Shown in pieces: positions 1-58,910 of a stretch of DNA of 58,910 nucleotides (position 1 is the stretch's first letter; each line of letters starts with the position of its first letter). Both the position numbers and the translations under genes were made by a program. The DNA is from a virus. The notes beneath the pieces were generated by a model. That model was not told the DNA's origin. It did not search any database and worked only from the letters and a program-made list of their open reading frames with translations. The stretch is from positions 1-58,910 of IMG/VR virus record IMGVR_UViG_3300028800_000106; one strand, 5' to 3'.

Positions 1-148
1 CGCAAAGATAGCATTAAGCAAGATCCTCTCCAAGCCCTTGCCGACGCCGGTGTCTCCTACGACGAATTGACCCAGCAGCTCCTCAACCAGCAGCCAACTG
101 ATCCAAGAATACTAAATACTATCAATGAGTTGAAGAACGAGATTAAGA
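1..148. repeat. Left copy of the terminal overlap (circular assembly)
   Basis: These bases recur at 58763-58910, identical except at base 127 (G here, T at 58889). The reading frame of the scaffold gene continues perfectly from 58762 into base 1, so this is best read as the overlap left when a circular or circularly permuted genome was assembled, not as two biological repeats. The mismatch turns GAG (Glu) here into TAG in the right copy. Confidence 0.9.
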
Positions 149-612
149 GCCTGAAAGCCGGTAACGAAGAGATCCGCAAGACCTACGACCAGCAACAAGT
201 CGATACTAGGGAAGCAGCCGTCCGCCAGATCGCAGTAGACGTCAAGAACCTGGTGAAACACGATCCTAACTACGAGACTGTCCGTGCGACCAACAGCATT
301 AACGACGTAGTAGAGCTGATAACTAAGACTTATGACCAGGACAACGTCCTGCTTACAGTCGAGGAAGCAGCACAAGAGGTAGAGAATTACCTCATCGAAG
401 AAGCACTTAAGATTACCCGGATCGGTAAGATCCAACAGAGGTTGCAGCAAGCCCAAGCTAAGCAAGCAGCAGCCGGAGCGAAGACACCAGCCAAACAAGC
501 AGCCACAACAGAAAGACCCACAATGAAGACCCTGACAAACGCCCACAGCGGCACGAGGAAGCTAAGTGCTCGTGAACGAGCTATGCTAGCGTTTAAAGGC
601 GAGAAGTTCTAG
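1..612 (+). CDS. Capsid scaffolding protein, C-terminal part (gene starts at 58313)
   Basis: This is the 3' part of a gene whose start lies at 58313. Joined across the circle it is 1062 nt, 353 residues. The product is rich in Ala, Gln and Glu with long predicted helices and ends in a basic tail with a LSARERAMLAF motif. That pattern is typical of internal scaffolding proteins, which guide coat assembly and then leave the procapsid. The position directly between portal and major capsid genes supports the role. The frame is open from base 1. No enzymatic motif is visible. The name rests on composition and gene order. Confidence 0.75.
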   Translation, partial: RKDSIKQDPLQALADAGVSYDELTQQLLNQQPTDPRILNTINELKNEIKSLKAGNEEIRKTYDQQQVDTREAAVRQIAVDVKNLVKHDPNYETVRATNSINDVVELITKTYDQDNVLLTVEEAAQEVENYLIEEALKITRIGKIQQRLQQAQAKQAAAGAKTPAKQAATTERPTMKTLTNAHSGTRKLSARERAMLAFKGEKF

Positions 613-616
613 TAGC

Positions 617-633
617 GGTAACATGGTGTTATC
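617..633 (+). other. Small hairpin between scaffold and capsid genes
   Basis: GGTAACA and TGTTATC form a 7-bp stem (one G-U pair) around a 3-base loop, just after the scaffold stop and 30 bases before the capsid start. It lacks a T-tract, so it is not a normal terminator. It could be an mRNA processing or stability element. Confidence 0.3.
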
Positions 634-664
634 ACTATATTAATCTAATTTAAAGGAATTCACA

Positions 665-806
665 ATGGCAGCAGTATATGCTAACAGTACGAATCAGATT
701 GCAGCTCTGAAAGAGTTGTACACTGATGATAAAGAATACATGAAGGATCTCGTGTACAAAGAAAACCCATTCTTGGCACTAGTTCCTAAGAATGAGAGTC
801 CTTCCT
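665..806 (+). CDS. Major capsid protein, exon 1 (residues 1-47 plus first base of codon 48)
   Basis: The ATG follows AAAGGA at good spacing. The N-terminal reading includes DKEYMKDLVYKENPFLAL, the usual N-terminal arm of HK97-fold major capsid proteins in this kind of phage. Without splicing, translation stops at a TAA (806-808) that begins on the last exon base. The capsid continues in phase from about 1543 with VPLEYGTPQGRA, normally separated from the PFLALVPK segment by only a few residues. The spliced gene would be 1284 nt, 427 residues. The exon end at T806 is inferred from P1 pairing of the intron (see the intron entry). Confidence 0.85.
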
Positions 807-1542
807 AACCGTCGGGTCTCTTTATTTTCTCGCCCTTAATTGGACGGATTTGCGGGAAAATACATTCCTAGAGATATGGGAATGTAAAACCAACCAAAAA
901 CGGTGAACCCTGAGATGGGAATACCGTGCTAATCTCAAAACATAACAGTTATGAGACAGTGTAGAGCGTAGTACTTGAAACTACTGTAAAAGTAGAATAA
1001 AATAGTACCAAGAGTGGTAGGCAACTCAAAGGAGTTGAAAATGTACGCCGAACAAATGCTAAAGTGCACCGGTCCTTGTGAAGGACTGAAGAGCGAAAGT
1101 GAATTTTATAACTACAAGCATGAGCAGAGATGCAAAACTTGTGTGTCTGGGATAAGAAAAGCTAAGTACCGAATCGAAGCTGAAGTAATAAAGGCTAAGA
1201 GAAGAGAATACGCTAGAAACAACCCAGATAGGATAAAAAACACAAAGCTTAAGCAAGACTTTGGAATTACTCTAAAAGAGTACAACCAAAAGCTCGCCGA
1301 ACAAGATGGCAAATGTGCCATTTGTAAAAGGCCGGAGACGGCCGTTCGAAAGGGTAAACTTCTAATGTTGGCAGTCGATCATAGACACGCCGACAATGTT
1401 AACAGAGGTTTATTGTGCGTTAAGTGTAACAGAGCCCTAGGATTGTTAGAAGAGAATATCTCTACAATCATAAACATGGTTTTGTATATACTGAAGTATT
1501 TGAAGCAGAGATAACAACCTCTGCGATAACAGGGCCAGTAGG
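807..1542 (+). ncRNA. Group I intron (IA2-like) inside the major capsid gene
   Basis: Exon 1 ends TTCCT, which pairs with GGGAA at 854-858 to give P1 with the conserved U-G pair at the splice site. P1 is extended by CCGTC (809-813) with GACGG (843-847). A hairpin at 861-868/879-886 fits P2. ACGGT (900-904) and ACCGT (923-927) fit P4, CCC/GGG inside them fits P5, and the run around 896-931 closely resembles the core of the phage T4 td intron. GTAGT/ACTAC (968-972/980-984) could be P8. The 3' end carries a CAGAG/CTCTG hairpin and a GGGCC/GGCCC hairpin. Ending at G1542 leaves exon 2 in phase. The 5' boundary is well supported; the 3' boundary is the best choice by phase and terminal G, but not proven. 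Confidence 0.85.
1041..1514 (+). CDS. Intron-encoded endonuclease VII-like HNH homing endonuclease
   Basis: 157 residues, lying wholly within the group I intron. The ATG at 1041 has GGAG 6 bases upstream; an earlier in-frame GTG at 1014 lacks a good site. The N-terminus has zinc-type cysteines (CTGPCEGL, then RCKTC). The C-terminal half reads ITLKEYNQKLAEQDGKCAIC, then AVDHRHADNVNRGLLCVKCN, the recombination endonuclease VII type of beta-beta-alpha-metal nuclease: CxxC, DH, and CxxCN. Such enzymes cut intronless alleles and spread their intron. Here the expected target is the capsid gene of related phages. The lineage is recognised from motifs alone. Confidence 0.85.
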   Translation: MYAEQMLKCTGPCEGLKSESEFYNYKHEQRCKTCVSGIRKAKYRIEAEVIKAKRREYARNNPDRIKNTKLKQDFGITLKEYNQKLAEQDGKCAICKRPETAVRKGKLLMLAVDHRHADNVNRGLLCVKCNRALGLLEENISTIINMVLYILKYLKQR

Positions 1543-2684
1543 CCCATTTGGTACCTCTCGAGTACGGCACTCCGCAAGGTCGTGCACATACGTTCTCGAA
1601 CGCTCAGAACCAGCAAACAGCTACGTCGCTTGCATCGTTTTTCGTGTACGTGATCGAGGATTACCAACTCGTCACCATCACGAATCTCTTGATGGAACAG
1701 ACGAAGACGAATGCAGGCGCGTTCGTAGATGCAGCAAAACTCCAGATGGACGGCGGTTTCCGCAACATCACCAACAACATCGCGTTTGAGTTGTTCGGAG
1801 ATGGTACGGCGACACGCGGCTCGTCTAGCGCAGCTTCGACTCAGAACGGCGTAGTGGTTAACGGCACGGTCCTTCCGTTGTCGAACGCTCAGCAGATCGT
1901 TCAGTTCGAAGTCGGCATGCTCCTCGTTGCATCCAGCACTCCTGGCGGCGTCCCGTCGACAGACACCGTCATGGTGACCTCTGTTGACCGCGCCAACGGT
2001 ATCGTGACTGGTACTGCATCGGCAGCAACTCTGTCTGGTAACTGGGCAATCGGCACCGGTATTGCATACCTCAGCATCTCAGGCGATATTCCGACTGCTG
2101 GAGCGACTAGCACTTCTAGCTACCTCGCACTGTCTGGATTGGCTGCATGGCTCCCGATCACGACTCCTGCGACTACGGACTCCTTCTGGGGTGTTAACCG
2201 TTCTGCAGATCCGACTCGATTGGCAGGCTGCCGCTTTAACGCGACTAGCTACACCATCGAAGAAGGTCTTACGAACGCACTTGCATTCTTGAACCGTGAA
2301 GGCGGTAAGCCAGATCTTTGCATCATGGACTTTGCTTCATATGCATCCCTGGTCAATGCTCTCGGCGCCAAGGTCCAGTACGTCCAGGTCAATCATGACG
2401 AAGTCGAAGTAGCATTCGAAGGAATTACCTTCCAGTCTGCTTATGGCCGGGTCACCGTGTTGGCTGATCGTAGCTGCCCTCCCCAGACTGCTTACCTCCT
2501 CACCATGAATACGTGGAAATTGCGATCACTTGGAAAAGTACCGCATATCCTTACTTATGGAATGGAAGGCCTCGAAGGATTGCGCGTCGGAAATGCTGAC
2601 GCCCTTGAGATCAGAATTGGGTATTATGGGAACTTAATTTGTTCCGCGCCCGGTTGGAATTGTGTGGTCAGTCTTTCGGCCTAG
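1543..2684 (+). CDS. Major capsid protein, exon 2 (residues 48-427)
   Basis: Open from the 3' splice site to TAG at 2684. It begins, after the split codon T|CC, with HLVPLEYGTPQGRAHTFSNA and continues through VIEDYQLVTITNLLMEQTKT and AAKLQMDGGFRNI. This is the E-loop/P-domain layout of HK97-fold coat proteins. The C-terminal part contains CIMDFASYASLVNALG and VTVLADRSCPPQTAYLL, also usual for this family. No start codon with a ribosome site precedes it; an in-frame TAG lies just upstream at 1539-1541. It therefore depends on splicing to exon 1 rather than independent initiation. A strong terminator follows, as expected for a highly expressed late gene. Confidence 0.88.
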
Positions 2685-2708
2685 TTTCAACTAGTTAGCT
2701 AAGATGAA

Positions 2709-2733
2709 GGGCCTCTACTAAGAGGCCTTTTTT
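2709..2733 (+). terminator. Rho-independent terminator after the capsid gene
   Basis: GGCCTCT / ACTA loop / AGAGGCC forms a perfect 7-bp stem (2710-2727) followed by six T. It closes the packaging/head transcription unit and separates it from the accessory island. Confidence 0.92.
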
Positions 2734-2766
2734 ATTTGTATCAGAAAAAGACATCGCATAAAAAGT

Positions 2767-2795
2767 CTGGCCTTTCTTTTCGGTTCCTGTATAAT
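2767..2795 (+). promoter_or_regulatory. Candidate promoter for the accessory island
   Basis: A perfect TATAAT at 2790-2795 lies 24 bases before a TAGGAGG ATG start. The -35 region at 17-base spacing (CTGGCC) matches consensus poorly. The call rests on the -10 box, the upstream terminator and the downstream ribosome site. Confidence 0.45.
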
Positions 2796-2812
2796 CAACG
2801 GTAGGAGGATTT

Positions 2813-4138
2813 ATGAAGCGCAGTGAAGTATTCAGGAGATTAGATGCTGTTCAGGCATCTGCTATCCGGGCGATTAATAACAGTCTGAAGAAAAACAAAA
2901 CGGCATTAGTAGTGATGGCAACAGGCCTCGGTAAGACTGAAACGGCGATTAAAACGATTAAAACGATTAAGAAGATGAAGGGCCGACATTTATGGATAGT
3001 AGGCCGGAACAACCTCGTAGAGCAAACATTTGAGCGCTTCGTAGAGAACGGGATTCACGGTATTGGCATGTTAAACGGTCCTAACAAAGACTTCGATTCA
3101 GAAGTCCTGATTGCATCCGTCCAGACTATGTCAAAAGCAAACATTCTGAAGGAATTCAATAAAACAGACTTTAACACGATCTGGATCGATGAGGCCCACC
3201 ACGCCGCGGCTGATAGTTACGAAAAAGTAGTTAATTACTTTAGGACAGAAGGTTTGATAGGCCTGACAGCAACTCCTGATCGACCTGATTACAAGAATAT
3301 ATATGATATATTTGGGAAGCCTGCATTTGAAAAGACTTTCGAACAAGCCCAAAAACTAAAGGTCCTAGCCAAAGATAGGACTATTACAATCCTTACCCAG
3401 TCCACGTTGGAAGGTCTCAAAACAGTTTCAGGGGACTACAGCGCTGCCACACTAGATAGGCTTCACACCAGTGTCACAAGGAACGAGACTATAGTAGAAA
3501 GCTACAAGAAATATGGACGCACCCCGGTATTAAAAGCCGGGATGAAACCCAAGGCGATTTGCTTCTGTATTAATGTAGCCCACGCCAAAAGAATGGCAGA
3601 GCAATTCAAAAAAGCAGGGATTTCAGCAGACTTTTTGTGTGCAAGCGAGCACGTCCAAACAGCAAAGCAGCGTCAAGAAATCGACACTACATTTCGAACA
3701 ACCAGTGAGCTGGAAGTCATCTGCGCAGTAGATCTATTCAATGAAGGCGTAGATGTCCCAGATGCTAACATAGCCATTATGGCCAGACCTACAAGATCAC
3801 CAATCTTATATCAACAGCAGATGGGTCGGGTTGCTCGTATTGACGAGGGCAAGAAGAAGTTTTTCGTAATCTTAGATTATGTCGATAACTGCCGCAAGGG
3901 TTTCAATAGCTATACCACAGGTAATCTCGACAGATCTGGTACTAAGAAAATTCCCATAGTAATCGAGTATTTGGGCACCGACGATCCTGTATTGATCGAG
4001 GAGCGGGTAAATAACTATCGCGAAGGCGTAAATGCCTTTATCAAAACGGCTAGGGAAGAATACGACGTAATGAAGATCTCCGAAGCCCAGTTCGCAGCTC
4101 ATTTCCTTAAAGGAAAACCGTTGCCGAGGGCTACATGA
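2813..4138 (+). CDS. SF2 DEAD/DEAH-box helicase
   Basis: 441 residues with the full superfamily 2 motif set: Walker A ATGLGKT at 36-42, DEAH at 126-129 (WIDEAHHAA), TATP near 152-155, EGVDVPDANI near 311-320, and motif VI QQMGRVAR at 335-342. It resembles the helicase subunit of type I/III restriction systems and the phage UvsW type, which unwinds branched DNA or RNA-DNA hybrids. There is no nuclease or methylase domain and no restriction partner nearby. The start has TAGGAGG at ideal spacing. The stop overlaps the next ATG by 4 bases (ATGA). A second, distinct SF2 helicase lies on the minus strand at 35.5-36.7 kb. Confidence 0.85.
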   Translation: MKRSEVFRRLDAVQASAIRAINNSLKKNKTALVVMATGLGKTETAIKTIKTIKKMKGRHLWIVGRNNLVEQTFERFVENGIHGIGMLNGPNKDFDSEVLIASVQTMSKANILKEFNKTDFNTIWIDEAHHAAADSYEKVVNYFRTEGLIGLTATPDRPDYKNIYDIFGKPAFEKTFEQAQKLKVLAKDRTITILTQSTLEGLKTVSGDYSAATLDRLHTSVTRNETIVESYKKYGRTPVLKAGMKPKAICFCINVAHAKRMAEQFKKAGISADFLCASEHVQTAKQRQEIDTTFRTTSELEVICAVDLFNEGVDVPDANIAIMARPTRSPILYQQQMGRVARIDEGKKKFFVILDYVDNCRKGFNSYTTGNLDRSGTKKIPIVIEYLGTDDPVLIEERVNNYREGVNAFIKTAREEYDVMKISEAQFAAHFLKGKPLPRAT

Positions 4139-4773
4139 AACCATATAAAACTAGAATGGAATTAGCTATACAAAAACCCGGTCTTTATAAACAATTAATA
4201 GAAAAAAGGCCTGAGATTTTGAGTAAATTTTTCCCCTCCAGAACAGAACGGGCTAAGATAAAATTGGAACAAGAATGTTATTCTTTGGGCAAATACCCCA
4301 TCAGAGGGACAGCTAATCGTTCCATCCATCAAAGATATTTCAATAAGTCCCTAGATTCTGCCTGGGCAGTAGAAATGAGGAAAAAATACCCTTGGTTAGC
4401 GACAAAATCAGAGCAAGGATTTAAACGCATGCTGCAAAAAATGCCGGAAACAGTTAGTTTTGTGAAAGGACAAAAATGGAAGGGCACTAACTCAAAATAC
4501 TATTTTCTATGTGCAAAATTTGGAAAATTCAAGGGCAAAGCCAGCAAACTCATGTGTACTTCTTGGAGAGTCGGATTATCCGGACATCCAAGGGCTAGTC
4601 GACTAAGTTCTGAACTAAAAAAACTAAAGCCCGTTGTGAACGTAGATACAGGAGAGGTTTTTAATTCATCTAAAGCAGTTAAAGAAAGATATGGCGTTAG
4701 TATAGCAGGATGCCTTCGAGGAGTTCAGAAAACTAGTCTTGGATATAAATGGGCTTATCATGATGCAAAATGA
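4135..4773 (+). CDS. NUMOD-type DNA-binding protein, possible degenerate homing endonuclease
   Basis: 212 residues, basic (many Lys/Arg), starting in an ATGA overlap with the helicase. The C-terminal about 45 residues (KPVVNVDTGEVFNSSKAV onward, ending GYKWAYHD) match the NUMOD modular DNA-binding motif usually attached to HNH or GIY-YIG homing endonucleases. I see no HNH, GIY-YIG or LAGLIDADG signature in the N-terminal 160 residues, which include a KKYPWLATKSEQGFKRML segment. It may be a homing enzyme of another fold, a remnant, or a DNA-binding regulator. It is AT-richer than its neighbours, consistent with recent arrival. Confidence 0.6.
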   Translation: MKPYKTRMELAIQKPGLYKQLIEKRPEILSKFFPSRTERAKIKLEQECYSLGKYPIRGTANRSIHQRYFNKSLDSAWAVEMRKKYPWLATKSEQGFKRMLQKMPETVSFVKGQKWKGTNSKYYFLCAKFGKFKGKASKLMCTSWRVGLSGHPRASRLSSELKKLKPVVNVDTGEVFNSSKAVKERYGVSIAGCLRGVQKTSLGYKWAYHDAK

Positions 4774-4781
4774 GACTAATA

Positions 4782-4810
4782 TTGACACCCGGGTAAAAGC
4801 TTAGTATTCT
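4782..4810 (+). promoter_or_regulatory. Sigma70-type promoter
   Basis: TTGACA (4782-4787), a 17-base spacer and TATTCT (4805-4810), followed by TAGGAGG and the lipoprotein ATG at 4827. This is the best consensus promoter on the plus strand. Confidence 0.7.
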
Positions 4811-4826
4811 GCAGTTAGGAGGAATT

Positions 4827-5417
4827 ATGAAATACACGTTTATAGCATTGTTCATCCTGTCGTGCGCAAAAATGGAATCTCAAGCCCCGGTATCCCAGTC
4901 AGCAAATGCAGCCCCGTCACAGAATTTTACCCAGGACCCGCCTATGGGTCCAGGGCTTCCAGGCGACGGCTGGGTATCAGGCCAGATCTACGTCAGGAAC
5001 GATAATTCTAAGTACCCAATCGCAATCAGGAATTACAGTGAGGAACCTGATTATCCAACCGGCTATGGAGATAAGTCTGGTGAGTGGGTCGACGTAGATG
5101 TGACACAACTAGGCCTTCCTGCAGATACGAAGTCCGTGTTCTTGTCTGGCATTCTGATCATCTCGCATGGAACCAACAACGTGGACTGTAACCTTACGGT
5201 GACCTTTAGGGCTCCTGGAAACGATCTCCAAGCCCTCCATTACGCAGCCCAAGCAATCGAGCCCTTCATATCTGGGGGCCAAAGGAGTACTATGTCCCAA
5301 TGGGTGCCAGTCATTAACGGGAAGTTCGAGTACCAATGGAACAGGAATACATTCGAGGCCTGGCCTATGGGCTGCTCATACGGCATTAATCTTTCTTTAC
5401 AAGCATTCGTGCGATAG
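4827..5417 (+). CDS. Predicted lipoprotein of unknown function
   Basis: 196 residues. The N-terminus MKYTFIALFILSC is a short hydrophobic signal with a lipobox (L-S-C at 11-13), so the mature protein should be lipid-anchored in the envelope. A Pro/Gly-rich linker (residues 30-50) precedes a beta-rich domain with WVSGQIYVRNDNS and GEWVDVDVTQLGLPADTKSV, which looks like a carbohydrate- or receptor-facing fold. No catalytic motif is seen. It follows a strong promoter and a TAGGAGG site. Phage lipoproteins often act in superinfection exclusion or lysis; which applies here is unknown. Confidence 0.7.
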   Translation: MKYTFIALFILSCAKMESQAPVSQSANAAPSQNFTQDPPMGPGLPGDGWVSGQIYVRNDNSKYPIAIRNYSEEPDYPTGYGDKSGEWVDVDVTQLGLPADTKSVFLSGILIISHGTNNVDCNLTVTFRAPGNDLQALHYAAQAIEPFISGGQRSTMSQWVPVINGKFEYQWNRNTFEAWPMGCSYGINLSLQAFVR

Positions 5418-5426
5418 GAGGATGTT

Positions 5427-5822
5427 GTGAAAATCTATCTAATCGTCGGAGCACCAGGTTCCGGCAAGACCTGGGTGTGTAATCAGCTCCGGGCGAATTA
5501 CAATTATCTGCCTCATGATGAGTTCCCGACTCCTAAGGCCTATATCTCGGCTATTAAGCGATTGGCACTCATCTCCGAGAAGCCGCTACTCATCGAAACG
5601 CCGTTCTCGGTGTCAACATATATGGACCAGCTTGCAGTAACCCCGGTGTTCCTCATCGAGACGCCTGAAGTTACCCAATCCCGGTATGAGACTAGAGAAA
5701 ACAAACCAATCCCTAAAGGACACCTTTCTCGGATTGAGACGTACAAGGAGCGTGCAGCCGAGTTAAACGCGTTCTCAGGTACTAGCACGGAAATTTTGGA
5801 ACACTTAAAGAAAATTGCTTAG
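5427..5822 (+). CDS. Small P-loop NTPase, possible nucleotide or polynucleotide kinase
   Basis: 131 residues starting at GTG with AGGAGG upstream. It begins MKIYLIVGAPGSGKTWV, with a clear Walker A (GAPGSGKT, residues 8-15). The rest (LIETPFSVSTYM, then VFLIETPEVTQSRYETRE) fits a small AAA/zeta-toxin or shikimate/polynucleotide kinase-like fold, with a possible lid arginine pair near 86-91. The substrate cannot be read from sequence. It is 9 bases downstream of the lipoprotein, so probably co-transcribed. Confidence 0.7.
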   Translation: MKIYLIVGAPGSGKTWVCNQLRANYNYLPHDEFPTPKAYISAIKRLALISEKPLLIETPFSVSTYMDQLAVTPVFLIETPEVTQSRYETRENKPIPKGHLSRIETYKERAAELNAFSGTSTEILEHLKKIA

Positions 5823-5863
5823 CTCAACAGTAAAACCATGGTATCTTGATTTTAGGAGGAAAC

Positions 5864-6097
5864 ATGAAACAAGTATACGAATTAAGCAAAAGAGAAGTAG
5901 AAATAACTGACATGGACTTTAACGGCGATACAGTATTGGTGATCGATGCGTATTACGTCGATAAGGACGAACAGCTATCAGATGAAGAGTTATCTGATCT
6001 CCAAGATAAGTACGCCGAAGAGCTTGCTCAAGAAGCCTATGAGCACATGGTTGATCAAGCCCACGACAGACTCGAAGCATTGTGGGAGCGAGTATGA
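5864..6097 (+). CDS. Small acidic protein of unknown function
   Basis: 77 residues, start chosen at the ATG 5 bases after AGGAGGAA. It is strongly acidic with an N-terminal beta-like stretch (VLVIDAYYVD) and a C-terminal amphipathic helix (ELSDLQDKYAEELAQEAYEHMV). The stop overlaps the next ATG by 4 bases, tying its translation to the repeat-protein gene. It could be a dedicated partner or regulator of that protein; nothing more can be said. Confidence 0.6.
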   Translation: MKQVYELSKREVEITDMDFNGDTVLVIDAYYVDKDEQLSDEELSDLQDKYAEELAQEAYEHMVDQAHDRLEALWERV

Positions 6098-7377
6098 TCA
6101 TCAAATTAACCAAAGACCAAGAATCTAAAATCCCAGTGTATTTAAACAAATGGGTTTCAGCAGGCCTTCGTACCGAGACTACTGACAGGACTACGGCAAC
6201 AGAAGCTGTTTATTTCCTGTACGAAAAGATCATGGGAATTGAAAAGCCTAAGTACGTCATCTTTTTGGACTCGCCGATGGCTTGTCAGCTGGCTGCGAAT
6301 CTGATCAAGAATACTAAGTTCGATAGCTCGCAGCTAGGCTCGCAGCTATGCTCGCAGCTATACTCGCAGCTACACTCGCAGATAGACTCGCAGCTAGGCT
6401 CGCAGCTATACTCGCAGCTATACGTGCAGCTATACTCGCAGCTATACGTGCAGCTAGGCTCGCAGCTATACTCGCAGCTATACTCGCAGCTAGACTCGCA
6501 GCTAGGCTCGCAGCTATACTCGCAGCTAGGCTCGCAGCTACGCTCGCAGCTAGGCGTGCAGCTATACTCGCAGCTATACTCGCAGCTAGGCTCGCAGCTA
6601 TACTCGCAGCTAGGCTCGCAGCTACACTCGCAGCTATACTCGCAGCTATACTCGCAGCTACACTCGCAGCTAGACTCGCAGCTAGGCTCGCAGCTATACT
6701 CGCAGCTATACTCGCAGCTAGGCTCGCAGCTACGCTCGCAAGAATTAGAATATTTCTATTATTCCCCAAACCTTTGGTGGTGGCCAGGATGGTGCGGCTT
6801 CTATAATTACTTGCTTAACGAAGTATTTCAAGACCGTAAAAAGGATTTCTCCCTGTTTGAAGAATTGCTTACTCACTGGAAAGAAGCACATTATTATCTT
6901 ATTTTCCCAGAAATCGCATTTGTTTCAGATTTCCCGAAAGAAATCCACAGAAACACCAAAAATGATCTTCACGCAAACGGAAGACCTGCGCTAGAATACC
7001 GAGACTCATACGGATTGTTCCGATTGAATGGAGTGGAAGTACCAGAGTGGGCCGCCCTTAATAAGCCAGAAGATCTAGTTGCGAAAGATGTAATCGCGAT
7101 CAAGAACACTGATTCTAGGCGCGAAGTAATGAAAAAAGTCGGAATATCTAGACTATTCCAAGACTTAGAAGCAAAGAAACTAAACGCCAAGGATGAATAC
7201 GAACTCTACCGAGTAAAGTTAGGAGAGGATTTCGAAGGGACTTACCTTAAGATGATTAATCCAAGCACCGGTGAAATCCATGTAGAGGGTATTCCTGACG
7301 AGATTAAGACGTGCTCGGAAGCACTTGCATGGCGAATCGGACTTAAATTGTATAGAGAACCAGTAATCAAAACATAG
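6094..7377 (+). CDS. Tetrapeptide-repeat (SQLX) protein with DUF6745-like C-terminal region
   Basis: 427 residues from the ATG in the ATGA overlap. Residues 1-78 are helical. Residues 79-214 are 34 uninterrupted tetrapeptides of the form Ser/Val-Gln-Leu/Ile-X, X being Y, G, H, D, R or C. Residues 220-427 include WWPGWCGFYNYLLNEVF, GRPALEYRDSYGLFRLNGV and VPEWAALNKPEDL, a pattern I associate with the uncharacterised DUF6745 family (from memory). The repeats could form a regular solenoid or coil with X on one face. No enzyme motif is visible. An adjacent gene 8 bases downstream appears functionally linked. Function unknown; high interest. Confidence 0.75.
   Translation: MIIKLTKDQESKIPVYLNKWVSAGLRTETTDRTTATEAVYFLYEKIMGIEKPKYVIFLDSPMACQLAANLIKNTKFDSSQLGSQLCSQLYSQLHSQIDSQLGSQLYSQLYVQLYSQLYVQLGSQLYSQLYSQLDSQLGSQLYSQLGSQLRSQLGVQLYSQLYSQLGSQLYSQLGSQLHSQLYSQLYSQLHSQLDSQLGSQLYSQLYSQLGSQLRSQELEYFYYSPNLWWWPGWCGFYNYLLNEVFQDRKKDFSLFEELLTHWKEAHYYLIFPEIAFVSDFPKEIHRNTKNDLHANGRPALEYRDSYGLFRLNGVEVPEWAALNKPEDLVAKDVIAIKNTDSRREVMKKVGISRLFQDLEAKKLNAKDEYELYRVKLGEDFEGTYLKMINPSTGEIHVEGIPDEIKTCSEALAWRIGLKLYREPVIKT
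6328..6735 (+). repeat. 34 tandem copies of a 12-bp unit (SQLX codons)
   Basis: Each unit is TCG CAG CTA followed by a codon ending in C. Ser, Gln and Leu codons are almost always identical even at silent positions (exceptions: three GTG for TCG, one ATA for CTA). The fourth codon varies only at its first two bases: T, C or G, then A or G, then C. Because the unit is a multiple of three, the other frames are also open and repetitive; those are shadows. Confidence 0.97.
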
Positions 7378-7385
7378 GAGAAAAT

Positions 7386-7757
7386 ATGAAACCGTTCAAT
7401 GAAACTGTTCGCGGTAAAGCAGAGTACAAGAATCCTGGAGACTTTGCCCTCCATGGAGACGTGATCGTAGTGGCGGATGAGATGCCCAAAGGATTTGAAG
7501 CAATGCCAGTAGTCGAGGATCATTGCCTTGCCTATGGTGAAGCAACAGGCCATAGCCACAAGATCTTTGGTGAGCCTGGCTCCTTTGACCTGCGTGAATG
7601 CCCGACTACTAAAGTCCGACACCTCTACGTAGTTCGCGAGGTCTGCCTTAAGCATCAAGAGCACGACGGGATTATCATTCCGCCGGGATTCTATAAAATC
7701 GGTATCCAGCAAGAATATGACCCCTTCGAGAAGATGAAGCGAGCAGTGGTGGACTAA
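7386..7757 (+). CDS. Small conserved-looking partner of the repeat protein, function unknown
   Basis: 123 residues; start ATG after TAGGAGAAAAT. It has an ALHGDVIVVADEMPKGFEAM segment, a LAYGEATGHSHKI segment with three His/Glu-type polar residues that could bind metal, and an EHDGIIIPPGFYKIGIQQEY-DPF tail. The Gly-Glu-Ala-Thr-Gly-His-Ser-His run and PPGFY look like a cupin-type small beta barrel. It lies directly behind the DUF6745-like gene. From memory, proteins of this type tend to accompany DUF6745 genes elsewhere, but I cannot verify that here. Confidence 0.65.
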   Translation: MKPFNETVRGKAEYKNPGDFALHGDVIVVADEMPKGFEAMPVVEDHCLAYGEATGHSHKIFGEPGSFDLRECPTTKVRHLYVVREVCLKHQEHDGIIIPPGFYKIGIQQEYDPFEKMKRAVVD

Positions 7758-7876
7758 TGAGACTCTTAATATTGATTCTAGCCATGAGTGCTTGCACGTC
7801 AACTCCTAAGGAAAGAGAATGCGCTACGCCAACATCGCACCCATGGTGCTGGCCTGACAGGTGGAGTACGAAATGA
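7757..7876 (+). CDS. Very small lipoprotein (39 residues)
   Basis: The start overlaps the previous stop by one base (TAATG) and the stop overlaps the next start (ATGA). The N-terminus MRLLILILAMSAC is a compact lipoprotein signal with Cys13; the mature part is only 27 residues, with three further Cys and a Trp/Pro-rich tail (HPWCWPDRW). The size resembles an Rz1-like outer-membrane spanin, but the location outside a lysis cassette does not support that strongly. Confidence 0.6.
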   Translation: MRLLILILAMSACTSTPKERECATPTSHPWCWPDRWSTK

Positions 7877-8163
7877 AGGGACTTAAAGTAGGAGATAGCG
7901 TATCCTGGATGAATGGCACAGTTAATCTAGAAGGAACAGTAACAGGTTTTTACAGCCGAGCTGCGGCAGTTACTGACGCTGTTGGCAATTCTTGGTGTGT
8001 TCCATATGATATATTGAACAAGATTGAGTCAGAGCGCCTAAACTTTTGGGGTGAGTTGTGTCCGGTAGTTAGAAACAACAATAAATGCGAGTGCGGGAGC
8101 CAGATAGTAGGCAGCTCAGCCCATAGCGACTACTGCCCGCTTCACGAGAAAGACCCTGTATGA
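7873..8163 (+). CDS. Small protein with a C-terminal zinc-binding motif
   Basis: 96 residues from the ATG at 7873 (GGTGGAG upstream). Residues 1-50 look like a small beta domain (KGLKVGDSVSWMNGTVNLEG), in the style of SH3 or Tudor barrels. The C-terminus has CECGSQIV and then SDYCPLH, giving C-x-C plus C-x-x-H, a probable zinc site. Function unknown. ATGA overlaps on both sides place it in one translational unit with its neighbours. Confidence 0.6.
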   Translation: MKGLKVGDSVSWMNGTVNLEGTVTGFYSRAAAVTDAVGNSWCVPYDILNKIESERLNFWGELCPVVRNNNKCECGSQIVGSSAHSDYCPLHEKDPV

Positions 8164-8453
8164 CGGTATTCATAGTGGAGACAACAACATCTATTAAGGT
8201 CCTTGACCGCATCGTGTCTTGGATTGAAACACTGGTGCCAGAAAACGAAGAGTATCGAATGATAAACTATGATGCACCGTATTTCCCGGCCCTAGCGCAT
8301 TATCACGAAGCAGAAGGAAATAAGATCATAGCAATAGGAGGTAAGTCCTCTAAAGCTCTGCGCCTCATCCCCCATTATAAGCTACCCAGCCCTGCAAAAG
8401 TAGACAAGAATATCAAAACGAAACTAACCGCATGTAAAAAGTGGCTAAAGTAA
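8160..8453 (+). CDS. Hypothetical protein with weak uracil-DNA-glycosylase-like C-terminus
   Basis: 97 residues, starting in an ATGA overlap. The C-terminal half reads NKIIAIGGKSSKAL, then PHYKLPSPAKVDKNI. This loosely recalls the end of the UDG fold, where a Gly-rich strand is followed by a His-Pro-Ser-Pro loop and a conserved Asn/Arg. The catalytic N-terminal motifs of UDG (GQDPY) are absent, so if related it is a fragment or a diverged non-enzymatic relative. Otherwise unknown. Confidence 0.5.
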   Translation: MTVFIVETTTSIKVLDRIVSWIETLVPENEEYRMINYDAPYFPALAHYHEAEGNKIIAIGGKSSKALRLIPHYKLPSPAKVDKNIKTKLTACKKWLK

Positions 8454-8470
8454 ATAATGTTTGATATGCT
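8442..8470 (+). promoter_or_regulatory. Weak candidate promoter before the collagen-like lipoprotein
   Basis: TATGCT (8465-8470) with TGGCTA 17 bases upstream, followed by TAGGAGG and ATG at 8492. It has the same arrangement as the promoters at 2790 and 4805, but the -35 is poor. Confidence 0.35.
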
Positions 8471-8491
8471 AAGTCATAACTAGGAGGTTTT

Positions 8492-8896
8492 ATGAAACAC
8501 ACAATGATAGTAACCGCTCTGATTCTAACTGCATGTCAAGGCCCACAAGGCGATCGTGGAGGCCAAGGAGCGGTCGGGGCGCCCGGACAGACCATTATAG
8601 GCCCAGTAGGCGCTACAGGCCCCTCTGGTGCTCCAGGATTGAACGGCAGTAATGGGTTGAATGGTACAAATGGAACCCCAGGCACCCAAGTAGATATCGT
8701 GCAATTCTGTCCAGGATCGACTAACTATGCATCTGAATTCAATGAAGTCGGCTACTGTATTAATGGGCAAATCTATGCAGTGTATTCAGCTAATGATGGG
8801 TTCCTTTCCTTAATTCCGCCAGGCACATACTCCTCTAATGGAATTAACTCGAGTTGCTCATTTGTTGTTGGCCCTAATTGTGAGGTAACCAACTAA
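8492..8896 (+). CDS. Collagen-like lipoprotein
   Basis: 134 residues. MKHTMIVTALILTAC is a lipoprotein signal with Cys15. Residues 17-68 are collagen-like Gly-X-Y triplets (GPQGDRGGQGAVGAPG and GATGPSGAPGLNG), a probable trimer-forming stalk. The C-terminal 60 residues (VQFCPGSTNY, then SLIPPGTYSSNGINSSCSFV, ending GPNCEVTN) have four cysteines. They match the C-terminus of the minus-strand lipoprotein at 36839-37297, so the two share a disulfide-stabilised head domain. Likely surface-exposed on the host envelope; function unknown. Confidence 0.75.
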   Translation: MKHTMIVTALILTACQGPQGDRGGQGAVGAPGQTIIGPVGATGPSGAPGLNGSNGLNGTNGTPGTQVDIVQFCPGSTNYASEFNEVGYCINGQIYAVYSANDGFLSLIPPGTYSSNGINSSCSFVVGPNCEVTN

Positions 8897-9105
8897 TGAA
8901 CACATCAGTAACTATTACCAAAAAAGAAAAGGGCTGGCAGTTAAGTATTGCAACTGTCCAACACGACGGCGAGATAAAAGTTACCGTGCGGAGATTCTTT
9001 AGGTTAATCTCCGCAATAGACGCGGCGAATACAATGGGACTTCACATAGACAATCTAGATGAGCTTCCGCTGCCTCAATATGGAGTCCTTCGTGAAAGCG
9101 CCTAA
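8896..9105 (+). CDS. Small hypothetical protein
   Basis: 69 residues, TAATG overlap with the lipoprotein gene. It has a beta-rich N-terminus (VTITKKEKGWQLSIATVQHD) followed by an amphipathic helix. No family recognised. It is one of a chain of tiny, tightly packed genes up to 9.7 kb. Confidence 0.55.
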   Translation: MNTSVTITKKEKGWQLSIATVQHDGEIKVTVRRFFRLISAIDAANTMGLHIDNLDELPLPQYGVLRESA

Positions 9106-9343
9106 ACCAAGAGAATGGATTATTGGCTGGAATAACGCAATCAAGCCCATCAACCATACTAGCGAGACTCTCGATACTAAATATCACGTAATCGAGATAG
9201 CAGCGTATAATGAAGCCCTAGATTTAATTGAGAAGTGTGAAAGGGCTATGCGAGAATGCTGTGAAGATGATTGTGTTATAGCTGAGCGCGCAGGAATATA
9301 CGAAGTCTTAGCCAAAATCAATGAGTGGAAGGGCAATAAATGA
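9092..9343 (+). CDS. Small hypothetical protein with a DCVIAERAG motif
   Basis: 83 residues if started at the GTG at 9092, which has GGAG 6 bases upstream; an in-frame ATG at 9080 lacks such a site. It is helical. The C-terminus ERAMRECCEDDCVIAERAGI and then EVLAKINEWK is nearly repeated at the end of the minus-strand protein at 33318-33719, so the two share a small domain. Function unknown. Confidence 0.6.
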   Translation: MKAPKPREWIIGWNNAIKPINHTSETLDTKYHVIEIAAYNEALDLIEKCERAMRECCEDDCVIAERAGIYEVLAKINEWKGNK

Positions 9344-9531
9344 CAATCCTCAAAATGGTGCAGGTCGGAACGTCTAGATGGCAGTTACTTGCACCTAACG
9401 GCAAGGTTCTCGTAGACGACGTGCCTGCATACTCAGAGTACGAAGCCGAGATGTGGGCAAAGGCATATGTTTCTAGTTACCCAAGTTGGGACGTAGATAT
9501 AGTCCCAATGAAAAAGGATAAAACAAAATGA
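9340..9531 (+). CDS. Small hypothetical protein
   Basis: 63 residues with ATGA overlaps on both sides. The layout is two short beta strands, a helix (YSEYEAEMWAKAYVSS) and a lysine-rich tail. No family recognised. The overlaps and good codon structure support that it is translated. Confidence 0.55.
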   Translation: MTILKMVQVGTSRWQLLAPNGKVLVDDVPAYSEYEAEMWAKAYVSSYPSWDVDIVPMKKDKTK

Positions 9532-9713
9532 CGCTAATCAAAGAGATCTTAACCAAACGATATCAGATCTTATTGTCTCAGTCTGAGTCCGGGGCTTATT
9601 ACGTCTCATACCACAGCCCCTATGAATTCGACGTAATCAGTGAGCCTATAGAGGATTACAATACAGCTACCTGGTACTTTGAGATTAAACTCCAAGAGCT
9701 TGAAGGAAATTAG
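9528..9713 (+). CDS. Small hypothetical protein
   Basis: 61 residues, starting in an ATGA overlap with the preceding gene. It is aromatic-rich (five Tyr and a Trp in the C-terminal half) with alternating beta pattern RYQILLSQSESGAYYVSYHS. It resembles the previous protein in size and layout and may be a distant duplicate. Function unknown. Confidence 0.5.
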   Translation: MTLIKEILTKRYQILLSQSESGAYYVSYHSPYEFDVISEPIEDYNTATWYFEIKLQELEGN

Positions 9714-9791
9714 TTTTTCACTTTGGGTCAATTTTTGAAAAAGTATTTTTTAGTTCCCAAGCATGTAGCCGATAAGAAGCTAGGAGGAAAC

Positions 9792-9929
9792 ATGAAAACG
9801 ATCAAGGTAACCAAGATCAGCAAGAAAGCCCTAGAAGCCCTAACAGAGTTAGGATACAGCGTAACAATCGTAGGCTGGGGCAAGGAGCCGGCAAAGGTCC
9901 TTAATCAGCCCCTAAGACTGATTAAGTAA
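9792..9929 (+). CDS. Small basic protein (45 residues)
   Basis: The start ATG follows TAGGAGGAAAC, a very strong ribosome site also used elsewhere in this island. The product is basic (MKTIKVTKISKKALEALTEL, then YSVTIVGWGKEPAKVL) with an alpha/beta pattern. No family recognised. A terminator starts 13 bases after its stop, so it ends the accessory transcription unit. Confidence 0.6.
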   Translation: MKTIKVTKISKKALEALTELGYSVTIVGWGKEPAKVLNQPLRLIK

Positions 9930-9942
9930 TTAAACGAGACTA

Positions 9943-9974
9943 AGGCACTAAATATGGGATTAGTGCCTCTTTTT
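9943..9974 (+). terminator. Rho-independent terminator
   Basis: AGGCACTAA (9943-9951) pairs with TTAGTGCCT (9960-9968), a perfect 9-bp stem with an 8-base loop, followed by CTTTTT. It closes the accessory island. Confidence 0.92.
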
Positions 9975-9983
9975 AGGAACGTC

Positions 9984-10157
9984 ATGCTCTGGTTCGTCAT
10001 AAAAGTAAATACCGACAATAATATCCTGAAAGTAGACTTTGTCAACAAGAAGCGCGTCTATAACAGGAATTCCACGCCTAACTGCAAACTAATCCAAGTA
10101 GACTTCGCAGCCAGGAAAAAGACTAACGTACTTCCTTTCCCGCCTAACATAGCCTAA
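9984..10157 (+). CDS. Possible small basic protein (57 residues)
   Basis: The ATG at 9984 has TAGGA 5 bases upstream. An upstream in-frame ATG at 9954 lies in the terminator loop and is unlikely. Residues show a repeated VDF motif (LKVDFVNKKR, IQVDFAARKK). It sits between a terminator and the next promoter region with no obvious transcript of its own, so its reality is uncertain. Confidence 0.4.
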   Translation: MLWFVIKVNTDNNILKVDFVNKKRVYNRNSTPNCKLIQVDFAARKKTNVLPFPPNIA

Positions 10158-10169
10158 ATAGACTAAAAC

Positions 10170-10256
10170 GCTCCTCATGAGGAGCCTAGAAGTCTAGACT
10201 CGTACTGCCAGATAGGGAGGTCACAGCCGTCTGGAGAGCAATCTGTGACATATAAT
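10170..10256 (+). promoter_or_regulatory. Structured control region ahead of the virion operon
   Basis: It contains a perfect 16-base palindrome GCTCCTCATGAGGAGC (10170-10185), then an inverted repeat GTCACAG (10220-10226) / CTGTGAC (10243-10249), then TATAAT (10251-10256). The -35 at normal spacing (CGTCTG) is not consensus, so an activator or a phage factor may be needed. The palindrome could be an operator; it lacks a T-tract and is not an ordinary terminator. Confidence 0.45.
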
Positions 10257-10266
10257 GGAGCATTCC

Positions 10267-10953
10267 ATGGCACAACCAGGCGCAGCCCCGCAAAACCTTC
10301 CTAACGCAGGGCACTTTTACTCTAACATCACGAAACCAATCGATATAAACCTGAATTTCATTGTTGATTCGACTAACGGAAACGGTCTTGGTATCCGCAG
10401 TCTTAAGTCAAACGGATACGTAAATAACGTATTTATGCATACATCTGCAACTCCCGCCTCGAACAACGGCCAGCTGAACCCAAATCCAGCCGTCGGCTAC
10501 GCGATGATCAGCCTCAAAGGTAACTTTAACCGTTATATCGGCGGATTTACCGGTGTAATCGCTCCTCTTGCAAGCACCGGGCTAACCAGCACAACTGCAG
10601 GTAATCCTTACGTAATTACTTCTATCGGATCGACTACTACTGCTCAGTTTCAAGCAGCAGGCCTCCCCCCGGGCCAAACTCCAGCCGTAGGATCGGCGTT
10701 CATCGCAACAGCTACAGGATCTATAGGCGGTTCTGGCACGGTAGGCGCTCCACAGCCCTCTCCGGTACAAAGCATCCAGCCTATTGGTGACCCGAATCAG
10801 ACTAGCTCTAACTCGAACTCAGCAGCCAATGGTGGAATGCTTCTCTTGGTCCAGTTTACTAACACGAGCGGCTTGGTAACTCCAGCAAACGGCTCTGTAG
10901 TTGGTATGACTATCCGCCTTGACGGTTCAAGCTCTAACGTAGACGGGTTATAG
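10267..10953 (+). CDS. Virion structural protein, unassigned
   Basis: 228 residues. The ATG at 10267 has GGAG 6 bases upstream; an ATG 12 bases earlier overlaps the TATAAT box and is less likely. It is low in charge and rich in Gly, Ser, Thr, Asn and Pro, with beta-strand character (NLNFIVDSTNGNGLGIRSLK; MISLKGNFNRYIGGF). That composition fits an exposed head or tail beta-sandwich such as a decoration protein. It opens the operon that continues with connector and tail genes. Confidence 0.6.
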   Translation: MAQPGAAPQNLPNAGHFYSNITKPIDINLNFIVDSTNGNGLGIRSLKSNGYVNNVFMHTSATPASNNGQLNPNPAVGYAMISLKGNFNRYIGGFTGVIAPLASTGLTSTTAGNPYVITSIGSTTTAQFQAAGLPPGQTPAVGSAFIATATGSIGGSGTVGAPQPSPVQSIQPIGDPNQTSSNSNSAANGGMLLLVQFTNTSGLVTPANGSVVGMTIRLDGSSSNVDGL

Positions 10954-10970
10954 GCCCTAAGGAAGGGTTT

Positions 10971-12044
10971 ATGACTGGCGCCCCTGGAGTTCCTCAGAAC
11001 CTTTATGTCCAATCCGCCAACCAGCAAATCCTGGTCTCTTGGGACCAGAGTGCTGGAGCTACTAGCTATCTCATTGAAAATAGTCAGGATAATGTTACTT
11101 ATAACACCCTGGTTACTATTTCTGGTAGTCCTTTAGCCGTTCAGTATATCGATACTCCGGCCTTAGGAGTCCAGACCTGGTACCGAGTATCGGCTATCAA
11201 TTCCTTCGGGACTAGCCCTGCGACATCCCCGGGCTCAAACGTAGCCGTTCCCACTGGCGAGTACTGCCTAGGCCAGATCCGACTCCTAGCCATGCAGCGG
11301 GCAGACAGGGTAAACAGTAACTTCGTAACTAAACCTGAGTGGAATAACTATATCAACCTAGCCCTGTTTGAGCTTTATGACCTGTTAGTCACATTATATG
11401 AAGACCAGTTCATGACTACGCCCATCCAGTTCGTGTCGGACGGGACTACTTTTATCTATCCTCTGCCCAATGGTAATAATACCTTTACGAACGGCTTGAA
11501 CCCAAATCAGACGTTTACTCCTCCTCCGTTCTATAAGCTCTCAGGAGTAGACCTTGCTCTCAATAATGCGACTAACGCCTTTGTAACGGTAAATAAGTTT
11601 AACTTCTCCGACAGGAACCGTTTCGTATATCCTAACACTGCATCTACTATTTACGGTGTATTTAATCTCCAGTATCGCCTCTTGGGAACTCTCGCCAATG
11701 GTACCCAGCAAATCGAGTTCATCCCAACCCCAAGTGCAGGACAGGCCCTCCGACTCTGGTATATACCGAGAATGACTGAGCTTTTATCCGATACTGATAC
11801 GACTATCATGGGCGTGTCAGGCTGGATTCAGTATGCAATCGTTCGTGCTGCTAAGTACGCGCTGGACAAAGAAGAATCAGATACCACGAAGCTCGACACC
11901 GAGATCCTTTACCTCAAGGGCAGGATCGAAGAGAGTGCTAGTAATCGGGATGCGGGTATGCCCGACACGATCTCAGATGTAAACAACGGTAACTGGGCTT
12001 CAGGCTGGCATAATGGCCGCAATGGAGGCGTGGGTGGATGGTAA
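10971..12044 (+). CDS. Candidate head-tail connector with N-terminal fibronectin III domain
   Basis: 357 residues. Residues 1-95 read as a fibronectin type III domain (GVPQNLYVQSANQQILVSWD, then WYRVSAINSFGTS). The remainder (QIRLLAMQRADRVNSNFVTK, YDLLVTLYEDQFMT, ALRLWYIPRM, then AIVRAAKYALDKEESD) resembles phage adaptor proteins that bind the portal ring and link it to the tail. The usual adaptor lacks FN3; the added domain probably faces outward. GGAAGG precedes the ATG. Role inferred from pattern and position. Confidence 0.6.
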   Translation: MTGAPGVPQNLYVQSANQQILVSWDQSAGATSYLIENSQDNVTYNTLVTISGSPLAVQYIDTPALGVQTWYRVSAINSFGTSPATSPGSNVAVPTGEYCLGQIRLLAMQRADRVNSNFVTKPEWNNYINLALFELYDLLVTLYEDQFMTTPIQFVSDGTTFIYPLPNGNNTFTNGLNPNQTFTPPPFYKLSGVDLALNNATNAFVTVNKFNFSDRNRFVYPNTASTIYGVFNLQYRLLGTLANGTQQIEFIPTPSAGQALRLWYIPRMTELLSDTDTTIMGVSGWIQYAIVRAAKYALDKEESDTTKLDTEILYLKGRIEESASNRDAGMPDTISDVNNGNWASGWHNGRNGGVGGW

Positions 12045-12057
12045 GTATATGAAATCG

Positions 12058-12453
12058 TTACTTAAATCGACCTCTGTTGTCTCTAACTACATTGTATTTT
12101 TTAGTTCTATGGCTCGAGCCTTTGCCCGAACTGTTTCGACCTTTCTTTATCATGTCAGCAATATTATCGGCGACAGTCCCAAGAAACAAATGCTGAATGT
12201 TGCAACATTTCCTATTGTCGCATTTATGAAGCACGCACATTCCTGGAGAAATAGCGCCATATGCAAGCTCCCAAGCAACTCGATGCGCCTTATTAATCTT
12301 ATGTTTTCTGGTTCCCGGGATTTTCCTGGTGAATATTCCGTAGCCGCTCTTATCCAGTCTCTTCGGATATTCCCAGCAACCATTTTCAGTTCTAACAGCA
12401 TCTTTCATATGGCCAAAGAAAATCTCTCTAAGAGTTTTGGTTACGTAAGGCAT
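12058..12453 (-). CDS. HNH homing endonuclease, antisense in the virion operon
   Basis: 131 residues on the minus strand between two plus-strand structural genes. The sequence ENGCWEYPKRLDKSGYGIF, then NKAHRVAWELAYG, CVLHKCDNRKCCNIQHLFLG and DMIKKGRNSSGKG is the HNH_3 type of free-standing endonuclease: His in AHR, CDN, then NxxHL. AGGAGGT lies just before the ATG. Its base composition is AT-richer than the flanking genes. Being antisense, it cannot be expressed from the late operon and needs its own minus-strand promoter. Confidence 0.85.
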   Translation of the reverse strand: MPYVTKTLREIFFGHMKDAVRTENGCWEYPKRLDKSGYGIFTRKIPGTRKHKINKAHRVAWELAYGAISPGMCVLHKCDNRKCCNIQHLFLGTVADNIADMIKKGRNSSGKGSSHRTKKYNVVRDNRGRFK

Positions 12454-12463
12454 AGGACCTCCT

Positions 12464-12760
12464 ATGTCCTCTAATCTACCACAACGTCTTACCCTTAGTC
12501 AAACACAGCAACAATGGGCATCTCAACTAAATCCCATACTCCAGAACCTACTTATCCAAGGCCAGCTCCTATCCAACGTAGCGCTCATAAACGGCGATAC
12601 GGCGGTGAATCACGGGCTGGCTAGACTACCCCAGGGCTGGTTCCTAGTATCGCCCCAGGGAGCTGCTACGGTGTTCCAGACGGCATACCAGCCAAATCCT
12701 ACCCTTACCTTAACCTTGACCAGTAACGCATCTATTGTTACAGACTTGTGGGTTTTTTAA
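12464..12760 (+). CDS. Small virion-associated protein, unassigned
   Basis: 98 residues: MSSNLPQRLTLSQTQQQWAS, then VNHGLARLPQGWFLVSPQGA and a Thr/Leu-rich beta tail ending in LWVF. The INGDTAVNHGL to PQGW pattern is common in short baseplate/fibre-attachment proteins of environmental phages. It overlaps the next gene by one base (TAATG), pointing to coupled translation with the fibre. Function inferred from position. Confidence 0.55.
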   Translation: MSSNLPQRLTLSQTQQQWASQLNPILQNLLIQGQLLSNVALINGDTAVNHGLARLPQGWFLVSPQGAATVFQTAYQPNPTLTLTLTSNASIVTDLWVF

Positions 12761-14082
12761 TGAGCTTCGTAAACAGCCCTAACATGAACCTCCCAGTCCC
12801 GTCTGTAGGATCAGAGTCCGGCCCTCAATATGCATTTGACATAAACGCCTGTATGAGCCTGATCGATACGCACGATCACAGTCCCGGGCGTGGTGTACAG
12901 ATAACTCCAGCCGGTATAAATATAAATGCAATCCTATCTTTTAACAATAATCCAGCAACCTCACTTAGTTACACGTCTTTCGTGGCAGGTGCGTTAGCTT
13001 CGTCTACACTTCAGTCGGTATCCGTAGCACCAGTATCGAGTATTAACGAGCTGTTTTATACAGACTCAAACGGAACTCAGACCCAGATTACGAGTAACGG
13101 AATCGTAAACGTAATTGCATCTGCCATTCCCGGCGAGAGCTATTCAGCAGGTACGTTTATATGGACGCAGACCCAGTCTAGTCTTCCAACGACTCCTGCA
13201 AATTTCGATATAGGATCGATTACACTACGCCCTAACGTCGCTGGGACTACAAACGGGGTTACTTTGACTCCGCCTAGTTCTATATCATCTGCATATACTA
13301 TTAACCTACCGACAATCCCAGTAGCTAATAGCATTCTTTTACTCAACTCGACAGGAGCAATGAGTACCGTTTCGGGAGCTTCTGGTACTTACTTGGCAGG
13401 CGGATCTACCCCGGTATTTACGGCATTTAAAGCCCCGACATATCAAATATTCACGTCTGGATTCGGGACTTATACAAGGCCAAGCCCAGCTCCTCTGTAT
13501 ATCGAAATCACAGCTTTAGGCGGTGGCGGCGGTGGAGGGGGGAGCGGACTTAGCCCCATACCGGCTACAGCCGGGGGAAATACGACATTTGGCTCAACTC
13601 TCGTAGTAGCAAATGGCGGTCAACACGGTGGCAGCGGGGATACGACTGGTTCTGGTAATGGTGGGGCTGGTGGAGTTGCTACAGTCTCGGGACCAATCCA
13701 AATCGAAGCCGTGATTGGCGGCCAAGGAACTTGCCCAGGAAACGTGGCTGCTGGTAATGCGCTTACTGTCTTTCCTGGCGGCCTTGGTGGAAACGGAGCA
13801 AGAGGCGGGTCTGGCAGGGGTGGGACTTACAATACCCAAACTAACGGTGGTTCGGCAGGGGCTGGGACTGGCGCAGGAGGAGGCGGAGGAGCTGGATCTA
13901 GTACCGTGTCTTATCCGGGAGCCGGAGGCGGTGCTGGTGGATATGCGGTAGCTGTTATAAATTCTCCAAGTACTACGTATGCATATACTGTAGGAGCAGC
14001 CGGATCTGCAGGAACCGCATCTTCATCTAATGGAGGAGCGGGCGGCTCTGGTATTCTGATCGTTAAGGAGTATTACCAATAA
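12760..14082 (+). CDS. Tail fibre/adhesin with glycine-rich C-terminal tip
   Basis: 440 residues from ATG at 12760. Residues 1-225 are beta-rich with Ser/Thr repeats. From about residue 245 there are long polyglycine stretches (GGGGGGGGSGL, GGQHGGSGDTTGSGNGGAGG, GGGGAGSSTVSYPGAGGGAGG), ending GGAGGSGILIVKEYYQ. Glycine-rich tips of this kind, with a hydrophobic/acidic end strand, are found on phage receptor-binding adhesins (T4 gp38 type), where polyglycine II helices carry the variable receptor loops. Likely host-range determinant. Confidence 0.7.
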   Translation: MSFVNSPNMNLPVPSVGSESGPQYAFDINACMSLIDTHDHSPGRGVQITPAGININAILSFNNNPATSLSYTSFVAGALASSTLQSVSVAPVSSINELFYTDSNGTQTQITSNGIVNVIASAIPGESYSAGTFIWTQTQSSLPTTPANFDIGSITLRPNVAGTTNGVTLTPPSSISSAYTINLPTIPVANSILLLNSTGAMSTVSGASGTYLAGGSTPVFTAFKAPTYQIFTSGFGTYTRPSPAPLYIEITALGGGGGGGGSGLSPIPATAGGNTTFGSTLVVANGGQHGGSGDTTGSGNGGAGGVATVSGPIQIEAVIGGQGTCPGNVAAGNALTVFPGGLGGNGARGGSGRGGTYNTQTNGGSAGAGTGAGGGGGAGSSTVSYPGAGGGAGGYAVAVINSPSTTYAYTVGAAGSAGTASSSNGGAGGSGILIVKEYYQ

Positions 14083-17000
14083 ATGCTCCAAAAACAGCCC
14101 GTTGCAATTAACTTCACACAGGGGTTAGATCTTAAAACTGATCCTTTCCAAGTCCAGGCAGGAAAGTTCCTAGCCATGGCTAATTCCGTATTTACTACGG
14201 CTGGAAGACTAACCAAGAGAAGCGGGTTTACTACACTTATACCCGTCCCATCTGCGAACTACACTACGCTTACAACATTTAATGGAAATCTTGTAGCAAC
14301 TGGATCTAACCTTGCTGCTTATAACCCTGATATAGGCTTAAGCACTCCTACCAGTAACTGGCTAAACCAGGGAAATATACAACCAATCCAATTAAAAACC
14401 CTTCCTTTAATCCGGGTTAGTACTTCGCAGACCAGTCCAGACTCCAAGATTGCTAGTAACGGGCTGATTTGTCTAGTATATATTGATAACGGGCAAGCCT
14501 ATTACCAAATATCAGATTCGAATACAGGCCAGAAGATAGTCGGCAGGACTGCACTGCCAGGATCTGCTACTTGTCCTAGGGTATTTGTACTTGGTAATTA
14601 TTTCGTAGTTACCTTTTTAGCCACTGTTACGGGCACGACTCACTTGCAATACGTTGCAATACCAGTAAACAACCCAAGTACTCCTAAAGCAGTTACGAAT
14701 TTTGCTACAAATGCGGCTTCCTTGTCTGCTGCTTATGACGGTTTAGTAATAGGCAACAACTTATACATCGGATATAGTGCGACAAGCAGTACAATCGATA
14801 TAGCGTATTTGACATCGTCTCTAGCCGTGTCGACATCTACTACCGTTGCATCTGCGACTGCCACTGTTAGTTACATGAGTGTCGCAAACGATGCTACGAG
14901 CAGCGTTATCTTCTTGTCCTGGTGGGATACGAGTTCTACGTATGTAGCAGGGTTTAATTACTCATTAGTACAGATAATGGCCAGGACTACATCGGGTGGT
15001 GGGTCTTCCATAAACGAGCTTACATCGACAGCAAATAACGGCGTAGTTTCACTATTCTATCAGGTCACACAAGATTATACAGGCGGATCGGTAAGGTCAG
15101 ACTTCATAGGAATGACTACTGTAACGCTCCCAGTGTCTGGTACCGGCGCAGGAACGGTAGGGGCGCACACGACTATTATCCGGAGTGTAGGACTCGCCAG
15201 CAAGGCGTTTATAGCGTCTAATGGGCTTACATATATGCTGGTCACCTATGGGCCTACTGCTACGTCTAATCAACCATCATACTTCCTTATAGATAGTAGT
15301 GGCAATACTTATATGAGACTCGCCTATTCCAATGGCGGCGGGTACTATCAAACACAAGTCCTCCCTAGTGTTACGGCTATTAACAGTACATACTCAGTTG
15401 CCTATCTGAACAATGACTTCTTAGCTCCGGTCAACAAAGGGACTAACTTGCCGAGCGGGACGCCTACCAGCGCGATTTATACCCAGACCGGTGTGAACTT
15501 AGCTTCTTTTAACATAGACAATCAGCAATATTCTGCAGAGATCGCAAGTACGTTAAATCTTACTGGCGGACTCCTTTGGGAGTACGACGGTGTAAAGCCT
15601 GTAGAAAACGGGTTTAACGTATGGCCAGAAAACATAACTGCGACTACATCGACTACTGGCGGTAATATAGGCGCTGGTACGTATTTCTACCAGTTTACGT
15701 ATGAATGGACGAACAATCAAGGAAACCTGGAAAGATCAGCTCCTAGCATACCAATCGGGGTAGTTACTACCGGGAGTACTAGTACGAATACGTTTTTAGT
15801 GCCGACGTTGAGGATTACCTATAAGACTGGAAATAACCCAGTTAGAATAGTTGGTTATCGGTGGAGTGTTGCACAGCAGGTCTATTATCAGTTTACTAGT
15901 CTTACCTCGCCGACTATTAATAACACTACTATCGATCAAGTGACCATCACAGACACCCTTGCAGACTCATCGATTCTTGGAAACGTCATCCTGTATACGA
16001 CGGGTGGGGTGATTGAGAATATAGCAGCCCCTGCAAGTACTGGGATTAGCTTATTCGATAATAGGCTTTGGTTAATCGATGCCGAAGATCAAAACCTTCT
16101 TTGGTTTTCAAAACAAGTAATCGAGAATGTGCCTGTTGAAATGTCCGATCTATTAACGCTTTACGTAGCTCCCACTACTAGTGCCCAAGGATCTACTGGT
16201 ACTCTTACTGCGCTATATCCAATGGATGATAAGCTAATCCTGTTCAAAAAGGATGCAATTTACTACATAAACGGTACTGGTCCTGACAATACAGGCGCTC
16301 AGAATGGGTATTCCCAGCCTATCTTCATAACGGCAAGTGTTGGTTGCGCGAACCCGAACTCCATAGTTTTGATACCTAGTGGACTGATGTTCCAATCTGA
16401 CAAAGGGATTTGGTTATTGGGAAGAGACTTAAGCACGAATTATATTGGTGCGCCAGTAGAATCGTATAACTCCCAGATAGTTTTGTCTGCAACTAACGTT
16501 CCAGGTACTACCCAGGCAAGGTTTATTTTAGGCGATAATGTGACCCTTATGTATGATTATTTCTTCAACCAATGGGGTACTCATACTAATATCGCGGCTA
16601 TCTCGTCCACGTTATATCAAGGAAAGCATACGTACTTAAACTCCTATCAGCAAGTATACCAGGAAACTCCAGGGACTTACACAGACGGATCAGAACCTGT
16701 TTTAATGAGCCTCACGACCTCATGGATCAACGTTGCTGGACTCCAAGGCTTTGAGCGGTTTTACTTCGCAAACCTCCTAGGAACCTATATAACGCCGTTT
16801 AAACTCTCCGTAGGACTGGCCTATAACTACAATCCGTCCTTTACCCAAGCCATTTCAGTTACACCGGATAACTACACTCCTGCATGGGGAGGAATGGCTC
16901 AATGGGGGAGTGACTCATGGGGAGCATCTGCAGGGGTTAACAGCTCGAACGCAAATGTGTTTAGTGCCCGACTATTTCCTAATATGCAGAAATGTGAGAG

Positions 17001-17142
17001 TTTCCAGGTAACTATACAGGAAATCTACGATCCGTCATTTGGTGTACCTGCAGGTGAGGGTCTATCCCTTTCGGGCCTAGCCCTTATAGTCGGCATGAAG
17101 CGCGGTTTCAGAACCCAGTCTGCAAGAAGATCTTACGGGTAA
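14083..17142 (+). CDS. Large tail nozzle/hub-like structural protein
   Basis: 1019 residues, starting right after the fibre stop. The N-terminus QKQPVAINFTQGLDLKTDPF with NSVFTTAGRLTKRSGF is the usual beginning of nozzle or stabilisation proteins of short-tailed phages. The body alternates strand-rich segments consistent with beta-propeller-type repeats; later segments include FDNRLWLIDAEDQNLLWFSK and YPMDDKLILFKKDAIYYING. Length fits the family (about 600-1100). It overlaps the next ATG by 1 base. It should form the distal tail tube and seal DNA before ejection. Confidence 0.65.
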   Translation: MLQKQPVAINFTQGLDLKTDPFQVQAGKFLAMANSVFTTAGRLTKRSGFTTLIPVPSANYTTLTTFNGNLVATGSNLAAYNPDIGLSTPTSNWLNQGNIQPIQLKTLPLIRVSTSQTSPDSKIASNGLICLVYIDNGQAYYQISDSNTGQKIVGRTALPGSATCPRVFVLGNYFVVTFLATVTGTTHLQYVAIPVNNPSTPKAVTNFATNAASLSAAYDGLVIGNNLYIGYSATSSTIDIAYLTSSLAVSTSTTVASATATVSYMSVANDATSSVIFLSWWDTSSTYVAGFNYSLVQIMARTTSGGGSSINELTSTANNGVVSLFYQVTQDYTGGSVRSDFIGMTTVTLPVSGTGAGTVGAHTTIIRSVGLASKAFIASNGLTYMLVTYGPTATSNQPSYFLIDSSGNTYMRLAYSNGGGYYQTQVLPSVTAINSTYSVAYLNNDFLAPVNKGTNLPSGTPTSAIYTQTGVNLASFNIDNQQYSAEIASTLNLTGGLLWEYDGVKPVENGFNVWPENITATTSTTGGNIGAGTYFYQFTYEWTNNQGNLERSAPSIPIGVVTTGSTSTNTFLVPTLRITYKTGNNPVRIVGYRWSVAQQVYYQFTSLTSPTINNTTIDQVTITDTLADSSILGNVILYTTGGVIENIAAPASTGISLFDNRLWLIDAEDQNLLWFSKQVIENVPVEMSDLLTLYVAPTTSAQGSTGTLTALYPMDDKLILFKKDAIYYINGTGPDNTGAQNGYSQPIFITASVGCANPNSIVLIPSGLMFQSDKGIWLLGRDLSTNYIGAPVESYNSQIVLSATNVPGTTQARFILGDNVTLMYDYFFNQWGTHTNIAAISSTLYQGKHTYLNSYQQVYQETPGTYTDGSEPVLMSLTTSWINVAGLQGFERFYFANLLGTYITPFKLSVGLAYNYNPSFTQAISVTPDNYTPAWGGMAQWGSDSWGASAGVNSSNANVFSARLFPNMQKCESFQVTIQEIYDPSFGVPAGEGLSLSGLALIVGMKRGFRTQSARRSYG

Positions 17143-17540
17143 TGGCAGTAAGCATAACACCCTTTAAATATAAGCACTATGCCGCGCTAATCGAGATGCT
17201 GACTTCTAACCAAGCAGATTTTGTCAAGTTTTTAGACTATAAAACTTTGCCTAAAATGGGATACATTGCTCTTCTCAATGACCAACCAGTAGCCGCAGGT
17301 TTCCTTAGAAGGGTCGAAGGTGGGTACGGACAACTAGATACATTCGCCTCCAACCCCTACTTTGGTAGTAAGATACGACACGAAGGACTTACTTTAGTTG
17401 CAGAGACTTTGCTTGCCGACGCTAAGGACTTGAAATTAAAGGGACTTCTCTTGATTACCAAAGATCCTGGCATACTCCATAGAGCCCAAGCAAAGGGTTT
17501 TACCGTGATTAATCAGATACTTATGGGTACTTCCTATTAG
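17142..17540 (+). CDS. GNAT-like acetyltransferase fold protein
   Basis: 132 residues, TAATG overlap with the nozzle gene. The pattern MGYIALLNDQPVAAGFLRRV, LTLVAETLLADAKDLKLKGL, then AQAKGFTVINQILMG matches the strand-helix order of GNAT proteins, although the acetyl-CoA loop (Q/RxxGxG/A) is not obvious. Similar small proteins often sit next to tail genes. It may be structural or a degenerate enzyme. Confidence 0.5.
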   Translation: MAVSITPFKYKHYAALIEMLTSNQADFVKFLDYKTLPKMGYIALLNDQPVAAGFLRRVEGGYGQLDTFASNPYFGSKIRHEGLTLVAETLLADAKDLKLKGLLLITKDPGILHRAQAKGFTVINQILMGTSY

Positions 17541-17596
17541 ACTATAGTACTAGGGTATTGGGGTTGAAGTCCTAATTCCAGTAAAAGGAGCTTGCT

Positions 17597-19213
17597 TTGG
17601 GTAACGTCAGTGGAATGTTGGGTACAGCAGGCGGGGCAGCTGGTACGGGGTTTTCAGGCCCGGAAGGCGTTAGTATAACAGCGCCGGTTACTGGAGCTAT
17701 GGCTCAGCAGGGCTACCAAGATACCCAGACAGGTCTTAAGCAACAACAAGCCCTCCTTCAAGCACTCCAAGCCCAAAATGGCATTCAAAATCAGTCCTCA
17801 GTATTTACTCAACAACAAGCACTTGCAAATCAACTCCAAGGCCTTTCCAACGGCCAAGGGCCAAATCCAGCATTGAATCAGCTTGCCCAGAGTACAGGCC
17901 AGAATGTGGCTCAACAAAATGCTCTCATGGCAGGCCAACGTGGTGCCGGACAGAACGTAGGCCTCATGGCTCGCCAAGCAGCAATGCAAGGCGCGAATAC
18001 CCAGCAGCAAGCAGCAGGACAGGCCGCAACTCTCTCAGCACAGCAACAATTAGGCTATACTAACGCTCTTCAGCAACAACAACAAGCACTTGCGGGGACT
18101 GCGGGAACTCAAGTCGCTAATCAGATGGGCGCGACGCAAGGATATAGCCAAGCAGCCCAGAATGAACAAGCAAACCTATATAATTCAATTGCTGGTGTGA
18201 ACGCAGCAAACGTCGGAATGCAATCCAATATCAATAGTAACAATGCAGCCCTTGCCGGCCAAACCATGCAACAACAGTCCCAGATGCAGGGAAGTATAAT
18301 GAACGGTGCTGGTTCTTTGATGTCGATGCTCGCAGACGGGGGAGAAGTAACCCAAGTCTCGTCTCCTTCCATAAACGTCGCCCCACCGGCTCAGATCCCA
18401 CCACCACCTCCTAGCTCGTCTGGCGGTGGAGGAGGCGGTGGAGGTGGAGCTGGTATCATGGGGCTTCTAGCCATGCTAGCAGATGGCGGCCAAGTCCACA
18501 GAATGGCTAGTGGTGGGAATACACAGTCTTCGGGGATGCCTGCCTCAGGCTCTCAACCCCAAGCATCTAGCAAGTTCGGTCAGTTCATCAAGACTATGGG
18601 CGCGAATATGCAACAAAATCAAAGTACTCCTGGAGCTAAACAACAAGGAACTTCGCAGAATCCCTACAACCAAGGACTTAGTTCTTTGGGACAGGGCGTT
18701 GCTCATTTGCTAGGCTTAGGCTCAGGATCTAGCTCGGATAGCGGTGACTCACAGTACTCGCAGAGTGGGTTTAGTCCAGACCAGATAGCCCAAGAAAGAT
18801 CTAGAGCAGACGCTCAAACCCAGGGCGGACTCCCCTCGCCAAATGATCCAAGCGCGCAAGTCTCAGGTGCTTATACTCCTAATCAGTCAGAAGTAATGCC
18901 TGCGTCTAACGATACCGGTGAACCCATGGCTGCAAAGGGCGGTAAAGTCCCAGCACTACTATCTCCAGGTGAAGTCTATCTAACGCCTAAAAAAGCAAAA
19001 GAAGTCGCAAACAAAGGCAAAGATCCTATTAAACACGGCGAGAAGATTCCAGGCAAACCTAAATACCCAGGAAATGACTACCGCAACGATACTTACAAGA
19101 AAACTCTAGACGAAGGCGGATTAGTAATCCCTAACAAGGTAATGCAGTCTCCCAATGCACATTGGGAAGCACTCAAGTTCGTTAGACAGCACATTAAGGG
19201 CAGCAATAAATGA
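17597..19213 (+). CDS. Candidate internal/ejection protein with AxGGxV motifs (1)
   Basis: 538 residues, start TTG with GGAG 6 bases upstream (an ATG follows 15 bases later). Residues 1-220 are extremely rich in Gln, Ala, Gly and Asn with heptad-like helices. Short motifs MLADGGEV, MLADGGQV and MAAKGGKVPALLSPGEVYL occur at about residues 243, 295 and 444. Proline and glycine linkers separate domains. The C-terminus is basic (KTLDEGGLVIPNKV). Three consecutive large proteins in this slot recall ejection proteins of short-tailed phages. Assignment rests on position and composition. Confidence 0.55.
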   Translation: MGNVSGMLGTAGGAAGTGFSGPEGVSITAPVTGAMAQQGYQDTQTGLKQQQALLQALQAQNGIQNQSSVFTQQQALANQLQGLSNGQGPNPALNQLAQSTGQNVAQQNALMAGQRGAGQNVGLMARQAAMQGANTQQQAAGQAATLSAQQQLGYTNALQQQQQALAGTAGTQVANQMGATQGYSQAAQNEQANLYNSIAGVNAANVGMQSNINSNNAALAGQTMQQQSQMQGSIMNGAGSLMSMLADGGEVTQVSSPSINVAPPAQIPPPPPSSSGGGGGGGGGAGIMGLLAMLADGGQVHRMASGGNTQSSGMPASGSQPQASSKFGQFIKTMGANMQQNQSTPGAKQQGTSQNPYNQGLSSLGQGVAHLLGLGSGSSSDSGDSQYSQSGFSPDQIAQERSRADAQTQGGLPSPNDPSAQVSGAYTPNQSEVMPASNDTGEPMAAKGGKVPALLSPGEVYLTPKKAKEVANKGKDPIKHGEKIPGKPKYPGNDYRNDTYKKTLDEGGLVIPNKVMQSPNAHWEALKFVRQHIKGSNK

Positions 19214-21540
19214 AAGAGCTAGGTCTCGACCCTAAGAAGTTTAAGTACCTGAAATCTGATGAACACAGTACTACTCTTCAGCATAAAGATGGCCATACAA
19301 TGACCATAGCCCACTCAGTGCTGTCTCCTAAAAACCAAACTGTTCTAAAAGCCCTCGCCTCAGTACCACAGCAAGAAGACAAGAAGATGGCTAAAGGCGG
19401 GCCGGTAGAGCAATCTACTCCAGGTCCCACAATGTCCAGCAACTCAGTCGGCTATGCGGACGGCGGATCAGTCGATGCACATCTCCCGTGTCTAAACCCT
19501 AGCTGCAAGTCCCAAGGAAAACCACATCCTAACTGTAAATGCCATGGCGGTATGGCCAAGGGCGGGCCGGTAATGCGGTATTGCGCTCATGGCAAGCCAC
19601 ATGAAAAAGGCTGCATGTACGAAGCGGGCGGGCAAGTAGGCGATCATCCACGCCCAGATATGGATGTATATGCTGGCAATGTTGCAGTACCGCCATCGAA
19701 GAGTCAAGACTACCGCGATAAGACTTCCCCAGAACAAGACCAACAGCGCCATGCAGCTCAAGATGCTTCAGATATTGCATTCAGAGCCTCTCAGCCTCAG
19801 CAACCAGCAGCCATGGAAGAGACTGGATACACGAACTATGCCAAGGGCGGTACTGCTAGGAAAATGTATGCAGACCAAGACGAGCCTGTCGCGCAGGGAG
19901 ATACCGCACCGGTAGAAGTAGAGGGAGACGTGTCTAATAAGCCGTATGGTTTGTTTGGCATATCGAATAGAAGACCTACTGAAAAAGACCTCGAAGATAA
20001 GATGAAGGAAAAAGAAGCTGCCCAGCAACAAGACTCTTCTCCTCAAGATCAGCCAGATGCACAGGCTGCTCCGTACAATCCAGACGCGGACGAAAAAGAC
20101 GAGAGTGGCTATGGCATTCACGATCCAGCTGAGTTCGCCAAGGCTCAAGAAGGGTACGCGAAGTACAAAGCATCTCTTCCGCCTCAAAATGATCAAACCA
20201 GCAACCAACAGCCGCAGCAGCCCCAACAAGGCCAGCCTCAGGCTCCTCCTCAACAAGAAGCTCCTCCACTAGATCCAGACTCGTTTAAATCCCTAGTAGC
20301 TAATTCCTTGCTCAATGAGGATCAGGCTTGGGCAAAAGATCTCCAAGACGGACATATCAATCCGACTACCTACAAAGAGATGTTCGGGAAAAAGGATACT
20401 CTCGGCAAGATCGGTACCGCGTTTGGTCTCCTCATATCTGGTGCCGGCTCTGGTCTCGCACACCAACCAAACGCTGTTATGGAGATGATGAAGCAAGAAC
20501 TCCAGAACGACATGGACGCCCAGAAGCACTCTAAGGTAAACGCTCAGAATTTCCTCAGAATGAACCAGGCACACCAGCTCAACCAGTCAACCATAAGAAC
20601 TCAGGCAGCCAATAACCAGCTGACTAAGGCCCAGGCACTGCAAGCCCTCGTAGACACCCAGATAAAGGCAAACGCACTGCACCAGATCCAGATGAACCGC
20701 ACGGTGTTCCACGATCTTACTACTAAGGCCGCTGCCCTTCCTCCAGGATCTCCACAACGCCAACAAGCCGATAACGTCCTGGCAACTCTTTATGGCGCGG
20801 TGAATAACGAAAACTTCAACATAGCCGATAGAGCAGCAGCCGCGTCTACGCTATCCAACTTCGGTACTGCAGGGTCTACAGACCTCAAGAATGACCCCGA
20901 GCAGGCATACCAGCAAGACCAACGCAGAATGAAAATGTCTGGTGATGCAAATATGGAACGAATGGCTCAGGACAGGGATGCCCGTCATATCCCCGGTATC
21001 CCTGGTTTTGCGTCTGGACCTATCCCGCAAGAGGCTAGAGACAAGCTCCAAGCAATGAATATACTTGACAACAAGGTAAAAGACGTTCTGAACTTTGCTC
21101 AACAAAACCGTGGATCTGTGAATCCGCAGATCCTTAAGCAAGCCCGACAGAAGGCAGAAGAGCTTACCTCGTTCTATAACAAGTCCGTAGACTCTCTCGG
21201 CATGACTTCTGGACGTCTTGGTTGGCTCGAAGAACAAATCAAGAAAAACCCGACTTCTCTCATGCAGCAAGTCCTAGGCAATAACGCGACTCTTAAAGAG
21301 ATCCGGGATAGCAATATTGGTCGTAGAGACCAGATGCTTAGAGGTCCTGGAGGTTTAGGATTTCCCCCCGATCCAAACCAGCCCCAGCCTACCCTTCCTA
21401 CGCCTCCTGTAGCAAGACCTAGCAGACCTGAGCCTCCGAGTCCCGCAACGGCTAACCCGTCTGCTCCACAGGTAAAGTGGTATAGAGGAAAAGCATATAT
21501 TCGTGGACCTAACGGCGAAGCAATAGAGACCAAACAGTAA
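19210..21540 (+). CDS. Candidate internal/ejection protein with AxGGxV motifs (2)
   Basis: 776 residues, ATGA overlap with the previous gene. Residues 60-215 hold five AxGG motifs (KMAKGGPV, GYADGGSV, GMAKGGPV, YEAGGQVG, NYAKGGTA) around a Cys/His cluster (LPCLNPSCKSQGKPHPNCKC, then RYCAHGKPHEKGC) that could bind zinc. Residues 240-360 are an acidic, Gln/Pro-rich disordered stretch. From 365 the protein is long-helical (SLVANSLLNEDQAWAKDLQD, QALQALVDTQIKANALHQIQ). It ends in a Pro-rich linker and a small basic tail. Probably packed in the capsid and delivered with DNA. Confidence 0.55.
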   Translation: MKELGLDPKKFKYLKSDEHSTTLQHKDGHTMTIAHSVLSPKNQTVLKALASVPQQEDKKMAKGGPVEQSTPGPTMSSNSVGYADGGSVDAHLPCLNPSCKSQGKPHPNCKCHGGMAKGGPVMRYCAHGKPHEKGCMYEAGGQVGDHPRPDMDVYAGNVAVPPSKSQDYRDKTSPEQDQQRHAAQDASDIAFRASQPQQPAAMEETGYTNYAKGGTARKMYADQDEPVAQGDTAPVEVEGDVSNKPYGLFGISNRRPTEKDLEDKMKEKEAAQQQDSSPQDQPDAQAAPYNPDADEKDESGYGIHDPAEFAKAQEGYAKYKASLPPQNDQTSNQQPQQPQQGQPQAPPQQEAPPLDPDSFKSLVANSLLNEDQAWAKDLQDGHINPTTYKEMFGKKDTLGKIGTAFGLLISGAGSGLAHQPNAVMEMMKQELQNDMDAQKHSKVNAQNFLRMNQAHQLNQSTIRTQAANNQLTKAQALQALVDTQIKANALHQIQMNRTVFHDLTTKAAALPPGSPQRQQADNVLATLYGAVNNENFNIADRAAAASTLSNFGTAGSTDLKNDPEQAYQQDQRRMKMSGDANMERMAQDRDARHIPGIPGFASGPIPQEARDKLQAMNILDNKVKDVLNFAQQNRGSVNPQILKQARQKAEELTSFYNKSVDSLGMTSGRLGWLEEQIKKNPTSLMQQVLGNNATLKEIRDSNIGRRDQMLRGPGGLGFPPDPNQPQPTLPTPPVARPSRPEPPSPATANPSAPQVKWYRGKAYIRGPNGEAIETKQ

Positions 21541-21548
21541 GGATTTCC

Positions 21549-23423
21549 ATGGACTTTGATTCGCTTCCTGACGAAAAGCCTCCGGGAAAACCTGAGGCTC
21601 AAGTCCCCAAGTTCGATGACATGCCAGATGAAAAGACTCAGGCAGCATCGCAAGTACCTAAGTTCGATGATATTCCGGATGAAAAGGCTGATAATCCAGG
21701 TCTTTTGCCTAAGTTCGACGAGATGCCTGCAGGCCAGGACTATGGATCTGGCAAGCAGCAAGCAATCGCCGGGTTAGAAGGAGCTGCTCAGGGGCTGGCA
21801 GGGCCAGTCGCTCCTTTCATTGAGACCCATCTCATGGGAGTTAAGCCTGAGGATATTGCTGGTAGACAGGCTGCTAACCCTGGTACTCACGGACTTGCAG
21901 AGGCAGGAGCGTTTGCAGGCAGCATGATGACCGGCGTTGGTGAAGCAGGCCTTATAGCAAAAGCAATCCCTGAGTTCACACAGCTAGGAAAGCTAGGAAG
22001 CCTGGCGCTCAAGGGCGGCCTTGAGAGTATTGCAATGCAATCAGGCGACGAGGCTACTAGAAAGCTTATCCAGCCTCCAGATCCAAACGATTCTACAGCC
22101 CAGATGCTGGCACGAGTCGGCTATGCAGGATTGCTCGGGGCTATTACGGGCGGCGCCTTTGGTATTCTAGAGACTGAAGCCACCAAAGGACTTAAGTATG
22201 TAAAAGATCAGGAATGGGCAAAAAAGGGTCAGTCGTGGCTTAGTGGCTACGGTGCTGCGCATGCAGGCAAAGACACCGAGGCAATGGGCCAGTTCATCGA
22301 GGCAGGGCTCGAGAATCTCGATAAAAAAGCATTTCAGCGAGGAATCAAGGATCGACAGGACATAGTAAAGAACACTACTAAGCAAATCATAGACAAAAGT
22401 ACTGATGTGGCACTTGGAGTGTCTGGGTATGCCTTGGATGGTCTTTCTGGTGCTGGAACCGTATACAAACTAGGTCAGAAATACGCAGAAAAGATTGCAG
22501 AAGCAATCCTAGATAAGCCAGTTACTTGGGCTACTAAAAAGGCGATTGCTCCTTTCCTTAATAAGGTTTTGACTAGTAACGCAGCAAAGGCAGTACCCGC
22601 CGCTATCAACTACGCAACGCATTCTCAAAAAGGTGCCCAAAAGATCGCCATGGTATTGAATTCCATCTTCAAGGCAGGCGGCCAGCAAGCCCTCGAGACT
22701 TCCGTAAACCAGCTAGACCGGGAACGTATCTCAGATGCTATAGACAATAATCATCTCGATACTCAACTCCAGAATCAGAAGCAAGACAATGTAAATCCCC
22801 AGGGATTTGCTGAAGGCGGTAAAGTCCTAGCTCCTGAAGTCTCACAAGAAGACCATTTCGCTACTAACTTCCCGCAAGAGAACATGATCCTCCAGACTGC
22901 AAGAGGAAGGATCTACCGACATCTCAAGGCAGCTAAGCCAGCCAAGGCTATAAACGCGCTTGCCTTCGATAGGAACGAACCTTCAGATAACCAACACCGG
23001 GTATACAATCAGGCCCTAGACCTCGCAGCAAGCCCATTAAGCGTTTTAAAGCACGTCAAAGATGGCACCTTGACCAAGAACCACATGGAGCATATGCAGG
23101 CGATGTGGCCGGAGCTGACTACTCACCTATCCAAAGAGATGACTAAAAGGATTACAGAAGCTCAACTAAAGGGTGAAACACCTGAATATAAGGTTCGTAA
23201 AAGCCTGAGCCTATTCCTAGGCACCCCTTTAGACTCTACTATGACACCAAGCGGTATAATGGCAGCCCAGGCGACGTACATTCCCAAAATAGGACCTCCT
23301 CAAGCTGGTGGACCTCCAAACAGTAAGAAAAAGGGGTCTCCTTCCAAGATGAACAGCAAAATGCCCAATATGTACAAGACTCCTAACGAAGCAGCAGAAT
23401 CAGACAGATCAGATCGATCCTAG
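21549..23423 (+). CDS. Candidate internal/ejection protein with FDDMPDEK repeats
   Basis: 624 residues. Residues 2-60 hold four copies of an acidic peptide (FDSLPDEK, KFDDMPDEK, KFDDIPDEK, KFDEMPAGQ). Then come glycine/alanine-rich hydrophobic stretches (GLAEAGAFAGSMMTGVGEAG; VGYAGLLGAITGGAFGIL) able to insert in membranes, followed by long helices. One AxGG motif (GFAEGGKVLAPEV) is near residue 419. The membrane-active glycine-rich region suits a protein that helps form the DNA translocation channel. It ends with a CTAG stop overlap with the minus-strand gene at 23420. Confidence 0.55.
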   Translation: MDFDSLPDEKPPGKPEAQVPKFDDMPDEKTQAASQVPKFDDIPDEKADNPGLLPKFDEMPAGQDYGSGKQQAIAGLEGAAQGLAGPVAPFIETHLMGVKPEDIAGRQAANPGTHGLAEAGAFAGSMMTGVGEAGLIAKAIPEFTQLGKLGSLALKGGLESIAMQSGDEATRKLIQPPDPNDSTAQMLARVGYAGLLGAITGGAFGILETEATKGLKYVKDQEWAKKGQSWLSGYGAAHAGKDTEAMGQFIEAGLENLDKKAFQRGIKDRQDIVKNTTKQIIDKSTDVALGVSGYALDGLSGAGTVYKLGQKYAEKIAEAILDKPVTWATKKAIAPFLNKVLTSNAAKAVPAAINYATHSQKGAQKIAMVLNSIFKAGGQQALETSVNQLDRERISDAIDNNHLDTQLQNQKQDNVNPQGFAEGGKVLAPEVSQEDHFATNFPQENMILQTARGRIYRHLKAAKPAKAINALAFDRNEPSDNQHRVYNQALDLAASPLSVLKHVKDGTLTKNHMEHMQAMWPELTTHLSKEMTKRITEAQLKGETPEYKVRKSLSLFLGTPLDSTMTPSGIMAAQATYIPKIGPPQAGGPPNSKKKGSPSKMNSKMPNMYKTPNEAAESDRSDRS

Positions 23424-23530
23424 TCAACTAGGATAAACAGCATTATTCCAAAGAACGGGCTTATAAACATCAGACCTATAGCAGCTACACAAACGATGCA
23501 TTTGAACATTGACGGTGTTTGCTCTTTCAT
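23420..23530 (-). CDS. Small membrane peptide (36 residues), minus strand
   Basis: A perfect AGGAGGT ribosome site lies 5 bases before the ATG (at 23530). The product is a single hydrophobic helix (FKCIVCVAAIGLMFISPFFG onward) with a charged N-terminus. A TATACT box lies just upstream on the minus strand. Its stop overlaps that of the convergent plus-strand gene in CTAG. Similar lone-helix peptides occur on the minus strand at 34224 and 36741. Role unknown; could be an exclusion or lysis modulator. Confidence 0.6.
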   Translation of the reverse strand: MKEQTPSMFKCIVCVAAIGLMFISPFFGIMLFILVD

Positions 23531-23641
23531 AACTACCTCCTAAGTATATTATCGGGCATCCTCGCTAAGAACTAAAGGAAAAAGACTGTACCGCTCAAAT
23601 AGCAGGTTAATCATGCCTCAATCCTTATCAGGAGCGTTATA

Positions 23642-24028
23642 GTGGCTTCCAGGCCAATATTTTCACCGTACCAAGTCGTAACTAACGGCGACGCATCTGG
23701 TAGCATCGTATCCATAGTCACTATAGTGCAGAACCTCTCAATGGTTTCCTACGATGTCTCGTTTACAGGCACTCCTACCGGTACTCTTTCAGTCCAAGTA
23801 TCTAATACTTATACACAAAACGCTGCAGGTCAAGTCTTAAATCCAGGCAGATGGACTAACCTCCCTCTTTCCGGGACTACGGTAGTGTTGGGTAGCGTGC
23901 CTATTGCTGCTGCGGGCAACGGCTTTATCGACGTAGATCAGATCGGAAGCTACGCCATGCGACTCGTATATACTGCTATTTCCGGATCGGGAACTATGAA
24001 CGCTACTATAAATGGGAAGGTAGCATAA
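23642..24028 (+). CDS. Small beta-rich virion protein, paralogue of 28527-28916
   Basis: 128 residues, start GTG after TCAGGAGCGTTATA. It is a beta-sandwich type sequence: VSFTGTPTGTLSVQVSNTYT, RWTNLPLSGTTVV, then MRLVYTAISGSGTMNATING. The last motif recurs in the 129-residue protein at 28527 (VRVVYTDASGGTSTATMN), showing duplication. From memory such proteins resemble head-vertex or fibre attachment discs. TAATG overlap with the next gene. Confidence 0.6.
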   Translation: MASRPIFSPYQVVTNGDASGSIVSIVTIVQNLSMVSYDVSFTGTPTGTLSVQVSNTYTQNAAGQVLNPGRWTNLPLSGTTVVLGSVPIAAAGNGFIDVDQIGSYAMRLVYTAISGSGTMNATINGKVA

Positions 24029-24342
24029 TGGCTACCTTTTTTGCTAACTACCCAGGTGGCGGCGGTTCTGGAGGCGGCGGTGGCGGTGGAGGAAACGGCG
24101 TGTTCATTGATACGTTTACATTAACCCCTACGGATATAGCCAATAAAGGCGTGATCTTGTCCCACACGCCTACACAACCAACAAAAACCATAGTCATAAT
24201 CGAAGATGCTCCAGGACAAGCCTATGCAGTCGATTACATTATCTCTAGTAGACTGTCTGCTGGAGCGACCCTGGACTGGTCGGGGCTAGGCCTGGATGGC
24301 GAACTCGCTGCAGGCGATATTTTAGAAGTAGTTTATTATTAA
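24028..24342 (+). CDS. Short glycine-linker fibre-associated protein
   Basis: 104 residues: a short N-terminus, a run of 20 mostly Gly residues (25 residues in), then a compact beta domain (FIDTFTLTPTDIANKGVILS, then PGQAYAVDYIISSRLSAG). The C-terminal domain resembles the C-termini of the two following fibre proteins (TLTSTDITNQYVDIITG; GDILVFTYGYL versus GDILEVVYY), so it may be a detached copy of their tip. Function: likely fibre tip or chaperone. Confidence 0.55.
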   Translation: MATFFANYPGGGGSGGGGGGGGNGVFIDTFTLTPTDIANKGVILSHTPTQPTKTIVIIEDAPGQAYAVDYIISSRLSAGATLDWSGLGLDGELAAGDILEVVYY

Positions 24343-24354
24343 ACAGGAGAGAGT

Positions 24355-25953
24355 ATGAGTCAAATCACTACCAAATGGATAACGAATAACTCAGTAGATA
24401 ATACTAAGTTAGCCCAGATGCCGTCCAACACCCTTAAGGGTAACAATGCCGGCAGCACGGGCAACGCCAGCGATCTCAGTATTGCTCAGGTCCAGGCAAT
24501 GTTGTCCATTCCGACACCTAGTTCCCCGCTTACGGTCGGGTCTGGTGGTACGGGACTTACGACTCTGACGCTAAACAACGTAATCCTCGGTAACGGGACT
24601 AGCTCCCCTACCTTTGTAGCGCCAGGAACGTCGGGGAACGTACTTACGTCTAACGGTACGACATGGACTAGCTCTCCGGCGGCTTCTAGCGGCGCTAATA
24701 CAGCCCTTAGCAACCTTGCATCGACTGCCGTTAACGTAGATATCAATATGAATAGCCACAAGCTCACCGGCTTGAGTGCCGGCACGACTGCTGGCGATTC
24801 TGTTAGATATGAGCAAGCAATCCTTACTTCTGGTGTAAACCCCTGGACCGCCAACCAAGATCTCGGCGGGTTTACGATTACAGGCTCAGGTACTCCTGTA
24901 AATCCCAACGATCTAGTCCCAAAGACCTACGTCGACAACTTCATTAACGCAACGTCATGGAAGACTGCAGCCCTCGTAGCTACTACGGCCAACATTACGT
25001 TGTCCGGCGAACAAACGATCGACGGTATTACGACTAGTGCTTCTAGAGTCTTGGTTAAGAACCAGACTACTGCTTCACAAAACGGTATCTATACTTCTGG
25101 ATCTGGTGCTTGGACCCGTACTAGTGACATGAATACTTGGGCTCAAGTCCCTGCAGCTGCTATCTTCATTGAGGAAGGAACGGTAAACGCAGATTTAGGT
25201 TTCGTGTGTACGTCGCTTCCTGGCGGTACTCTTGGCACGACTGCAATTACCTTCGTTCAGTTCTCGTCTGCTGGTGCGTACAGCGCAGATAACGTCACCC
25301 TTCAATTAATCTCTGGTGTATTTAGTATCAAGAATGCTGGCGTTACTGAAACTCAGATCGCAGCTAGCACATTGTCGACTACCGGCGCATTGACTGGTGG
25401 ATCTGGTACTAAGTTATCTGTAAATGTTGATAACTCATCGATTGACATCAATGGATCTAACCAGCTTGAGATCAAAGCAGCGGGCGTGACTCTCGCCAAG
25501 ATGGCTTCTAACTCGGTTGATGAAAATAAAATCGTATCGACTACATTCTCAACTACTGGCGCGATTACAGGCGGATCTGGCACTAAGGTTGCGGTTCAAG
25601 TCGACACTACTACTGTTGCTATCAACGGCTCTAACCAGTTAGTTTCTATAAAGCCTGTTTCTTTTGCATATACGCTTACTAGCACTGATATTACTAACCA
25701 ATACGTAGATATCATTACTGGTAATGGATTTCCGTCTAGCAACCCGATTTACGGGACGTCCGCCTCGGTTAATAGCCTAGACATGAACGTAATCGGCGGT
25801 GGTCAACAGCAAAAAACCCAGGATTATTCAGTTAGTTTAACTGGAGGTTCTGCAGGATCTACTCGCATGACATTCTTGAATGGACTCGCTACTGGAGGGG
25901 TCTCGGCGCTGGTTGCTGGAGATATTCTAGTATTTACGTATGGTTATCTATAA
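24355..25953 (+). CDS. Tail fibre protein (first of two related)
   Basis: 532 residues, GGAGAG before ATG. N-terminus MSQITTKWITNNSVDNTKLA, then LKGNNAGSTGNASDLS, the usual attachment segment of environmental phage fibres. The middle holds repeated SVDENKIVSTTFSTTGAITG-like modules (two or three copies around residues 330-420), typical of beta-helical shafts. C-terminal domain ends GDILVFTYGYL. The N-terminal 55 residues are closely repeated in the next gene, so the two fibres share a docking site. Confidence 0.7.
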   Translation: MSQITTKWITNNSVDNTKLAQMPSNTLKGNNAGSTGNASDLSIAQVQAMLSIPTPSSPLTVGSGGTGLTTLTLNNVILGNGTSSPTFVAPGTSGNVLTSNGTTWTSSPAASSGANTALSNLASTAVNVDINMNSHKLTGLSAGTTAGDSVRYEQAILTSGVNPWTANQDLGGFTITGSGTPVNPNDLVPKTYVDNFINATSWKTAALVATTANITLSGEQTIDGITTSASRVLVKNQTTASQNGIYTSGSGAWTRTSDMNTWAQVPAAAIFIEEGTVNADLGFVCTSLPGGTLGTTAITFVQFSSAGAYSADNVTLQLISGVFSIKNAGVTETQIAASTLSTTGALTGGSGTKLSVNVDNSSIDINGSNQLEIKAAGVTLAKMASNSVDENKIVSTTFSTTGAITGGSGTKVAVQVDTTTVAINGSNQLVSIKPVSFAYTLTSTDITNQYVDIITGNGFPSSNPIYGTSASVNSLDMNVIGGGQQQKTQDYSVSLTGGSAGSTRMTFLNGLATGGVSALVAGDILVFTYGYL

Positions 25954-25967
25954 ATAAGTGAGGCTCT

Positions 25968-28526
25968 GTGTCACAAATTCAGACTAAATTTTTAGCCAAC
26001 AATGCAGTTACTAATGCAAAGTTGGCACAGGCGCCAGCCAATACTCTGAAGGGTAACAACACAGGGTCTACGGCCAACGTAACTGATTTGACGGTATCTC
26101 AGGTCAATACGATGTTGGGTCTTTCTACGACCTATGCAACCGTGACTTTGAACAACCTCACTACGACTGCAATCAATGCCGATTTGCTTCCTGCCAGCAA
26201 CGGTACGATCAACATCGGGTCTACTAGTCTCTTGTTCAACAAAATATTGGCTAACGGCCTGTACAGTTCCGGCAACATAAAAGTCGTAGATCCTCAGAAT
26301 CTAATCTTGAATGACACTGCTGGAAATGAAAGTATTGGCTGGAGTGCAAGGCAATTAGTAAATACAGGCGCTATTATAGACTGGGCGACTAGTAACACCC
26401 TTAAATTCCCACAGTTAGCTACTATCGGGGTTTTGACGATTAACGGCTCCGGGGTTGTAGCTACGACTCCTTATGCAACCGCATTTAACCTGATCGCTCC
26501 TGCTACTGCTAAGGGCGGGGTGATCGTAGGATCTGGTACCAATACATACGGAAACGTAGCTGTTGGTTCTGACAACTCGCTGTTAATGGCCGATTCTAGC
26601 TCGACTAACGGAGCTGCTTATCTACGGCCTTCTAACCTTAAGAATTATATATCGAATCCAGGTTTCGAGAGCAACACGACTACGGGTTGGAGTCTCGGAA
26701 CTACGGGTACGCTTACCAATAACATTCCTACAGGTAGCCCTACATTCGGATCAGGTGCTTCTGGTAACTTAAGCATCACTACGGTGTCTTCTGGTCAGCT
26801 TGCAGGGAGTTACTCACTATCGTATGCATGTAGTGCTAACTCGACTTCAGGTAACATGGTATCGTCAGCTGCGTTTACTCTGGATGCTGAGGATCAAGCA
26901 AAAGTAATGACGTTTAAGTTCTATTACTCTGCTTTTTCAGGTTCTGGCAACCTCAATTTTAGCGGGACCAGCTCGAATAGTCTTGGTATTGCTGTATACG
27001 ATGTGACTAACTCGGTCTGGCTCTCATCTACCGCAAATTTCGGTATGACGCAGAGTTCTGGTGTTGGATACGTAACTGGGACTTGCCAGACAGGTTCTTC
27101 TACAGCTTCTGTCCGTTTCGTGATCTACAACGCAAACTCGTCTAGTGGCGCGTTCACGATGTACTTTGATGACTTTTACTTTGGTCCTCAGACTGCTCCT
27201 CTGGGTGCCGTAATGATCGATGCTGTAGCATATACACCTACTATCTCAAATGCTTTTGGAACGGTTACTAATTCGCAGTTCTGGTACGAGCGTCGTGGCG
27301 ACAAGATGCTGATTACGGGCAGTTTTACCTCTGGTACGCTTACAGGCAACAATGCTACGATCACGCTTCCTTCTGGATTTACGACGGATACTACTAAGCT
27401 GCCTTCTTCGGCTAACGCCAATTCTCCTGTTGGATTTTGGTCTAATAGTAATGGATCTGCTAATACTATAAAAAGCGGTCCTATGTTAGTCGCCGGATCT
27501 GCCAGCACTATTACGTTTACTGCGGGCGATTATACGAGTTCTAACAACGGTTTGAACACCCAGGCTGGTACGAGTCTCGGCGCTACTGGGAACGCGTTTA
27601 GTGTCTGGGCTGAAATCCCGATTACTGGTTGGTCGTCTAACGTACAATCGTCCAGCGATACCGATACTCGTGTAGTAGCCTTTGCAGCGGTTAGCGTCAC
27701 TGCCACGGTTACTAGTTCGTATTCAGATCTTTCCTGGACAACGGTAAATAACGACACCCACGGGGCTTATAGCTCGCCTACGTACACGATACCGGTGACT
27801 GGGTATTACGATTTTTCAGGACAAGTATTCGTCAGCGCTACTACGATTGCTGCCGGGAATAACTTTACGATAGGAATTCTTAACAGTACTTCCAGTACTA
27901 CTCTTCGAGAAACTGAGTACGTCTACGAAGGTACGAATACGACTAACCAGGCAATCCAGTTCAACTACAAATCAATCCTATTGAATGCCGGGACTGCCAT
28001 TAAGATGCAGATCAAGTCCAACACGACTTCTCCGGTAATCACGGCTAGTTCAACGGAGAACTTCTGGTCTATCAGTCGGATCTCTGGTCCTTCGGTGATT
28101 GCCGCGACTGAGTCAGTAAATGCCCGGTACTTCTCATCTACTACTACGATTACAAGCTCCTTGGCCAATATAACCTATGCAACCAAGGATTTCGACTCGC
28201 ACAATGCCATGTCGGGAGCGACCTATACTATCCCAGTTTCTGGCAAATACCAAGTAAACGCTAGCATTCTCATGACGGCTACTACTACCGCGGCTAACAA
28301 CTTGATTCAATTACAAATAAATAAGAATGGATCTGCATATTCTGGTCCAAATGAGCTGTACTTTACTAGTTCTACTAGTAAACCAATGACTTTGGTATTG
28401 GCTGATATAATCAACTGCAGTGCAGGCGATACGATTACGGTCCAGGCATCTAATGCGGGCACGACGCCGAGTATTTCTTCAAGCAATTCAGCTAATTACT
28501 TCTCAATCTCTAGGGCGGGAAATTAA
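25968..28526 (+). CDS. Tail fibre protein (second of two related)
   Basis: 852 residues, start GTG with GTGAGG upstream. N-terminus SQIQTKFLANNAVTNAKLA, LKGNNTGSTANVTDLT matches the previous fibre. Residues 220-410 look like a carbohydrate-binding jelly roll (NYISNPGFESNTTTGWSLGT is the classic opening of CBM4/9-like modules). Two C-terminal copies of a beta-sandwich module (about residues 575-705 and 720-850; TYTIPVTGYYDFSGQVFVSA versus TYTIPVSGKYQVNASILMTA) have the pattern of TNF/C1q-like trimeric tips. Probable receptor-binding fibre. Confidence 0.75.
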   Translation: MSQIQTKFLANNAVTNAKLAQAPANTLKGNNTGSTANVTDLTVSQVNTMLGLSTTYATVTLNNLTTTAINADLLPASNGTINIGSTSLLFNKILANGLYSSGNIKVVDPQNLILNDTAGNESIGWSARQLVNTGAIIDWATSNTLKFPQLATIGVLTINGSGVVATTPYATAFNLIAPATAKGGVIVGSGTNTYGNVAVGSDNSLLMADSSSTNGAAYLRPSNLKNYISNPGFESNTTTGWSLGTTGTLTNNIPTGSPTFGSGASGNLSITTVSSGQLAGSYSLSYACSANSTSGNMVSSAAFTLDAEDQAKVMTFKFYYSAFSGSGNLNFSGTSSNSLGIAVYDVTNSVWLSSTANFGMTQSSGVGYVTGTCQTGSSTASVRFVIYNANSSSGAFTMYFDDFYFGPQTAPLGAVMIDAVAYTPTISNAFGTVTNSQFWYERRGDKMLITGSFTSGTLTGNNATITLPSGFTTDTTKLPSSANANSPVGFWSNSNGSANTIKSGPMLVAGSASTITFTAGDYTSSNNGLNTQAGTSLGATGNAFSVWAEIPITGWSSNVQSSSDTDTRVVAFAAVSVTATVTSSYSDLSWTTVNNDTHGAYSSPTYTIPVTGYYDFSGQVFVSATTIAAGNNFTIGILNSTSSTTLRETEYVYEGTNTTNQAIQFNYKSILLNAGTAIKMQIKSNTTSPVITASSTENFWSISRISGPSVIAATESVNARYFSSTTTITSSLANITYATKDFDSHNAMSGATYTIPVSGKYQVNASILMTATTTAANNLIQLQINKNGSAYSGPNELYFTSSTSKPMTLVLADIINCSAGDTITVQASNAGTTPSISSSNSANYFSISRAGN

Positions 28527-28916
28527 ATGCGGGTAAACAATAAACAAATCGCCACAGCAGTTCCTTTAAATGCGAGTTATAACTCTCCATACCAGCCTCT
28601 TAAGTATATTTATATGTACTCGATTGCGGCTAACATCTCTGGCACGCCGAACGGTGTAATCAAACTCCAGGCATCTAACGATCCGGAGACTAACGACACC
28701 CAAACCAACAGTGCTACGAACCTTCCTCCGTCTGTAATACCGACGAACTGGATCGATATCGTTAACTCCCCGTTTACGGTAAATACCCTGAACGGAAGCG
28801 TTATGTGGAACGTCGATTTTGTCGGTTATAATTATGTACGCGTTGTATACACGGATGCTTCTGGCGGTACCAGTACTGCCACAATGAATCTAGTATATAA
28901 CGGCAAGGGAGACTAG
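28527..28916 (+). CDS. Small beta-rich virion protein, paralogue of 23642-24028
   Basis: 129 residues, starting at ATG directly after the fibre stop. It shares the strand order and C-terminal motif of the protein at 23642 (VIKLQASNDPETND, IPTNWIDIVNSPFTV, FVGYNYVRVVYTDASGG). These look like adaptor discs that bind fibres to the virion. The next gene begins on its stop codon (TAGTG). Confidence 0.6.
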   Translation: MRVNNKQIATAVPLNASYNSPYQPLKYIYMYSIAANISGTPNGVIKLQASNDPETNDTQTNSATNLPPSVIPTNWIDIVNSPFTVNTLNGSVMWNVDFVGYNYVRVVYTDASGGTSTATMNLVYNGKGD

Positions 28917-31855
28917 TGACTCAGTATGTAGACATCCCAGGATTCGGCGATGCTCATTGGAGATCGCCCGTAGTTCTTACCAGCCAGCTCCCGGTTGCTG
29001 GTAACAACATTGGTGACGTACGCCTTGCTGAAGACACCAATACGCTCTACGTTTGGAATGGGACGTCATGGATAGCCGTTGCTACCCCTGGTGCTGCGAT
29101 TGCAATAGACGGGCTTATAGGCGACGTAACGGCTACTGGACCGGGCGTCGTGATCGCAACGCTTACTGCCACAACTAACAGCACTCTTACGACGCTTCTA
29201 GGCCTTGTATCTGCGCCTAATCTAGTCGTGTCTGGCTCTCAAGTAACCGGATTTACTCAGGGAAGTGTGTTGTTTGCCGGTTCTTCTGGTCAAATCACCC
29301 AAGACAATGCGTTTTTCTTTTGGGACGACACAAACCACACCCTTAATCTTACTTCTACTACTGCTCCGCAACTCCAATTGACTTATGATGCAACCCATTA
29401 CTCGACTTTTAACGCGACATCGACGAATGGATTGACAATCGCTCCAACTACCAATCCGACCGGGGCGCTCTCTGGCGCTCTTTCGTTGTCAGGTGCGACA
29501 GGATATTCACCCATTACGGTTGGTGGGGGTAATGGTGGTACTGCCACTCTTAGTGGCGGTGCTGGTGGAGTTGGAACTGCTGGAACAGTTGGCGGTGCAG
29601 TTACAGTTACTGGCGGTTCTGCAGCAGCGGTTACTGGAAGTGCTGGAGGCACAGCTACAGTTTCTGGTGGAGATGGGACTGTCACGGGTTCTGGCGGATC
29701 TGGTGGAAATTTACGTTTATCGGGCGGAAATGCGAACGGCGATAATACCGTTAATCGTACTGGTGGTACAGTCGTAGTAACTGCTGGAACATCTTATGGG
29801 AATACTGCTGGTGGATTAATAAGTCTAACTGCAGGAACTGGCGGTGGCGGGATTACTAGTACTGCAGGCAACGGCGGTGCTATAAATATTACATCTGGCA
29901 CGGGCGGAACGAATAGTACTACCGGCGGCTCTGGTGGAGCGATGACGTTGACTCCTGGCACGGCGGGTATTGGCGGAACTGCTAGCGGTGCTGGCGGCCT
30001 TTTAACATTAAATGGCGGACCTGCAGCTGCTGCGGCCGTTTCAAATGGTGGTGGTGTAACAGTACGAGCTGCCGACGGTTCTACTATTGGTTCAGGAGGA
30101 AATGGCGGGAGTCTGGTTCTTGCTGCAGGAAATGCTCAAGGCGATGCAACTGTAAACCGTAATGCCGGAACTGTTACTATAACAGGCGGTACTGCAATTG
30201 GTGGGGGAGGGGTCGGTTCTATTACCGCAACTGCAGGCGTTGGCGGTGTTGGTTCTGGAACAGCAGGTGTAATTGGCGGAACTGTCACAATTACTGCCGG
30301 GATTGGTGGAGCTGGTTCAGCCACTTCTGCAGCAGGTGGAGGTCTAACTCTTAAAGGCGGTGCTGGTGGTGCTGGTGTGGCTGGAGGTAATGGTGGCGGC
30401 GCTACATTACAGGCCGGTCCTGGTGGAGCCGGCTCATCTACTGGCGGTAGTGGTGGGTTGGCCTCGGTCCTAGGCGGCGCGGCGTCTGCTGTTTCTGGAG
30501 CAAACGGCGGAAACGTCAATATCACAGGCGGTACTTCTGCAGCAGTTGCAACTTCAAACGGCGGCAACGTTGCTATTGCTGGAGGAGTAGCCTCGACTAC
30601 TGGTTCAGGCGGAGCTGGAGGTCCAGTAACAATCAACGGAGCTAATGCTGGTGGAGACAATACAGTAAACAATACTGGCGGTAGCGTTACTGTAGTAGCT
30701 GGCAGTAGTAAAGGCAGTTCTGCTGGCGGTAATATATCTGGAACTGCAGGCGTAGGTGGTATTGGAACTGGAACTGCTGGCGCCAATGGTGGAGCTATAA
30801 CTTGGACTTCTGGAGCAGGTGGTGCTGGTAGCGCAACTGGAGGCATAGGCGGTGCAACTACGCTGGCTTCTGGTGCTGGTGGAGCAAGTGTTACTGGTGG
30901 AGTGGGAGGCGGCACAGCTATCTCTTCTGGAGTTGGTGGTGCTGGTACTACTACTTCTGGTAACGGCGGGGCCACAACAATTAATTCTGGCGCTGGTGGT
31001 GCGGGAGCAGCCGGAGGCAATGGTGGCGCATCTTCTCTTACTTCTGGTACTGGTGGAGTTGGAACTGTATCTTCAGGCAATGGTGGTGCATCAACAATCT
31101 CTTCTGGTGCAGGTGGAACATCCTCAGTTACTAATGGCGGTGCTGGTGGTTTAACTACTATTAGCGGAGCTAACGGCGGATCTGCCACGGTTACTGGTAC
31201 CGGCGGTGCTGGCGGTGGCACTACTATAAATGCCGGTACCGGCGGGGCCGCTACTTCTGGTACAGGCGGTACAGCCGGTGCTATAACCATCACGGCAGGT
31301 GCAGGCGGGGCAGGAACTAGCGCCACCGGTGTTACAGGCGGTTCTGTAACTGTTGCGGCTGGGACTGGCGGAGCGGGCGCTACTACAGGCGGTTCTGGCG
31401 GACAATTACTATTAAAAGCTGGGGCGGCAAGCGGATCTGCTGCTGCCGGAGTTGGTGGAGTAATTACTTTCCAAACGGCAGCGACTACTGCTGTTGCTAC
31501 TCGTGGTACTGTAACGGCTGCCGGTAATTGGGGATTCGGGAATAATACTTCTCCAACTTATTTGGTTGATGTTCTTGGCGGTAACGTAGGTGTTGCGACT
31601 GCAGGTCAGGGATACAGGACAAAAGAGGGCGCTAATGCGAAACAAGGAACAGCGACCTTGGTTGCTGGTACAGTCACCGTAGCTAATACTAGCGTAACTG
31701 CTACTAGCCGTATATTCCTTACCAATAACGCCAGTGCAGGCACTCCAGGATTTATTTATATTTCAGCCAGGACTGCAGGGACTAGTTTTACGATTACTTC
31801 GAGTTCGAATACTGATACGTCTGTAATAGCGTACGAGATATTCGAACCATACTAA
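28916..31855 (+). CDS. Very long glycine-rich repeat fibre
   Basis: 979 residues, start GTG overlapping the previous stop. Residues 1-195 form an N-terminal beta domain (VDIPGFGDAHWRSPVVLTSQ; TNTLYVWNGTSWIAV). Residues about 200-850 are irregular repeats of Gly-Gly-X-(Ser/Thr)-rich units such as TGGSGGATTLASGAGGA, giving over one-third glycine. Such sequences can fold as polyglycine II bundles or shallow beta-solenoids. The C-terminal 120 residues are non-repetitive (FGNNTSPTYLVDVLGGNVGV onward) and likely a trimerisation or receptor tip. The antisense strand is also open over 1.2 kb because of GGN codons. Confidence 0.7.
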   Translation: MTQYVDIPGFGDAHWRSPVVLTSQLPVAGNNIGDVRLAEDTNTLYVWNGTSWIAVATPGAAIAIDGLIGDVTATGPGVVIATLTATTNSTLTTLLGLVSAPNLVVSGSQVTGFTQGSVLFAGSSGQITQDNAFFFWDDTNHTLNLTSTTAPQLQLTYDATHYSTFNATSTNGLTIAPTTNPTGALSGALSLSGATGYSPITVGGGNGGTATLSGGAGGVGTAGTVGGAVTVTGGSAAAVTGSAGGTATVSGGDGTVTGSGGSGGNLRLSGGNANGDNTVNRTGGTVVVTAGTSYGNTAGGLISLTAGTGGGGITSTAGNGGAINITSGTGGTNSTTGGSGGAMTLTPGTAGIGGTASGAGGLLTLNGGPAAAAAVSNGGGVTVRAADGSTIGSGGNGGSLVLAAGNAQGDATVNRNAGTVTITGGTAIGGGGVGSITATAGVGGVGSGTAGVIGGTVTITAGIGGAGSATSAAGGGLTLKGGAGGAGVAGGNGGGATLQAGPGGAGSSTGGSGGLASVLGGAASAVSGANGGNVNITGGTSAAVATSNGGNVAIAGGVASTTGSGGAGGPVTINGANAGGDNTVNNTGGSVTVVAGSSKGSSAGGNISGTAGVGGIGTGTAGANGGAITWTSGAGGAGSATGGIGGATTLASGAGGASVTGGVGGGTAISSGVGGAGTTTSGNGGATTINSGAGGAGAAGGNGGASSLTSGTGGVGTVSSGNGGASTISSGAGGTSSVTNGGAGGLTTISGANGGSATVTGTGGAGGGTTINAGTGGAATSGTGGTAGAITITAGAGGAGTSATGVTGGSVTVAAGTGGAGATTGGSGGQLLLKAGAASGSAAAGVGGVITFQTAATTAVATRGTVTAAGNWGFGNNTSPTYLVDVLGGNVGVATAGQGYRTKEGANAKQGTATLVAGTVTVANTSVTATSRIFLTNNASAGTPGFIYISARTAGTSFTITSSSNTDTSVIAYEIFEPY
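29518..31470 (+). repeat. Degenerate glycine/threonine codon repeats
   Basis: About 1.95 kb of imperfect repeats built from GGN GGN and ACN/TCN codons inside the long fibre gene. Units vary between 6 and 20 codons, so this is a low-complexity array rather than an exact tandem repeat. It is prone to misassembly with short reads. Confidence 0.8.
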
Positions 31856-31865
31856 TGAGGGATTT

Positions 31866-32144
31866 ATGCCAGGAGTAGCTTTTACATCAACACAATCAAG
31901 CGGGGTCACCACGACTTTTGTGACCATCCTAGATATTAGGTGGCAACCAGGCAAGGCTGCTGACGTACAACTAGGATATTTCGTTGACGAGACTACGTTT
32001 AACAATGGCGGGTTGCCCATTACAACACAGTACGTCCCGCTCGATATAACCCAGATAACACCTACCGGGAATATACCGGCTCAAATAACCGCGCAATTAA
32101 TCGCTAACGGGGCTCCCTTACAGGGCGGCACCCCAGTTAGTTAG
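31866..32144 (+). CDS. Small virion-associated protein, unassigned
   Basis: 92 residues, ATG after GAGGGATTT. Beta-rich: TTFVTILDIRWQPGKAADVQ, then YVPLDITQITPTGNIPAQIT. No family recognised. It lies between the long fibre and two paralogous beta proteins, so a fibre-accessory role is likely. Confidence 0.5.
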   Translation: MPGVAFTSTQSSGVTTTFVTILDIRWQPGKAADVQLGYFVDETTFNNGGLPITTQYVPLDITQITPTGNIPAQITAQLIANGAPLQGGTPVS

Positions 32145-32182
32145 AAACTAATTTACCCGCCCTTGAGGCGATTAAGGAATAT

Positions 32183-32503
32183 ATGAATACCGAGAGACAG
32201 AGTGTGATAAATGGACTTAATAGTGATTCTTGCAAGATACTGACTGCAGGGATTTACTCTATTACGACCAGAAGCGATTTGAACGAGCCCTCAGGCATCG
32301 TGGTGACTATAACCCAGTCTGGCAGTGCTAGCAGTACGTTCACGTCGCTACCTACTTCTGCGCAATCGGCACACCAAGAAGTTACCGGTCAGTTTAATTG
32401 TGCTGCAGGTGATACTATCACGGTAGCGGTTACCTCTAGTGCATCTGCGGATCAGCCGCCTAGCCTTGTAAAAACAACTATTTGCCTACGACCAGGAGTC
32501 TAA
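32183..32503 (+). CDS. Small beta-sandwich virion protein, family A copy 1
   Basis: 106 residues: SVINGLNSDSCKILTAGIYS, GIVVTITQSGSASST, FNCAAGDTITVAVTS, DQPPSLVKTTICLRPG. The next gene and the one at 54046 have the same strand order and the same landmarks (AGxY/H, ITIxQxG, AGDxITxxxSS, DQQ, VKxTL). The fold looks like a jelly roll. Copies beside both tail and portal genes suggest virion decoration. Confidence 0.6.
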   Translation: MNTERQSVINGLNSDSCKILTAGIYSITTRSDLNEPSGIVVTITQSGSASSTFTSLPTSAQSAHQEVTGQFNCAAGDTITVAVTSSASADQPPSLVKTTICLRPGV

Positions 32504-32504
32504 A

Positions 32505-32855
32505 ATGGCAACTATTATTATCCCGAATTTCTTGACTGAAAAAGTCGTAAACGGACTGAATACGTACCAGTATACTATCCAAACTGCTGGTGTCCATGTA
32601 GCAAAGATCCGGACGGCTCATCCCTCTAGTTCCGGTATGACGATTACTATCAGCCAGAACGGGACTCCACGAGCTACTACGACGGCTACTGACGTTTTGA
32701 CTCCTGGCGGACAGACGTCTAGTTACCTCGCAACGAGTATTAACTGCGCAGTGAACGATGTAATCACTTGGACTATATCCTCGTCTAACGTAAACGACCA
32801 GCAACTAAACACGGTGAAATCAACTCTAAACCTACACATGGGCTACGGCAACTAG
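32505..32855 (+). CDS. Small beta-sandwich virion protein, family A copy 2
   Basis: 116 residues, one base after the previous stop. Landmarks: KVVNGLNTYQYTIQTAGVHV, GMTITISQNGTPRAT, INCAVNDVITWTISS, DQQLNTVKSTLNLHMG. About a third of positions appear shared with copy 1 in a visual alignment of motifs. Probable gene duplication; role as for copy 1. Confidence 0.6.
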   Translation: MATIIIPNFLTEKVVNGLNTYQYTIQTAGVHVAKIRTAHPSSSGMTITISQNGTPRATTTATDVLTPGGQTSSYLATSINCAVNDVITWTISSSNVNDQQLNTVKSTLNLHMGYGN

Positions 32856-32857
32856 CC

Positions 32858-33100
32858 ATGGATGACCGGGTAGAGGGCAAGCTAGATAAGATAGCGATTC
32901 ATATAGGAAATATAGACGTAACACTTGCTAGACAAGAGATTACGCTTGCTGAGCATGTCCGACGTACCGATGCCCTGGAGAAGAAATTAGAGCCGATTGA
33001 AAAGCATGTAACTATATTCCAGGGAATCATGAAGTTCATAGCAGCTATAGGCACTATTATAGGCGTTGTCCACGGATTCCTTAAGTTTAAGGGATTATGA
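32858..33100 (+). CDS. Coiled-coil membrane protein, holin- or XhlA-like
   Basis: 80 residues. The N-terminal 55 residues form an amphipathic coiled coil (DDRVEGKLDKIAIHIGNIDV, TLAEHVRRTDALEKKLEPIE). One hydrophobic helix follows (IMKFIAAIGTIIGVVHGFLK). This layout is that of XhlA-type lysis-associated proteins. It overlaps the next gene, also a small membrane protein, by 4 bases. The two form a likely lysis pair without an adjacent endolysin. Confidence 0.6.
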   Translation: MDDRVEGKLDKIAIHIGNIDVTLARQEITLAEHVRRTDALEKKLEPIEKHVTIFQGIMKFIAAIGTIIGVVHGFLKFKGL

Positions 33101-33321
33101 AATTCCTGAGAGAACTCCTAAGCGATAGCGGAAGTATCTCGGCGGTTAGGACCATGAGTCTTATCTGCTGCTTATCTGCTGTTTGGATCGCGTTGGCTGG
33201 TATTTCTAAGTCCGTTCCTGACTATCAGGGGATTAGCCTATTATGCGGTACGTTCCTAAGTGCGGGTTTTGCAGGTAAAGTCATCCAGAAAAACATCGAA
33301 GTCAAATCGACTAAAGATTAG
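33097..33321 (+). CDS. Putative holin with two membrane helices
   Basis: 74 residues. Two hydrophobic segments (MSLICCLSAVWIALAGI at about 20-36 and GISLLCGTFLSAGFAG at about 45-60) joined by a short charged loop, with a charged C-terminal tail. This fits small class II holins. It is last in the virion operon and overlaps the end of the convergent minus-strand operon by 4 bases. Confidence 0.6.
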   Translation: MKFLRELLSDSGSISAVRTMSLICCLSAVWIALAGISKSVPDYQGISLLCGTFLSAGFAGKVIQKNIEVKSTKD

Positions 33322-33719
33322 CCTTTCTTGAACTCTTCGATTGCGGCGAGTGCTTCATATGCGCCCGCGCGCTCGGCGATAACACAATCTTCTTCTCCAC
33401 ATGCGTGAAGCGCCCGCTCCAACTTTTCAATCAACTCATTCGCGGCAGTGAGTCTGGTTTTGATTGTTTCGACAATTTCCATTGCGAGTTTTGTTTCGGC
33501 CCTTGAGCCTGCCGCCTGAGCATTCGCCTGCTGGAGTTCGGCTTCTGCGAAAGCGCAGTCAGCAGCCAGCTTCGCGTTAGCCGTCTCAATCTCAGCCCTT
33601 GTGTGAGCCCAATCGGCGCCGGCTTTGAATGACTCGTTGCAGTCACCCATATTCGGTTCATATGGCCATAAAGCCTCAGCAGCCTCATCCCGCTCCTGCT
33701 CGAAGGTCTTGGGGGTCAT
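33318..33719 (-). CDS. Coiled-coil protein with a DCVIAERAG motif
   Basis: 133 residues, last gene of the minus operon. A long Ala/Glu-rich coiled coil (residues 40-110) follows an aromatic N-terminus (EALWPYEPNMGD). The C-terminus ALHACGEEDCVIAERAGA-YEALAAIEEF repeats the end of the plus-strand protein at 9092-9343. ATGA overlap with the gene before it. Function unknown. Confidence 0.6.
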   Translation of the reverse strand: MTPKTFEQERDEAAEALWPYEPNMGDCNESFKAGADWAHTRAEIETANAKLAADCAFAEAELQQANAQAAGSRAETKLAMEIVETIKTRLTAANELIEKLERALHACGEEDCVIAERAGAYEALAAIEEFKKG

Positions 33720-33952
33720 TTGAGATCTCCAGCTCGGGCCATGTCATTTGTTATGCCCGCCGTGTTTAGTTGTTGCTCACGCTTCTTTGCGAGATCCAGA
33801 GTCTCTTGCTTGTTTAAGCGGAGATTCCTAAATAAATCCTTCTGTGATCTACCAACGCCGCATCTTCCACATCGCTCCAGCGGAGTCCAACCCCATGGGC
33901 CGAATTCCAACCAAGCGAATTGCCAACGATGACAGCCCAGCCAGCACCACAT
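33716..33952 (-). CDS. Small zinc-ribbon-like protein
   Basis: 78 residues from ATG at 33952. The N-terminus WCWLGCHRWQFAWLEFGPWG is remarkable for Trp content. CGRC at about residues 28-31, plus upstream Cys/His, could bind zinc. A basic C-terminal helix follows. I recall short phage proteins of this type but no function. Overlaps both neighbours by a few bases. Confidence 0.55.
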   Translation of the reverse strand: MWCWLGCHRWQFAWLEFGPWGWTPLERCGRCGVGRSQKDLFRNLRLNKQETLDLAKKREQQLNTAGITNDMARAGDLK

Positions 33953-34227
33953 CACTTCTCTCCTTCAATTCGAGCAACCACCGCCTCGAGTGCGGTGAGG
34001 GCCTTTCGTGCAATACCGCCATATGGATCTGGCCCTAAGTCATCGTTAGATGCGTAAAATTCAGCCGCAGAAACACACTCCACCAAAGCGTCAATCAGCG
34101 GGCGAATGCGGGCGTGCTCGTCTTGCATACCATTAGTATGTGTACGGCGAAATTCCTCGGGCAAAAACGCGCTATAAGTTTTGTGCTTAAACTCCGCAGC
34201 CTTGCGTATCCGGGTGGCGAGGGTCAT
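33952..34227 (-). CDS. Small helical hypothetical protein
   Basis: 91 residues; the start is the ATG in the ATGA overlap with the membrane peptide gene (the frame is open further upstream, but that part is a shadow). It is helical with HARIRPLIDALVECVSAAEF and a C-terminal GIARKALTALEAVVARIEGE helix. No family recognised. Confidence 0.55.
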   Translation of the reverse strand: MTLATRIRKAAEFKHKTYSAFLPEEFRRTHTNGMQDEHARIRPLIDALVECVSAAEFYASNDDLGPDPYGGIARKALTALEAVVARIEGEK

Positions 34228-34385
34228 ACAGATTCCTCGTATACTGAGCCTACGAACATACAGAGTCCTCCTATTACTAAACTGCCTAACTGGTCTTCTC
34301 CAGTCAAAAGCAAAATCCCAAGAAACAGACCTATATTTATCCAGCCCATGAATATGCATGCTCTGCAAAGGATTCCCATACTCAT
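34224..34385 (-). CDS. Small membrane peptide (53 residues)
   Basis: ATG lies immediately after the protease stop (TAGATG). Two hydrophobic helices: CIFMGWINIGLFLGILLLTG and LGSLVIGGLCMFVG, with a short acidic tail. Stop overlaps the next ATG. The length is holin-like, but it sits in the minus-strand envelope operon behind a secreted protease, so it may be a membrane partner or regulator of that operon. Confidence 0.6.
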   Translation of the reverse strand: MSMGILCRACIFMGWINIGLFLGILLLTGEDQLGSLVIGGLCMFVGSVYEESV

Positions 34386-35045
34386 CTAAAACCCCTGATG
34401 GATGTTGTATATGGGCGAAACGATCGAGTTCTCACCTGAGACTGCATCATTAATGGCGATTTGACTTCCATCTGGCATGAATACTGGTCCGCCAGACATT
34501 CCAGGAATCAAGACTCCCTTGACTGCCCACATAAAATTGTCTGGATAGAGGTAGTTCAGGACGCTGCAATGAAGTGCACCACCCATAGGGTAACCACAAG
34601 CCACGAGGTCCGTTGTGCGGTTCCTAAGTGCAGTCAACTCAGCCACATTATCGATTATTTTGAATTTCTTGTAAATCGAGAAGTTCCCTTTCAATACGGC
34701 CTGGTCGAGTTGAGGCGAGAAGTAATTAACTTTGCCAAATGTATTTCTGGCAACTCCGTCATCTGCGCGCACTTCTATGGGTGCTGCGCTAAGTGCAGGT
34801 CCTTCAAAGGTTTGCCTAATCACGCAGTGGCCAGCCGTAATGACGGTTGTGTCATCTACTACGGAGCCTGAGCAGTAAGTCCTGCCTTCCTCGGTGACGA
34901 GTCTCACGACTCCGTCTAGTAACGTAGGACGTGGTGCAGCAACGCTTCGCTGCCGGTAACCGACCCGGTATGCAATATAAGTTACATCGACTAGGAGGAG
35001 CCCCAGTACTACGAACAATACGATGTGTTTCAGAGACTTCTTCAT
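34386..35045 (-). CDS. Secreted or membrane-anchored trypsin-like serine protease
   Basis: 219 residues. An N-terminal signal anchor (HIVLFVVLGLLLVDVTYIAY, residues 7-26) places the rest in the periplasm. The chymotrypsin fold is clear: LDGVVRLV near residue 43, TAGHC with catalytic His73, LDQAVLKG with Asp114, and PGMSGGP with Ser184. Cys58/Cys74 and Cys150/Cys160 are placed for the two disulfides of the family. Phage-encoded proteases of this clan outside the capsid are uncommon. It could process envelope proteins, including host receptors, or phage lipoproteins in the same operon. Overlaps the upstream gene by one base. Confidence 0.85.
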   Translation of the reverse strand: MKKSLKHIVLFVVLGLLLVDVTYIAYRVGYRQRSVAAPRPTLLDGVVRLVTEEGRTYCSGSVVDDTTVITAGHCVIRQTFEGPALSAAPIEVRADDGVARNTFGKVNYFSPQLDQAVLKGNFSIYKKFKIIDNVAELTALRNRTTDLVACGYPMGGALHCSVLNYLYPDNFMWAVKGVLIPGMSGGPVFMPDGSQIAINDAVSGENSIVSPIYNIHQGF

Positions 35046-35461
35046 TAACTACTCCTGACAGTAAGAGGGAACTGGTCTATGCCTGATTGCATAGCCATGA
35101 ATTTATTGAAAGTCGGTTTTGAACTCCTGATCATCCAGGGCTCGGATACGTTATACAAGGTTTGCCCCGTGCAAACACATCCATCAGAATCTTCGTTATA
35201 GTTTCCGACGTGGAAAAGGATGTTCGTATGCCCAGGAACATTAGTTATCTCAAACGTCGTAAACGGAGCAGTCATGTGCGCGAGTTGGTGCTGACCGCGA
35301 ACGCAGGTATAAACTCCATCGATTAGTTTCGGCTTGTAGGTACCGTCTGGTTGGAGGTATGCATGCTCAATGGTGATAGCGACTTCATTGTTAGCCTCGT
35401 CGGCTAATCGACTGAAAATCCCATCTGGTCTAAATGCAGTTCTCGTCAAGATTAGGTTCAT
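35045..35461 (-). CDS. DUF5675-like protein
   Basis: 138 residues: MNLILTRTAFRPDGIFSRLA, IEHAYLQPDGTYKPKLIDGV, FEITNVPGHTNILFHVGNYN, EDSDGCVCTG. The His-x-Gly-Asn followed by D-S-D-G-C-V recalls the HG...S-x-GC signature of L,D-transpeptidases and the uncharacterised DUF5675 family. A role on peptidoglycan fits the envelope theme of the operon but is inference. ATGA overlap with the helicase gene. Confidence 0.65.
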   Translation of the reverse strand: MNLILTRTAFRPDGIFSRLADEANNEVAITIEHAYLQPDGTYKPKLIDGVYTCVRGQHQLAHMTAPFTTFEITNVPGHTNILFHVGNYNEDSDGCVCTGQTLYNVSEPWMIRSSKPTFNKFMAMQSGIDQFPLTVRSS

Positions 35462-36744
35462 ATCTCCAGCTTTATCGGCGTTACACCGTAGTACTCTTTA
35501 ATCACCCTACACTCTTCGTTGAAATGTTTCAAGCAAAATCTGTGACTTCGATCTTTTATTAGGATTACCTTTGCCGACTCTTTGCCTGGGTATTTCCGCA
35601 CTGCCCTACCAACTGCCTGTAAAATCCGGCTCTTAGCCTTTCCCAGTCCCGCAAGTATCACGAACTCACAGGCTCTTGTGTCAACACCTTCACCGATAAT
35701 CCCTTCGGTACCTATTAGAACTTTTACTTCGCCGGTGTTGAACTTCTCGATCAGTTGGCGACTTTCATCGTCTGCACCGCTAACGAACGAGATGGGCTTG
35801 AGATTGTTGCCGTGGGCAACCTCCTTCACCAGGCATAGGGTGGATTTTCGATCTAGAGCGAGAGAGAACAACAAATTCCTTATCATACTATTCCTGCCCG
35901 CATTGTTCACTACTAACTCCTTGTATACTTGGTGCCAGGTAACTGCATCGATTCCCTTGGTTTTAGGGATTTCTAGGTAATATGCTTCTACTGGCACTAT
36001 GTATCCCCGCTTGACTGCGTCCTTGTAGGATAGTTCAAAGATTACCTGTCCTGCAATCCCCTCAAACAGCAGAGTTTCCTCAGAATCATTGCGGAACGGT
36101 GTTGCGGTGAGCATAAAGCGGTAGTAAATCCCGGTCCAGGCAGTCTTATTGAGCTTTTGGTAGGTCCTGGCAGCTACGTGGTGAGCCTCATCTATGATCA
36201 GGCAGTCGAAGTCTGTCATGGTCTTGAGGTCTGGAGAATCTATGTTCCTGACGGTTACTTTATGATTGGCTCCTAAAACCTCTAATAGGCTCATAGCGAG
36301 TTGCTGGCGTATCTCTAGGCTCGGCACTACTACCAAGGTCTTTACGTTGAGCCTTAAGGCTATTAATGCGATTACGAGGCTCTTGCCGGTACCCGTGGGC
36401 ATAGATATAATCCCTCGGTGCTCTGATAAAGCATTGTTCACAGCTTTTAGTTGATCTGGATAGGGCTCTTTTTTGTACATACGCCCCATTCGAATATCTG
36501 CTGAAGGAGCGATTCTAGTATACTGGATGATGACTCCTGGGAATAATGTCCAAACTCTTAATAAAAGACCTGTAGGAAATTCCCCTTTTTTTGATAAAAG
36601 GCTCTTTTTCTTAGGGCCAAAACCTCCATAGTACTGAGAATCCTTGCCAACGGTATAGCTCAAGGCCTCTCTTAGCTCCTTGTCCTGCTTAGGAGACAGC
36701 CCGGTGATCTTTGAATAAGAGTTTCCTACGGCGATCTTAATCAT
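35458..36744 (-). CDS. SF2 helicase, UvsW-like
   Basis: 428 residues. An N-terminal about 95-residue domain precedes Walker A MPTGTGKS, LIIDEAHHVA (DEAH), LTATP, a C-terminal GTEGIIGEGVDTRACE and QAVGRAVRKYPG (motif VI). The arrangement with a small N-terminal domain fits phage T4 UvsW, which resolves recombination intermediates and stops origin R-loops. It differs from the plus-strand helicase at 2813, so it is not a recent copy. Its location in an envelope-type operon is unusual; the rest of the recombination genes are on the plus strand. Confidence 0.85.
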   Translation of the reverse strand: MIKIAVGNSYSKITGLSPKQDKELREALSYTVGKDSQYYGGFGPKKKSLLSKKGEFPTGLLLRVWTLFPGVIIQYTRIAPSADIRMGRMYKKEPYPDQLKAVNNALSEHRGIISMPTGTGKSLVIALIALRLNVKTLVVVPSLEIRQQLAMSLLEVLGANHKVTVRNIDSPDLKTMTDFDCLIIDEAHHVAARTYQKLNKTAWTGIYYRFMLTATPFRNDSEETLLFEGIAGQVIFELSYKDAVKRGYIVPVEAYYLEIPKTKGIDAVTWHQVYKELVVNNAGRNSMIRNLLFSLALDRKSTLCLVKEVAHGNNLKPISFVSGADDESRQLIEKFNTGEVKVLIGTEGIIGEGVDTRACEFVILAGLGKAKSRILQAVGRAVRKYPGKESAKVILIKDRSHRFCLKHFNEECRVIKEYYGVTPIKLEI

Positions 36745-36842
36745 GGAAACATCGAGAACAGAAGGATTGCTGCGTTAAGGGCTACCCAACCTATAAGCAA
36801 GGTAACCATGGCAAAAGCGATTAAATCTAGGGTTAATTTCAT
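36741..36842 (-). CDS. Small membrane peptide (33 residues)
   Basis: ATG overlaps the upstream lipoprotein stop (ATGA) and its own TGA overlaps the helicase ATG, so it is stitched into the operon by two 4-base overlaps. The product is almost entirely one hydrophobic helix (FAMVTLLIGWVALNAAILLF). Too short for most gene callers. Function unknown. Confidence 0.65.
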   Translation of the reverse strand: MKLTLDLIAFAMVTLLIGWVALNAAILLFSMFP

Positions 36843-37297
36843 TTAGTGACCTCACATCCTGATTTGACATTAAACGAACAAGAATAGCCTGTAGTGAGGC
36901 GCGGATAAAACCCAGGCGTCCACTCATATAACAGGTCTGAGTTCCCTCTGGGAGCGTATAAAGCGTTATTAACGCATACTCCCGCCTCGCCTGGACAGAG
37001 TTCCTTAATGTAGACGTCATCTGGGGCTGTTCGGGGCTTCTTGTAGCATACGTACGTCGTATTTCCCTTGTAATACACCGCTACGCCTCCTAGCCGGCAC
37101 TCGCTAGTAAACCCTTTCCTGGGAGGATCGACGTGTGAGTATAGCGGGAGTCCGCTAGGGCCTATTTCCTGAGCTGTAGCTGCTGGAGCCCTGGTGCAGC
37201 CTATCAGCCCCATAAAAAAGGCTAGGTAAACAATGGTTACTACTGTGAACACACATAAGAGATACTTATCTTCGGTAGTAGGTTTCTTAATGGGCAT
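36839..37297 (-). CDS. Lipoprotein with Cys-rich domain, first gene of the minus operon
   Basis: 152 residues. A charged N-terminus, then a hydrophobic stretch (YLLCVFTVVTIVYLAFFMGL) and LIGC, a plausible lipobox at Cys34. The C-terminal half (KELCPGEAGVCVNNALYA, EWTPGFYPRLTTGYSCSFNV, ending SGCEVTK) matches the head domain of the collagen-like lipoprotein at 8492 without its collagen stalk. AGGAGG precedes the ATG. Likely exposed on the envelope; function unknown. Confidence 0.7.
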   Translation of the reverse strand: MPIKKPTTEDKYLLCVFTVVTIVYLAFFMGLIGCTRAPAATAQEIGPSGLPLYSHVDPPRKGFTSECRLGGVAVYYKGNTTYVCYKKPRTAPDDVYIKELCPGEAGVCVNNALYAPRGNSDLLYEWTPGFYPRLTTGYSCSFNVKSGCEVTK

Positions 37298-37313
37298 ATT
37301 CGCCTCCTAGTTC

Positions 37314-37342
37314 ACAGTAGTGGGGTTCTGGCCCGAAGTCAA
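37314..37342 (-). promoter_or_regulatory. Promoter of the minus-strand operon
   Basis: On the minus strand: TTGACT (37342-37337), 17-base spacer, TACTGT (37319-37314), then AGGAGG and the lipoprotein ATG at 37297. The -35 is 5 of 6; the -10 is weak. Confidence 0.5.
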
Positions 37343-37511
37343 CTATTTTCTCTAAATGATACTTTTTCCTTGACATGCTTAAATTTTGGCCTAAGAATCA
37401 ATACATCTAGTTATCTTTTTTTCTTGGTTTTTTTCGTTTCAAGTTTACTTCTTGCTTCTAGTTAACTAACAGTTAGTACCTAGCTTCTAAGGCCTGACTT
37501 TAGCCTCTACT

Positions 37512-37540
37512 TTAACTATAGCATGCCTTATCAATATAAT
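37512..37540 (+). promoter_or_regulatory. Candidate promoter of the DNA-metabolism operon
   Basis: TTAACT (37512-37517), 17-base spacer, TATAAT (37535-37540) within AT-rich sequence. Transcription from here gives a leader of about 150 bases that includes the 15-bp stem-loop. Confidence 0.55.
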
Positions 37541-37637
37541 ACACGAGATAATTACTTAATTATTCCGTTAAATAAATCCTTGCATTAAGAGAATAACTAT
37601 GAGACTCTAGTTATGCAACGTGGTCATACTCAAATCG

Positions 37638-37694
37638 TAGGCTCCTGGCTAGACTCCTCCCTCCTACCTAGCCAGGAGCCTATTTCTAGGAGGA
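37638..37694 (+). promoter_or_regulatory. 15-bp stem-loop with anti-ribosome-site loop
   Basis: TAGGCTCCTGGCTAG (37638-37652) pairs perfectly with CTAGCCAGGAGCCTA (37668-37682). The 15-base loop contains TCCTCC (37655-37660), complementary to GGAGGA (37689-37694), the ribosome site of the ClpP-like gene five bases downstream. It could act as a translational switch by pseudoknot. It lacks a T-run long enough for a standard terminator. Confidence 0.6.
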
Positions 37695-37698
37695 AGTT

Positions 37699-38214
37699 TT
37701 GGGCATAGAAGTTCGCGACGATACGATTTATTTATCCGGTGACATCGACGAAGAGTCTTACAGTGCTTTCGATATTGCGCTGAGTGAGATTGAAGAATCG
37801 GCCGAGATAGACAATGTGATTCTCAAGATAATATCTTTCGGAGGGGATGCTTATTCAGCCCTTGCATTTTTTGACCGTATAAAAAGATCTCCGCTAAACG
37901 TCCGCACACACGGTGACGGCATGGTAGCTAGTGCGGCCACCCTTATCTTAGCTGCTGGGTCTACTAGAAGCATGGCTAAGAATGCGTGGCTTATGGTGCA
38001 CGAGGACACGGCGGGCGCTACCCAGAATATGAAAGTAAGCCCAGTAGAGCGAGTAGCTGCCCATGCTAGGAGAGTAGAAAACCAATGGGCCGGGATTTTA
38101 GCAGACGTAACTAAAACAAAGTTCTCCGAGTGGGTACGTCTTCACAAAGAGGAGACGCACTTAACTGCAGCCGAGTGCCTTGAACTCGGAATCATAGACG
38201 AGGTAATCCAGTGA
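37699..38214 (+). CDS. ClpP-like serine protease
   Basis: 171 residues; TTG start supported by AGGAGG 5 bases upstream. The crotonase/ClpP fold shows in IYLSGDIDEESYSAFDIALS, IISFGGDAYSALAFFDRIKR, GMVASAATLILAAGS (Ser78) and AWLMVHED (His101). Where ClpP has the triad Asp (usually D-T-W/F-L-T-A) this protein has EETHLTA, so Glu may substitute. Phage ClpP-like enzymes often mature capsids or modify host proteolysis. This one is far from the capsid gene and first in an early-type operon, so host reprogramming is at least as likely. No Clp ATPase is encoded. Confidence 0.8.
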   Translation: MGIEVRDDTIYLSGDIDEESYSAFDIALSEIEESAEIDNVILKIISFGGDAYSALAFFDRIKRSPLNVRTHGDGMVASAATLILAAGSTRSMAKNAWLMVHEDTAGATQNMKVSPVERVAAHARRVENQWAGILADVTKTKFSEWVRLHKEETHLTAAECLELGIIDEVIQ

Positions 38215-38672
38215 CCATGCTGACAAAAACCGAGATAGTAATCATCTCTGCTGGCCTTGTAGTAGCCTTTGCGTTTGGGCGGTACTCTGCTGAACAGATT
38301 AGCACCAAGACTGCCAGCACTCAAGTAACCGATACGAAACAAAACCAAACGATCAGTGACAAAAAGAAGGTCACTACTACAGAGACTAAGAAACCAGATG
38401 GGACGTCGCAGACGGTAACCCAGGTAGACGAGGATGTAGAGACTACTATTGCCACCAAAACAGACGAGACTTCTAAGTCCACGGTGTCTTCGGTGCCTGC
38501 AGCAAGGTCTAAAACGAATATCAGCATTCTCGGTGCAAATGATTTCAGCAGAGGATTGCTTATCCCGACGTATGGGATTTCAGTAAACCGAGAAGTCTTA
38601 GGCCCGGTAACGGTGGGTGCATTTGGCCTCATGAACGGAACGATCGGTGTATCCGTAGGAGTAAATTTCTAA
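38211..38672 (+). CDS. Membrane-anchored protein with C-terminal beta domain
   Basis: 153 residues; GTG at 38211 (GAGG upstream) or ATG at 38217. One N-terminal helix (IVIISAGLVVAFAFGRYSAE), a Thr/Lys/Asp-rich periplasmic linker, and a C-terminal beta stretch (LIPTYGISVNREVLGPVTVG, then GTIGVSVGVNF). The topology is like an inner-membrane spanin, but the position at the start of the replication operon argues against a simple lysis role. Unknown. Confidence 0.55.
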   Translation: MTMLTKTEIVIISAGLVVAFAFGRYSAEQISTKTASTQVTDTKQNQTISDKKKVTTTETKKPDGTSQTVTQVDEDVETTIATKTDETSKSTVSSVPAARSKTNISILGANDFSRGLLIPTYGISVNREVLGPVTVGAFGLMNGTIGVSVGVNF

Positions 38673-39082
38673 TGAAAAATACATTCGAAACTCTTTGCAA
38701 AGAACTCGAAGCGGAAATCGAGCAGTCCTACACAGAAGGTATTACAGCAGACCATGCCGAGAAGCTAGCAGGCCGGTTCCTACACGCCCAAATGAAAGTC
38801 TCAAACGAACTCCGGAATGCCGACCTGGACAGCAGGATGCGCAAGTCCGGAGTAAAAGCAGTCCGGGCCGCGATCTATCTAGATGCTGCTACTAAGGATG
38901 CCAAGAAACCAAGCGACGTTATGTTAGATGCTATTGTAAACTCCAATGAGCTAGTATCTGGCGAGCAGAAAGCTTATGATCAGGCAGAGGCATTAAGAGA
39001 TGAGCTGGAGAGATATTTTAATATTTTTAAGGAAGCGCATCTTCATTTCAGAAATATAGCAAAAGGACGCTTCGGTGACTAA
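38672..39082 (+). CDS. Candidate recombination mediator (UvsY-like)
   Basis: 136 residues, TAATG overlap. All-helical: AEKLAGRFLHAQMKVSNELR, RMRKSGVKAVRAAIYLDAAT, QAEALRDELERYFNIFKEAH, then FRNIAKG. The size, helical content and position just ahead of the RecA-like gene fit UvsY-type loaders that help the recombinase displace SSB. Recognised by pattern only; it could also be an unrelated helical protein. Confidence 0.5.
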   Translation: MKNTFETLCKELEAEIEQSYTEGITADHAEKLAGRFLHAQMKVSNELRNADLDSRMRKSGVKAVRAAIYLDAATKDAKKPSDVMLDAIVNSNELVSGEQKAYDQAEALRDELERYFNIFKEAHLHFRNIAKGRFGD

Positions 39083-39533
39083 GGATTTCTCGTCTAGATT
39101 CTGGGCTAAAGTTGAAATCATTCCTACGTATCCATGCTGGGAATGGACAGCAACAAAACGAGACGGCTATGGCCAAATAAGCAAAGACGGAAAGATGCAT
39201 AATGCTCATAGAATCAGCTATGAGATGCACGTCGGCCCTGTCACTAAAAATATGCAAGTATGCCACACTTGTGATAATCGAGGTTGCGTAAATCCTCATC
39301 ATTTGTTTTTGGGAACAAAAGACGATAATTTGAGAGATATGATAAAGAAAGGAAGACATAGTTCAGCAAAGGGGGAGACTCAACATTTGTCCAAACTTAC
39401 AAATCTGATGGTGCTTGAGATAAGAAAATTAGCAGCAGCCGGCATTCCTCGCAAAGTTATAGCAACAACTTATGACATAACTAAAGAGAATGTAGGATAT
39501 ATAGTAACTAGAAAAACCTGGAAGCACATCTAA
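39075..39533 (+). CDS. HNH homing endonuclease between recombination genes
   Basis: 152 residues; GTG start overlapping the previous gene, with AAGGA upstream. Motifs: YPCWEWTATKRDGYGQI, AHRISYEM, CHTCDNRGCVNPHHLFLGTK (HNH_3 core), RDMIKKGRHSSAKG, then a helix-turn-helix-like C-terminus (LEIRKLAAAGIPRKVIATTY). It resembles the antisense HNH at 12058. Free-standing, neatly inserted with TAATG to the recA-like gene. Its target may be an adjacent recombination gene in related phages. Confidence 0.85.
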   Translation: MTKDFSSRFWAKVEIIPTYPCWEWTATKRDGYGQISKDGKMHNAHRISYEMHVGPVTKNMQVCHTCDNRGCVNPHHLFLGTKDDNLRDMIKKGRHSSAKGETQHLSKLTNLMVLEIRKLAAAGIPRKVIATTYDITKENVGYIVTRKTWKHI

Positions 39534-40408
39534 TGGCTAAGTACAACCTCGGCAAGATCGTAGACAGCGCCCAAAAGCTCTATAACAAAACACCTAACAA
39601 GCTCAACAATGTAGGTCTTGGTTCTAAGCTCCGAGGACTTGCAGACTCAGACTTCCTAGTAATGCCTGAATGGTGGCAAAGAGGGACTAACACCAAGGGC
39701 CTTCCATTCGGTAAAATCGTTATGATAGCAGGCGACTCAGATTCAGGTAAGACGAGTTGCGCAATCGCAGCAATGAAGGCTGCGCAACAGCAAGAAATAG
39801 CGGTATTATATGTTGAAACGGAAGGCAAAACAACTACGCAAGACCTTGTATCGTGGGGAGTTGACGCGGATCAAGTCATGCTTGTCCAAGAGAGTATCGC
39901 AGAGCGAGCTTTTGAGGCAATGTTTGCTCTCTGGGACTCATTCTTTAAAACTTATGAAAAAGGTAGGCTTCTCGTCATATTTGACTCTCTTGGAAATGTG
40001 GTATCTCAGCGAGACTCAGAGATTGATCTTACGTCGCAGAGCCAAAAGCCGGGCGGTAAAGGGCAAATAAACCGTCTGGGCCTCAATAAACTCATCGCTA
40101 AGCGAGACGAGTCTGACGTTGCAGTGCTTATAATCAACTACACCTACGACAACATTGGCTCTCCAGGCAAGACTAATGCTGGCGGTAAGGCTGTGAACTT
40201 CTTCTCGACGCTTACGTACCAGACTAGCAGAAAACAATGGTTGGAAAAAACCGTAAAGGGTGTTAAGGTAAGGACAGGAGCAAGAGTCCAGTGGAAGTTG
40301 TTCAAGAACCACATCGACAAGTCCAATCCAGGACCTAAGATGATAGAGCTTGACATAACCGCGGCAGGAATAGAACTAGTAGGAGATACTAATGAAGAAG
40401 AAACCTAG
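39533..40408 (+). CDS. RecA/UvsX-like recombinase
   Basis: 291 residues. A basic N-terminal region leads to Walker A GDSDSGKT (67-74, an unusual Asp-rich loop), catalytic Glu in VLYVETEGK, Walker B LLVIFDSLGNV, and a DNA-binding L2 region near SQKPGGKGQINRLG. An acidic C-terminal tail (GDTNEEET) is as in RecA. It should form filaments on single-stranded DNA and drive strand exchange in replication and repair. Shorter than bacterial RecA (about 350). Overlaps the nuclease subunit gene downstream. Confidence 0.85.
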   Translation: MAKYNLGKIVDSAQKLYNKTPNKLNNVGLGSKLRGLADSDFLVMPEWWQRGTNTKGLPFGKIVMIAGDSDSGKTSCAIAAMKAAQQQEIAVLYVETEGKTTTQDLVSWGVDADQVMLVQESIAERAFEAMFALWDSFFKTYEKGRLLVIFDSLGNVVSQRDSEIDLTSQSQKPGGKGQINRLGLNKLIAKRDESDVAVLIINYTYDNIGSPGKTNAGGKAVNFFSTLTYQTSRKQWLEKTVKGVKVRTGARVQWKLFKNHIDKSNPGPKMIELDITAAGIELVGDTNEEET

Positions 40409-41420
40409 TCCCGTTGCAGTGCTGATTTCTGATGTGCACTATAACGTACACACTCTGCCAATAGCAGATGCTGCCCTTCGACAGGCGATCACTAAAGCAA
40501 ATGAGCTGGAAGTCCCGATAGTAGTGGCAGGCGACCTGCACGATACGAAGGCCAACTTACGTGCTGAGTGCGTAAATGCGATGATTGAAACGTTCAAGAC
40601 TTGCGATCTCCGAGCTACGGTAATAGTAGGCAACCACGACAAGATCAACGAAAAATCCCAGGAACATTCTCTTAATTTCATGGAAGAATATGTAAATTTT
40701 ATTGTGAATAAGCCGCAGAAATTTTCCGTCGAACTAGACACGGGGGAGTTTGATTTAGGATACTGTGTTCCATACTACTCAGACGCTGAAGAACTGCGCG
40801 CCTACCTAAAAACTGTTCCTGCTGGCTCTAGACTTATAATGCACCAGGGCCTCCAAGGATCTAATAGCGGAGAGTACATCCAGGACAAGTCCGCGATCAA
40901 CCACGAAGACGTAGCAAATTTCCGAGTCATCTCAGGCCATTATCATACACGTCAGGACATTAGGACAGGCCGTCCTCAGAAAGGACATGTAGGGCTGTGG
41001 AGCTATATAGGCAATCCCTACACACTGAACTTCGCAGAAGCAAACGATCCTGAAAAAGGATTCCAAGTCCTGTATTCCGACGGCAGTCTTGAATTCGTTC
41101 CGACAAACCTTAGGAAGCACGTAATCTGGAATGAATATGTAGGCGAGAATCGAGATCAGCCTTCTGTAGGACCAGATGATATTTGGTGGATTAAGATGCA
41201 CGGCACCAGAGAGCAGTTGGCAGGATTCACTAAGGATAAGGTGCCCACCAATAAACCATTCAAGCTAACTCTAGAATATCTAGATTCTAATGTGAACTCG
41301 AATGAAGTCAAAACTAGCCAAACCCAGACAGAAATACTCGACAGTCTCATAGAATCTTTGACAAACACATCTCCAGAATGTAAGACTAGGCTAAAAGAAA
41401 CCTGGAGAGGCCTACGATGA
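40392..41420 (+). CDS. SbcD/Mre11-like nuclease subunit
   Basis: 342 residues, GGAG before ATG. Metallophosphoesterase motifs in order: LISDVHYN (Asp14, His16), VAGDLHD, IVGNHDK, MHQG and SGHYHT. They are those of Mre11/SbcD and T4 gp47. It works with the SbcC-like ATPase that follows (4-base overlap) to process double-strand ends for the recombinase. The C-terminal helical part (FKLTLEYLDSNVNSNEVKTS to the end) is the probable binding site for the ATPase coil. Confidence 0.88.
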   Translation: MKKKPSPVAVLISDVHYNVHTLPIADAALRQAITKANELEVPIVVAGDLHDTKANLRAECVNAMIETFKTCDLRATVIVGNHDKINEKSQEHSLNFMEEYVNFIVNKPQKFSVELDTGEFDLGYCVPYYSDAEELRAYLKTVPAGSRLIMHQGLQGSNSGEYIQDKSAINHEDVANFRVISGHYHTRQDIRTGRPQKGHVGLWSYIGNPYTLNFAEANDPEKGFQVLYSDGSLEFVPTNLRKHVIWNEYVGENRDQPSVGPDDIWWIKMHGTREQLAGFTKDKVPTNKPFKLTLEYLDSNVNSNEVKTSQTQTEILDSLIESLTNTSPECKTRLKETWRGLR

Positions 41421-42838
41421 GAATCTTAAACGTAAAGCTAGGAAATTTTGGTAGTTATCCATCTCTCGGTTTTGACTTCCAGAATCATGGGCTTACTCTG
41501 ATCCAAGGCGCGACCGGCTCGGGGAAGTCCACGCTGTGCGACGCGGTACCGTGGATCTTGTTCGGACGCACAGCCAAGGGTGGAGCAGTAAACGAAGTAA
41601 TAGGCTGGAATGGAAGCGGCGAGACAACAGGAATTGCAGAGATCGAAGTAAAAGGAGAGAGAATCTCGGTGTACAGGCAGCGAGGAAAAGTAAATGATTT
41701 TTACTTCTCGAAAGATAGCAACCCAAGCCCCATACGCGGTAAAGACTTAGCAGATACACAGAAACTCCTAAACAGCCTCCTGGGCATAGACGCAGAGCTT
41801 TACCTATCCGGTGCTTACTTCCACGAGTTCAGCCAAACTGCGCAGTTCTTCACTACTACGGCTAAGAATCGCAGGACTATCTGCGAGCAAATCGTGGACC
41901 TGTCTTTAGCCAAAACATTGCAAATGAACACGGCTACCAATATTAAGGTTCTTAAGGACCAACTATCTTATATGGAGGGAGAAATACAAACTCTTAGGTC
42001 AAACGTATCATTACTGTATCGTCTACAGGAAACTGAGAACGGTAAACACACTGCTTGGGAGGTCAATCACGCCTCAACAAAGCACCGAATAGCTACCAAT
42101 CTAAAGCGCTTCGAAGAAGATCGAAAAAAGATCATTACTAATAAATGCTCATCCTGTGGGACTGTTCTAGCCGAACCTAGGGAAATAACTAATACAGCAG
42201 CCAATCCTTATCTTTCACAACTAGAGATACTAGAGTCCGAAACAAACCCACACACCGGCTCGGTAAAAAGTTTCTTAGAGGAGATTGACTCGAAGCAGCA
42301 TGAGACGGAATATTTGGAACTAAGAAAATCCTTTATAGTAAAAGATATAACAGACTTGGGTTTGTTAGTAGATGTCTTAGCAGAGTTCCGAGGTCTCCTT
42401 ATCAAGAACACAGTCCAGGACTTAGAGACTAATACAAACAAATTCTTAACCAACCACTTCGATGCAGAAATCACCATAGCGCTCAATATAGTAGATGCTG
42501 ACAAACTAGAGGTCTCAGTCCAAAAAGATGGAAATGAGTGTGTTTACTCACAGTTATCTAAAGGCCAGCGCCAACTACTCAAACTCTGTTTCGGTGTATC
42601 TGTCATGCAAGCCGTAGAGAATCACCATGGAGTTAAATTCGCACAGATCTTCCTTGACGAGGCATTAGACGGCTGTGACGATCAGATTAAGTTAAAGGCA
42701 TTACAGCTCCTTAGGACTATCTCGCTACAGTACGAATCAGTATTTATCATAGAGCACTCTAGTGAGTTTAAGGCCCAAATGGAGAACCAATACAAAGTAG
42801 AACTAGTCAACGGGGAGTCTCAGATTGCGCACATGTAA
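41417..42838 (+). CDS. SbcC/Rad50-like ATPase with short coil
   Basis: 473 residues. Walker A GATGSGKST at 34-42, Q-loop region YHEFSQTAQFF, zinc hook NKCSSCGTVL near residue 245, signature LSKGQRQ, Walker B IFLDEALDGCD and switch IIEHSSEF. Compared with cellular SbcC (about 1000) the coiled coil is drastically short, like T4 gp46 or shorter. With the SbcD-like subunit it forms the end-processing complex. The last bases overlap the start of the following HNH gene. Confidence 0.87.
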   Translation: MRILNVKLGNFGSYPSLGFDFQNHGLTLIQGATGSGKSTLCDAVPWILFGRTAKGGAVNEVIGWNGSGETTGIAEIEVKGERISVYRQRGKVNDFYFSKDSNPSPIRGKDLADTQKLLNSLLGIDAELYLSGAYFHEFSQTAQFFTTTAKNRRTICEQIVDLSLAKTLQMNTATNIKVLKDQLSYMEGEIQTLRSNVSLLYRLQETENGKHTAWEVNHASTKHRIATNLKRFEEDRKKIITNKCSSCGTVLAEPREITNTAANPYLSQLEILESETNPHTGSVKSFLEEIDSKQHETEYLELRKSFIVKDITDLGLLVDVLAEFRGLLIKNTVQDLETNTNKFLTNHFDAEITIALNIVDADKLEVSVQKDGNECVYSQLSKGQRQLLKLCFGVSVMQAVENHHGVKFAQIFLDEALDGCDDQIKLKALQLLRTISLQYESVFIIEHSSEFKAQMENQYKVELVNGESQIAHM

Positions 42839-43385
42839 AAAAGGCCATAAGTACAACTTAGAATACGACTTCAATGGCCGTAAAAAAGGGTGCCCTGAAT
42901 GCTCTAAAATCCGATCGGCAGAATATCACAAAAGACGTAAACAAGCAGCAGATTTTTTGGAAAGGCATCGAGACACACAGGCTAAGCATTATAAAGCTAA
43001 AGGGAATACTGAAGATGCCAGGTTAATGCAAAGAGGCAACAGGTTAAAGACTCGATATTGGCCGCATCTCACAGGTTTGGAAGCCTTACGAGAGTATGAG
43101 AAAATGCTTGCAGAACAGGAATATTGCTGTAAGATATGTGAAGTACATCAAGACCAATATGATACCGCCTTTCATGTAGACCATTGTCACACTACAGAAA
43201 GGGTTAGAGGCTTACTATGCGGGGTCTGTAACAGGTACATAGTAGGGGGTATTGATATACGAGCTAAAGCGAGCAAGGTTCACATTTCTAAGTTCACCCT
43301 GGTGAACAACGTACTTAAGTATTTTATTGAGACCGATCCAGAGTATATAAAATATGATAAAATGCGAGAGGATGAGAAGAAATGA
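42825..43385 (+). CDS. Endonuclease VII-like HNH protein
   Basis: 186 residues; TTG start with GGGGAG 8 bases upstream, overlapping the SbcC-like stop. An N-terminal zinc ribbon (TCKKGHKYNLEYDFNGRKKG, CPEC) and a basic linker lead to REYEKMLAEQEYCCKICEVH, HVDHCHTTERVRGLLCGVCN, the endonuclease VII-type HNH core. It is related in design to the intron-encoded enzyme at 1041. It may resolve DNA junctions for the phage (true endonuclease VII role) or be a free-standing homing enzyme; both fit the recombination neighbourhood. Confidence 0.8.
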   Translation: MRTCKKGHKYNLEYDFNGRKKGCPECSKIRSAEYHKRRKQAADFLERHRDTQAKHYKAKGNTEDARLMQRGNRLKTRYWPHLTGLEALREYEKMLAEQEYCCKICEVHQDQYDTAFHVDHCHTTERVRGLLCGVCNRYIVGGIDIRAKASKVHISKFTLVNNVLKYFIETDPEYIKYDKMREDEKK

Positions 43386-43534
43386 CTAAACTATTGTTGC
43401 GGTTGAAATACCTGTTTGATACCCTGGCTAAAAGAACATGTGAGCATACGTGGCAAACATTCTCGTATATGAGTAGTAATCATTCACCAACGCATTTGGT
43501 TTGTCCCAAATGTGGATCCGCGAGAAGTATATGA
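43382..43534 (+). CDS. Small zinc-binding peptide (50 residues)
   Basis: Stitched to both neighbours by ATGA overlaps. It has an N-terminal amphipathic helix (MTKLLLRLKYLFDTLAKRTC) and then CEHTW...LVCPKCG, giving a Cys/His cluster suitable for one zinc ion. The ending CPKCGSARSI is typical of small zinc ribbons in phages. Too short for most gene callers. Function unknown. Confidence 0.65.
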   Translation: MTKLLLRLKYLFDTLAKRTCEHTWQTFSYMSSNHSPTHLVCPKCGSARSI

Positions 43535-44232
43535 ATTATAGCAGGATACTTTGTATTAGTGACCAGCACATGCCATATCACCACCCAGACATGTTTCGGT
43601 TCCTCGCAGCAGTAAAACGTAAATACAAGCCCACATTCGTCCTTAACGGAGGAGATGAGGTAGACGCGCACGCACTTAGCTTCCATGATTCCGATAGTGA
43701 CCTGCCGTCCGCCGGAGATGAGCTTGTACGAGCAACTAAATACATAAAACAATTAGAAAAATTATTCCCAAGCATGACGATTATAGACTCCAACCACGGC
43801 AGCCTAGCCCTGCGTCGCATGAAACACCATGGCGTGCCTATTAAGTATCTGGCAACCAACCATCAAATCTATGGCGTATCGACTAAGTGGCAGTGGGTTA
43901 ATGACTTAACCATTAAGATCCCTAATGGAGACACGGTGTATTTCTGTCATGGCATGGTGAAAAATGGAATTAAGTTAGCAGCCCAGCGCGGAACATGCGT
44001 AGTGCAGTTTCATTATCATACAGAATTCCGTATAGATTATATTGGAAATCCAAATTCTCTGCTATGGTCAATGCAGTCAGGATGCTTAATAGACCGGAAA
44101 TCTCTGGCATTTGCGTATGATAAGCTCAATTTGAACCGTCCTATTATAGGAACAACAATGATTATCAATAGTAAGCCGCTATTGATCCCTATGAAGCTGG
44201 ACAAATCAGGGCGCTGGACCGGCAAGCTCTAG
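43531..44232 (+). CDS. Calcineurin-like metallophosphoesterase
   Basis: 233 residues from the ATG in the ATGA overlap. Motifs: CISDQHMPYHHPDM (Asp and His of motif I), FVLNGGDEVDAH (motif II), IDSNHGSLALRR (a SNHG variant of GNHD), FCHGMV, and FHYHTEF (GHxH-like). It is a second phosphoesterase beside the SbcD-like one. Such phage enzymes act as nucleases or phosphatases on nucleic acid ends. The Asn-His-Gly in place of GNHD may shift specificity. Confidence 0.78.
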   Translation: MNYSRILCISDQHMPYHHPDMFRFLAAVKRKYKPTFVLNGGDEVDAHALSFHDSDSDLPSAGDELVRATKYIKQLEKLFPSMTIIDSNHGSLALRRMKHHGVPIKYLATNHQIYGVSTKWQWVNDLTIKIPNGDTVYFCHGMVKNGIKLAAQRGTCVVQFHYHTEFRIDYIGNPNSLLWSMQSGCLIDRKSLAFAYDKLNLNRPIIGTTMIINSKPLLIPMKLDKSGRWTGKL

Positions 44233-44243
44233 TATGCTATAGT
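44215..44243 (+). promoter_or_regulatory. Candidate promoter giving a leaderless message
   Basis: TGGACC (44215-44220), 17-base spacer, TATAGT (44238-44243). The ATG at 44250 lies where transcription would begin and has no visible ribosome site, so the transglycosylase mRNA might be leaderless. Confidence 0.35.
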
Positions 44244-44249
44244 CTATGA

Positions 44250-44810
44250 ATGGGACTAGCAACGATCTTCGTTTCAGTCAGTATCCAGTTCGGCCTTCCT
44301 CCAGGGCTACTTAGCTCTCTCTGCTACGTCGAGTCTAAGCACAACGTAGCTGCGATCCACCACGACGACGGAGGTACGAACAGCGTGGGAGTATGCCAAA
44401 TCAAGCTAAAGACTGCGAAGTGGCTAGGGTTTAGGGGCACAGAAAAACAACTAATGGACCCCAGCATAAATATATACTATGCAGGAAAGTACCTAGCCAA
44501 ACAACTCCATAGATACACCTCAATACAAAAGGCAGTAATCGCGTACAACATCGGCAATGCAAAAAACTTGACAACGAGCAAGTACCAAGCTAAGGTATTT
44601 AAAAGGTGGGAACTAGTGAAAATCTCTCTGGCGGATCTGAAAAAGGCGATTACCGAGATCGAGAAGCTCTCTCACGATACGCACGTCAACATCCAGCTAA
44701 TAGACAACATGAGTATCGGCTTTAAAGATAAATACGCAGCTCAAGTAGAGATCACTTTGTACGAAGACTCTCGCATGCTTCCTAAGATCAGAAAGGACAC
44801 GATTCTATGA
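44250..44810 (+). CDS. Lytic transglycosylase (SLT) with C-terminal extra domain
   Basis: 186 residues. Residues 15-125 are SLT-type: PPGLLSSLCYVESKHNVAAI (catalytic Glu28 in the YVES motif), NSVGVCQIKLKTAKWLGF, then ASIQKAVIAYNIGNAK-like spacing. Residues 122-186 (VKISLADLKKAITEIEKLSH, then VNIQLIDNMSIGFKDKYAAQ) look like a separate small phage domain, preceded in frame by AAGGTGG and a GTG that could start it independently. The enzyme would cut peptidoglycan for DNA entry or release. No signal peptide is obvious. Confidence 0.75.
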   Translation: MGLATIFVSVSIQFGLPPGLLSSLCYVESKHNVAAIHHDDGGTNSVGVCQIKLKTAKWLGFRGTEKQLMDPSINIYYAGKYLAKQLHRYTSIQKAVIAYNIGNAKNLTTSKYQAKVFKRWELVKISLADLKKAITEIEKLSHDTHVNIQLIDNMSIGFKDKYAAQVEITLYEDSRMLPKIRKDTIL

Positions 44811-45169
44811 CCTTGCCAACTGACTCCAAAGAGCGAAAAGAATACCCATTGTTCCGGGGCGTGCTTCGATACTTTCCGGCTGCTTTGGCTGGCATTGCAA
44901 GAATATCTAAGATAGGTAATGACAAACACAATCCTGGTCAAGAACTCCACCACGACAGGAATAAATCCCTAGACCACGGCGATTGTATTCTCAGACACTT
45001 GGTGGATACGGAGGATTTACTCGCGGCTCTAGACAGAGGCGAGTTAAGCAGAGAACGTGCCGACGCCGTTTTGAGTGAAGCAAATCAACTTGCATGGCGC
45101 GCACTCGCATTCTCTCAAGAATTGCATGAAAGGTTCGGTGCTCCGCTAGCACCAGGGGCCAAGAAATGA
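44807..45169 (+). CDS. DUF5664-like protein, candidate dATP/dGTP diphosphohydrolase family
   Basis: 120 residues, ATGA overlap. The sequence KEYPLFRGVLRYFPAALAGI, KIGNDKHNPGQELHHDRNKS, DHGDCILRHLVD shows spaced His and Asp residues (H, HHD, DH, H) suited to metal binding, as in the small phage DUF5664 family annotated as dATP/dGTP diphosphohydrolase. It could balance nucleotide pools for replication. Family assignment is from memory. Ends in an ATGA overlap with the HAD gene. Confidence 0.65.
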   Translation: MTLPTDSKERKEYPLFRGVLRYFPAALAGIARISKIGNDKHNPGQELHHDRNKSLDHGDCILRHLVDTEDLLAALDRGELSRERADAVLSEANQLAWRALAFSQELHERFGAPLAPGAKK

Positions 45170-45525
45170 AAGTAATAGATACCGAGTCAACTATTTTTTT
45201 TGACGTGGACGACACGCTTGTCATGTGGAACCAAGGTCCTGGATTGCTATAAGTCAAAGATCCCCACTATAGTGGGACTTACCAGTTGACTCCGCACAAC
45301 GGACATATTAAGATCTTGAAAGACCGCAAGGCGCGAGGTTCGTTCATTGTTGTATGGAGCGCAGGAGGATATGCTTGGGCAAACGCAGTAGTGAAAGCCC
45401 TAGGTCTTGAAGAGTACGTCGATCTAGTCATGACCAAGCCTCACGCGTATGTTGACGACAAGCAAGCCGCGGAGATAATGGGTGAGAGGATTTACTTGCC
45501 TTACGGGAGTGGCTATGGAGAGTAA
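45166..45525 (+). pseudogene. HAD-type phosphatase gene interrupted by an in-frame TAA
   Basis: Starting at the ATGA overlap, the frame reads MKVIDTESTIFFDVDDTLVM (HAD motif I, DVDDT) and stops at TAA (45250-45252). The same frame then continues without a break: VKDPHYSGTYQLTPHNGHIK, FIVVWSAGGYAWANAVVKAL (motif II, WSAGG), LVMTKPHAYVDD. Read through, it is a 119-residue phage HAD phosphatase with motifs in the usual places. A single base change (for example GAA to TAA) explains the break. It could be a real mutation, a population variant or a sequencing error. The 3' part has no good new start. Confidence 0.75.
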
Positions 45526-45526
45526 T

Positions 45527-45727
45527 ATGAAAACACAGAGAGCATTGGTTAAGTACGTAAACGCAGCTACAGACCTAGCAGAAGCCGTTAAGCGCTGCAT
45601 CCAATACAACGAATCCGTTATTGACGACGATGTCGTCAAAAAACTCTCTACATTTGCAGCTGCCGCGATGGCAGTCGACGGACTTACAGAAGCATTGATT
45701 CAAAAAACCAATAAAATCACTAACTAA
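45527..45727 (+). CDS. Small helical hypothetical protein
   Basis: 66 residues; ATG at 45527 with GGAGAG at 45518 upstream. All-helical, Ala-rich: RALVKYVNAATDLAEAVKRC, VVKKLSTFAAAAMAVDGLTE. No family recognised. It lies 9 bases before the SSB-like gene with a good ribosome site (AAGGAG) between. Confidence 0.55.
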   Translation: MKTQRALVKYVNAATDLAEAVKRCIQYNESVIDDDVVKKLSTFAAAAMAVDGLTEALIQKTNKITN

Positions 45728-45736
45728 GGAGAAAAG

Positions 45737-46306
45737 ATGAGCTTTAAAGACTACAGTTCGCCGCGACCAGACAATTGGGTTAACCTCGGCGGTACTAACA
45801 AGCAAGGCAAAAAGAATCCAGGCACCCTGGAAGGATATTACCTAGGCCGTACGGAAGGTCCAAACCAGTTCGACGCGACTAAAACCAAGACAACGTTTAT
45901 TTTCCAGAACGCAGCGATCGATGGCAAGCCAGTCCAGGGCATCGTGGGCGTTAATGGCTCGGCAAACCTGGTTAACAAGATGAAAGATGCAGAGCTGAAC
46001 TTTCGAGCACAGGAGGGCAAAGCACCCCTTGGAGTCCGCACTCTTTTGACCTATACTGGTGAACTTAATATCGGTAAAGGTAACACGATGAAAACCTTTA
46101 CTGCTCAGTTTGACTCAGACGACCAAATCGAAGTAACAGCAGTCGCAACGGCAGACGAGTACGCTCCTGACGAGGACGAAGAAGAGTCTACAGACGGTGC
46201 AGACGAAGACGCTTCTCAGGCAGCCGCACTGGCGGCAGCAGAGCGTGCTGCAAAGGTCCAAGAACTCCTTAACCGCAATAAAGGAGCTGTTCGAAAATCT
46301 AAATAA
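45737..46306 (+). CDS. Candidate single-stranded DNA-binding protein
   Basis: 189 residues. An N-terminal beta domain (WVNLGGTNKQGKKNPGTLEG, YYLGRTEGPNQFD, TTFIFQNAAIDGKPVQGIVG, VRTLLTYTGELNIGKGN) is followed by a very acidic linker (about 138-158, DEYAPDEDEEESTDGADEDA) and a basic C-terminal helix. The order OB-like domain, acidic tail, position before the primase-helicase and after recombination genes suggests SSB. It lacks the classic bacterial SSB signature and ends basic rather than acidic, so the name is tentative. Confidence 0.55.
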   Translation: MSFKDYSSPRPDNWVNLGGTNKQGKKNPGTLEGYYLGRTEGPNQFDATKTKTTFIFQNAAIDGKPVQGIVGVNGSANLVNKMKDAELNFRAQEGKAPLGVRTLLTYTGELNIGKGNTMKTFTAQFDSDDQIEVTAVATADEYAPDEDEEESTDGADEDASQAAALAAAERAAKVQELLNRNKGAVRKSK

Positions 46307-46588
46307 TTTTATTGAGCAGAGGCGTGGAAGCTGCAGTGTGGACGCGTACACGTCGATGCTGCTGGAGACACGCAGTTAAGACAATAATCGGAGACGAACA
46401 CGAGGGTAATCGCAGAGCCCCGATGCACTGCTAAGGGCTTAATGTAGGGCTGTAAGGGCCTGAGGAAATCTAAGGGTGTCGAGGCGTGTGGCTAGGACTA
46501 AACCACTACCTTAGATTTTCGTGCTGTTGAACCTCAGTACTCTCATGGCCGGAGTCGCGCCCGGCCTGCTCAAACTTTTGGAGGAGTT
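46307..46588 (+). ncRNA. Possible structured RNA / leader upstream of the primase-helicase gene
   Basis: A 282-base gene-free stretch with several nested stems. AAATCTAAGG (46466-46475) pairs with CCTTAGATTT (46509-46518). Outside it, CTGAGG (46460-46465) pairs with CCTCAG (46532-46537). GTGG/CCAC closes an inner hairpin. GGCCGG (46547-46552) pairs with CCGGCC (46561-46566). It ends 14 bases before GGAGGAG. It could be a small RNA, a leader controlling the primase-helicase, or a replication origin structure. No known RNA family was recognised. Confidence 0.5.
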
Positions 46589-48394
46589 TTGAAACTATAT
46601 CGACTAATCGCACCTAAATGGCTAGACTTGCCTGTAATCGAGGGAGAACTCACTAGTGAAGAAGTTTCTAAATATAATTCTCAGGGCTACAATGTATACT
46701 ATCTCCCTAATCGTCCTAGAGCCTATCAAGCAGGTACTGTGGTTGATGGTAGTCACATCGACGATTTCAACTATTGTTTTGTCGATTACGACTGCAAGAC
46801 TAACACGTACCCAAGTAAAGATGCGTTCATTGAGGCTATAGCAATCTCGGGTATTACTCCAAGCAGTATAGTAGACTCCGGCCATGGGGTCCATGTGTAC
46901 TGGAAAGTCTCCAATCTTGATGCAATGAGCTACCTTCGCTTTCAGCGCCGTCTATTGCGACTATTCAACACCGACGATGCAGTCGCTAAGATCTATCAGC
47001 TCATGAGAGAGCCGGGCACGGTGAATACTAAGGAAAAAGACGGTTACGTAAACTGCGTAGAATTATACGTAGAAGACGTAATGTATACTGCCGAGGACTT
47101 TGATAAGCTCCTGCCTCCCATAACCGTAGAGGATGAACAGTATTGCCAGACTCATCATGACAAGACTTATAACATCAATCAAGACCAGACGCCTATAAGC
47201 GATGCTCTTCCCCCAAAGTTCGGTAAGTTCATAGCAGACAATAAAGAAGCAAAAGACCTGTGGGCTGGCGCCTCGGATGATAGGAGCAAGTCCGACTACC
47301 GTTTAGGCCATCTAATGTTCGCAAACGGGTTTACTAAGCCCGAGGCTTTATCAGTACTAGTAAACAGTGCAAAAGCGCTCCAAAGGGCTCCTATACATCG
47401 CAGGAGCTATGCTAGCAACATAGTAGACAAGATATGGACGTACGAGCTAGAGCCGTCTAAAGACCTAATAGAGCTGTCCAGCAGCGTAGAAGATATATTA
47501 AAGCGGTCTGGTGATACCCTAAAAGGTACACCTTTCAGGTGTCATCCTAGGATCGATAACACACAACACGGCTTTAGACTCGGACAGGTAATAGGACTGG
47601 TGGCAGGCTCAGGTGTGGGCAAAACCGCGTTTGCTCTGAATATGTTCAGGTGGTTCGCTCAATCGAACCCCGACTATCATCATTTCTTCGTCCCCCTGGA
47701 ACAACCAGCAAACGAGATTGCAGATCGCTGGCAGACTATGTGCGGCAAGGACACAAGCCTTCACAAAAAGGTCCACGTCATCAGCAATTACGATGAGAAT
47801 GGAAGTTTCAGGCATTTGTCCTTTGACGAGATAAAAGAGTATATAGTCAAGTTTCAGGAAACTAAGGGCATTAAGATTGGTTGTGTGGTGATAGATCACA
47901 TCGGAGCTCTTAAGAAAAAAGGCTCAGACGGCGAGAATCAGGACTTAATGACTATATGTCACGAAATGAAAGCCTTTGCAGTCCAGACCAATACGCTCCT
48001 GGTCATGCAATCCCAGTCCAGCAGAGAGAAGGCCGGAGTAGGCGATCTAGAACTAAATAAGGACGCAGCCTACGGCACGGTATACTTCGAGAGCTACTGC
48101 GATTACCTAATCACCCTATGGCAGCCAGTAAAACGATGTGCGAACGAGGCTGCTTGCCCTACGGTGACTGCATTTAAGTATTGCAAGATCCGGCACAAAA
48201 AGGGTAAGCTAGACGTGATCCAGGAAGACGTTCCCTACTTCCTGGCGTTCGATCCAACCACGGAGCTTATGGAAGACATGACGCAGGACCAGAAAACTTC
48301 GTTTAATTACTTTCTGCCCAAGGCAACTAATAAGCGAAAGGCTGATCGTAAGACAGAGCTGCTGACATACCAAAGCGTAGCCTATGAGTCCTAG
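46589..48394 (+). CDS. Primase-helicase fusion (RepB-type primase plus DnaB-like helicase)
   Basis: 601 residues; TTG start with GGAGGAG just upstream. Residues 1-180 look like an archaeo-eukaryotic-type primase: FVDYDCK (metal Asp pair), SGHGVHVYW, REPGTVNTK. Residues 310-560 are a RecA-fold replicative helicase: Walker A GSGVGKT about 338-344, FFVPLEQPANEIADRW, Walker B CVVIDHIGAL, QSQSSREKAG. One protein should thus unwind the fork and prime lagging strands, like T7 gp4 but with a different primase fold. Overlaps the polymerase gene. Confidence 0.8.
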   Translation: MKLYRLIAPKWLDLPVIEGELTSEEVSKYNSQGYNVYYLPNRPRAYQAGTVVDGSHIDDFNYCFVDYDCKTNTYPSKDAFIEAIAISGITPSSIVDSGHGVHVYWKVSNLDAMSYLRFQRRLLRLFNTDDAVAKIYQLMREPGTVNTKEKDGYVNCVELYVEDVMYTAEDFDKLLPPITVEDEQYCQTHHDKTYNINQDQTPISDALPPKFGKFIADNKEAKDLWAGASDDRSKSDYRLGHLMFANGFTKPEALSVLVNSAKALQRAPIHRRSYASNIVDKIWTYELEPSKDLIELSSSVEDILKRSGDTLKGTPFRCHPRIDNTQHGFRLGQVIGLVAGSGVGKTAFALNMFRWFAQSNPDYHHFFVPLEQPANEIADRWQTMCGKDTSLHKKVHVISNYDENGSFRHLSFDEIKEYIVKFQETKGIKIGCVVIDHIGALKKKGSDGENQDLMTICHEMKAFAVQTNTLLVMQSQSSREKAGVGDLELNKDAAYGTVYFESYCDYLITLWQPVKRCANEAACPTVTAFKYCKIRHKKGKLDVIQEDVPYFLAFDPTTELMEDMTQDQKTSFNYFLPKATNKRKADRKTELLTYQSVAYES

Positions 48395-50450
48395 GCTAAA
48401 GGTCATCGACAATCTAGAGGATCTGCTTAAACTAAAGGTTTACTTAGAGCCTGCAGACTTCGTTGCGTATGATTGCGAGACTACAGGACTTTCCAAGAGA
48501 GATCGGGTAATAGGATTTTCTGTCTGTTCAAACGAGCTAGAAGCATTTTACGTAATACTGGAGTCATGGAACCCTATTACAAGGCAACTAGAGCCTCGAC
48601 CCTATCTAGAAGAAGCTAAAGAGTTAGTAGCCAGTCTGGTCGGCAAAAAGCTAGTCATGCACAACGGTGTATTCGACTGCATGATGGCCGAGTTTGCCTT
48701 GAAAGTCCGGTTAATCGATAGTCTTCACACCGATACGATGATCTTAGCCCACCTACTCAACGAGAACCGCCGAGTAGGTTTGAAAGAGCTGGCCGCTACG
48801 ATGTTTGGTGAGGATAGCCGAGCAGAGCAAGCTGCCATGAAAGCAAGCGTCGAAAAGAACGGCGGTAAACTAACCAAACTCCATTATGAGATGTATAAGT
48901 GCGATTCCTACATAATGGGCCGATACGGTGCGAAAGACGCGCTATTGACCTATAAACTCTTTATGGCACTAATCCCTGAGTTGTATGAGCAGGGCCTTGA
49001 TTCGTTCTTCTACGAAGAAGAAAGCATGCCCTTACTTCGAGGATCTACCTACGATCTTAACACGGTGGGACTAAATGTCGATATGACAGCTTTGATAACC
49101 CTCAAGAAGACCTTAGAAGCTGAGTGTGCGGAGGCTAAGTCCGAGATATTCCACGAAATAACGCCATATGTAAAAGATAAGTACCCTGGCACCAACCACA
49201 AGAATACTTTTAATATAGGTGCATCCCAGCAATTATCTTGGCTGCTTTTTGGTATTTATGGGCTAGAATTCGGGGCATTAACAAAGGTAGGAAAATTAGT
49301 CTGTAAATCAATGGACTTAAAAGCATATACCTTTGCAGCCAAAAAACATTTTATAGCAGAATGCAATAGAAGAAAGGGCGAAGAGTGGGCTCCTGGCAAA
49401 AAGATCCGAGATCCATGGGCCTACATTGCTGCAGATAAAAAAACCCTTCAGAAACTTGCTGATAAATACGTATGGATTCAGAAACTTTTAGATTACCAGC
49501 GTAAAACCAAACTCCTCAACACTTACGTCGAGGGAATAGAAACGAGAACACAGTATGGAGTCATACAACCCGGGTATCTTCAGCACGGAACCTCTAGTGG
49601 AAGGTATTCCAGTCGAAATCCTAACTTTCAAAACCTTCCAAGAGATGACAAAAGAGTTAAAGCGTGTATTGTGGCAAGACCAGGCAAAGTATTCGTCGGT
49701 GCGGATTACTCGCAGCTCGAACCGAGGGTATTCGCTTATTTTAGTAAAGACGCGAGGCTAATCGAAGCTTTTAAGGGCGAAGACGATTTCTACAGTGTGA
49801 TCGGCATGGAAGTTTACAACAAATCTGATTGTACGCCTCGCAAGGAAGGCTCGCCAGATGCCTTTGGTGTTAAGTACAAGAAACTCCGAGATCTATCAAA
49901 AGTGATAGCATTGGCCAGCACGTATGGAGCCACAGCACATCAACTAGCCCCTACTACTGGAAAAAACATAGAAGATACCCAAATGGACATAGATAATTAC
50001 TTCGAACGATTCCCTGGGGTAGCCGAGATGATGCTTGATGCCCACAAGCAGGCCAAAGATAATGGAGTGGTGTACAGTAAATTCGGCAGACCTCGCAGGA
50101 TGCCAGACGCCAAGAAGATCAGAAAGTTGTTTGGTGACGTGCCCCACGGAGAGCTACCATATGAGGCTCGAAAACTCCTAAATCTCGCAGTCAACCACAG
50201 AATACAAAGTACTGGGGCCAGTATAGTGAACCGAGCGGCAATCCAGTTTTATAAATACGCAGAACAAGCTAATTTAACCGATTGCAAAATAGTATTGCAG
50301 GTCCACGACTCCTTGATTGTAGAGTGTCCGGAGAAAGACAAGGAATGGGCCGCGGCTCTTTTAGAGGATGCAATGATAAATACTTGCCAGCTCGAAGGTA
50401 TTGCATTAGAGGCTATTCCTAAGATCGGAAAAAATCTATCTGAATGCTAA
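48384..50450 (+). CDS. Family A DNA polymerase with 3'-5' exonuclease
   Basis: 688 residues. Exonuclease motifs: FVAYDCETTGLS (Exo I), MHNGVFDCMM (Exo II region), YGAKDALLTYKL (Exo III). Polymerase motifs: VGADYSQLEPRVFAYFSKD (A), DLSKVIALASTYGATAHQ (B), VLQVHDSLIVE (C). It lacks a 5'-3' nuclease domain, as usual for phage enzymes such as T7 gp5. It replicates the genome with the primase-helicase encoded just upstream (11-base overlap). No intron was seen. Confidence 0.93.
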   Translation: MSPRLKVIDNLEDLLKLKVYLEPADFVAYDCETTGLSKRDRVIGFSVCSNELEAFYVILESWNPITRQLEPRPYLEEAKELVASLVGKKLVMHNGVFDCMMAEFALKVRLIDSLHTDTMILAHLLNENRRVGLKELAATMFGEDSRAEQAAMKASVEKNGGKLTKLHYEMYKCDSYIMGRYGAKDALLTYKLFMALIPELYEQGLDSFFYEEESMPLLRGSTYDLNTVGLNVDMTALITLKKTLEAECAEAKSEIFHEITPYVKDKYPGTNHKNTFNIGASQQLSWLLFGIYGLEFGALTKVGKLVCKSMDLKAYTFAAKKHFIAECNRRKGEEWAPGKKIRDPWAYIAADKKTLQKLADKYVWIQKLLDYQRKTKLLNTYVEGIETRTQYGVIQPGYLQHGTSSGRYSSRNPNFQNLPRDDKRVKACIVARPGKVFVGADYSQLEPRVFAYFSKDARLIEAFKGEDDFYSVIGMEVYNKSDCTPRKEGSPDAFGVKYKKLRDLSKVIALASTYGATAHQLAPTTGKNIEDTQMDIDNYFERFPGVAEMMLDAHKQAKDNGVVYSKFGRPRRMPDAKKIRKLFGDVPHGELPYEARKLLNLAVNHRIQSTGASIVNRAAIQFYKYAEQANLTDCKIVLQVHDSLIVECPEKDKEWAAALLEDAMINTCQLEGIALEAIPKIGKNLSEC

Positions 50451-50463
50451 AAAGTGCTTGACA

Positions 50464-50486
50464 ATCGTGTCAAAAGGAGACACGAT
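50464..50486 (+). promoter_or_regulatory. Perfect 8-bp inverted repeat overlapping a TTGACA box
   Basis: ATCGTGTC, loop AAAAGGA, GACACGAT. It lies between the polymerase stop and the next ATG (50492). TTGACA (50459-50464) touches its left arm, so a protein bound here would cover a -35 box; as RNA, it would place an AGGA in the loop. No T-run follows. Could be an operator for expression of the packaging-side genes. Confidence 0.5.
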
Positions 50487-50491
50487 CAATT

Positions 50492-50665
50492 ATGGGCCGA
50501 TTCAAGACTACCGAAGAGCGCACAAGAAAGATAATGGCTAAAAAAGAAGCCAGAAAACAACAAAGGAGCCTTCTTGAGAAACTTAGGCAACAAGATAAAG
50601 CATCTCTTAGCCCGGATTATGTCCATACTCCCGACCCCACTCCCGGTGGGAGTAACGGAGTTTAA
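50492..50665 (+). CDS. Small basic protein (57 residues)
   Basis: ATG just behind the inverted repeat. Product is a highly basic helix (GRFKTTEERTRKIMAKKEAR, KQQRSLLEKLRQQDKAS) with a Pro/Gly tail (HTPDPTPGGSNGV). It overlaps the next gene by 47 bases in another frame, unusual in this genome. Its reality is supported by the continuous helix and the start position; function unknown, perhaps nucleic-acid binding. Confidence 0.5.
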   Translation: MGRFKTTEERTRKIMAKKEARKQQRSLLEKLRQQDKASLSPDYVHTPDPTPGGSNGV

Positions 50666-50951
50666 CATCTGGGCTGACTCAATTATTGCCTTGTCAGGCA
50701 AGTACGCGGACGAAGATTCGCTTAAATTCGCTCTTTGTTCTATGATCATGCATGCAGATTCTAAGTACGGATCTCTTCCCAAGAGTTACTTTGTAACACG
50801 CCTACGTAAGGTCGCAGCTAACCAGGTGGCTGGACAAGTATTTACCTACATCAAGACTAAGCAACAAGCCGCGCAGACAGCCGCAGCTACACAATCTGAG
50901 GCAGCAGAGACAGCCCCAAAAGAAACCCAAACCCAGAGTGTCCGACTCTAA
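50619..50951 (+). CDS. Helical hypothetical protein near the terminase
   Basis: 110 residues from ATG at 50619: MSILPTPLPVGVTEFNIWAD, KFALCSMIMHADSKYGSLPK, FVTRLRKVAANQVAGQVFTY, then a Gln/Ala/Glu/Thr-rich disordered tail. Similar short proteins with an LPTPLPVG opening occur in related environmental phages (memory). Function unknown. Confidence 0.55.
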   Translation: MSILPTPLPVGVTEFNIWADSIIALSGKYADEDSLKFALCSMIMHADSKYGSLPKSYFVTRLRKVAANQVAGQVFTYIKTKQQAAQTAAATQSEAAETAPKETQTQSVRL

Positions 50952-51336
50952 AGAATACCAGAGACTTAAAAAGATCTGGTATGCAAAATTAGCTGCTACC
51001 GGCTTCGAAGATATAGAGCCCAACGAGAATACTCTAAAGAAGTGGTCCTATAGCTTTAATAGGCATTACGATACGGCTGATTTAATCCAGGCAAAAGCAG
51101 ATTACTACTACGAGGCTGGACACTTCCTAAACTCCCATAAGTTCGAAACCGAAGTAGAAAGAGTCATCTGGGAGTATCACACGAACGGGCTTAGCATAAG
51201 GAATATCATAAAAATCCTCAAGAAAGCAAAGATCCGTAAAAAGTACAAATACCCCAGAAAGGGTAGCCGTAACTATGATCGTAATTCAGTCTGGGAAGTC
51301 CTCGATAGACTCAGAAATATCATGAGGGGAATGTGA
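50938..51336 (+). CDS. Hypothetical protein with helix-turn-helix-like region; small terminase candidate
   Basis: 132 residues, GTG start overlapping the previous gene. Helical. Residues 75-95 (EYHTNGLSIRNIIKILKKAK) resemble a resolvase/sigma4-type helix-turn-helix, followed by a basic stretch (KYKYPRKGSRNYDRNSV). Located three genes before the large terminase, it is a reasonable candidate for the missing small terminase or a regulator of late genes. Not proven. Confidence 0.5.
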   Translation: MSDSKEYQRLKKIWYAKLAATGFEDIEPNENTLKKWSYSFNRHYDTADLIQAKADYYYEAGHFLNSHKFETEVERVIWEYHTNGLSIRNIIKILKKAKIRKKYKYPRKGSRNYDRNSVWEVLDRLRNIMRGM

Positions 51337-51746
51337 GCGAAGACCTGCGCAACTTGTATGACATCCGAGACGGTGTCGAGGCCGACCGGAACTTTATCCT
51401 AGCCACCTTTCTACGCGGCCTGTACTACGGTGATTCCTGGTTTTCTATCATACCAAAACAGGTATTTATGGAGAACTACAAGAAAGTAATCATTGCTTTA
51501 CTAAAAATTCGATTAGTAAAGGTTGCTTGCCTAAAGGAAGACCCCGATGTAATCCTGGGGTACTGCATAATGACACCAGACCAAACAACCGTGGACTGGG
51601 TGTTTGTCAAGAGTGCCTGGCGAAAACAGGGTATTGGTAGCCATTTAATACCCCATTCAGTAGCTACTTTTACCCATTTAAGCGCTACTGGCAAGAAGTT
51701 AATCCAACGTTACCCAAACTCAATCTTCAACCCATTCCTAACCTAG
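51333..51746 (+). CDS. GNAT-family N-acetyltransferase
   Basis: 137 residues, GTG start with GAGGGGA upstream. GNAT order: N-terminal helices, ILGYCIMTPDQTTVDWVFVK, then KSAWRKQGIGSHLIPHS (the acetyl-CoA loop RKQGIGS, residues about 93-99). Enzymes like this are common beside phage terminases; the substrate is unknown. It is more canonical than the GNAT-like protein at 17142. Confidence 0.75.
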   Translation: MSEDLRNLYDIRDGVEADRNFILATFLRGLYYGDSWFSIIPKQVFMENYKKVIIALLKIRLVKVACLKEDPDVILGYCIMTPDQTTVDWVFVKSAWRKQGIGSHLIPHSVATFTHLSATGKKLIQRYPNSIFNPFLT

Positions 51747-51754
51747 GAGAATAT

Positions 51755-52027
51755 ATGTCAAAATGGATTCCCGGCCTCAAAAAAGCAAAGAAAAATGCAG
51801 CGCCAGTACCGCGTTCTTTGGAAGAAATCACCAAAGAATTCGGACAGTTTTGCACGCAAGCAGGCAGTACTCGCTACCAAATCTTCGTTTACGAAAAAGA
51901 GTTGGAGCGCCTCAACACCCTAATGGCTAATCTGAACTATGAAGCCGAGGCTCGCAAGAAACTCGACGCAGCCACCCCGCCTCCCGTTCCAGCTACAGAA
52001 CAACAAACCCAGTCAGGTGCAGTATGA
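51755..52027 (+). CDS. Small helical hypothetical protein
   Basis: 90 residues, TAGGAGA before ATG. Basic N-terminus (MSKWIPGLKKAKKNAAPVPR), a coiled coil (ITKEFGQFCTQAGSTRYQIF, VYEKELERLNTLMANLNYEA), and a Pro/Gln tail. ATGA overlap with the next gene. Likely an accessory packaging or regulatory protein; unassigned. Confidence 0.55.
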   Translation: MSKWIPGLKKAKKNAAPVPRSLEEITKEFGQFCTQAGSTRYQIFVYEKELERLNTLMANLNYEAEARKKLDAATPPPVPATEQQTQSGAV

Positions 52028-52263
52028 GCTTTGAAGGAAGAGAAGTGGCCTATGCTGTCCTCCACGGTCCTATTTATACGCCTCAGGCTGGCCACCTGAA
52101 GAACGTCCTACGCAACGTCAATGATCCGGCTAGCCGAGCAGTCAAGATGGTAATCAAAGGGGACTTCCTTGAGGTTACCGCGACTAATCCGGAGACCAGG
52201 AAACTAGCCACGGTTTTGGTGCCTTTATTGACAGGCGTTACACACTTGGTGCTCGCAGATTAA
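52024..52263 (+). CDS. Small hypothetical protein before terminase
   Basis: 79 residues with alternating strands: VAYAVLHGPIYTPQAGHLKN, RAVKMVIKGDFLEVTATNPE, KLATVLVPLLTGVTHLVLAD. Overlaps the terminase ATG by one base (TAATG), so translation is coupled to terminase. No family recognised. Confidence 0.55.
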   Translation: MSFEGREVAYAVLHGPIYTPQAGHLKNVLRNVNDPASRAVKMVIKGDFLEVTATNPETRKLATVLVPLLTGVTHLVLAD

Positions 52264-53717
52264 TGAAACGTATCGTAAAACCTTCTATTGCATCTAAAGA
52301 AGACGTAGATAAGTTCTATGGGCGTAAGTTCAACCTTACGCAGTTCCTTTTTGATCGCCAGTTGGCTTTCGTGGAAGATCCCGCACCCTTTAAAGTAGCC
52401 GTGTGTAGCCGTCGTTCGGGTAAAACGGTTGCTTGCGTAGCGCATTTAATCCATACGGCTATTAACTCGCCCAACGTCGTATGCCTGTATATTACCCTTT
52501 CCGGTAATCAGGCAAAGAGGAACGTATGGCGAGAAGTAAAGACGCTGAATGAGAAGTACAAGCTTGAAGGCAGGCTTAACGAGATCGACATGTCCGCTAC
52601 GTTTCCTAATGGATCTATTCTCTATCTATCTGGAGCCAAGGATTCTTCAGAAATCGAAAAATTCCGAGGACTTGCAATCAAACTCTGCTACATCGATGAG
52701 TGCCAGTCCTTCCGGTCCTATATTAAGGATTTAATCGACGATATTATCAGTCCTGCATTAATGGACTACGCCGGAACGCTATGCTTAATCGGCACCCCAG
52801 GTCCGGTACCCACAGGATACTTCTATGAGTGCGCGGTGACTAGCGACGTATGGTCTAAGTATCACTGGACGTTCTGGGATAACCCGCACATCGCTATCAA
52901 GTCCGGAACTACCCATCAAGCCCTGTTTGATCGAGAAATGAAGCGTCGAGGAGTGTCCCAGCAAGATCCTAGTGTCCAAAGAGAGTGGTTCGGCAAATGG
53001 ATGCTCGATTCAGATTCCTTGCTGCTTAAGTACGATGCCAATAAAAACCATTTCCAACAGCTAATACCAGGTATAAAATACGATTATGTGTTGGGAATTG
53101 ACGTGGGTTTCATGGATGCAGATGCATTGGCGGTTCTGGCATACTCTGAACACGATCCGGTGACCTATTTAGTAGAAGAAGTAATCACGGTTAAGCAAGG
53201 ACTTACAGAGCTTGTAGACCAAATCCGTGTAATTCAGAAGAAATACGACATTGCTAAAATGATCATGGACATGGGCGGTCTAGGACTAAAGATGGGTGAA
53301 GAGATGATCCGCCGGTACCAGCTCCCCGTAGAAGCTGCTGATAAGAAAAAGAAGATGGAGAATATCGAAGTCCTTAACGATGCCCTCCGAACCGGTAAGT
53401 TCAAAGCTAAGTCGGCCTCGAGGTTCGCCCAAGACTCTTACCTAGTAGAAGTAGACAGAGACAAATCTACTCCGGAACGTATTAAGGTAAGTGATCGATT
53501 TCACAGCGATATAATAGACGCGGTCCTGTACGCCTTTAAGGTCTCCCCGGCCTATGCGTACATGGCTCCCAAACAACAGCCTAAGTACGGGTCGGCGGAA
53601 TGGGCTGCCCAGCAATCAAACGAGATGTGGGAAGCAGAGCTTGCAGGCCATATGAAGGATTATGAGTCAGATACGCCCTTTAATGACTGGGTTTTAGGCA
53701 AAAACCCTAAAAACTAG
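52263..53717 (+). CDS. terL: Terminase large subunit
   Basis: 484 residues. ATPase: Walker A CSRRSGKT (48-55), Walker B LCYIDECQ with catalytic Glu, coupling motif GTPGPVP. Nuclease: VLGIDVGFMDADALAVLAY (first Asp), IMDMGGLGLKMGEEM, and HSDIIDAVLYAFK (C-terminal Asp). It drives DNA into the procapsid through the portal and cuts the concatemer. Length is typical (about 450-550). The packaging mode cannot be read safely from this alone. Confidence 0.92.
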   Translation: MKRIVKPSIASKEDVDKFYGRKFNLTQFLFDRQLAFVEDPAPFKVAVCSRRSGKTVACVAHLIHTAINSPNVVCLYITLSGNQAKRNVWREVKTLNEKYKLEGRLNEIDMSATFPNGSILYLSGAKDSSEIEKFRGLAIKLCYIDECQSFRSYIKDLIDDIISPALMDYAGTLCLIGTPGPVPTGYFYECAVTSDVWSKYHWTFWDNPHIAIKSGTTHQALFDREMKRRGVSQQDPSVQREWFGKWMLDSDSLLLKYDANKNHFQQLIPGIKYDYVLGIDVGFMDADALAVLAYSEHDPVTYLVEEVITVKQGLTELVDQIRVIQKKYDIAKMIMDMGGLGLKMGEEMIRRYQLPVEAADKKKKMENIEVLNDALRTGKFKAKSASRFAQDSYLVEVDRDKSTPERIKVSDRFHSDIIDAVLYAFKVSPAYAYMAPKQQPKYGSAEWAAQQSNEMWEAELAGHMKDYESDTPFNDWVLGKNPKN

Positions 53718-53755
53718 ACTATTGGGCTATATTTGAACGCCAAATAGGAGCTAAT

Positions 53756-54046
53756 CTGCTACCTTTTCTCAAAAAACGCAAAGAAGGCATGAATTCTGGG
53801 TTGATCGTCAAAACTCGCACCCCGGATGAAAAACCCGAGGAAGATCAAGATGATCCAGCTGCAGCAATCCATGCATGCGCATCCGATCTGATCCACGCGA
53901 TCCATGCCCACGACGTAAAAGCAGCAGCTGAAGCAATCCAGTCAGCTTTCGAGATACTAGAAAAACACCCTCATGATGAAGTAGATCATGACAGTCCTTC
54001 CCCCCATACATTCGACGCCCAGAACATGAAAGCAGGAATTGAATAA
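53756..54046 (+). CDS. Acidic hypothetical protein with possible CTG start
   Basis: 96 residues if begun at CTG 53756, which has TAGGAG 5 bases upstream and gives an N-terminus LLPFLKKRKEGMNSGLIVKT. The first ATG is at 53789, with only a poorly spaced AAGAAGG. The rest is acidic and helical (DEKPEEDQDDPAAAIHACAS, DLIHAIHAHDVKAAAEAIQS). I recall similar small proteins near phage terminases. The CTG start is inference from ribosome-site spacing. Confidence 0.6.
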   Translation: MLPFLKKRKEGMNSGLIVKTRTPDEKPEEDQDDPAAAIHACASDLIHAIHAHDVKAAAEAIQSAFEILEKHPHDEVDHDSPSPHTFDAQNMKAGIE

Positions 54047-54423
54047 TGTCCCAATATACCCAATCCACTACAGTAACCAACCTTAGAACCCATACAATTA
54101 CCATACCAACTACGGATGTGTATACGTTCCGGGGCACTCTCACCCTTCCTAACGTAATCCCGACGGCCACCCAAGGCCCCGGCGGTGGAGCAGGTACTGG
54201 TACTGGAGGCGGGACATTAGTTCCATCGCAAGTAGTTATTACTATTCAACAAAACGGAGTTACTAAGCTCACTACTGCTCCTGGTGCTCTAGGCTTCGGC
54301 CTTAGCGGACTGCCCTGTACTGCTGGTGACATCATCACGATTGCTAGGAGTTCTAGTCTTCCTCAGGATCAGCAACTAGAAGCAGTGAAAGTAACCCTTT
54401 CGATCTCAGAAGGACAATCTTAG
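54046..54423 (+). CDS. Small beta-sandwich virion protein, family A copy 3
   Basis: 125 residues, TAATG overlap. Landmarks: NLRTHTITIPTTDVYTFRGT, VVITIQQNGVTKLTT, CTAGDIITIARSSS, DQQLEAVKVTLSI. They align with the pair at 32183 and 32505, except for an inserted Gly/Thr-rich loop (GPGGGAGTGTGGG). A copy next to head genes suggests a role on the capsid surface, such as decoration or head fibre. Confidence 0.6.
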   Translation: MSQYTQSTTVTNLRTHTITIPTTDVYTFRGTLTLPNVIPTATQGPGGGAGTGTGGGTLVPSQVVITIQQNGVTKLTTAPGALGFGLSGLPCTAGDIITIARSSSLPQDQQLEAVKVTLSISEGQS

Positions 54424-55647
54424 ATGCCACTCATGCCAGGCCGCTCAAAAAAAGCCTTTTCAAAAAACGTAGCAACTGAGATGGAGCACGGAAAACCTCA
54501 GCCTCAAGCACTTGCAATCGCGTACAGCGTTAAGCGCAAAGCCGGCAAAAGACATAAGATGGCAGAAGGCGGATCTATCTCAGCTAAGACTGAGAAGCGC
54601 CCTATGCCAGACCAGTCAACTGACTCCAAAGCAATGGTGTCGAGGAACTCAGGAAATAAAGCCCCATCTCATGATTCCTGGATCGATAATTCCACAGTTA
54701 CCCAAGCCCAATCAAATAACGGCCGAATGGTAAAGCCGATTAAACGCCCAAGCATGGTACCTACCAATGCATTTTCTACCCGTTTATATGACGAAGAGGG
54801 CAACCTTCAAAAGTCTGCAAGCCCCGGCCCTTATGGTGAGCAACCGCCTAAACACGACGACGAGCTAGACGCCAAGAAAATGGGCTCAAACCCAGATATG
54901 GCAGATGAGCATTCTACCCGTAAAAAGCCCTACCGTAAAGAAATCGAAAATCAGTATTCAGAGGACGAGTCTTCCCCAGACATGCGCAGGAATATTGGCG
55001 GATATGCCAAGGGTGGTGAAGTCGAAGCCCAAGACTATGACCATAAGGCTAAAAACAAGTATGAAGACGACCTCTTAGACCTTCCTCCCTCAGAAGACGA
55101 AGGCCTGGAAATGGCCGATTCACACAATGAAGCAGACCGAGACATGGAGGGCAAAGGCCCTGACATGGAAGAACCTCATAATGATGAAGAGTCAAAAGTC
55201 TACGGTTATGCCCGAGGCGGCGAAGTCTCCCCTCACGATGAGGAACAAGAAGAGCATCACGACTCTATCGCAGCTGCTATCATGGCCCGTAGAGAACGCC
55301 TCCATGCAGAGATCGACTCAGGCGCCCACGACCTCGACGAAGCCGTCCGCATGGCTGAAGGTGGCGAGATCCTTGAGAAATCAGGCAGAATCCTAAGCCA
55401 CGGCTCCATGGACAGTGATGACAGTGATCAGGCCGATCTTTCCCGCAATCACGACGAAGATGCAAACGAAGAAGACCAAGCATCCTTTAATGCATTACGT
55501 AAAGAGAACTACAACGATTCGAATCTAGATGTTGAAAACCCTAGTGATTCTGGTGAGACGGGCGACGAGAGGGAAGACCGTGAAGAGAACAAGCTAGATA
55601 CAGTCAGCGCTATCCGCAGCAAAATGAAGTCAAGACGCCAATTCTAA
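54424..55647 (+). CDS. Disordered acidic protein with AxGGxV motifs, virion-associated
   Basis: 407 residues, starting right after the previous stop. N-terminus PLMPGRSKKAFSKNVATEME-HGKPQPQALAIAYSVK is a conserved-looking helical segment. The rest is charged, low-complexity and probably disordered (Asp/Glu/Ser/His/Lys), with four motifs: KMAEGGSI, GYAKGGEV, GYARGGEV, RMAEGGEI at about residues 49, 197, 262 and 315. The same motif dots the candidate ejection proteins at 17.6-23.4 kb. Function unknown; position before portal suggests an internal head component. Confidence 0.6.
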   Translation: MPLMPGRSKKAFSKNVATEMEHGKPQPQALAIAYSVKRKAGKRHKMAEGGSISAKTEKRPMPDQSTDSKAMVSRNSGNKAPSHDSWIDNSTVTQAQSNNGRMVKPIKRPSMVPTNAFSTRLYDEEGNLQKSASPGPYGEQPPKHDDELDAKKMGSNPDMADEHSTRKKPYRKEIENQYSEDESSPDMRRNIGGYAKGGEVEAQDYDHKAKNKYEDDLLDLPPSEDEGLEMADSHNEADRDMEGKGPDMEEPHNDEESKVYGYARGGEVSPHDEEQEEHHDSIAAAIMARRERLHAEIDSGAHDLDEAVRMAEGGEILEKSGRILSHGSMDSDDSDQADLSRNHDEDANEEDQASFNALRKENYNDSNLDVENPSDSGETGDEREDREENKLDTVSAIRSKMKSRRQF

Positions 55648-55659
55648 CAGAAGGCAATT

Positions 55660-55944
55660 GTGAAAATCGATAGTATCAAGCAGCTCAAGCAAATCATAGC
55701 TCTGTGCCGATCAGCCGGCGTGTCTGACGTCAAGATAGACGGGATTGAGATGCATCTAGGCCCGCTTCCCGTTAAACGCAGTAATAAGGCCGCTACAGCA
55801 TTCTCAGCCTTCCCTGAAGCCCAAGTACCAGTCCCAGCCTATAACGGTCCAGAACAGCCAGGATTCGATAAAATCGACATGCCAGACGACCTTAGCGACG
55901 AGCAGAAGTTGTTTTGGTCGGCAGAAAGCAGAGACCAACAATGA
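55660..55944 (+). CDS. Small hypothetical protein
   Basis: 94 residues, GTG start with AAGG 6 bases upstream. An N-terminal helix-strand unit (SIKQLKQIIALCRSAGVSDV, KIDGIEMHLG) precedes a Pro-rich linker and an acidic tail (PGFDKIDMPDDLSDEQKLFW). The FDKIDMPDD piece is reminiscent of the FDDMPDEK peptides in the ejection-type protein at 21549. ATGA overlap with the next gene. Confidence 0.55.
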   Translation: MKIDSIKQLKQIIALCRSAGVSDVKIDGIEMHLGPLPVKRSNKAATAFSAFPEAQVPVPAYNGPEQPGFDKIDMPDDLSDEQKLFWSAESRDQQ

Positions 55945-56147
55945 TGACCCTTACACCGGTCCAGTACTTGAACTGGCTGACAGGCATTAAAGGAATGAGA
56001 GAGCAGCAAGCAGTCGAGCACATAGAGCGTCTTTACGAGAAGCAAACAGGAGAAGAGATAAAACTAGTCCTGGTGTACAAGAAATCAGGCGCAGTATGGG
56101 AGTGCTACCATCCAAGCTCCAATGTTGAGAATGGACCGGCCAATTGA
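55941..56147 (+). CDS. Small hypothetical protein before portal
   Basis: 68 residues beginning ATGATG within an ATGA overlap. Helical: TLTPVQYLNWLTGIKGMREQ, QAVEHIERLYEKQTGEEIKL, then VLVYKKSGAVWECYHP. No family recognised. Its stop overlaps the portal start (TTGA). Confidence 0.5.
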   Translation: MMTLTPVQYLNWLTGIKGMREQQAVEHIERLYEKQTGEEIKLVLVYKKSGAVWECYHPSSNVENGPAN

Positions 56148-58057
56148 AAGTAAAGAACGCACCAGGCCCTAGCTCTAAGATAACATTCAAGACGAAAAAC
56201 GTCTCTGATTCTATGGTGTTATCTCCCTGGTGGGAAGAAGACAACTCCGATAAAGCAGCTGCATTGATGCTAACCGAGGCTGCCTACCTAAAAGAGTCTC
56301 AGGCATACAGATACCGCCAAACAGCTATCTATGCCCGGCTATACGGTAACCAGAGTCTTTACTCCTTTGCTGGTAATAACATTTCCAAGATGGATCAAAC
56401 CCAGGGTCTTCCTCAAGAACGCCCTACGTTCAATCTAATCCAGTCCGTAGTAGATACACTAGTCTCCCGCATATCCCAGTCCAGACCACAGCCAGACTTT
56501 CTTACAGACGGTGGGGACTATAAGCAACGTAACCTCGCAAAAAAGCTAAACAACTTCATTATCGGTGAGTTCTACCAAACAGATGCCTATGAGAAAGCAA
56601 CCATCGTCCTTAGGGACGCATTAGTCGAAGGCACCGGGATTCTCCACGTCTACGAGACTTCAGACCATAAAGTAGGCCTCGAGCGAGTCCTTCTAACCGA
56701 GATCCTGATTGACCCGAATGAATCTATGTACGGTGAGCCTAGGAAGATGAACAGGCTAAAGTTAGTAGACCGGGACGTACTCCTTGCCAATTTCCCTAAG
56801 CATGCAGATAAGATCGCACTAGCAGCAAAAGCCTACCCAGACAACTCAGGCGACTCATCTAAAGCCGTCTCAGACCTGGTCATGGTCGTAGAAGCCTGGC
56901 ATTTAAAGTCCGGTGAGAAGGCAAACGACGGCCGTCATATGCTAGCTATTAGTTCTGGCAGCCTGTTAGATGAGCAATGGGATAAGGACGACTTCCCCTT
57001 CGTGTTCATGCACTACAGCCCAAGGCTCCTAGGATTCTGGTCCCAGGGCGTTGCAGAGCAGCTAATGGGCACTCAAATGGAACTCAATTCTATCCTGTTT
57101 ACTATCAGCAGGGCTATAAAGCTCGTAGGAGTTCCTCGTGTCTTCCAAGAAGACGGTTCTAAAGTCGTCGCAGCCCATCATAACAATGAAATCGGTGTCA
57201 TTGTCAAGTACAGAGGCACTAAACCGAGCTATGAGGTCGCACCTTGTAATGCTCCTGAACTCTACGCTGAAAGAGACAAGCTCATCCAGTACGGCTATCA
57301 ACAGTCAGGTGTGTCAGCACTGCAGGCTTCCAGCCAGAAACCACAAGGACTGGACTCCGGGGAAGCCATTAGGACCTACGACGATATCTCGACTGACAGG
57401 TTTGCCTCTCTGTCGCGTCGTTATGACAATATGTTCATTGATCTCGCCTACCTCATTATCGACCAAGCAAAAGACATCGCCAAACCAGTAGAAGAGGGCG
57501 GCCAAGGCTCCTATACGACGGTGTACCCAAACAAGAACGGAACCCAGGAAGTCGACCTCCCAGAAGCAGATCTGCTAGAAGACACGTTCATAATCCAGTG
57601 CATGACCCAGTCCTCCCTCCCTAAAGACCCTGCAGGCCGTCTTGCTAAGGTCACCGAGATGGTCCAGGCAGGCATGGTAACGCTCCAGGAAGGCCGCAGG
57701 CTGCTGGATTATCCGGACCTAGAGCAAGTCGAGCGTCTTGCAAACGCAGGCGAGGAGCGTATCCTGAGCATCCTAGACGACATTATCGAGACCGGCAAGT
57801 ACGTCTCACCAGACCCGTTCATGGACCTACAGCTAGCAACCCAGCTTACCACCCAGTATATCAATCTGTACGCAACAGCTAAGCTCGAAGAGAGTAAGAT
57901 GCAAAAGCTCCGTGATTTCTTTACTCAGATCCAGACTATTATCCAAGCAGCCCAGCCGCCTCCTATGCCAGCTCCTGCAGCCCCACAAGCAAACCCGCAG
58001 CCCGCACCGTCTAGTCCCCTAGTTCCTAACAGCCCGAACCCACAACCCCAGTCATAA
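56144..58057 (+). CDS. Portal protein
   Basis: 637 residues; TTG start overlapping the previous stop. Recognisable portal segments: RYRQTAIYARLYGNQSLYSF, FNLIQSVVDTLVSRISQSRP, ATIVLRDALVEGTGILHVYE, FVFMHYSPRLLGFWSQGVAE, LDSGEAIRTYDDISTDRFAS. The C-terminus is a Pro/Ala/Gln-rich disordered tail. It forms the 12-fold ring through which terminase packs DNA, and the platform for the connector. Length is usual for short-tailed phages. Confidence 0.88.
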   Translation: MKVKNAPGPSSKITFKTKNVSDSMVLSPWWEEDNSDKAAALMLTEAAYLKESQAYRYRQTAIYARLYGNQSLYSFAGNNISKMDQTQGLPQERPTFNLIQSVVDTLVSRISQSRPQPDFLTDGGDYKQRNLAKKLNNFIIGEFYQTDAYEKATIVLRDALVEGTGILHVYETSDHKVGLERVLLTEILIDPNESMYGEPRKMNRLKLVDRDVLLANFPKHADKIALAAKAYPDNSGDSSKAVSDLVMVVEAWHLKSGEKANDGRHMLAISSGSLLDEQWDKDDFPFVFMHYSPRLLGFWSQGVAEQLMGTQMELNSILFTISRAIKLVGVPRVFQEDGSKVVAAHHNNEIGVIVKYRGTKPSYEVAPCNAPELYAERDKLIQYGYQQSGVSALQASSQKPQGLDSGEAIRTYDDISTDRFASLSRRYDNMFIDLAYLIIDQAKDIAKPVEEGGQGSYTTVYPNKNGTQEVDLPEADLLEDTFIIQCMTQSSLPKDPAGRLAKVTEMVQAGMVTLQEGRRLLDYPDLEQVERLANAGEERILSILDDIIETGKYVSPDPFMDLQLATQLTTQYINLYATAKLEESKMQKLRDFFTQIQTIIQAAQPPPMPAPAAPQANPQPAPSSPLVPNSPNPQPQS

Positions 58058-58065
58058 GGAAACCT

Positions 58066-58311
58066 ATGATTTTGTTAAAGTTTTTATATGAGTACCTGCG
58101 TAACATAATCCACGCCTATAGATACTATAAAATGACGTACTTCTGGGCAGAAACGGCCCGAAAGAAACTAAAGCAACTAAAGCAACTAAAGCTCAAACAA
58201 AGCAATTACGACAAGAGGCACAAAACGCTGAGCGAGCAAGCACGATTAAACGAACAATACGAACAATCCCATCCGGAACAGTTCCCAGGACTGTTCCAAG
58301 CAAGGAAATAA
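58066..58311 (+). CDS. Small basic helical protein
   Basis: 81 residues, AAGGAAACCT before ATG. A hydrophobic/aromatic N-terminus (MILLKFLYEYLRNIIHAYRY) precedes a Lys/Leu/Gln coiled helix (KKLKQLKQLKLKQSNYDKRH) and a polar tail. Between portal and scaffold, it may be an internal head protein. Unassigned. Confidence 0.5.
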   Translation: MILLKFLYEYLRNIIHAYRYYKMTYFWAETARKKLKQLKQLKLKQSNYDKRHKTLSEQARLNEQYEQSHPEQFPGLFQARK

Positions 58312-58312
58312 A

Positions 58313-58891
58313 ATGAGAGTACAACCAGTATCCGGTCCGCACGCCATATCGCCAGTAAACACGACGAATAATTCTAACTCACGATCTGCAGCAATCGCAG
58401 CTTTCGAGAAGGCGAGCACTCCTCCTCAACAAGCCCAGGAAAATCCAGTACTTAACCCTAATAAAGTATCTCCAGAAGAGCTATCCGCCGTTAATACGCC
58501 GCGGCAGGAATTGACCGACAACTCTTCGGAAACTCCGAATAGTTCAGACAATTCCACTATTTCTGAGCCCCAAGAAGAGACCCAGGCTCCTCCCAAAGAT
58601 ACTCCAGAGAGTAGACGATGGGCTCAGCTTGCTCGCACAGAGAGACAGCTCCGAGCAAAAGCACTGCAACAAGAAGCCGCAATTAAGGCCAGAGAGGCCG
58701 CGATCCAAGCCCGCGAAGACGCAATCGCAGCGAAGGATAAGGAATACAGTACTGGGTATTACCGCAAAGATAGCATTAAGCAAGATCCTCTCCAAGCCCT
58801 TGCCGACGCCGGTGTCTCCTACGACGAATTGACCCAGCAGCTCCTCAACCAGCAGCCAACTGATCCAAGAATACTAAATACTATCAATTAG
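58313..58891 (+). CDS. Capsid scaffolding protein, N-terminal part (continues at base 1)
   Basis: The frame begins at ATG 58313 and, across the circle, continues through base 1 to 612 (353 residues). Residues 1-105 are Pro/Ser/Asn/Glu-rich and disordered. Residues 105-145 are a strong coiled coil (ARTERQLRAKALQQEAAIKA, REAAIQAREDAIAAKDKEYS). In the right-hand overlap the Glu codon GAG is TAG at 58889-58891, giving a false or variant stop. The left-hand copy is intact, so the gene is probably functional. Confidence 0.75.
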   Translation: MRVQPVSGPHAISPVNTTNNSNSRSAAIAAFEKASTPPQQAQENPVLNPNKVSPEELSAVNTPRQELTDNSSETPNSSDNSTISEPQEETQAPPKDTPESRRWAQLARTERQLRAKALQQEAAIKAREAAIQAREDAIAAKDKEYSTGYYRKDSIKQDPLQALADAGVSYDELTQQLLNQQPTDPRILNTIN

Positions 58892-58910
58892 TTGAAGAAC
58901 GAGATTAAGA
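58763..58910. repeat. Right copy of the terminal overlap
   Basis: Matches bases 1-148 with one difference (T at 58889 against G at 127). See the left copy. Confidence 0.9.

What the first reader, a model, noticed from the sequence alone, without database searches (positions are those of the whole stretch)
665..2684. Major capsid gene split by a group I intron carrying an endonuclease VII-like HNH gene
Seen: exon 1 (47 codons) ends at an in-frame TAA created at the exon edge, and the capsid frame resumes about 740 bases later without its own start. Between them lie td-like core elements, a P1 pairing TTCCT with GGGAA, P1 extension CCGTC/GACGG, and an HNH gene. Known: group I introns in phage structural genes are much rarer than in DNA-metabolism genes. 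Inference: capsid synthesis, hence lysis timing, depends on self-splicing; spliced length is 427 residues.
Basis: partly seen in the sequence, partly recalled or inferred. Interest (0 to 1): 0.82.

Follow-up and report, generated by a model that had tools for sequence, protein, structure and literature searches.

The report
Capsid gene with a core-less mini-intron
The main shell gene of this uncultured phage is interrupted twice, by an ordinary self-splicing (group I) intron carrying a DNA-cutting gene and, just upstream, by a 40-base insert that holds only the splicing guide and no catalyst; the same mini-inserts recur in dozens of phages, always upstream of a complete intron in the same gene, which suggests a class of introns that borrows its neighbour's catalytic RNA.

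Summary
Intronless relatives read KNESP-DGFAGKYIP-VPLEYG. The window's DGFAGKYIP codons lie at 843-869, inside the supposed intron. So there are two inserts: 803-842 (40 nt) and 870-1550 (681 nt, the full intron). Removing both gives a 432-residue capsid protein. The full intron's group I core is supported by covariation (24 pairs with changes on both sides), although Rfam misses it. The 40-nt insert is the surprise. It starts after U, ends in G, and holds one guide pairing with both exon ends (P1 with U.G at the splice site; adjacent P10), and no core. I found 26 distinct such minis (30-59 nt) in 28 of 117 capsid genes. All 28 also have a complete intron downstream; none of the 80 genes without a complete intron has a mini (p=1.6e-19). 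Two more occur in a P22-like coat family, again upstream of HNH-less group I introns. Best reading: guide-only, non-autonomous mini-introns spliced by a neighbouring group I core. Splicing itself was not observed.

The parts
665..802 (+). Exon 1 of the major capsid gene (codons 1-46, ends ...GAGAGTCCT)
   Evidence: Alignment to intronless relatives
803..842 (+). 40-nt mini-intron without catalytic core: in-frame TAA near its start, P10 guide 809-813, guide G814 and P1 strand 814-821, Px strand 823-833, terminal G842
   Evidence: Absent from intronless relatives; U before and G at the end; P1 795-802/814-821 with one U-U mismatch; P10 CCGTC/GACGG; Px TATTTTCTCGC with GCGGGAAAATA
843..869 (+). 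27-nt exon 2 (DGFAGKYIP); holds the P10 partner 843-847, the Px partner 852-862 and the P1 strand of the long intron 862-869
   Evidence: Matches DGFAGKYIP of intronless relatives
870..1550 (+). Complete group I intron (IA-like, no P2): guide strand 878-885, P3 890-896/1015-1021, P4 901-904/923-926, P7 966-970/1044-1048, P7.1 972-975/991-994, P8 1023-1027/1032-1036
   Evidence: 92.4% of cells paired and 24 doubly changed pairs over 16 relatives, 0/500 shuffles as high; boundaries
1041..1514 (+). Intron-encoded endonuclease VII-like HNH protein (157 aa); its ATG directly precedes the 3' strand of P7
   Evidence: Pfam PF02945 2.6e-16, PHROG 2633 7.8e-28
1551..2684 (+). Exon 3 of the major capsid gene (codons 56-432 and stop)
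   Evidence: Alignment to relatives; SU10-like MCP (24.0 bits against cut-off 24.1) and PHROG 9953 major head protein 1.6e-8

Best explanation
The capsid gene carries a complete HNH-bearing group I intron (870-1550) and, 27 nt upstream, a 40-nt non-autonomous mini-intron (803-842) reduced to splice-site recognition. The mini's guide pairs with the 5' exon (P1, with the U.G wobble that marks the 5' splice site) and with the 3' exon (P10); its tail pairs with the 3' exon a few bases further on (Px). The RNA thus forms two adjacent hairpins whose loops pair through P10, bringing the two splice sites together. A group I catalytic core supplied by the neighbouring complete intron, on the same transcript or after its own excision, performs the two transesterifications. 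Shown by sequence: the two inserts, exact frame-restoring boundaries, U/G ends, covarying P1 and P10, Px at most sites, and the constant presence of a complete intron downstream in the same gene. Inferred: that the mini is removed from RNA, that group I chemistry does it, and that the neighbour's core is the catalyst. Cis versus trans action is open.
For: 26 distinct minis of 30-59 nt, all with U before and G at the end, frame restored, and one guide with P1 and directly adjacent P10; P1 and P10 pairs change together between phages. 28 of 37 capsid genes with a complete intron have a mini, 0 of 80 without; 15 different site combinations. HNH-less introns suffice in the gene (L020 203 nt, L124 249 nt). 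P10 longer in minis than in complete introns (5.8 vs 2.9 bp). CCT at codon 46 in 8/8 site-46 genes vs 19/103 others. Same anatomy in a P22-like coat family (L375, L424). Complete introns and minis share site 51. Engineered group I ribozymes can remove introns in trans (PMC4094466).
Against: No transcript evidence. Px is lacking at sites 28, 30, 31 and 34 and in L064 at site 46. Co-occurrence could partly reflect co-transfer by homing rather than catalytic dependence, and the strict upstream position has no clear chemical reason. Four minis need a bulged U in P1. Many genes with complete introns have no mini, so presence of a core is at most necessary. All mini-bearing contigs are uncultured.
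Confidence: 0.7

Rival explanations
1. The short inserts are ribosomal bypass elements, like the 50-nt gap of T4 gene 60 or the byps of Magnusiomyces mitochondria; only the long insert is spliced.
For: Similar size; a stop codon lies in frame at or near the start of nearly all; hairpins at the take-off side; association with mobile endonucleases recalls gene 60 (bypass review PMC5009743).
Against: Take-off and landing triplets do not match (site 22 GAT vs ATG/GTG; site 46 CCT mostly vs TTG). Bypassing does not require U before, G at the end, nor a guide complementary to both exons with a U.G at the junction. Association with HNH-less group I introns is not explained.
Confidence: 0.08
2. The minis are removed at the RNA level but by a core elsewhere in the genome or by a protein factor, and their link to complete introns in the same gene only reflects joint transfer by homing (co-conversion).
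For: Intron homing drags flanking sequence along (reviewed in PMC2988022); most partners carry HNH genes; only capsid genes were found with minis.
Against: 15 combinations of mini and intron site rather than a fixed cassette; minis with only HNH-less introns in the gene (L020, L124, L375, L424); no mini without a complete intron in 117 genes.
Confidence: 0.13
3. The minis are relics that break the gene, or assembly errors; the capsid genes with them are dead or misassembled.
For: All sequences are metagenome contigs.
Against: 26 distinct minis in contigs from many metagenomes with guides matched to each phage's own exons; exons remain conserved (window vs L002: 237 synonymous and 43 nonsynonymous codon differences).
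Confidence: 0.03
4. One reading: one group I intron from T806 to C1543.
For: In-frame TAA and a possible TTCCT/GGGAA pairing.
Against: It deletes the conserved DGFAGKYIP segment present in intronless relatives and encoded at 843-869; its GGGAA lies in codons of that segment; the true long intron has a perfect P1 at 862-869/878-885.
Confidence: 0.01

Closest known systems
Group I introns of phage genes (T4 td/nrdD type; LittleE capsid intron, PMC3706429)
   Same: The long insert has the group I core, U/G ends, P1, and an endonuclease gene in a capsid gene; the minis have the same ends, P1 and P10
   Different: The minis have no P3-P8 core at all and are 30-59 nt long
Engineered group I spliceozymes (PMC4094466)
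   Same: An intron without a core of its own is removed, splice sites being recognised by base pairing, with a group I core elsewhere
   Different: Engineered; the guide there sits in the ribozyme, here it sits in the removed intron itself
T4 gene 60 bypass element and Magnusiomyces byps (PMC5009743)
   Same: Short frame-breaking inserts of similar size in an essential gene; early stop codon
   Different: [quoted passage not shown] here a splice guide with U/G ends
Euglenid plastid group III introns (own knowledge, not tested)
   Same: Autocatalytic introns reduced to about 100 nt that lost catalytic domains and are thought to rely on factors in trans
   Different: Those descend from group II introns; these are group I-like and shorter

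Membership tests
Group I intron (long insert 870-1550) | Conserved core P3-P8 with P7 guanosine site | tested here: met
   Covariation of P3, P4, P5, P7.1 and invariant P7 over 16 relatives; P6 proper not resolved; Rfam RF00028 gives no hit
Group I intron (long insert 870-1550) | U at the end of the 5' exon in a U.G pair of P1, G at the intron end | tested here: met
   ATACATTCCT|...ATTTG|GTACC, P1 862-869/878-885
Group I intron (long insert 870-1550) | Self-splicing with guanosine | not testable with these tools
   No RNA data
Group I intron (mini 803-842) | U.G P1 at the 5' splice site, P10, terminal G | tested here: met
   All 26 distinct minis
Group I intron (mini 803-842) | Own catalytic core P3-P8 | tested here: not met
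   30-59 nt in all, taken up by guide, tail helix and ends
Ribosomal bypass element | Matching take-off and landing codons | tested here: not met
   GAT vs ATG/GTG, CCT mostly vs TTG, etc.
Ribosomal bypass element | Insert retained in mRNA and skipped by the ribosome | not testable with these tools
   No RNA or protein data
Trans-acting group I ribozyme system (spliceozyme-like) | A group I core outside the intron that is removed | tested here: inconclusive
   A complete intron is always present downstream in the same gene (28/28; L375 and L424), but use of its core is inferred

The most novel reading that the evidence does not exclude
A natural two-component splicing system based on group I RNA: core-less 30-59 nt introns that encode only recognition (guide plus clamp hairpin) and are excised by a catalytic core in a neighbouring intron, sometimes several minis per gene (two in L064, L008, L010 and L077). 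This would be the group I counterpart of the proposed step from self-splicing group II introns to spliceosomal introns.
Probability: 0.55. Interest if true: 0.94.

Novelty: categorically new. Interest (0 to 1): 0.87.

Why it matters
All natural group I introns known to me carry their own catalytic core. Introns cut down to recognition sequences, with catalysis delegated to another RNA, are what models of spliceosome origin require; for group I they existed, as far as I could find, only as engineered constructs (PMC4094466). Here more than two dozen natural cases sit in an essential phage gene, with complete introns, minis and intronless alleles as ready comparisons, so the dependency can be tested directly. 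It also warns that capsid genes in metagenomes may be mis-annotated when a 30-60 nt insert looks like a frameshift or truncation.

Tried and rejected
Rfam at gathering and E<=10: no group I hit in the window or in relatives, although the T4 nrdD control scores; replaced by comparative structure counting. Exon skipping between mini and full intron: rejected, because several intervening exons are not multiples of 3 (e.g. L001, L068). Minis in other genes of the same loci: a split-hit scan found none of 22-75 nt outside capsid genes; terminase relatives show no inserts; PolA relatives were not found. Capsid relatives in cultured phages and in bacterial genomes: none. Other phage records with related cores (Roseobacter CRP-118, ctn9Y15) have the full intron but no mini that I could see. 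An ab initio mini detector gave 22 upstream vs 4 downstream hits around 222 cores; some are known capsid minis and most of the others look like chance matches in coding sequence. Literature searches found no description of core-less group I introns; only open-access papers are held. Left open: L320 has an 11-nt frame-breaking insert too short for a guide.

Full report
WHAT WAS CHECKED. ORF 665-808 and a capsid frame continuing to 2684 are present. The ORF between them (1041-1514) is an EndoVII-type HNH protein. The downstream frame matches SU10-like major capsid models weakly (24.0 bits against a cut-off of 24.1; PHROG major head protein 1.6e-8).

THE JUNCTION. A viral-contig scan gave 80 relatives of the capsid protein. 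Intronless ones read ...KNESP-DGFAGKYIP-VPLEYG.... A protein-to-DNA alignment that allows inserts places two inserts in the window: 40 nt after codon 46 and 681 nt after codon 55. The spliced product is 432 residues, the length of the intronless relative L002.

THE LONG INSERT IS A GROUP I INTRON. Its 5' site is ATACATTCCT|AGAGATATGGGAATGT, a P1 with U.G at the splice site, and it ends ATTTG|GTACC. Rfam does not score it, although the same scan scores the T4 nrdD intron at 105 bits. Aligning the 5' part of 16 relatives and counting a named structure (P1, P3, P4, P5, an arm before P7, P7, P7.1, P7.2, P8) gives 92.4% of cells paired against 30-44% for slid versions, 24 pairs with a change on both sides, and 0 of 500 shuffles as high. 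P7 is invariant in this class, P6 proper was not resolved and parts of P7.2 and P8 pair poorly in this alignment. A second class of about 200 nt without ORF in other relatives folds into P3-P6, P8 and P9, with 22 of 37 pairs supported by double changes.

THE SHORT INSERT IS THE SURPRISE. Two scans gave 117 distinct capsid genes. 28 carry one or two inserts of 30-59 nt, 26 of them distinct. Each begins after a U, ends in G and restores frame when removed. Each contains one guide: a segment pairing with the first bases of the 3' exon (P10, 5-8 bp), then G opposite the last U of the 5' exon, then a segment pairing with the 5' exon (P1). At site 46 exons with AAAGCCCT have guide GGGGCTTT, and exons with GAGAGTCCT have guides matching that variant; P10 pairs likewise change together between phages. 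Nearly all have an in-frame stop codon at or near their start, as I recall for T4 introns. Four site-30/31 guides need one bulged U in P1.

A SECOND HELIX. At sites 22, 35, 46 (seven of eight), 51 and 413 the tail pairs with the 3' exon just beyond the P10 strand (Px, about 7-11 bp). In the folded strand P1 and Px form side-by-side hairpins, with P1 favoured in most minis and Px near certainty in 16 of 26. P10 then joins their loops. In the window the parts are P1 795-802/814-821, P10 809-813/843-847 and Px 823-833/852-862. Minis at sites 28, 30, 31 and 34 lack a clear Px. Shuffled tails reach the Px energy rarely at most of these sites but not at all of them, so Px is less secure than P1 and P10.

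DEPENDENCE ON A NEIGHBOURING CORE. All 28 genes with a mini have a complete intron further downstream; none of the 80 genes without a complete intron has a mini (Fisher p=1.6e-19; related sequences make this an overstatement of independence). Mini sites and intron sites combine in 15 ways, so this is not one fixed cassette. In L020 and L124 the downstream partner is an intron without an endonuclease ORF. P10 is longer in minis than in complete introns (mean 5.8 vs 2.9 bp, p=1e-8; the two sets were scored by slightly different rules). This fits a 3' site that must be positioned without an attached core. All eight site-46 mini genes have CCT at codon 46, against 19 of 103 others.

A SECOND CAPSID FAMILY. 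Scanning viral contigs for the P7 motifs and aligning a P22-like coat protein (query from MW202674) found 32- and 34-nt minis in L375 and L424 after QFAVV. Each lies upstream of a group I intron of about 225 nt. Both fold into the same P1 and Px hairpins, and P10 differs between them in a compensatory way (exon +4 T with guide A; exon +4 G with guide C). Most P22-like coat loci with complete introns have no mini, so a core does not require a mini.

MECHANISM. The simplest reading is that the minis are introns reduced to recognition sequence and are excised by group I chemistry using a core outside themselves. At site 51 complete introns (L013, L027, L036, L096, L100, L109) and minis (L014, L124) occupy the same position, which suggests descent by internal deletion. 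Whether the neighbour acts before its own excision (cis) or afterwards as a free RNA whose P1 site is empty (trans) cannot be told from sequence. The constant upstream position is unexplained.

WHAT IS KNOWN. Splicing of a capsid-gene intron of probable group I type was shown for mycobacteriophage LittleE (PMC3706429), so the long intron is a new member of a known kind. Introns removed by a separate group I ribozyme exist as engineered spliceozymes (PMC4094466). Ribosomal bypassing (PMC5009743) is the main rival for short inserts, but its matched-codon feature is absent here. No paper found in the searchable library describes guide-only group I introns; subscription papers and most preprints are not held.

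VERDICT. The minis fail one defining feature of group I introns, their own core, and meet the others that can be tested, so they are not filed as group I introns but as elements that work like them with a borrowed core.

LIMITS. No transcript was seen, the sequences are metagenomic, and no cultured phage with a mini was found.

Noticed in passing
window 1-126 and 58763-58888: 126-nt exact direct repeat at the two ends, continuing to the window end (58910) with one mismatch: the contig looks like a circularly permuted complete phage genome of about 58.8 kb.
   Followed up: partly
window 6327-6740: 34.5 copies of a 12-nt tandem repeat inside ORF 6082-7377, coding SQLY/SQLG-type repeats.
   Followed up: no
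window 12058-12453 (-), 39075-39533, 42825-43385: Further ORFs that look like free-standing HNH or EndoVII-like endonucleases by eye; not searched against families.
   Followed up: no
L077 and L035 capsid genes: Very intron-dense genes: L077 has three complete introns and two minis, L035 three complete introns and one mini.
   Followed up: partly
L010, insert after codon 14: The 888-nt insert has a 218-aa ORF that looks like a GIY-YIG endonuclease by eye, where L008 has a 206-nt intron; not tested by profile.
   Followed up: no
L064, L070, L087, L094, L098, L105, L116 downstream of the capsid gene: Relatives of one downstream protein (L074_4) share an insert of about 710-755 nt, possibly another intron.
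   Followed up: no
L186 and L320-L427 P22-like coat genes: Inserts of about 225-275 nt at many sites (codons 39, 48, 51, 85, 104, 109, 204, 357, 387) of a coat gene, several of them checked or likely group I introns.
   Followed up: partly
L320 5927-5937: 11-nt frame-breaking insert CTATAAACCTG after a U and ending in G, upstream of a 232-nt group I intron; too short for a guide.
   Followed up: partly
window 870-1550; L020: The Rfam group I model RF00028 misses both intron classes seen here, so these introns are probably under-annotated in phage genomes.
   Followed up: partly
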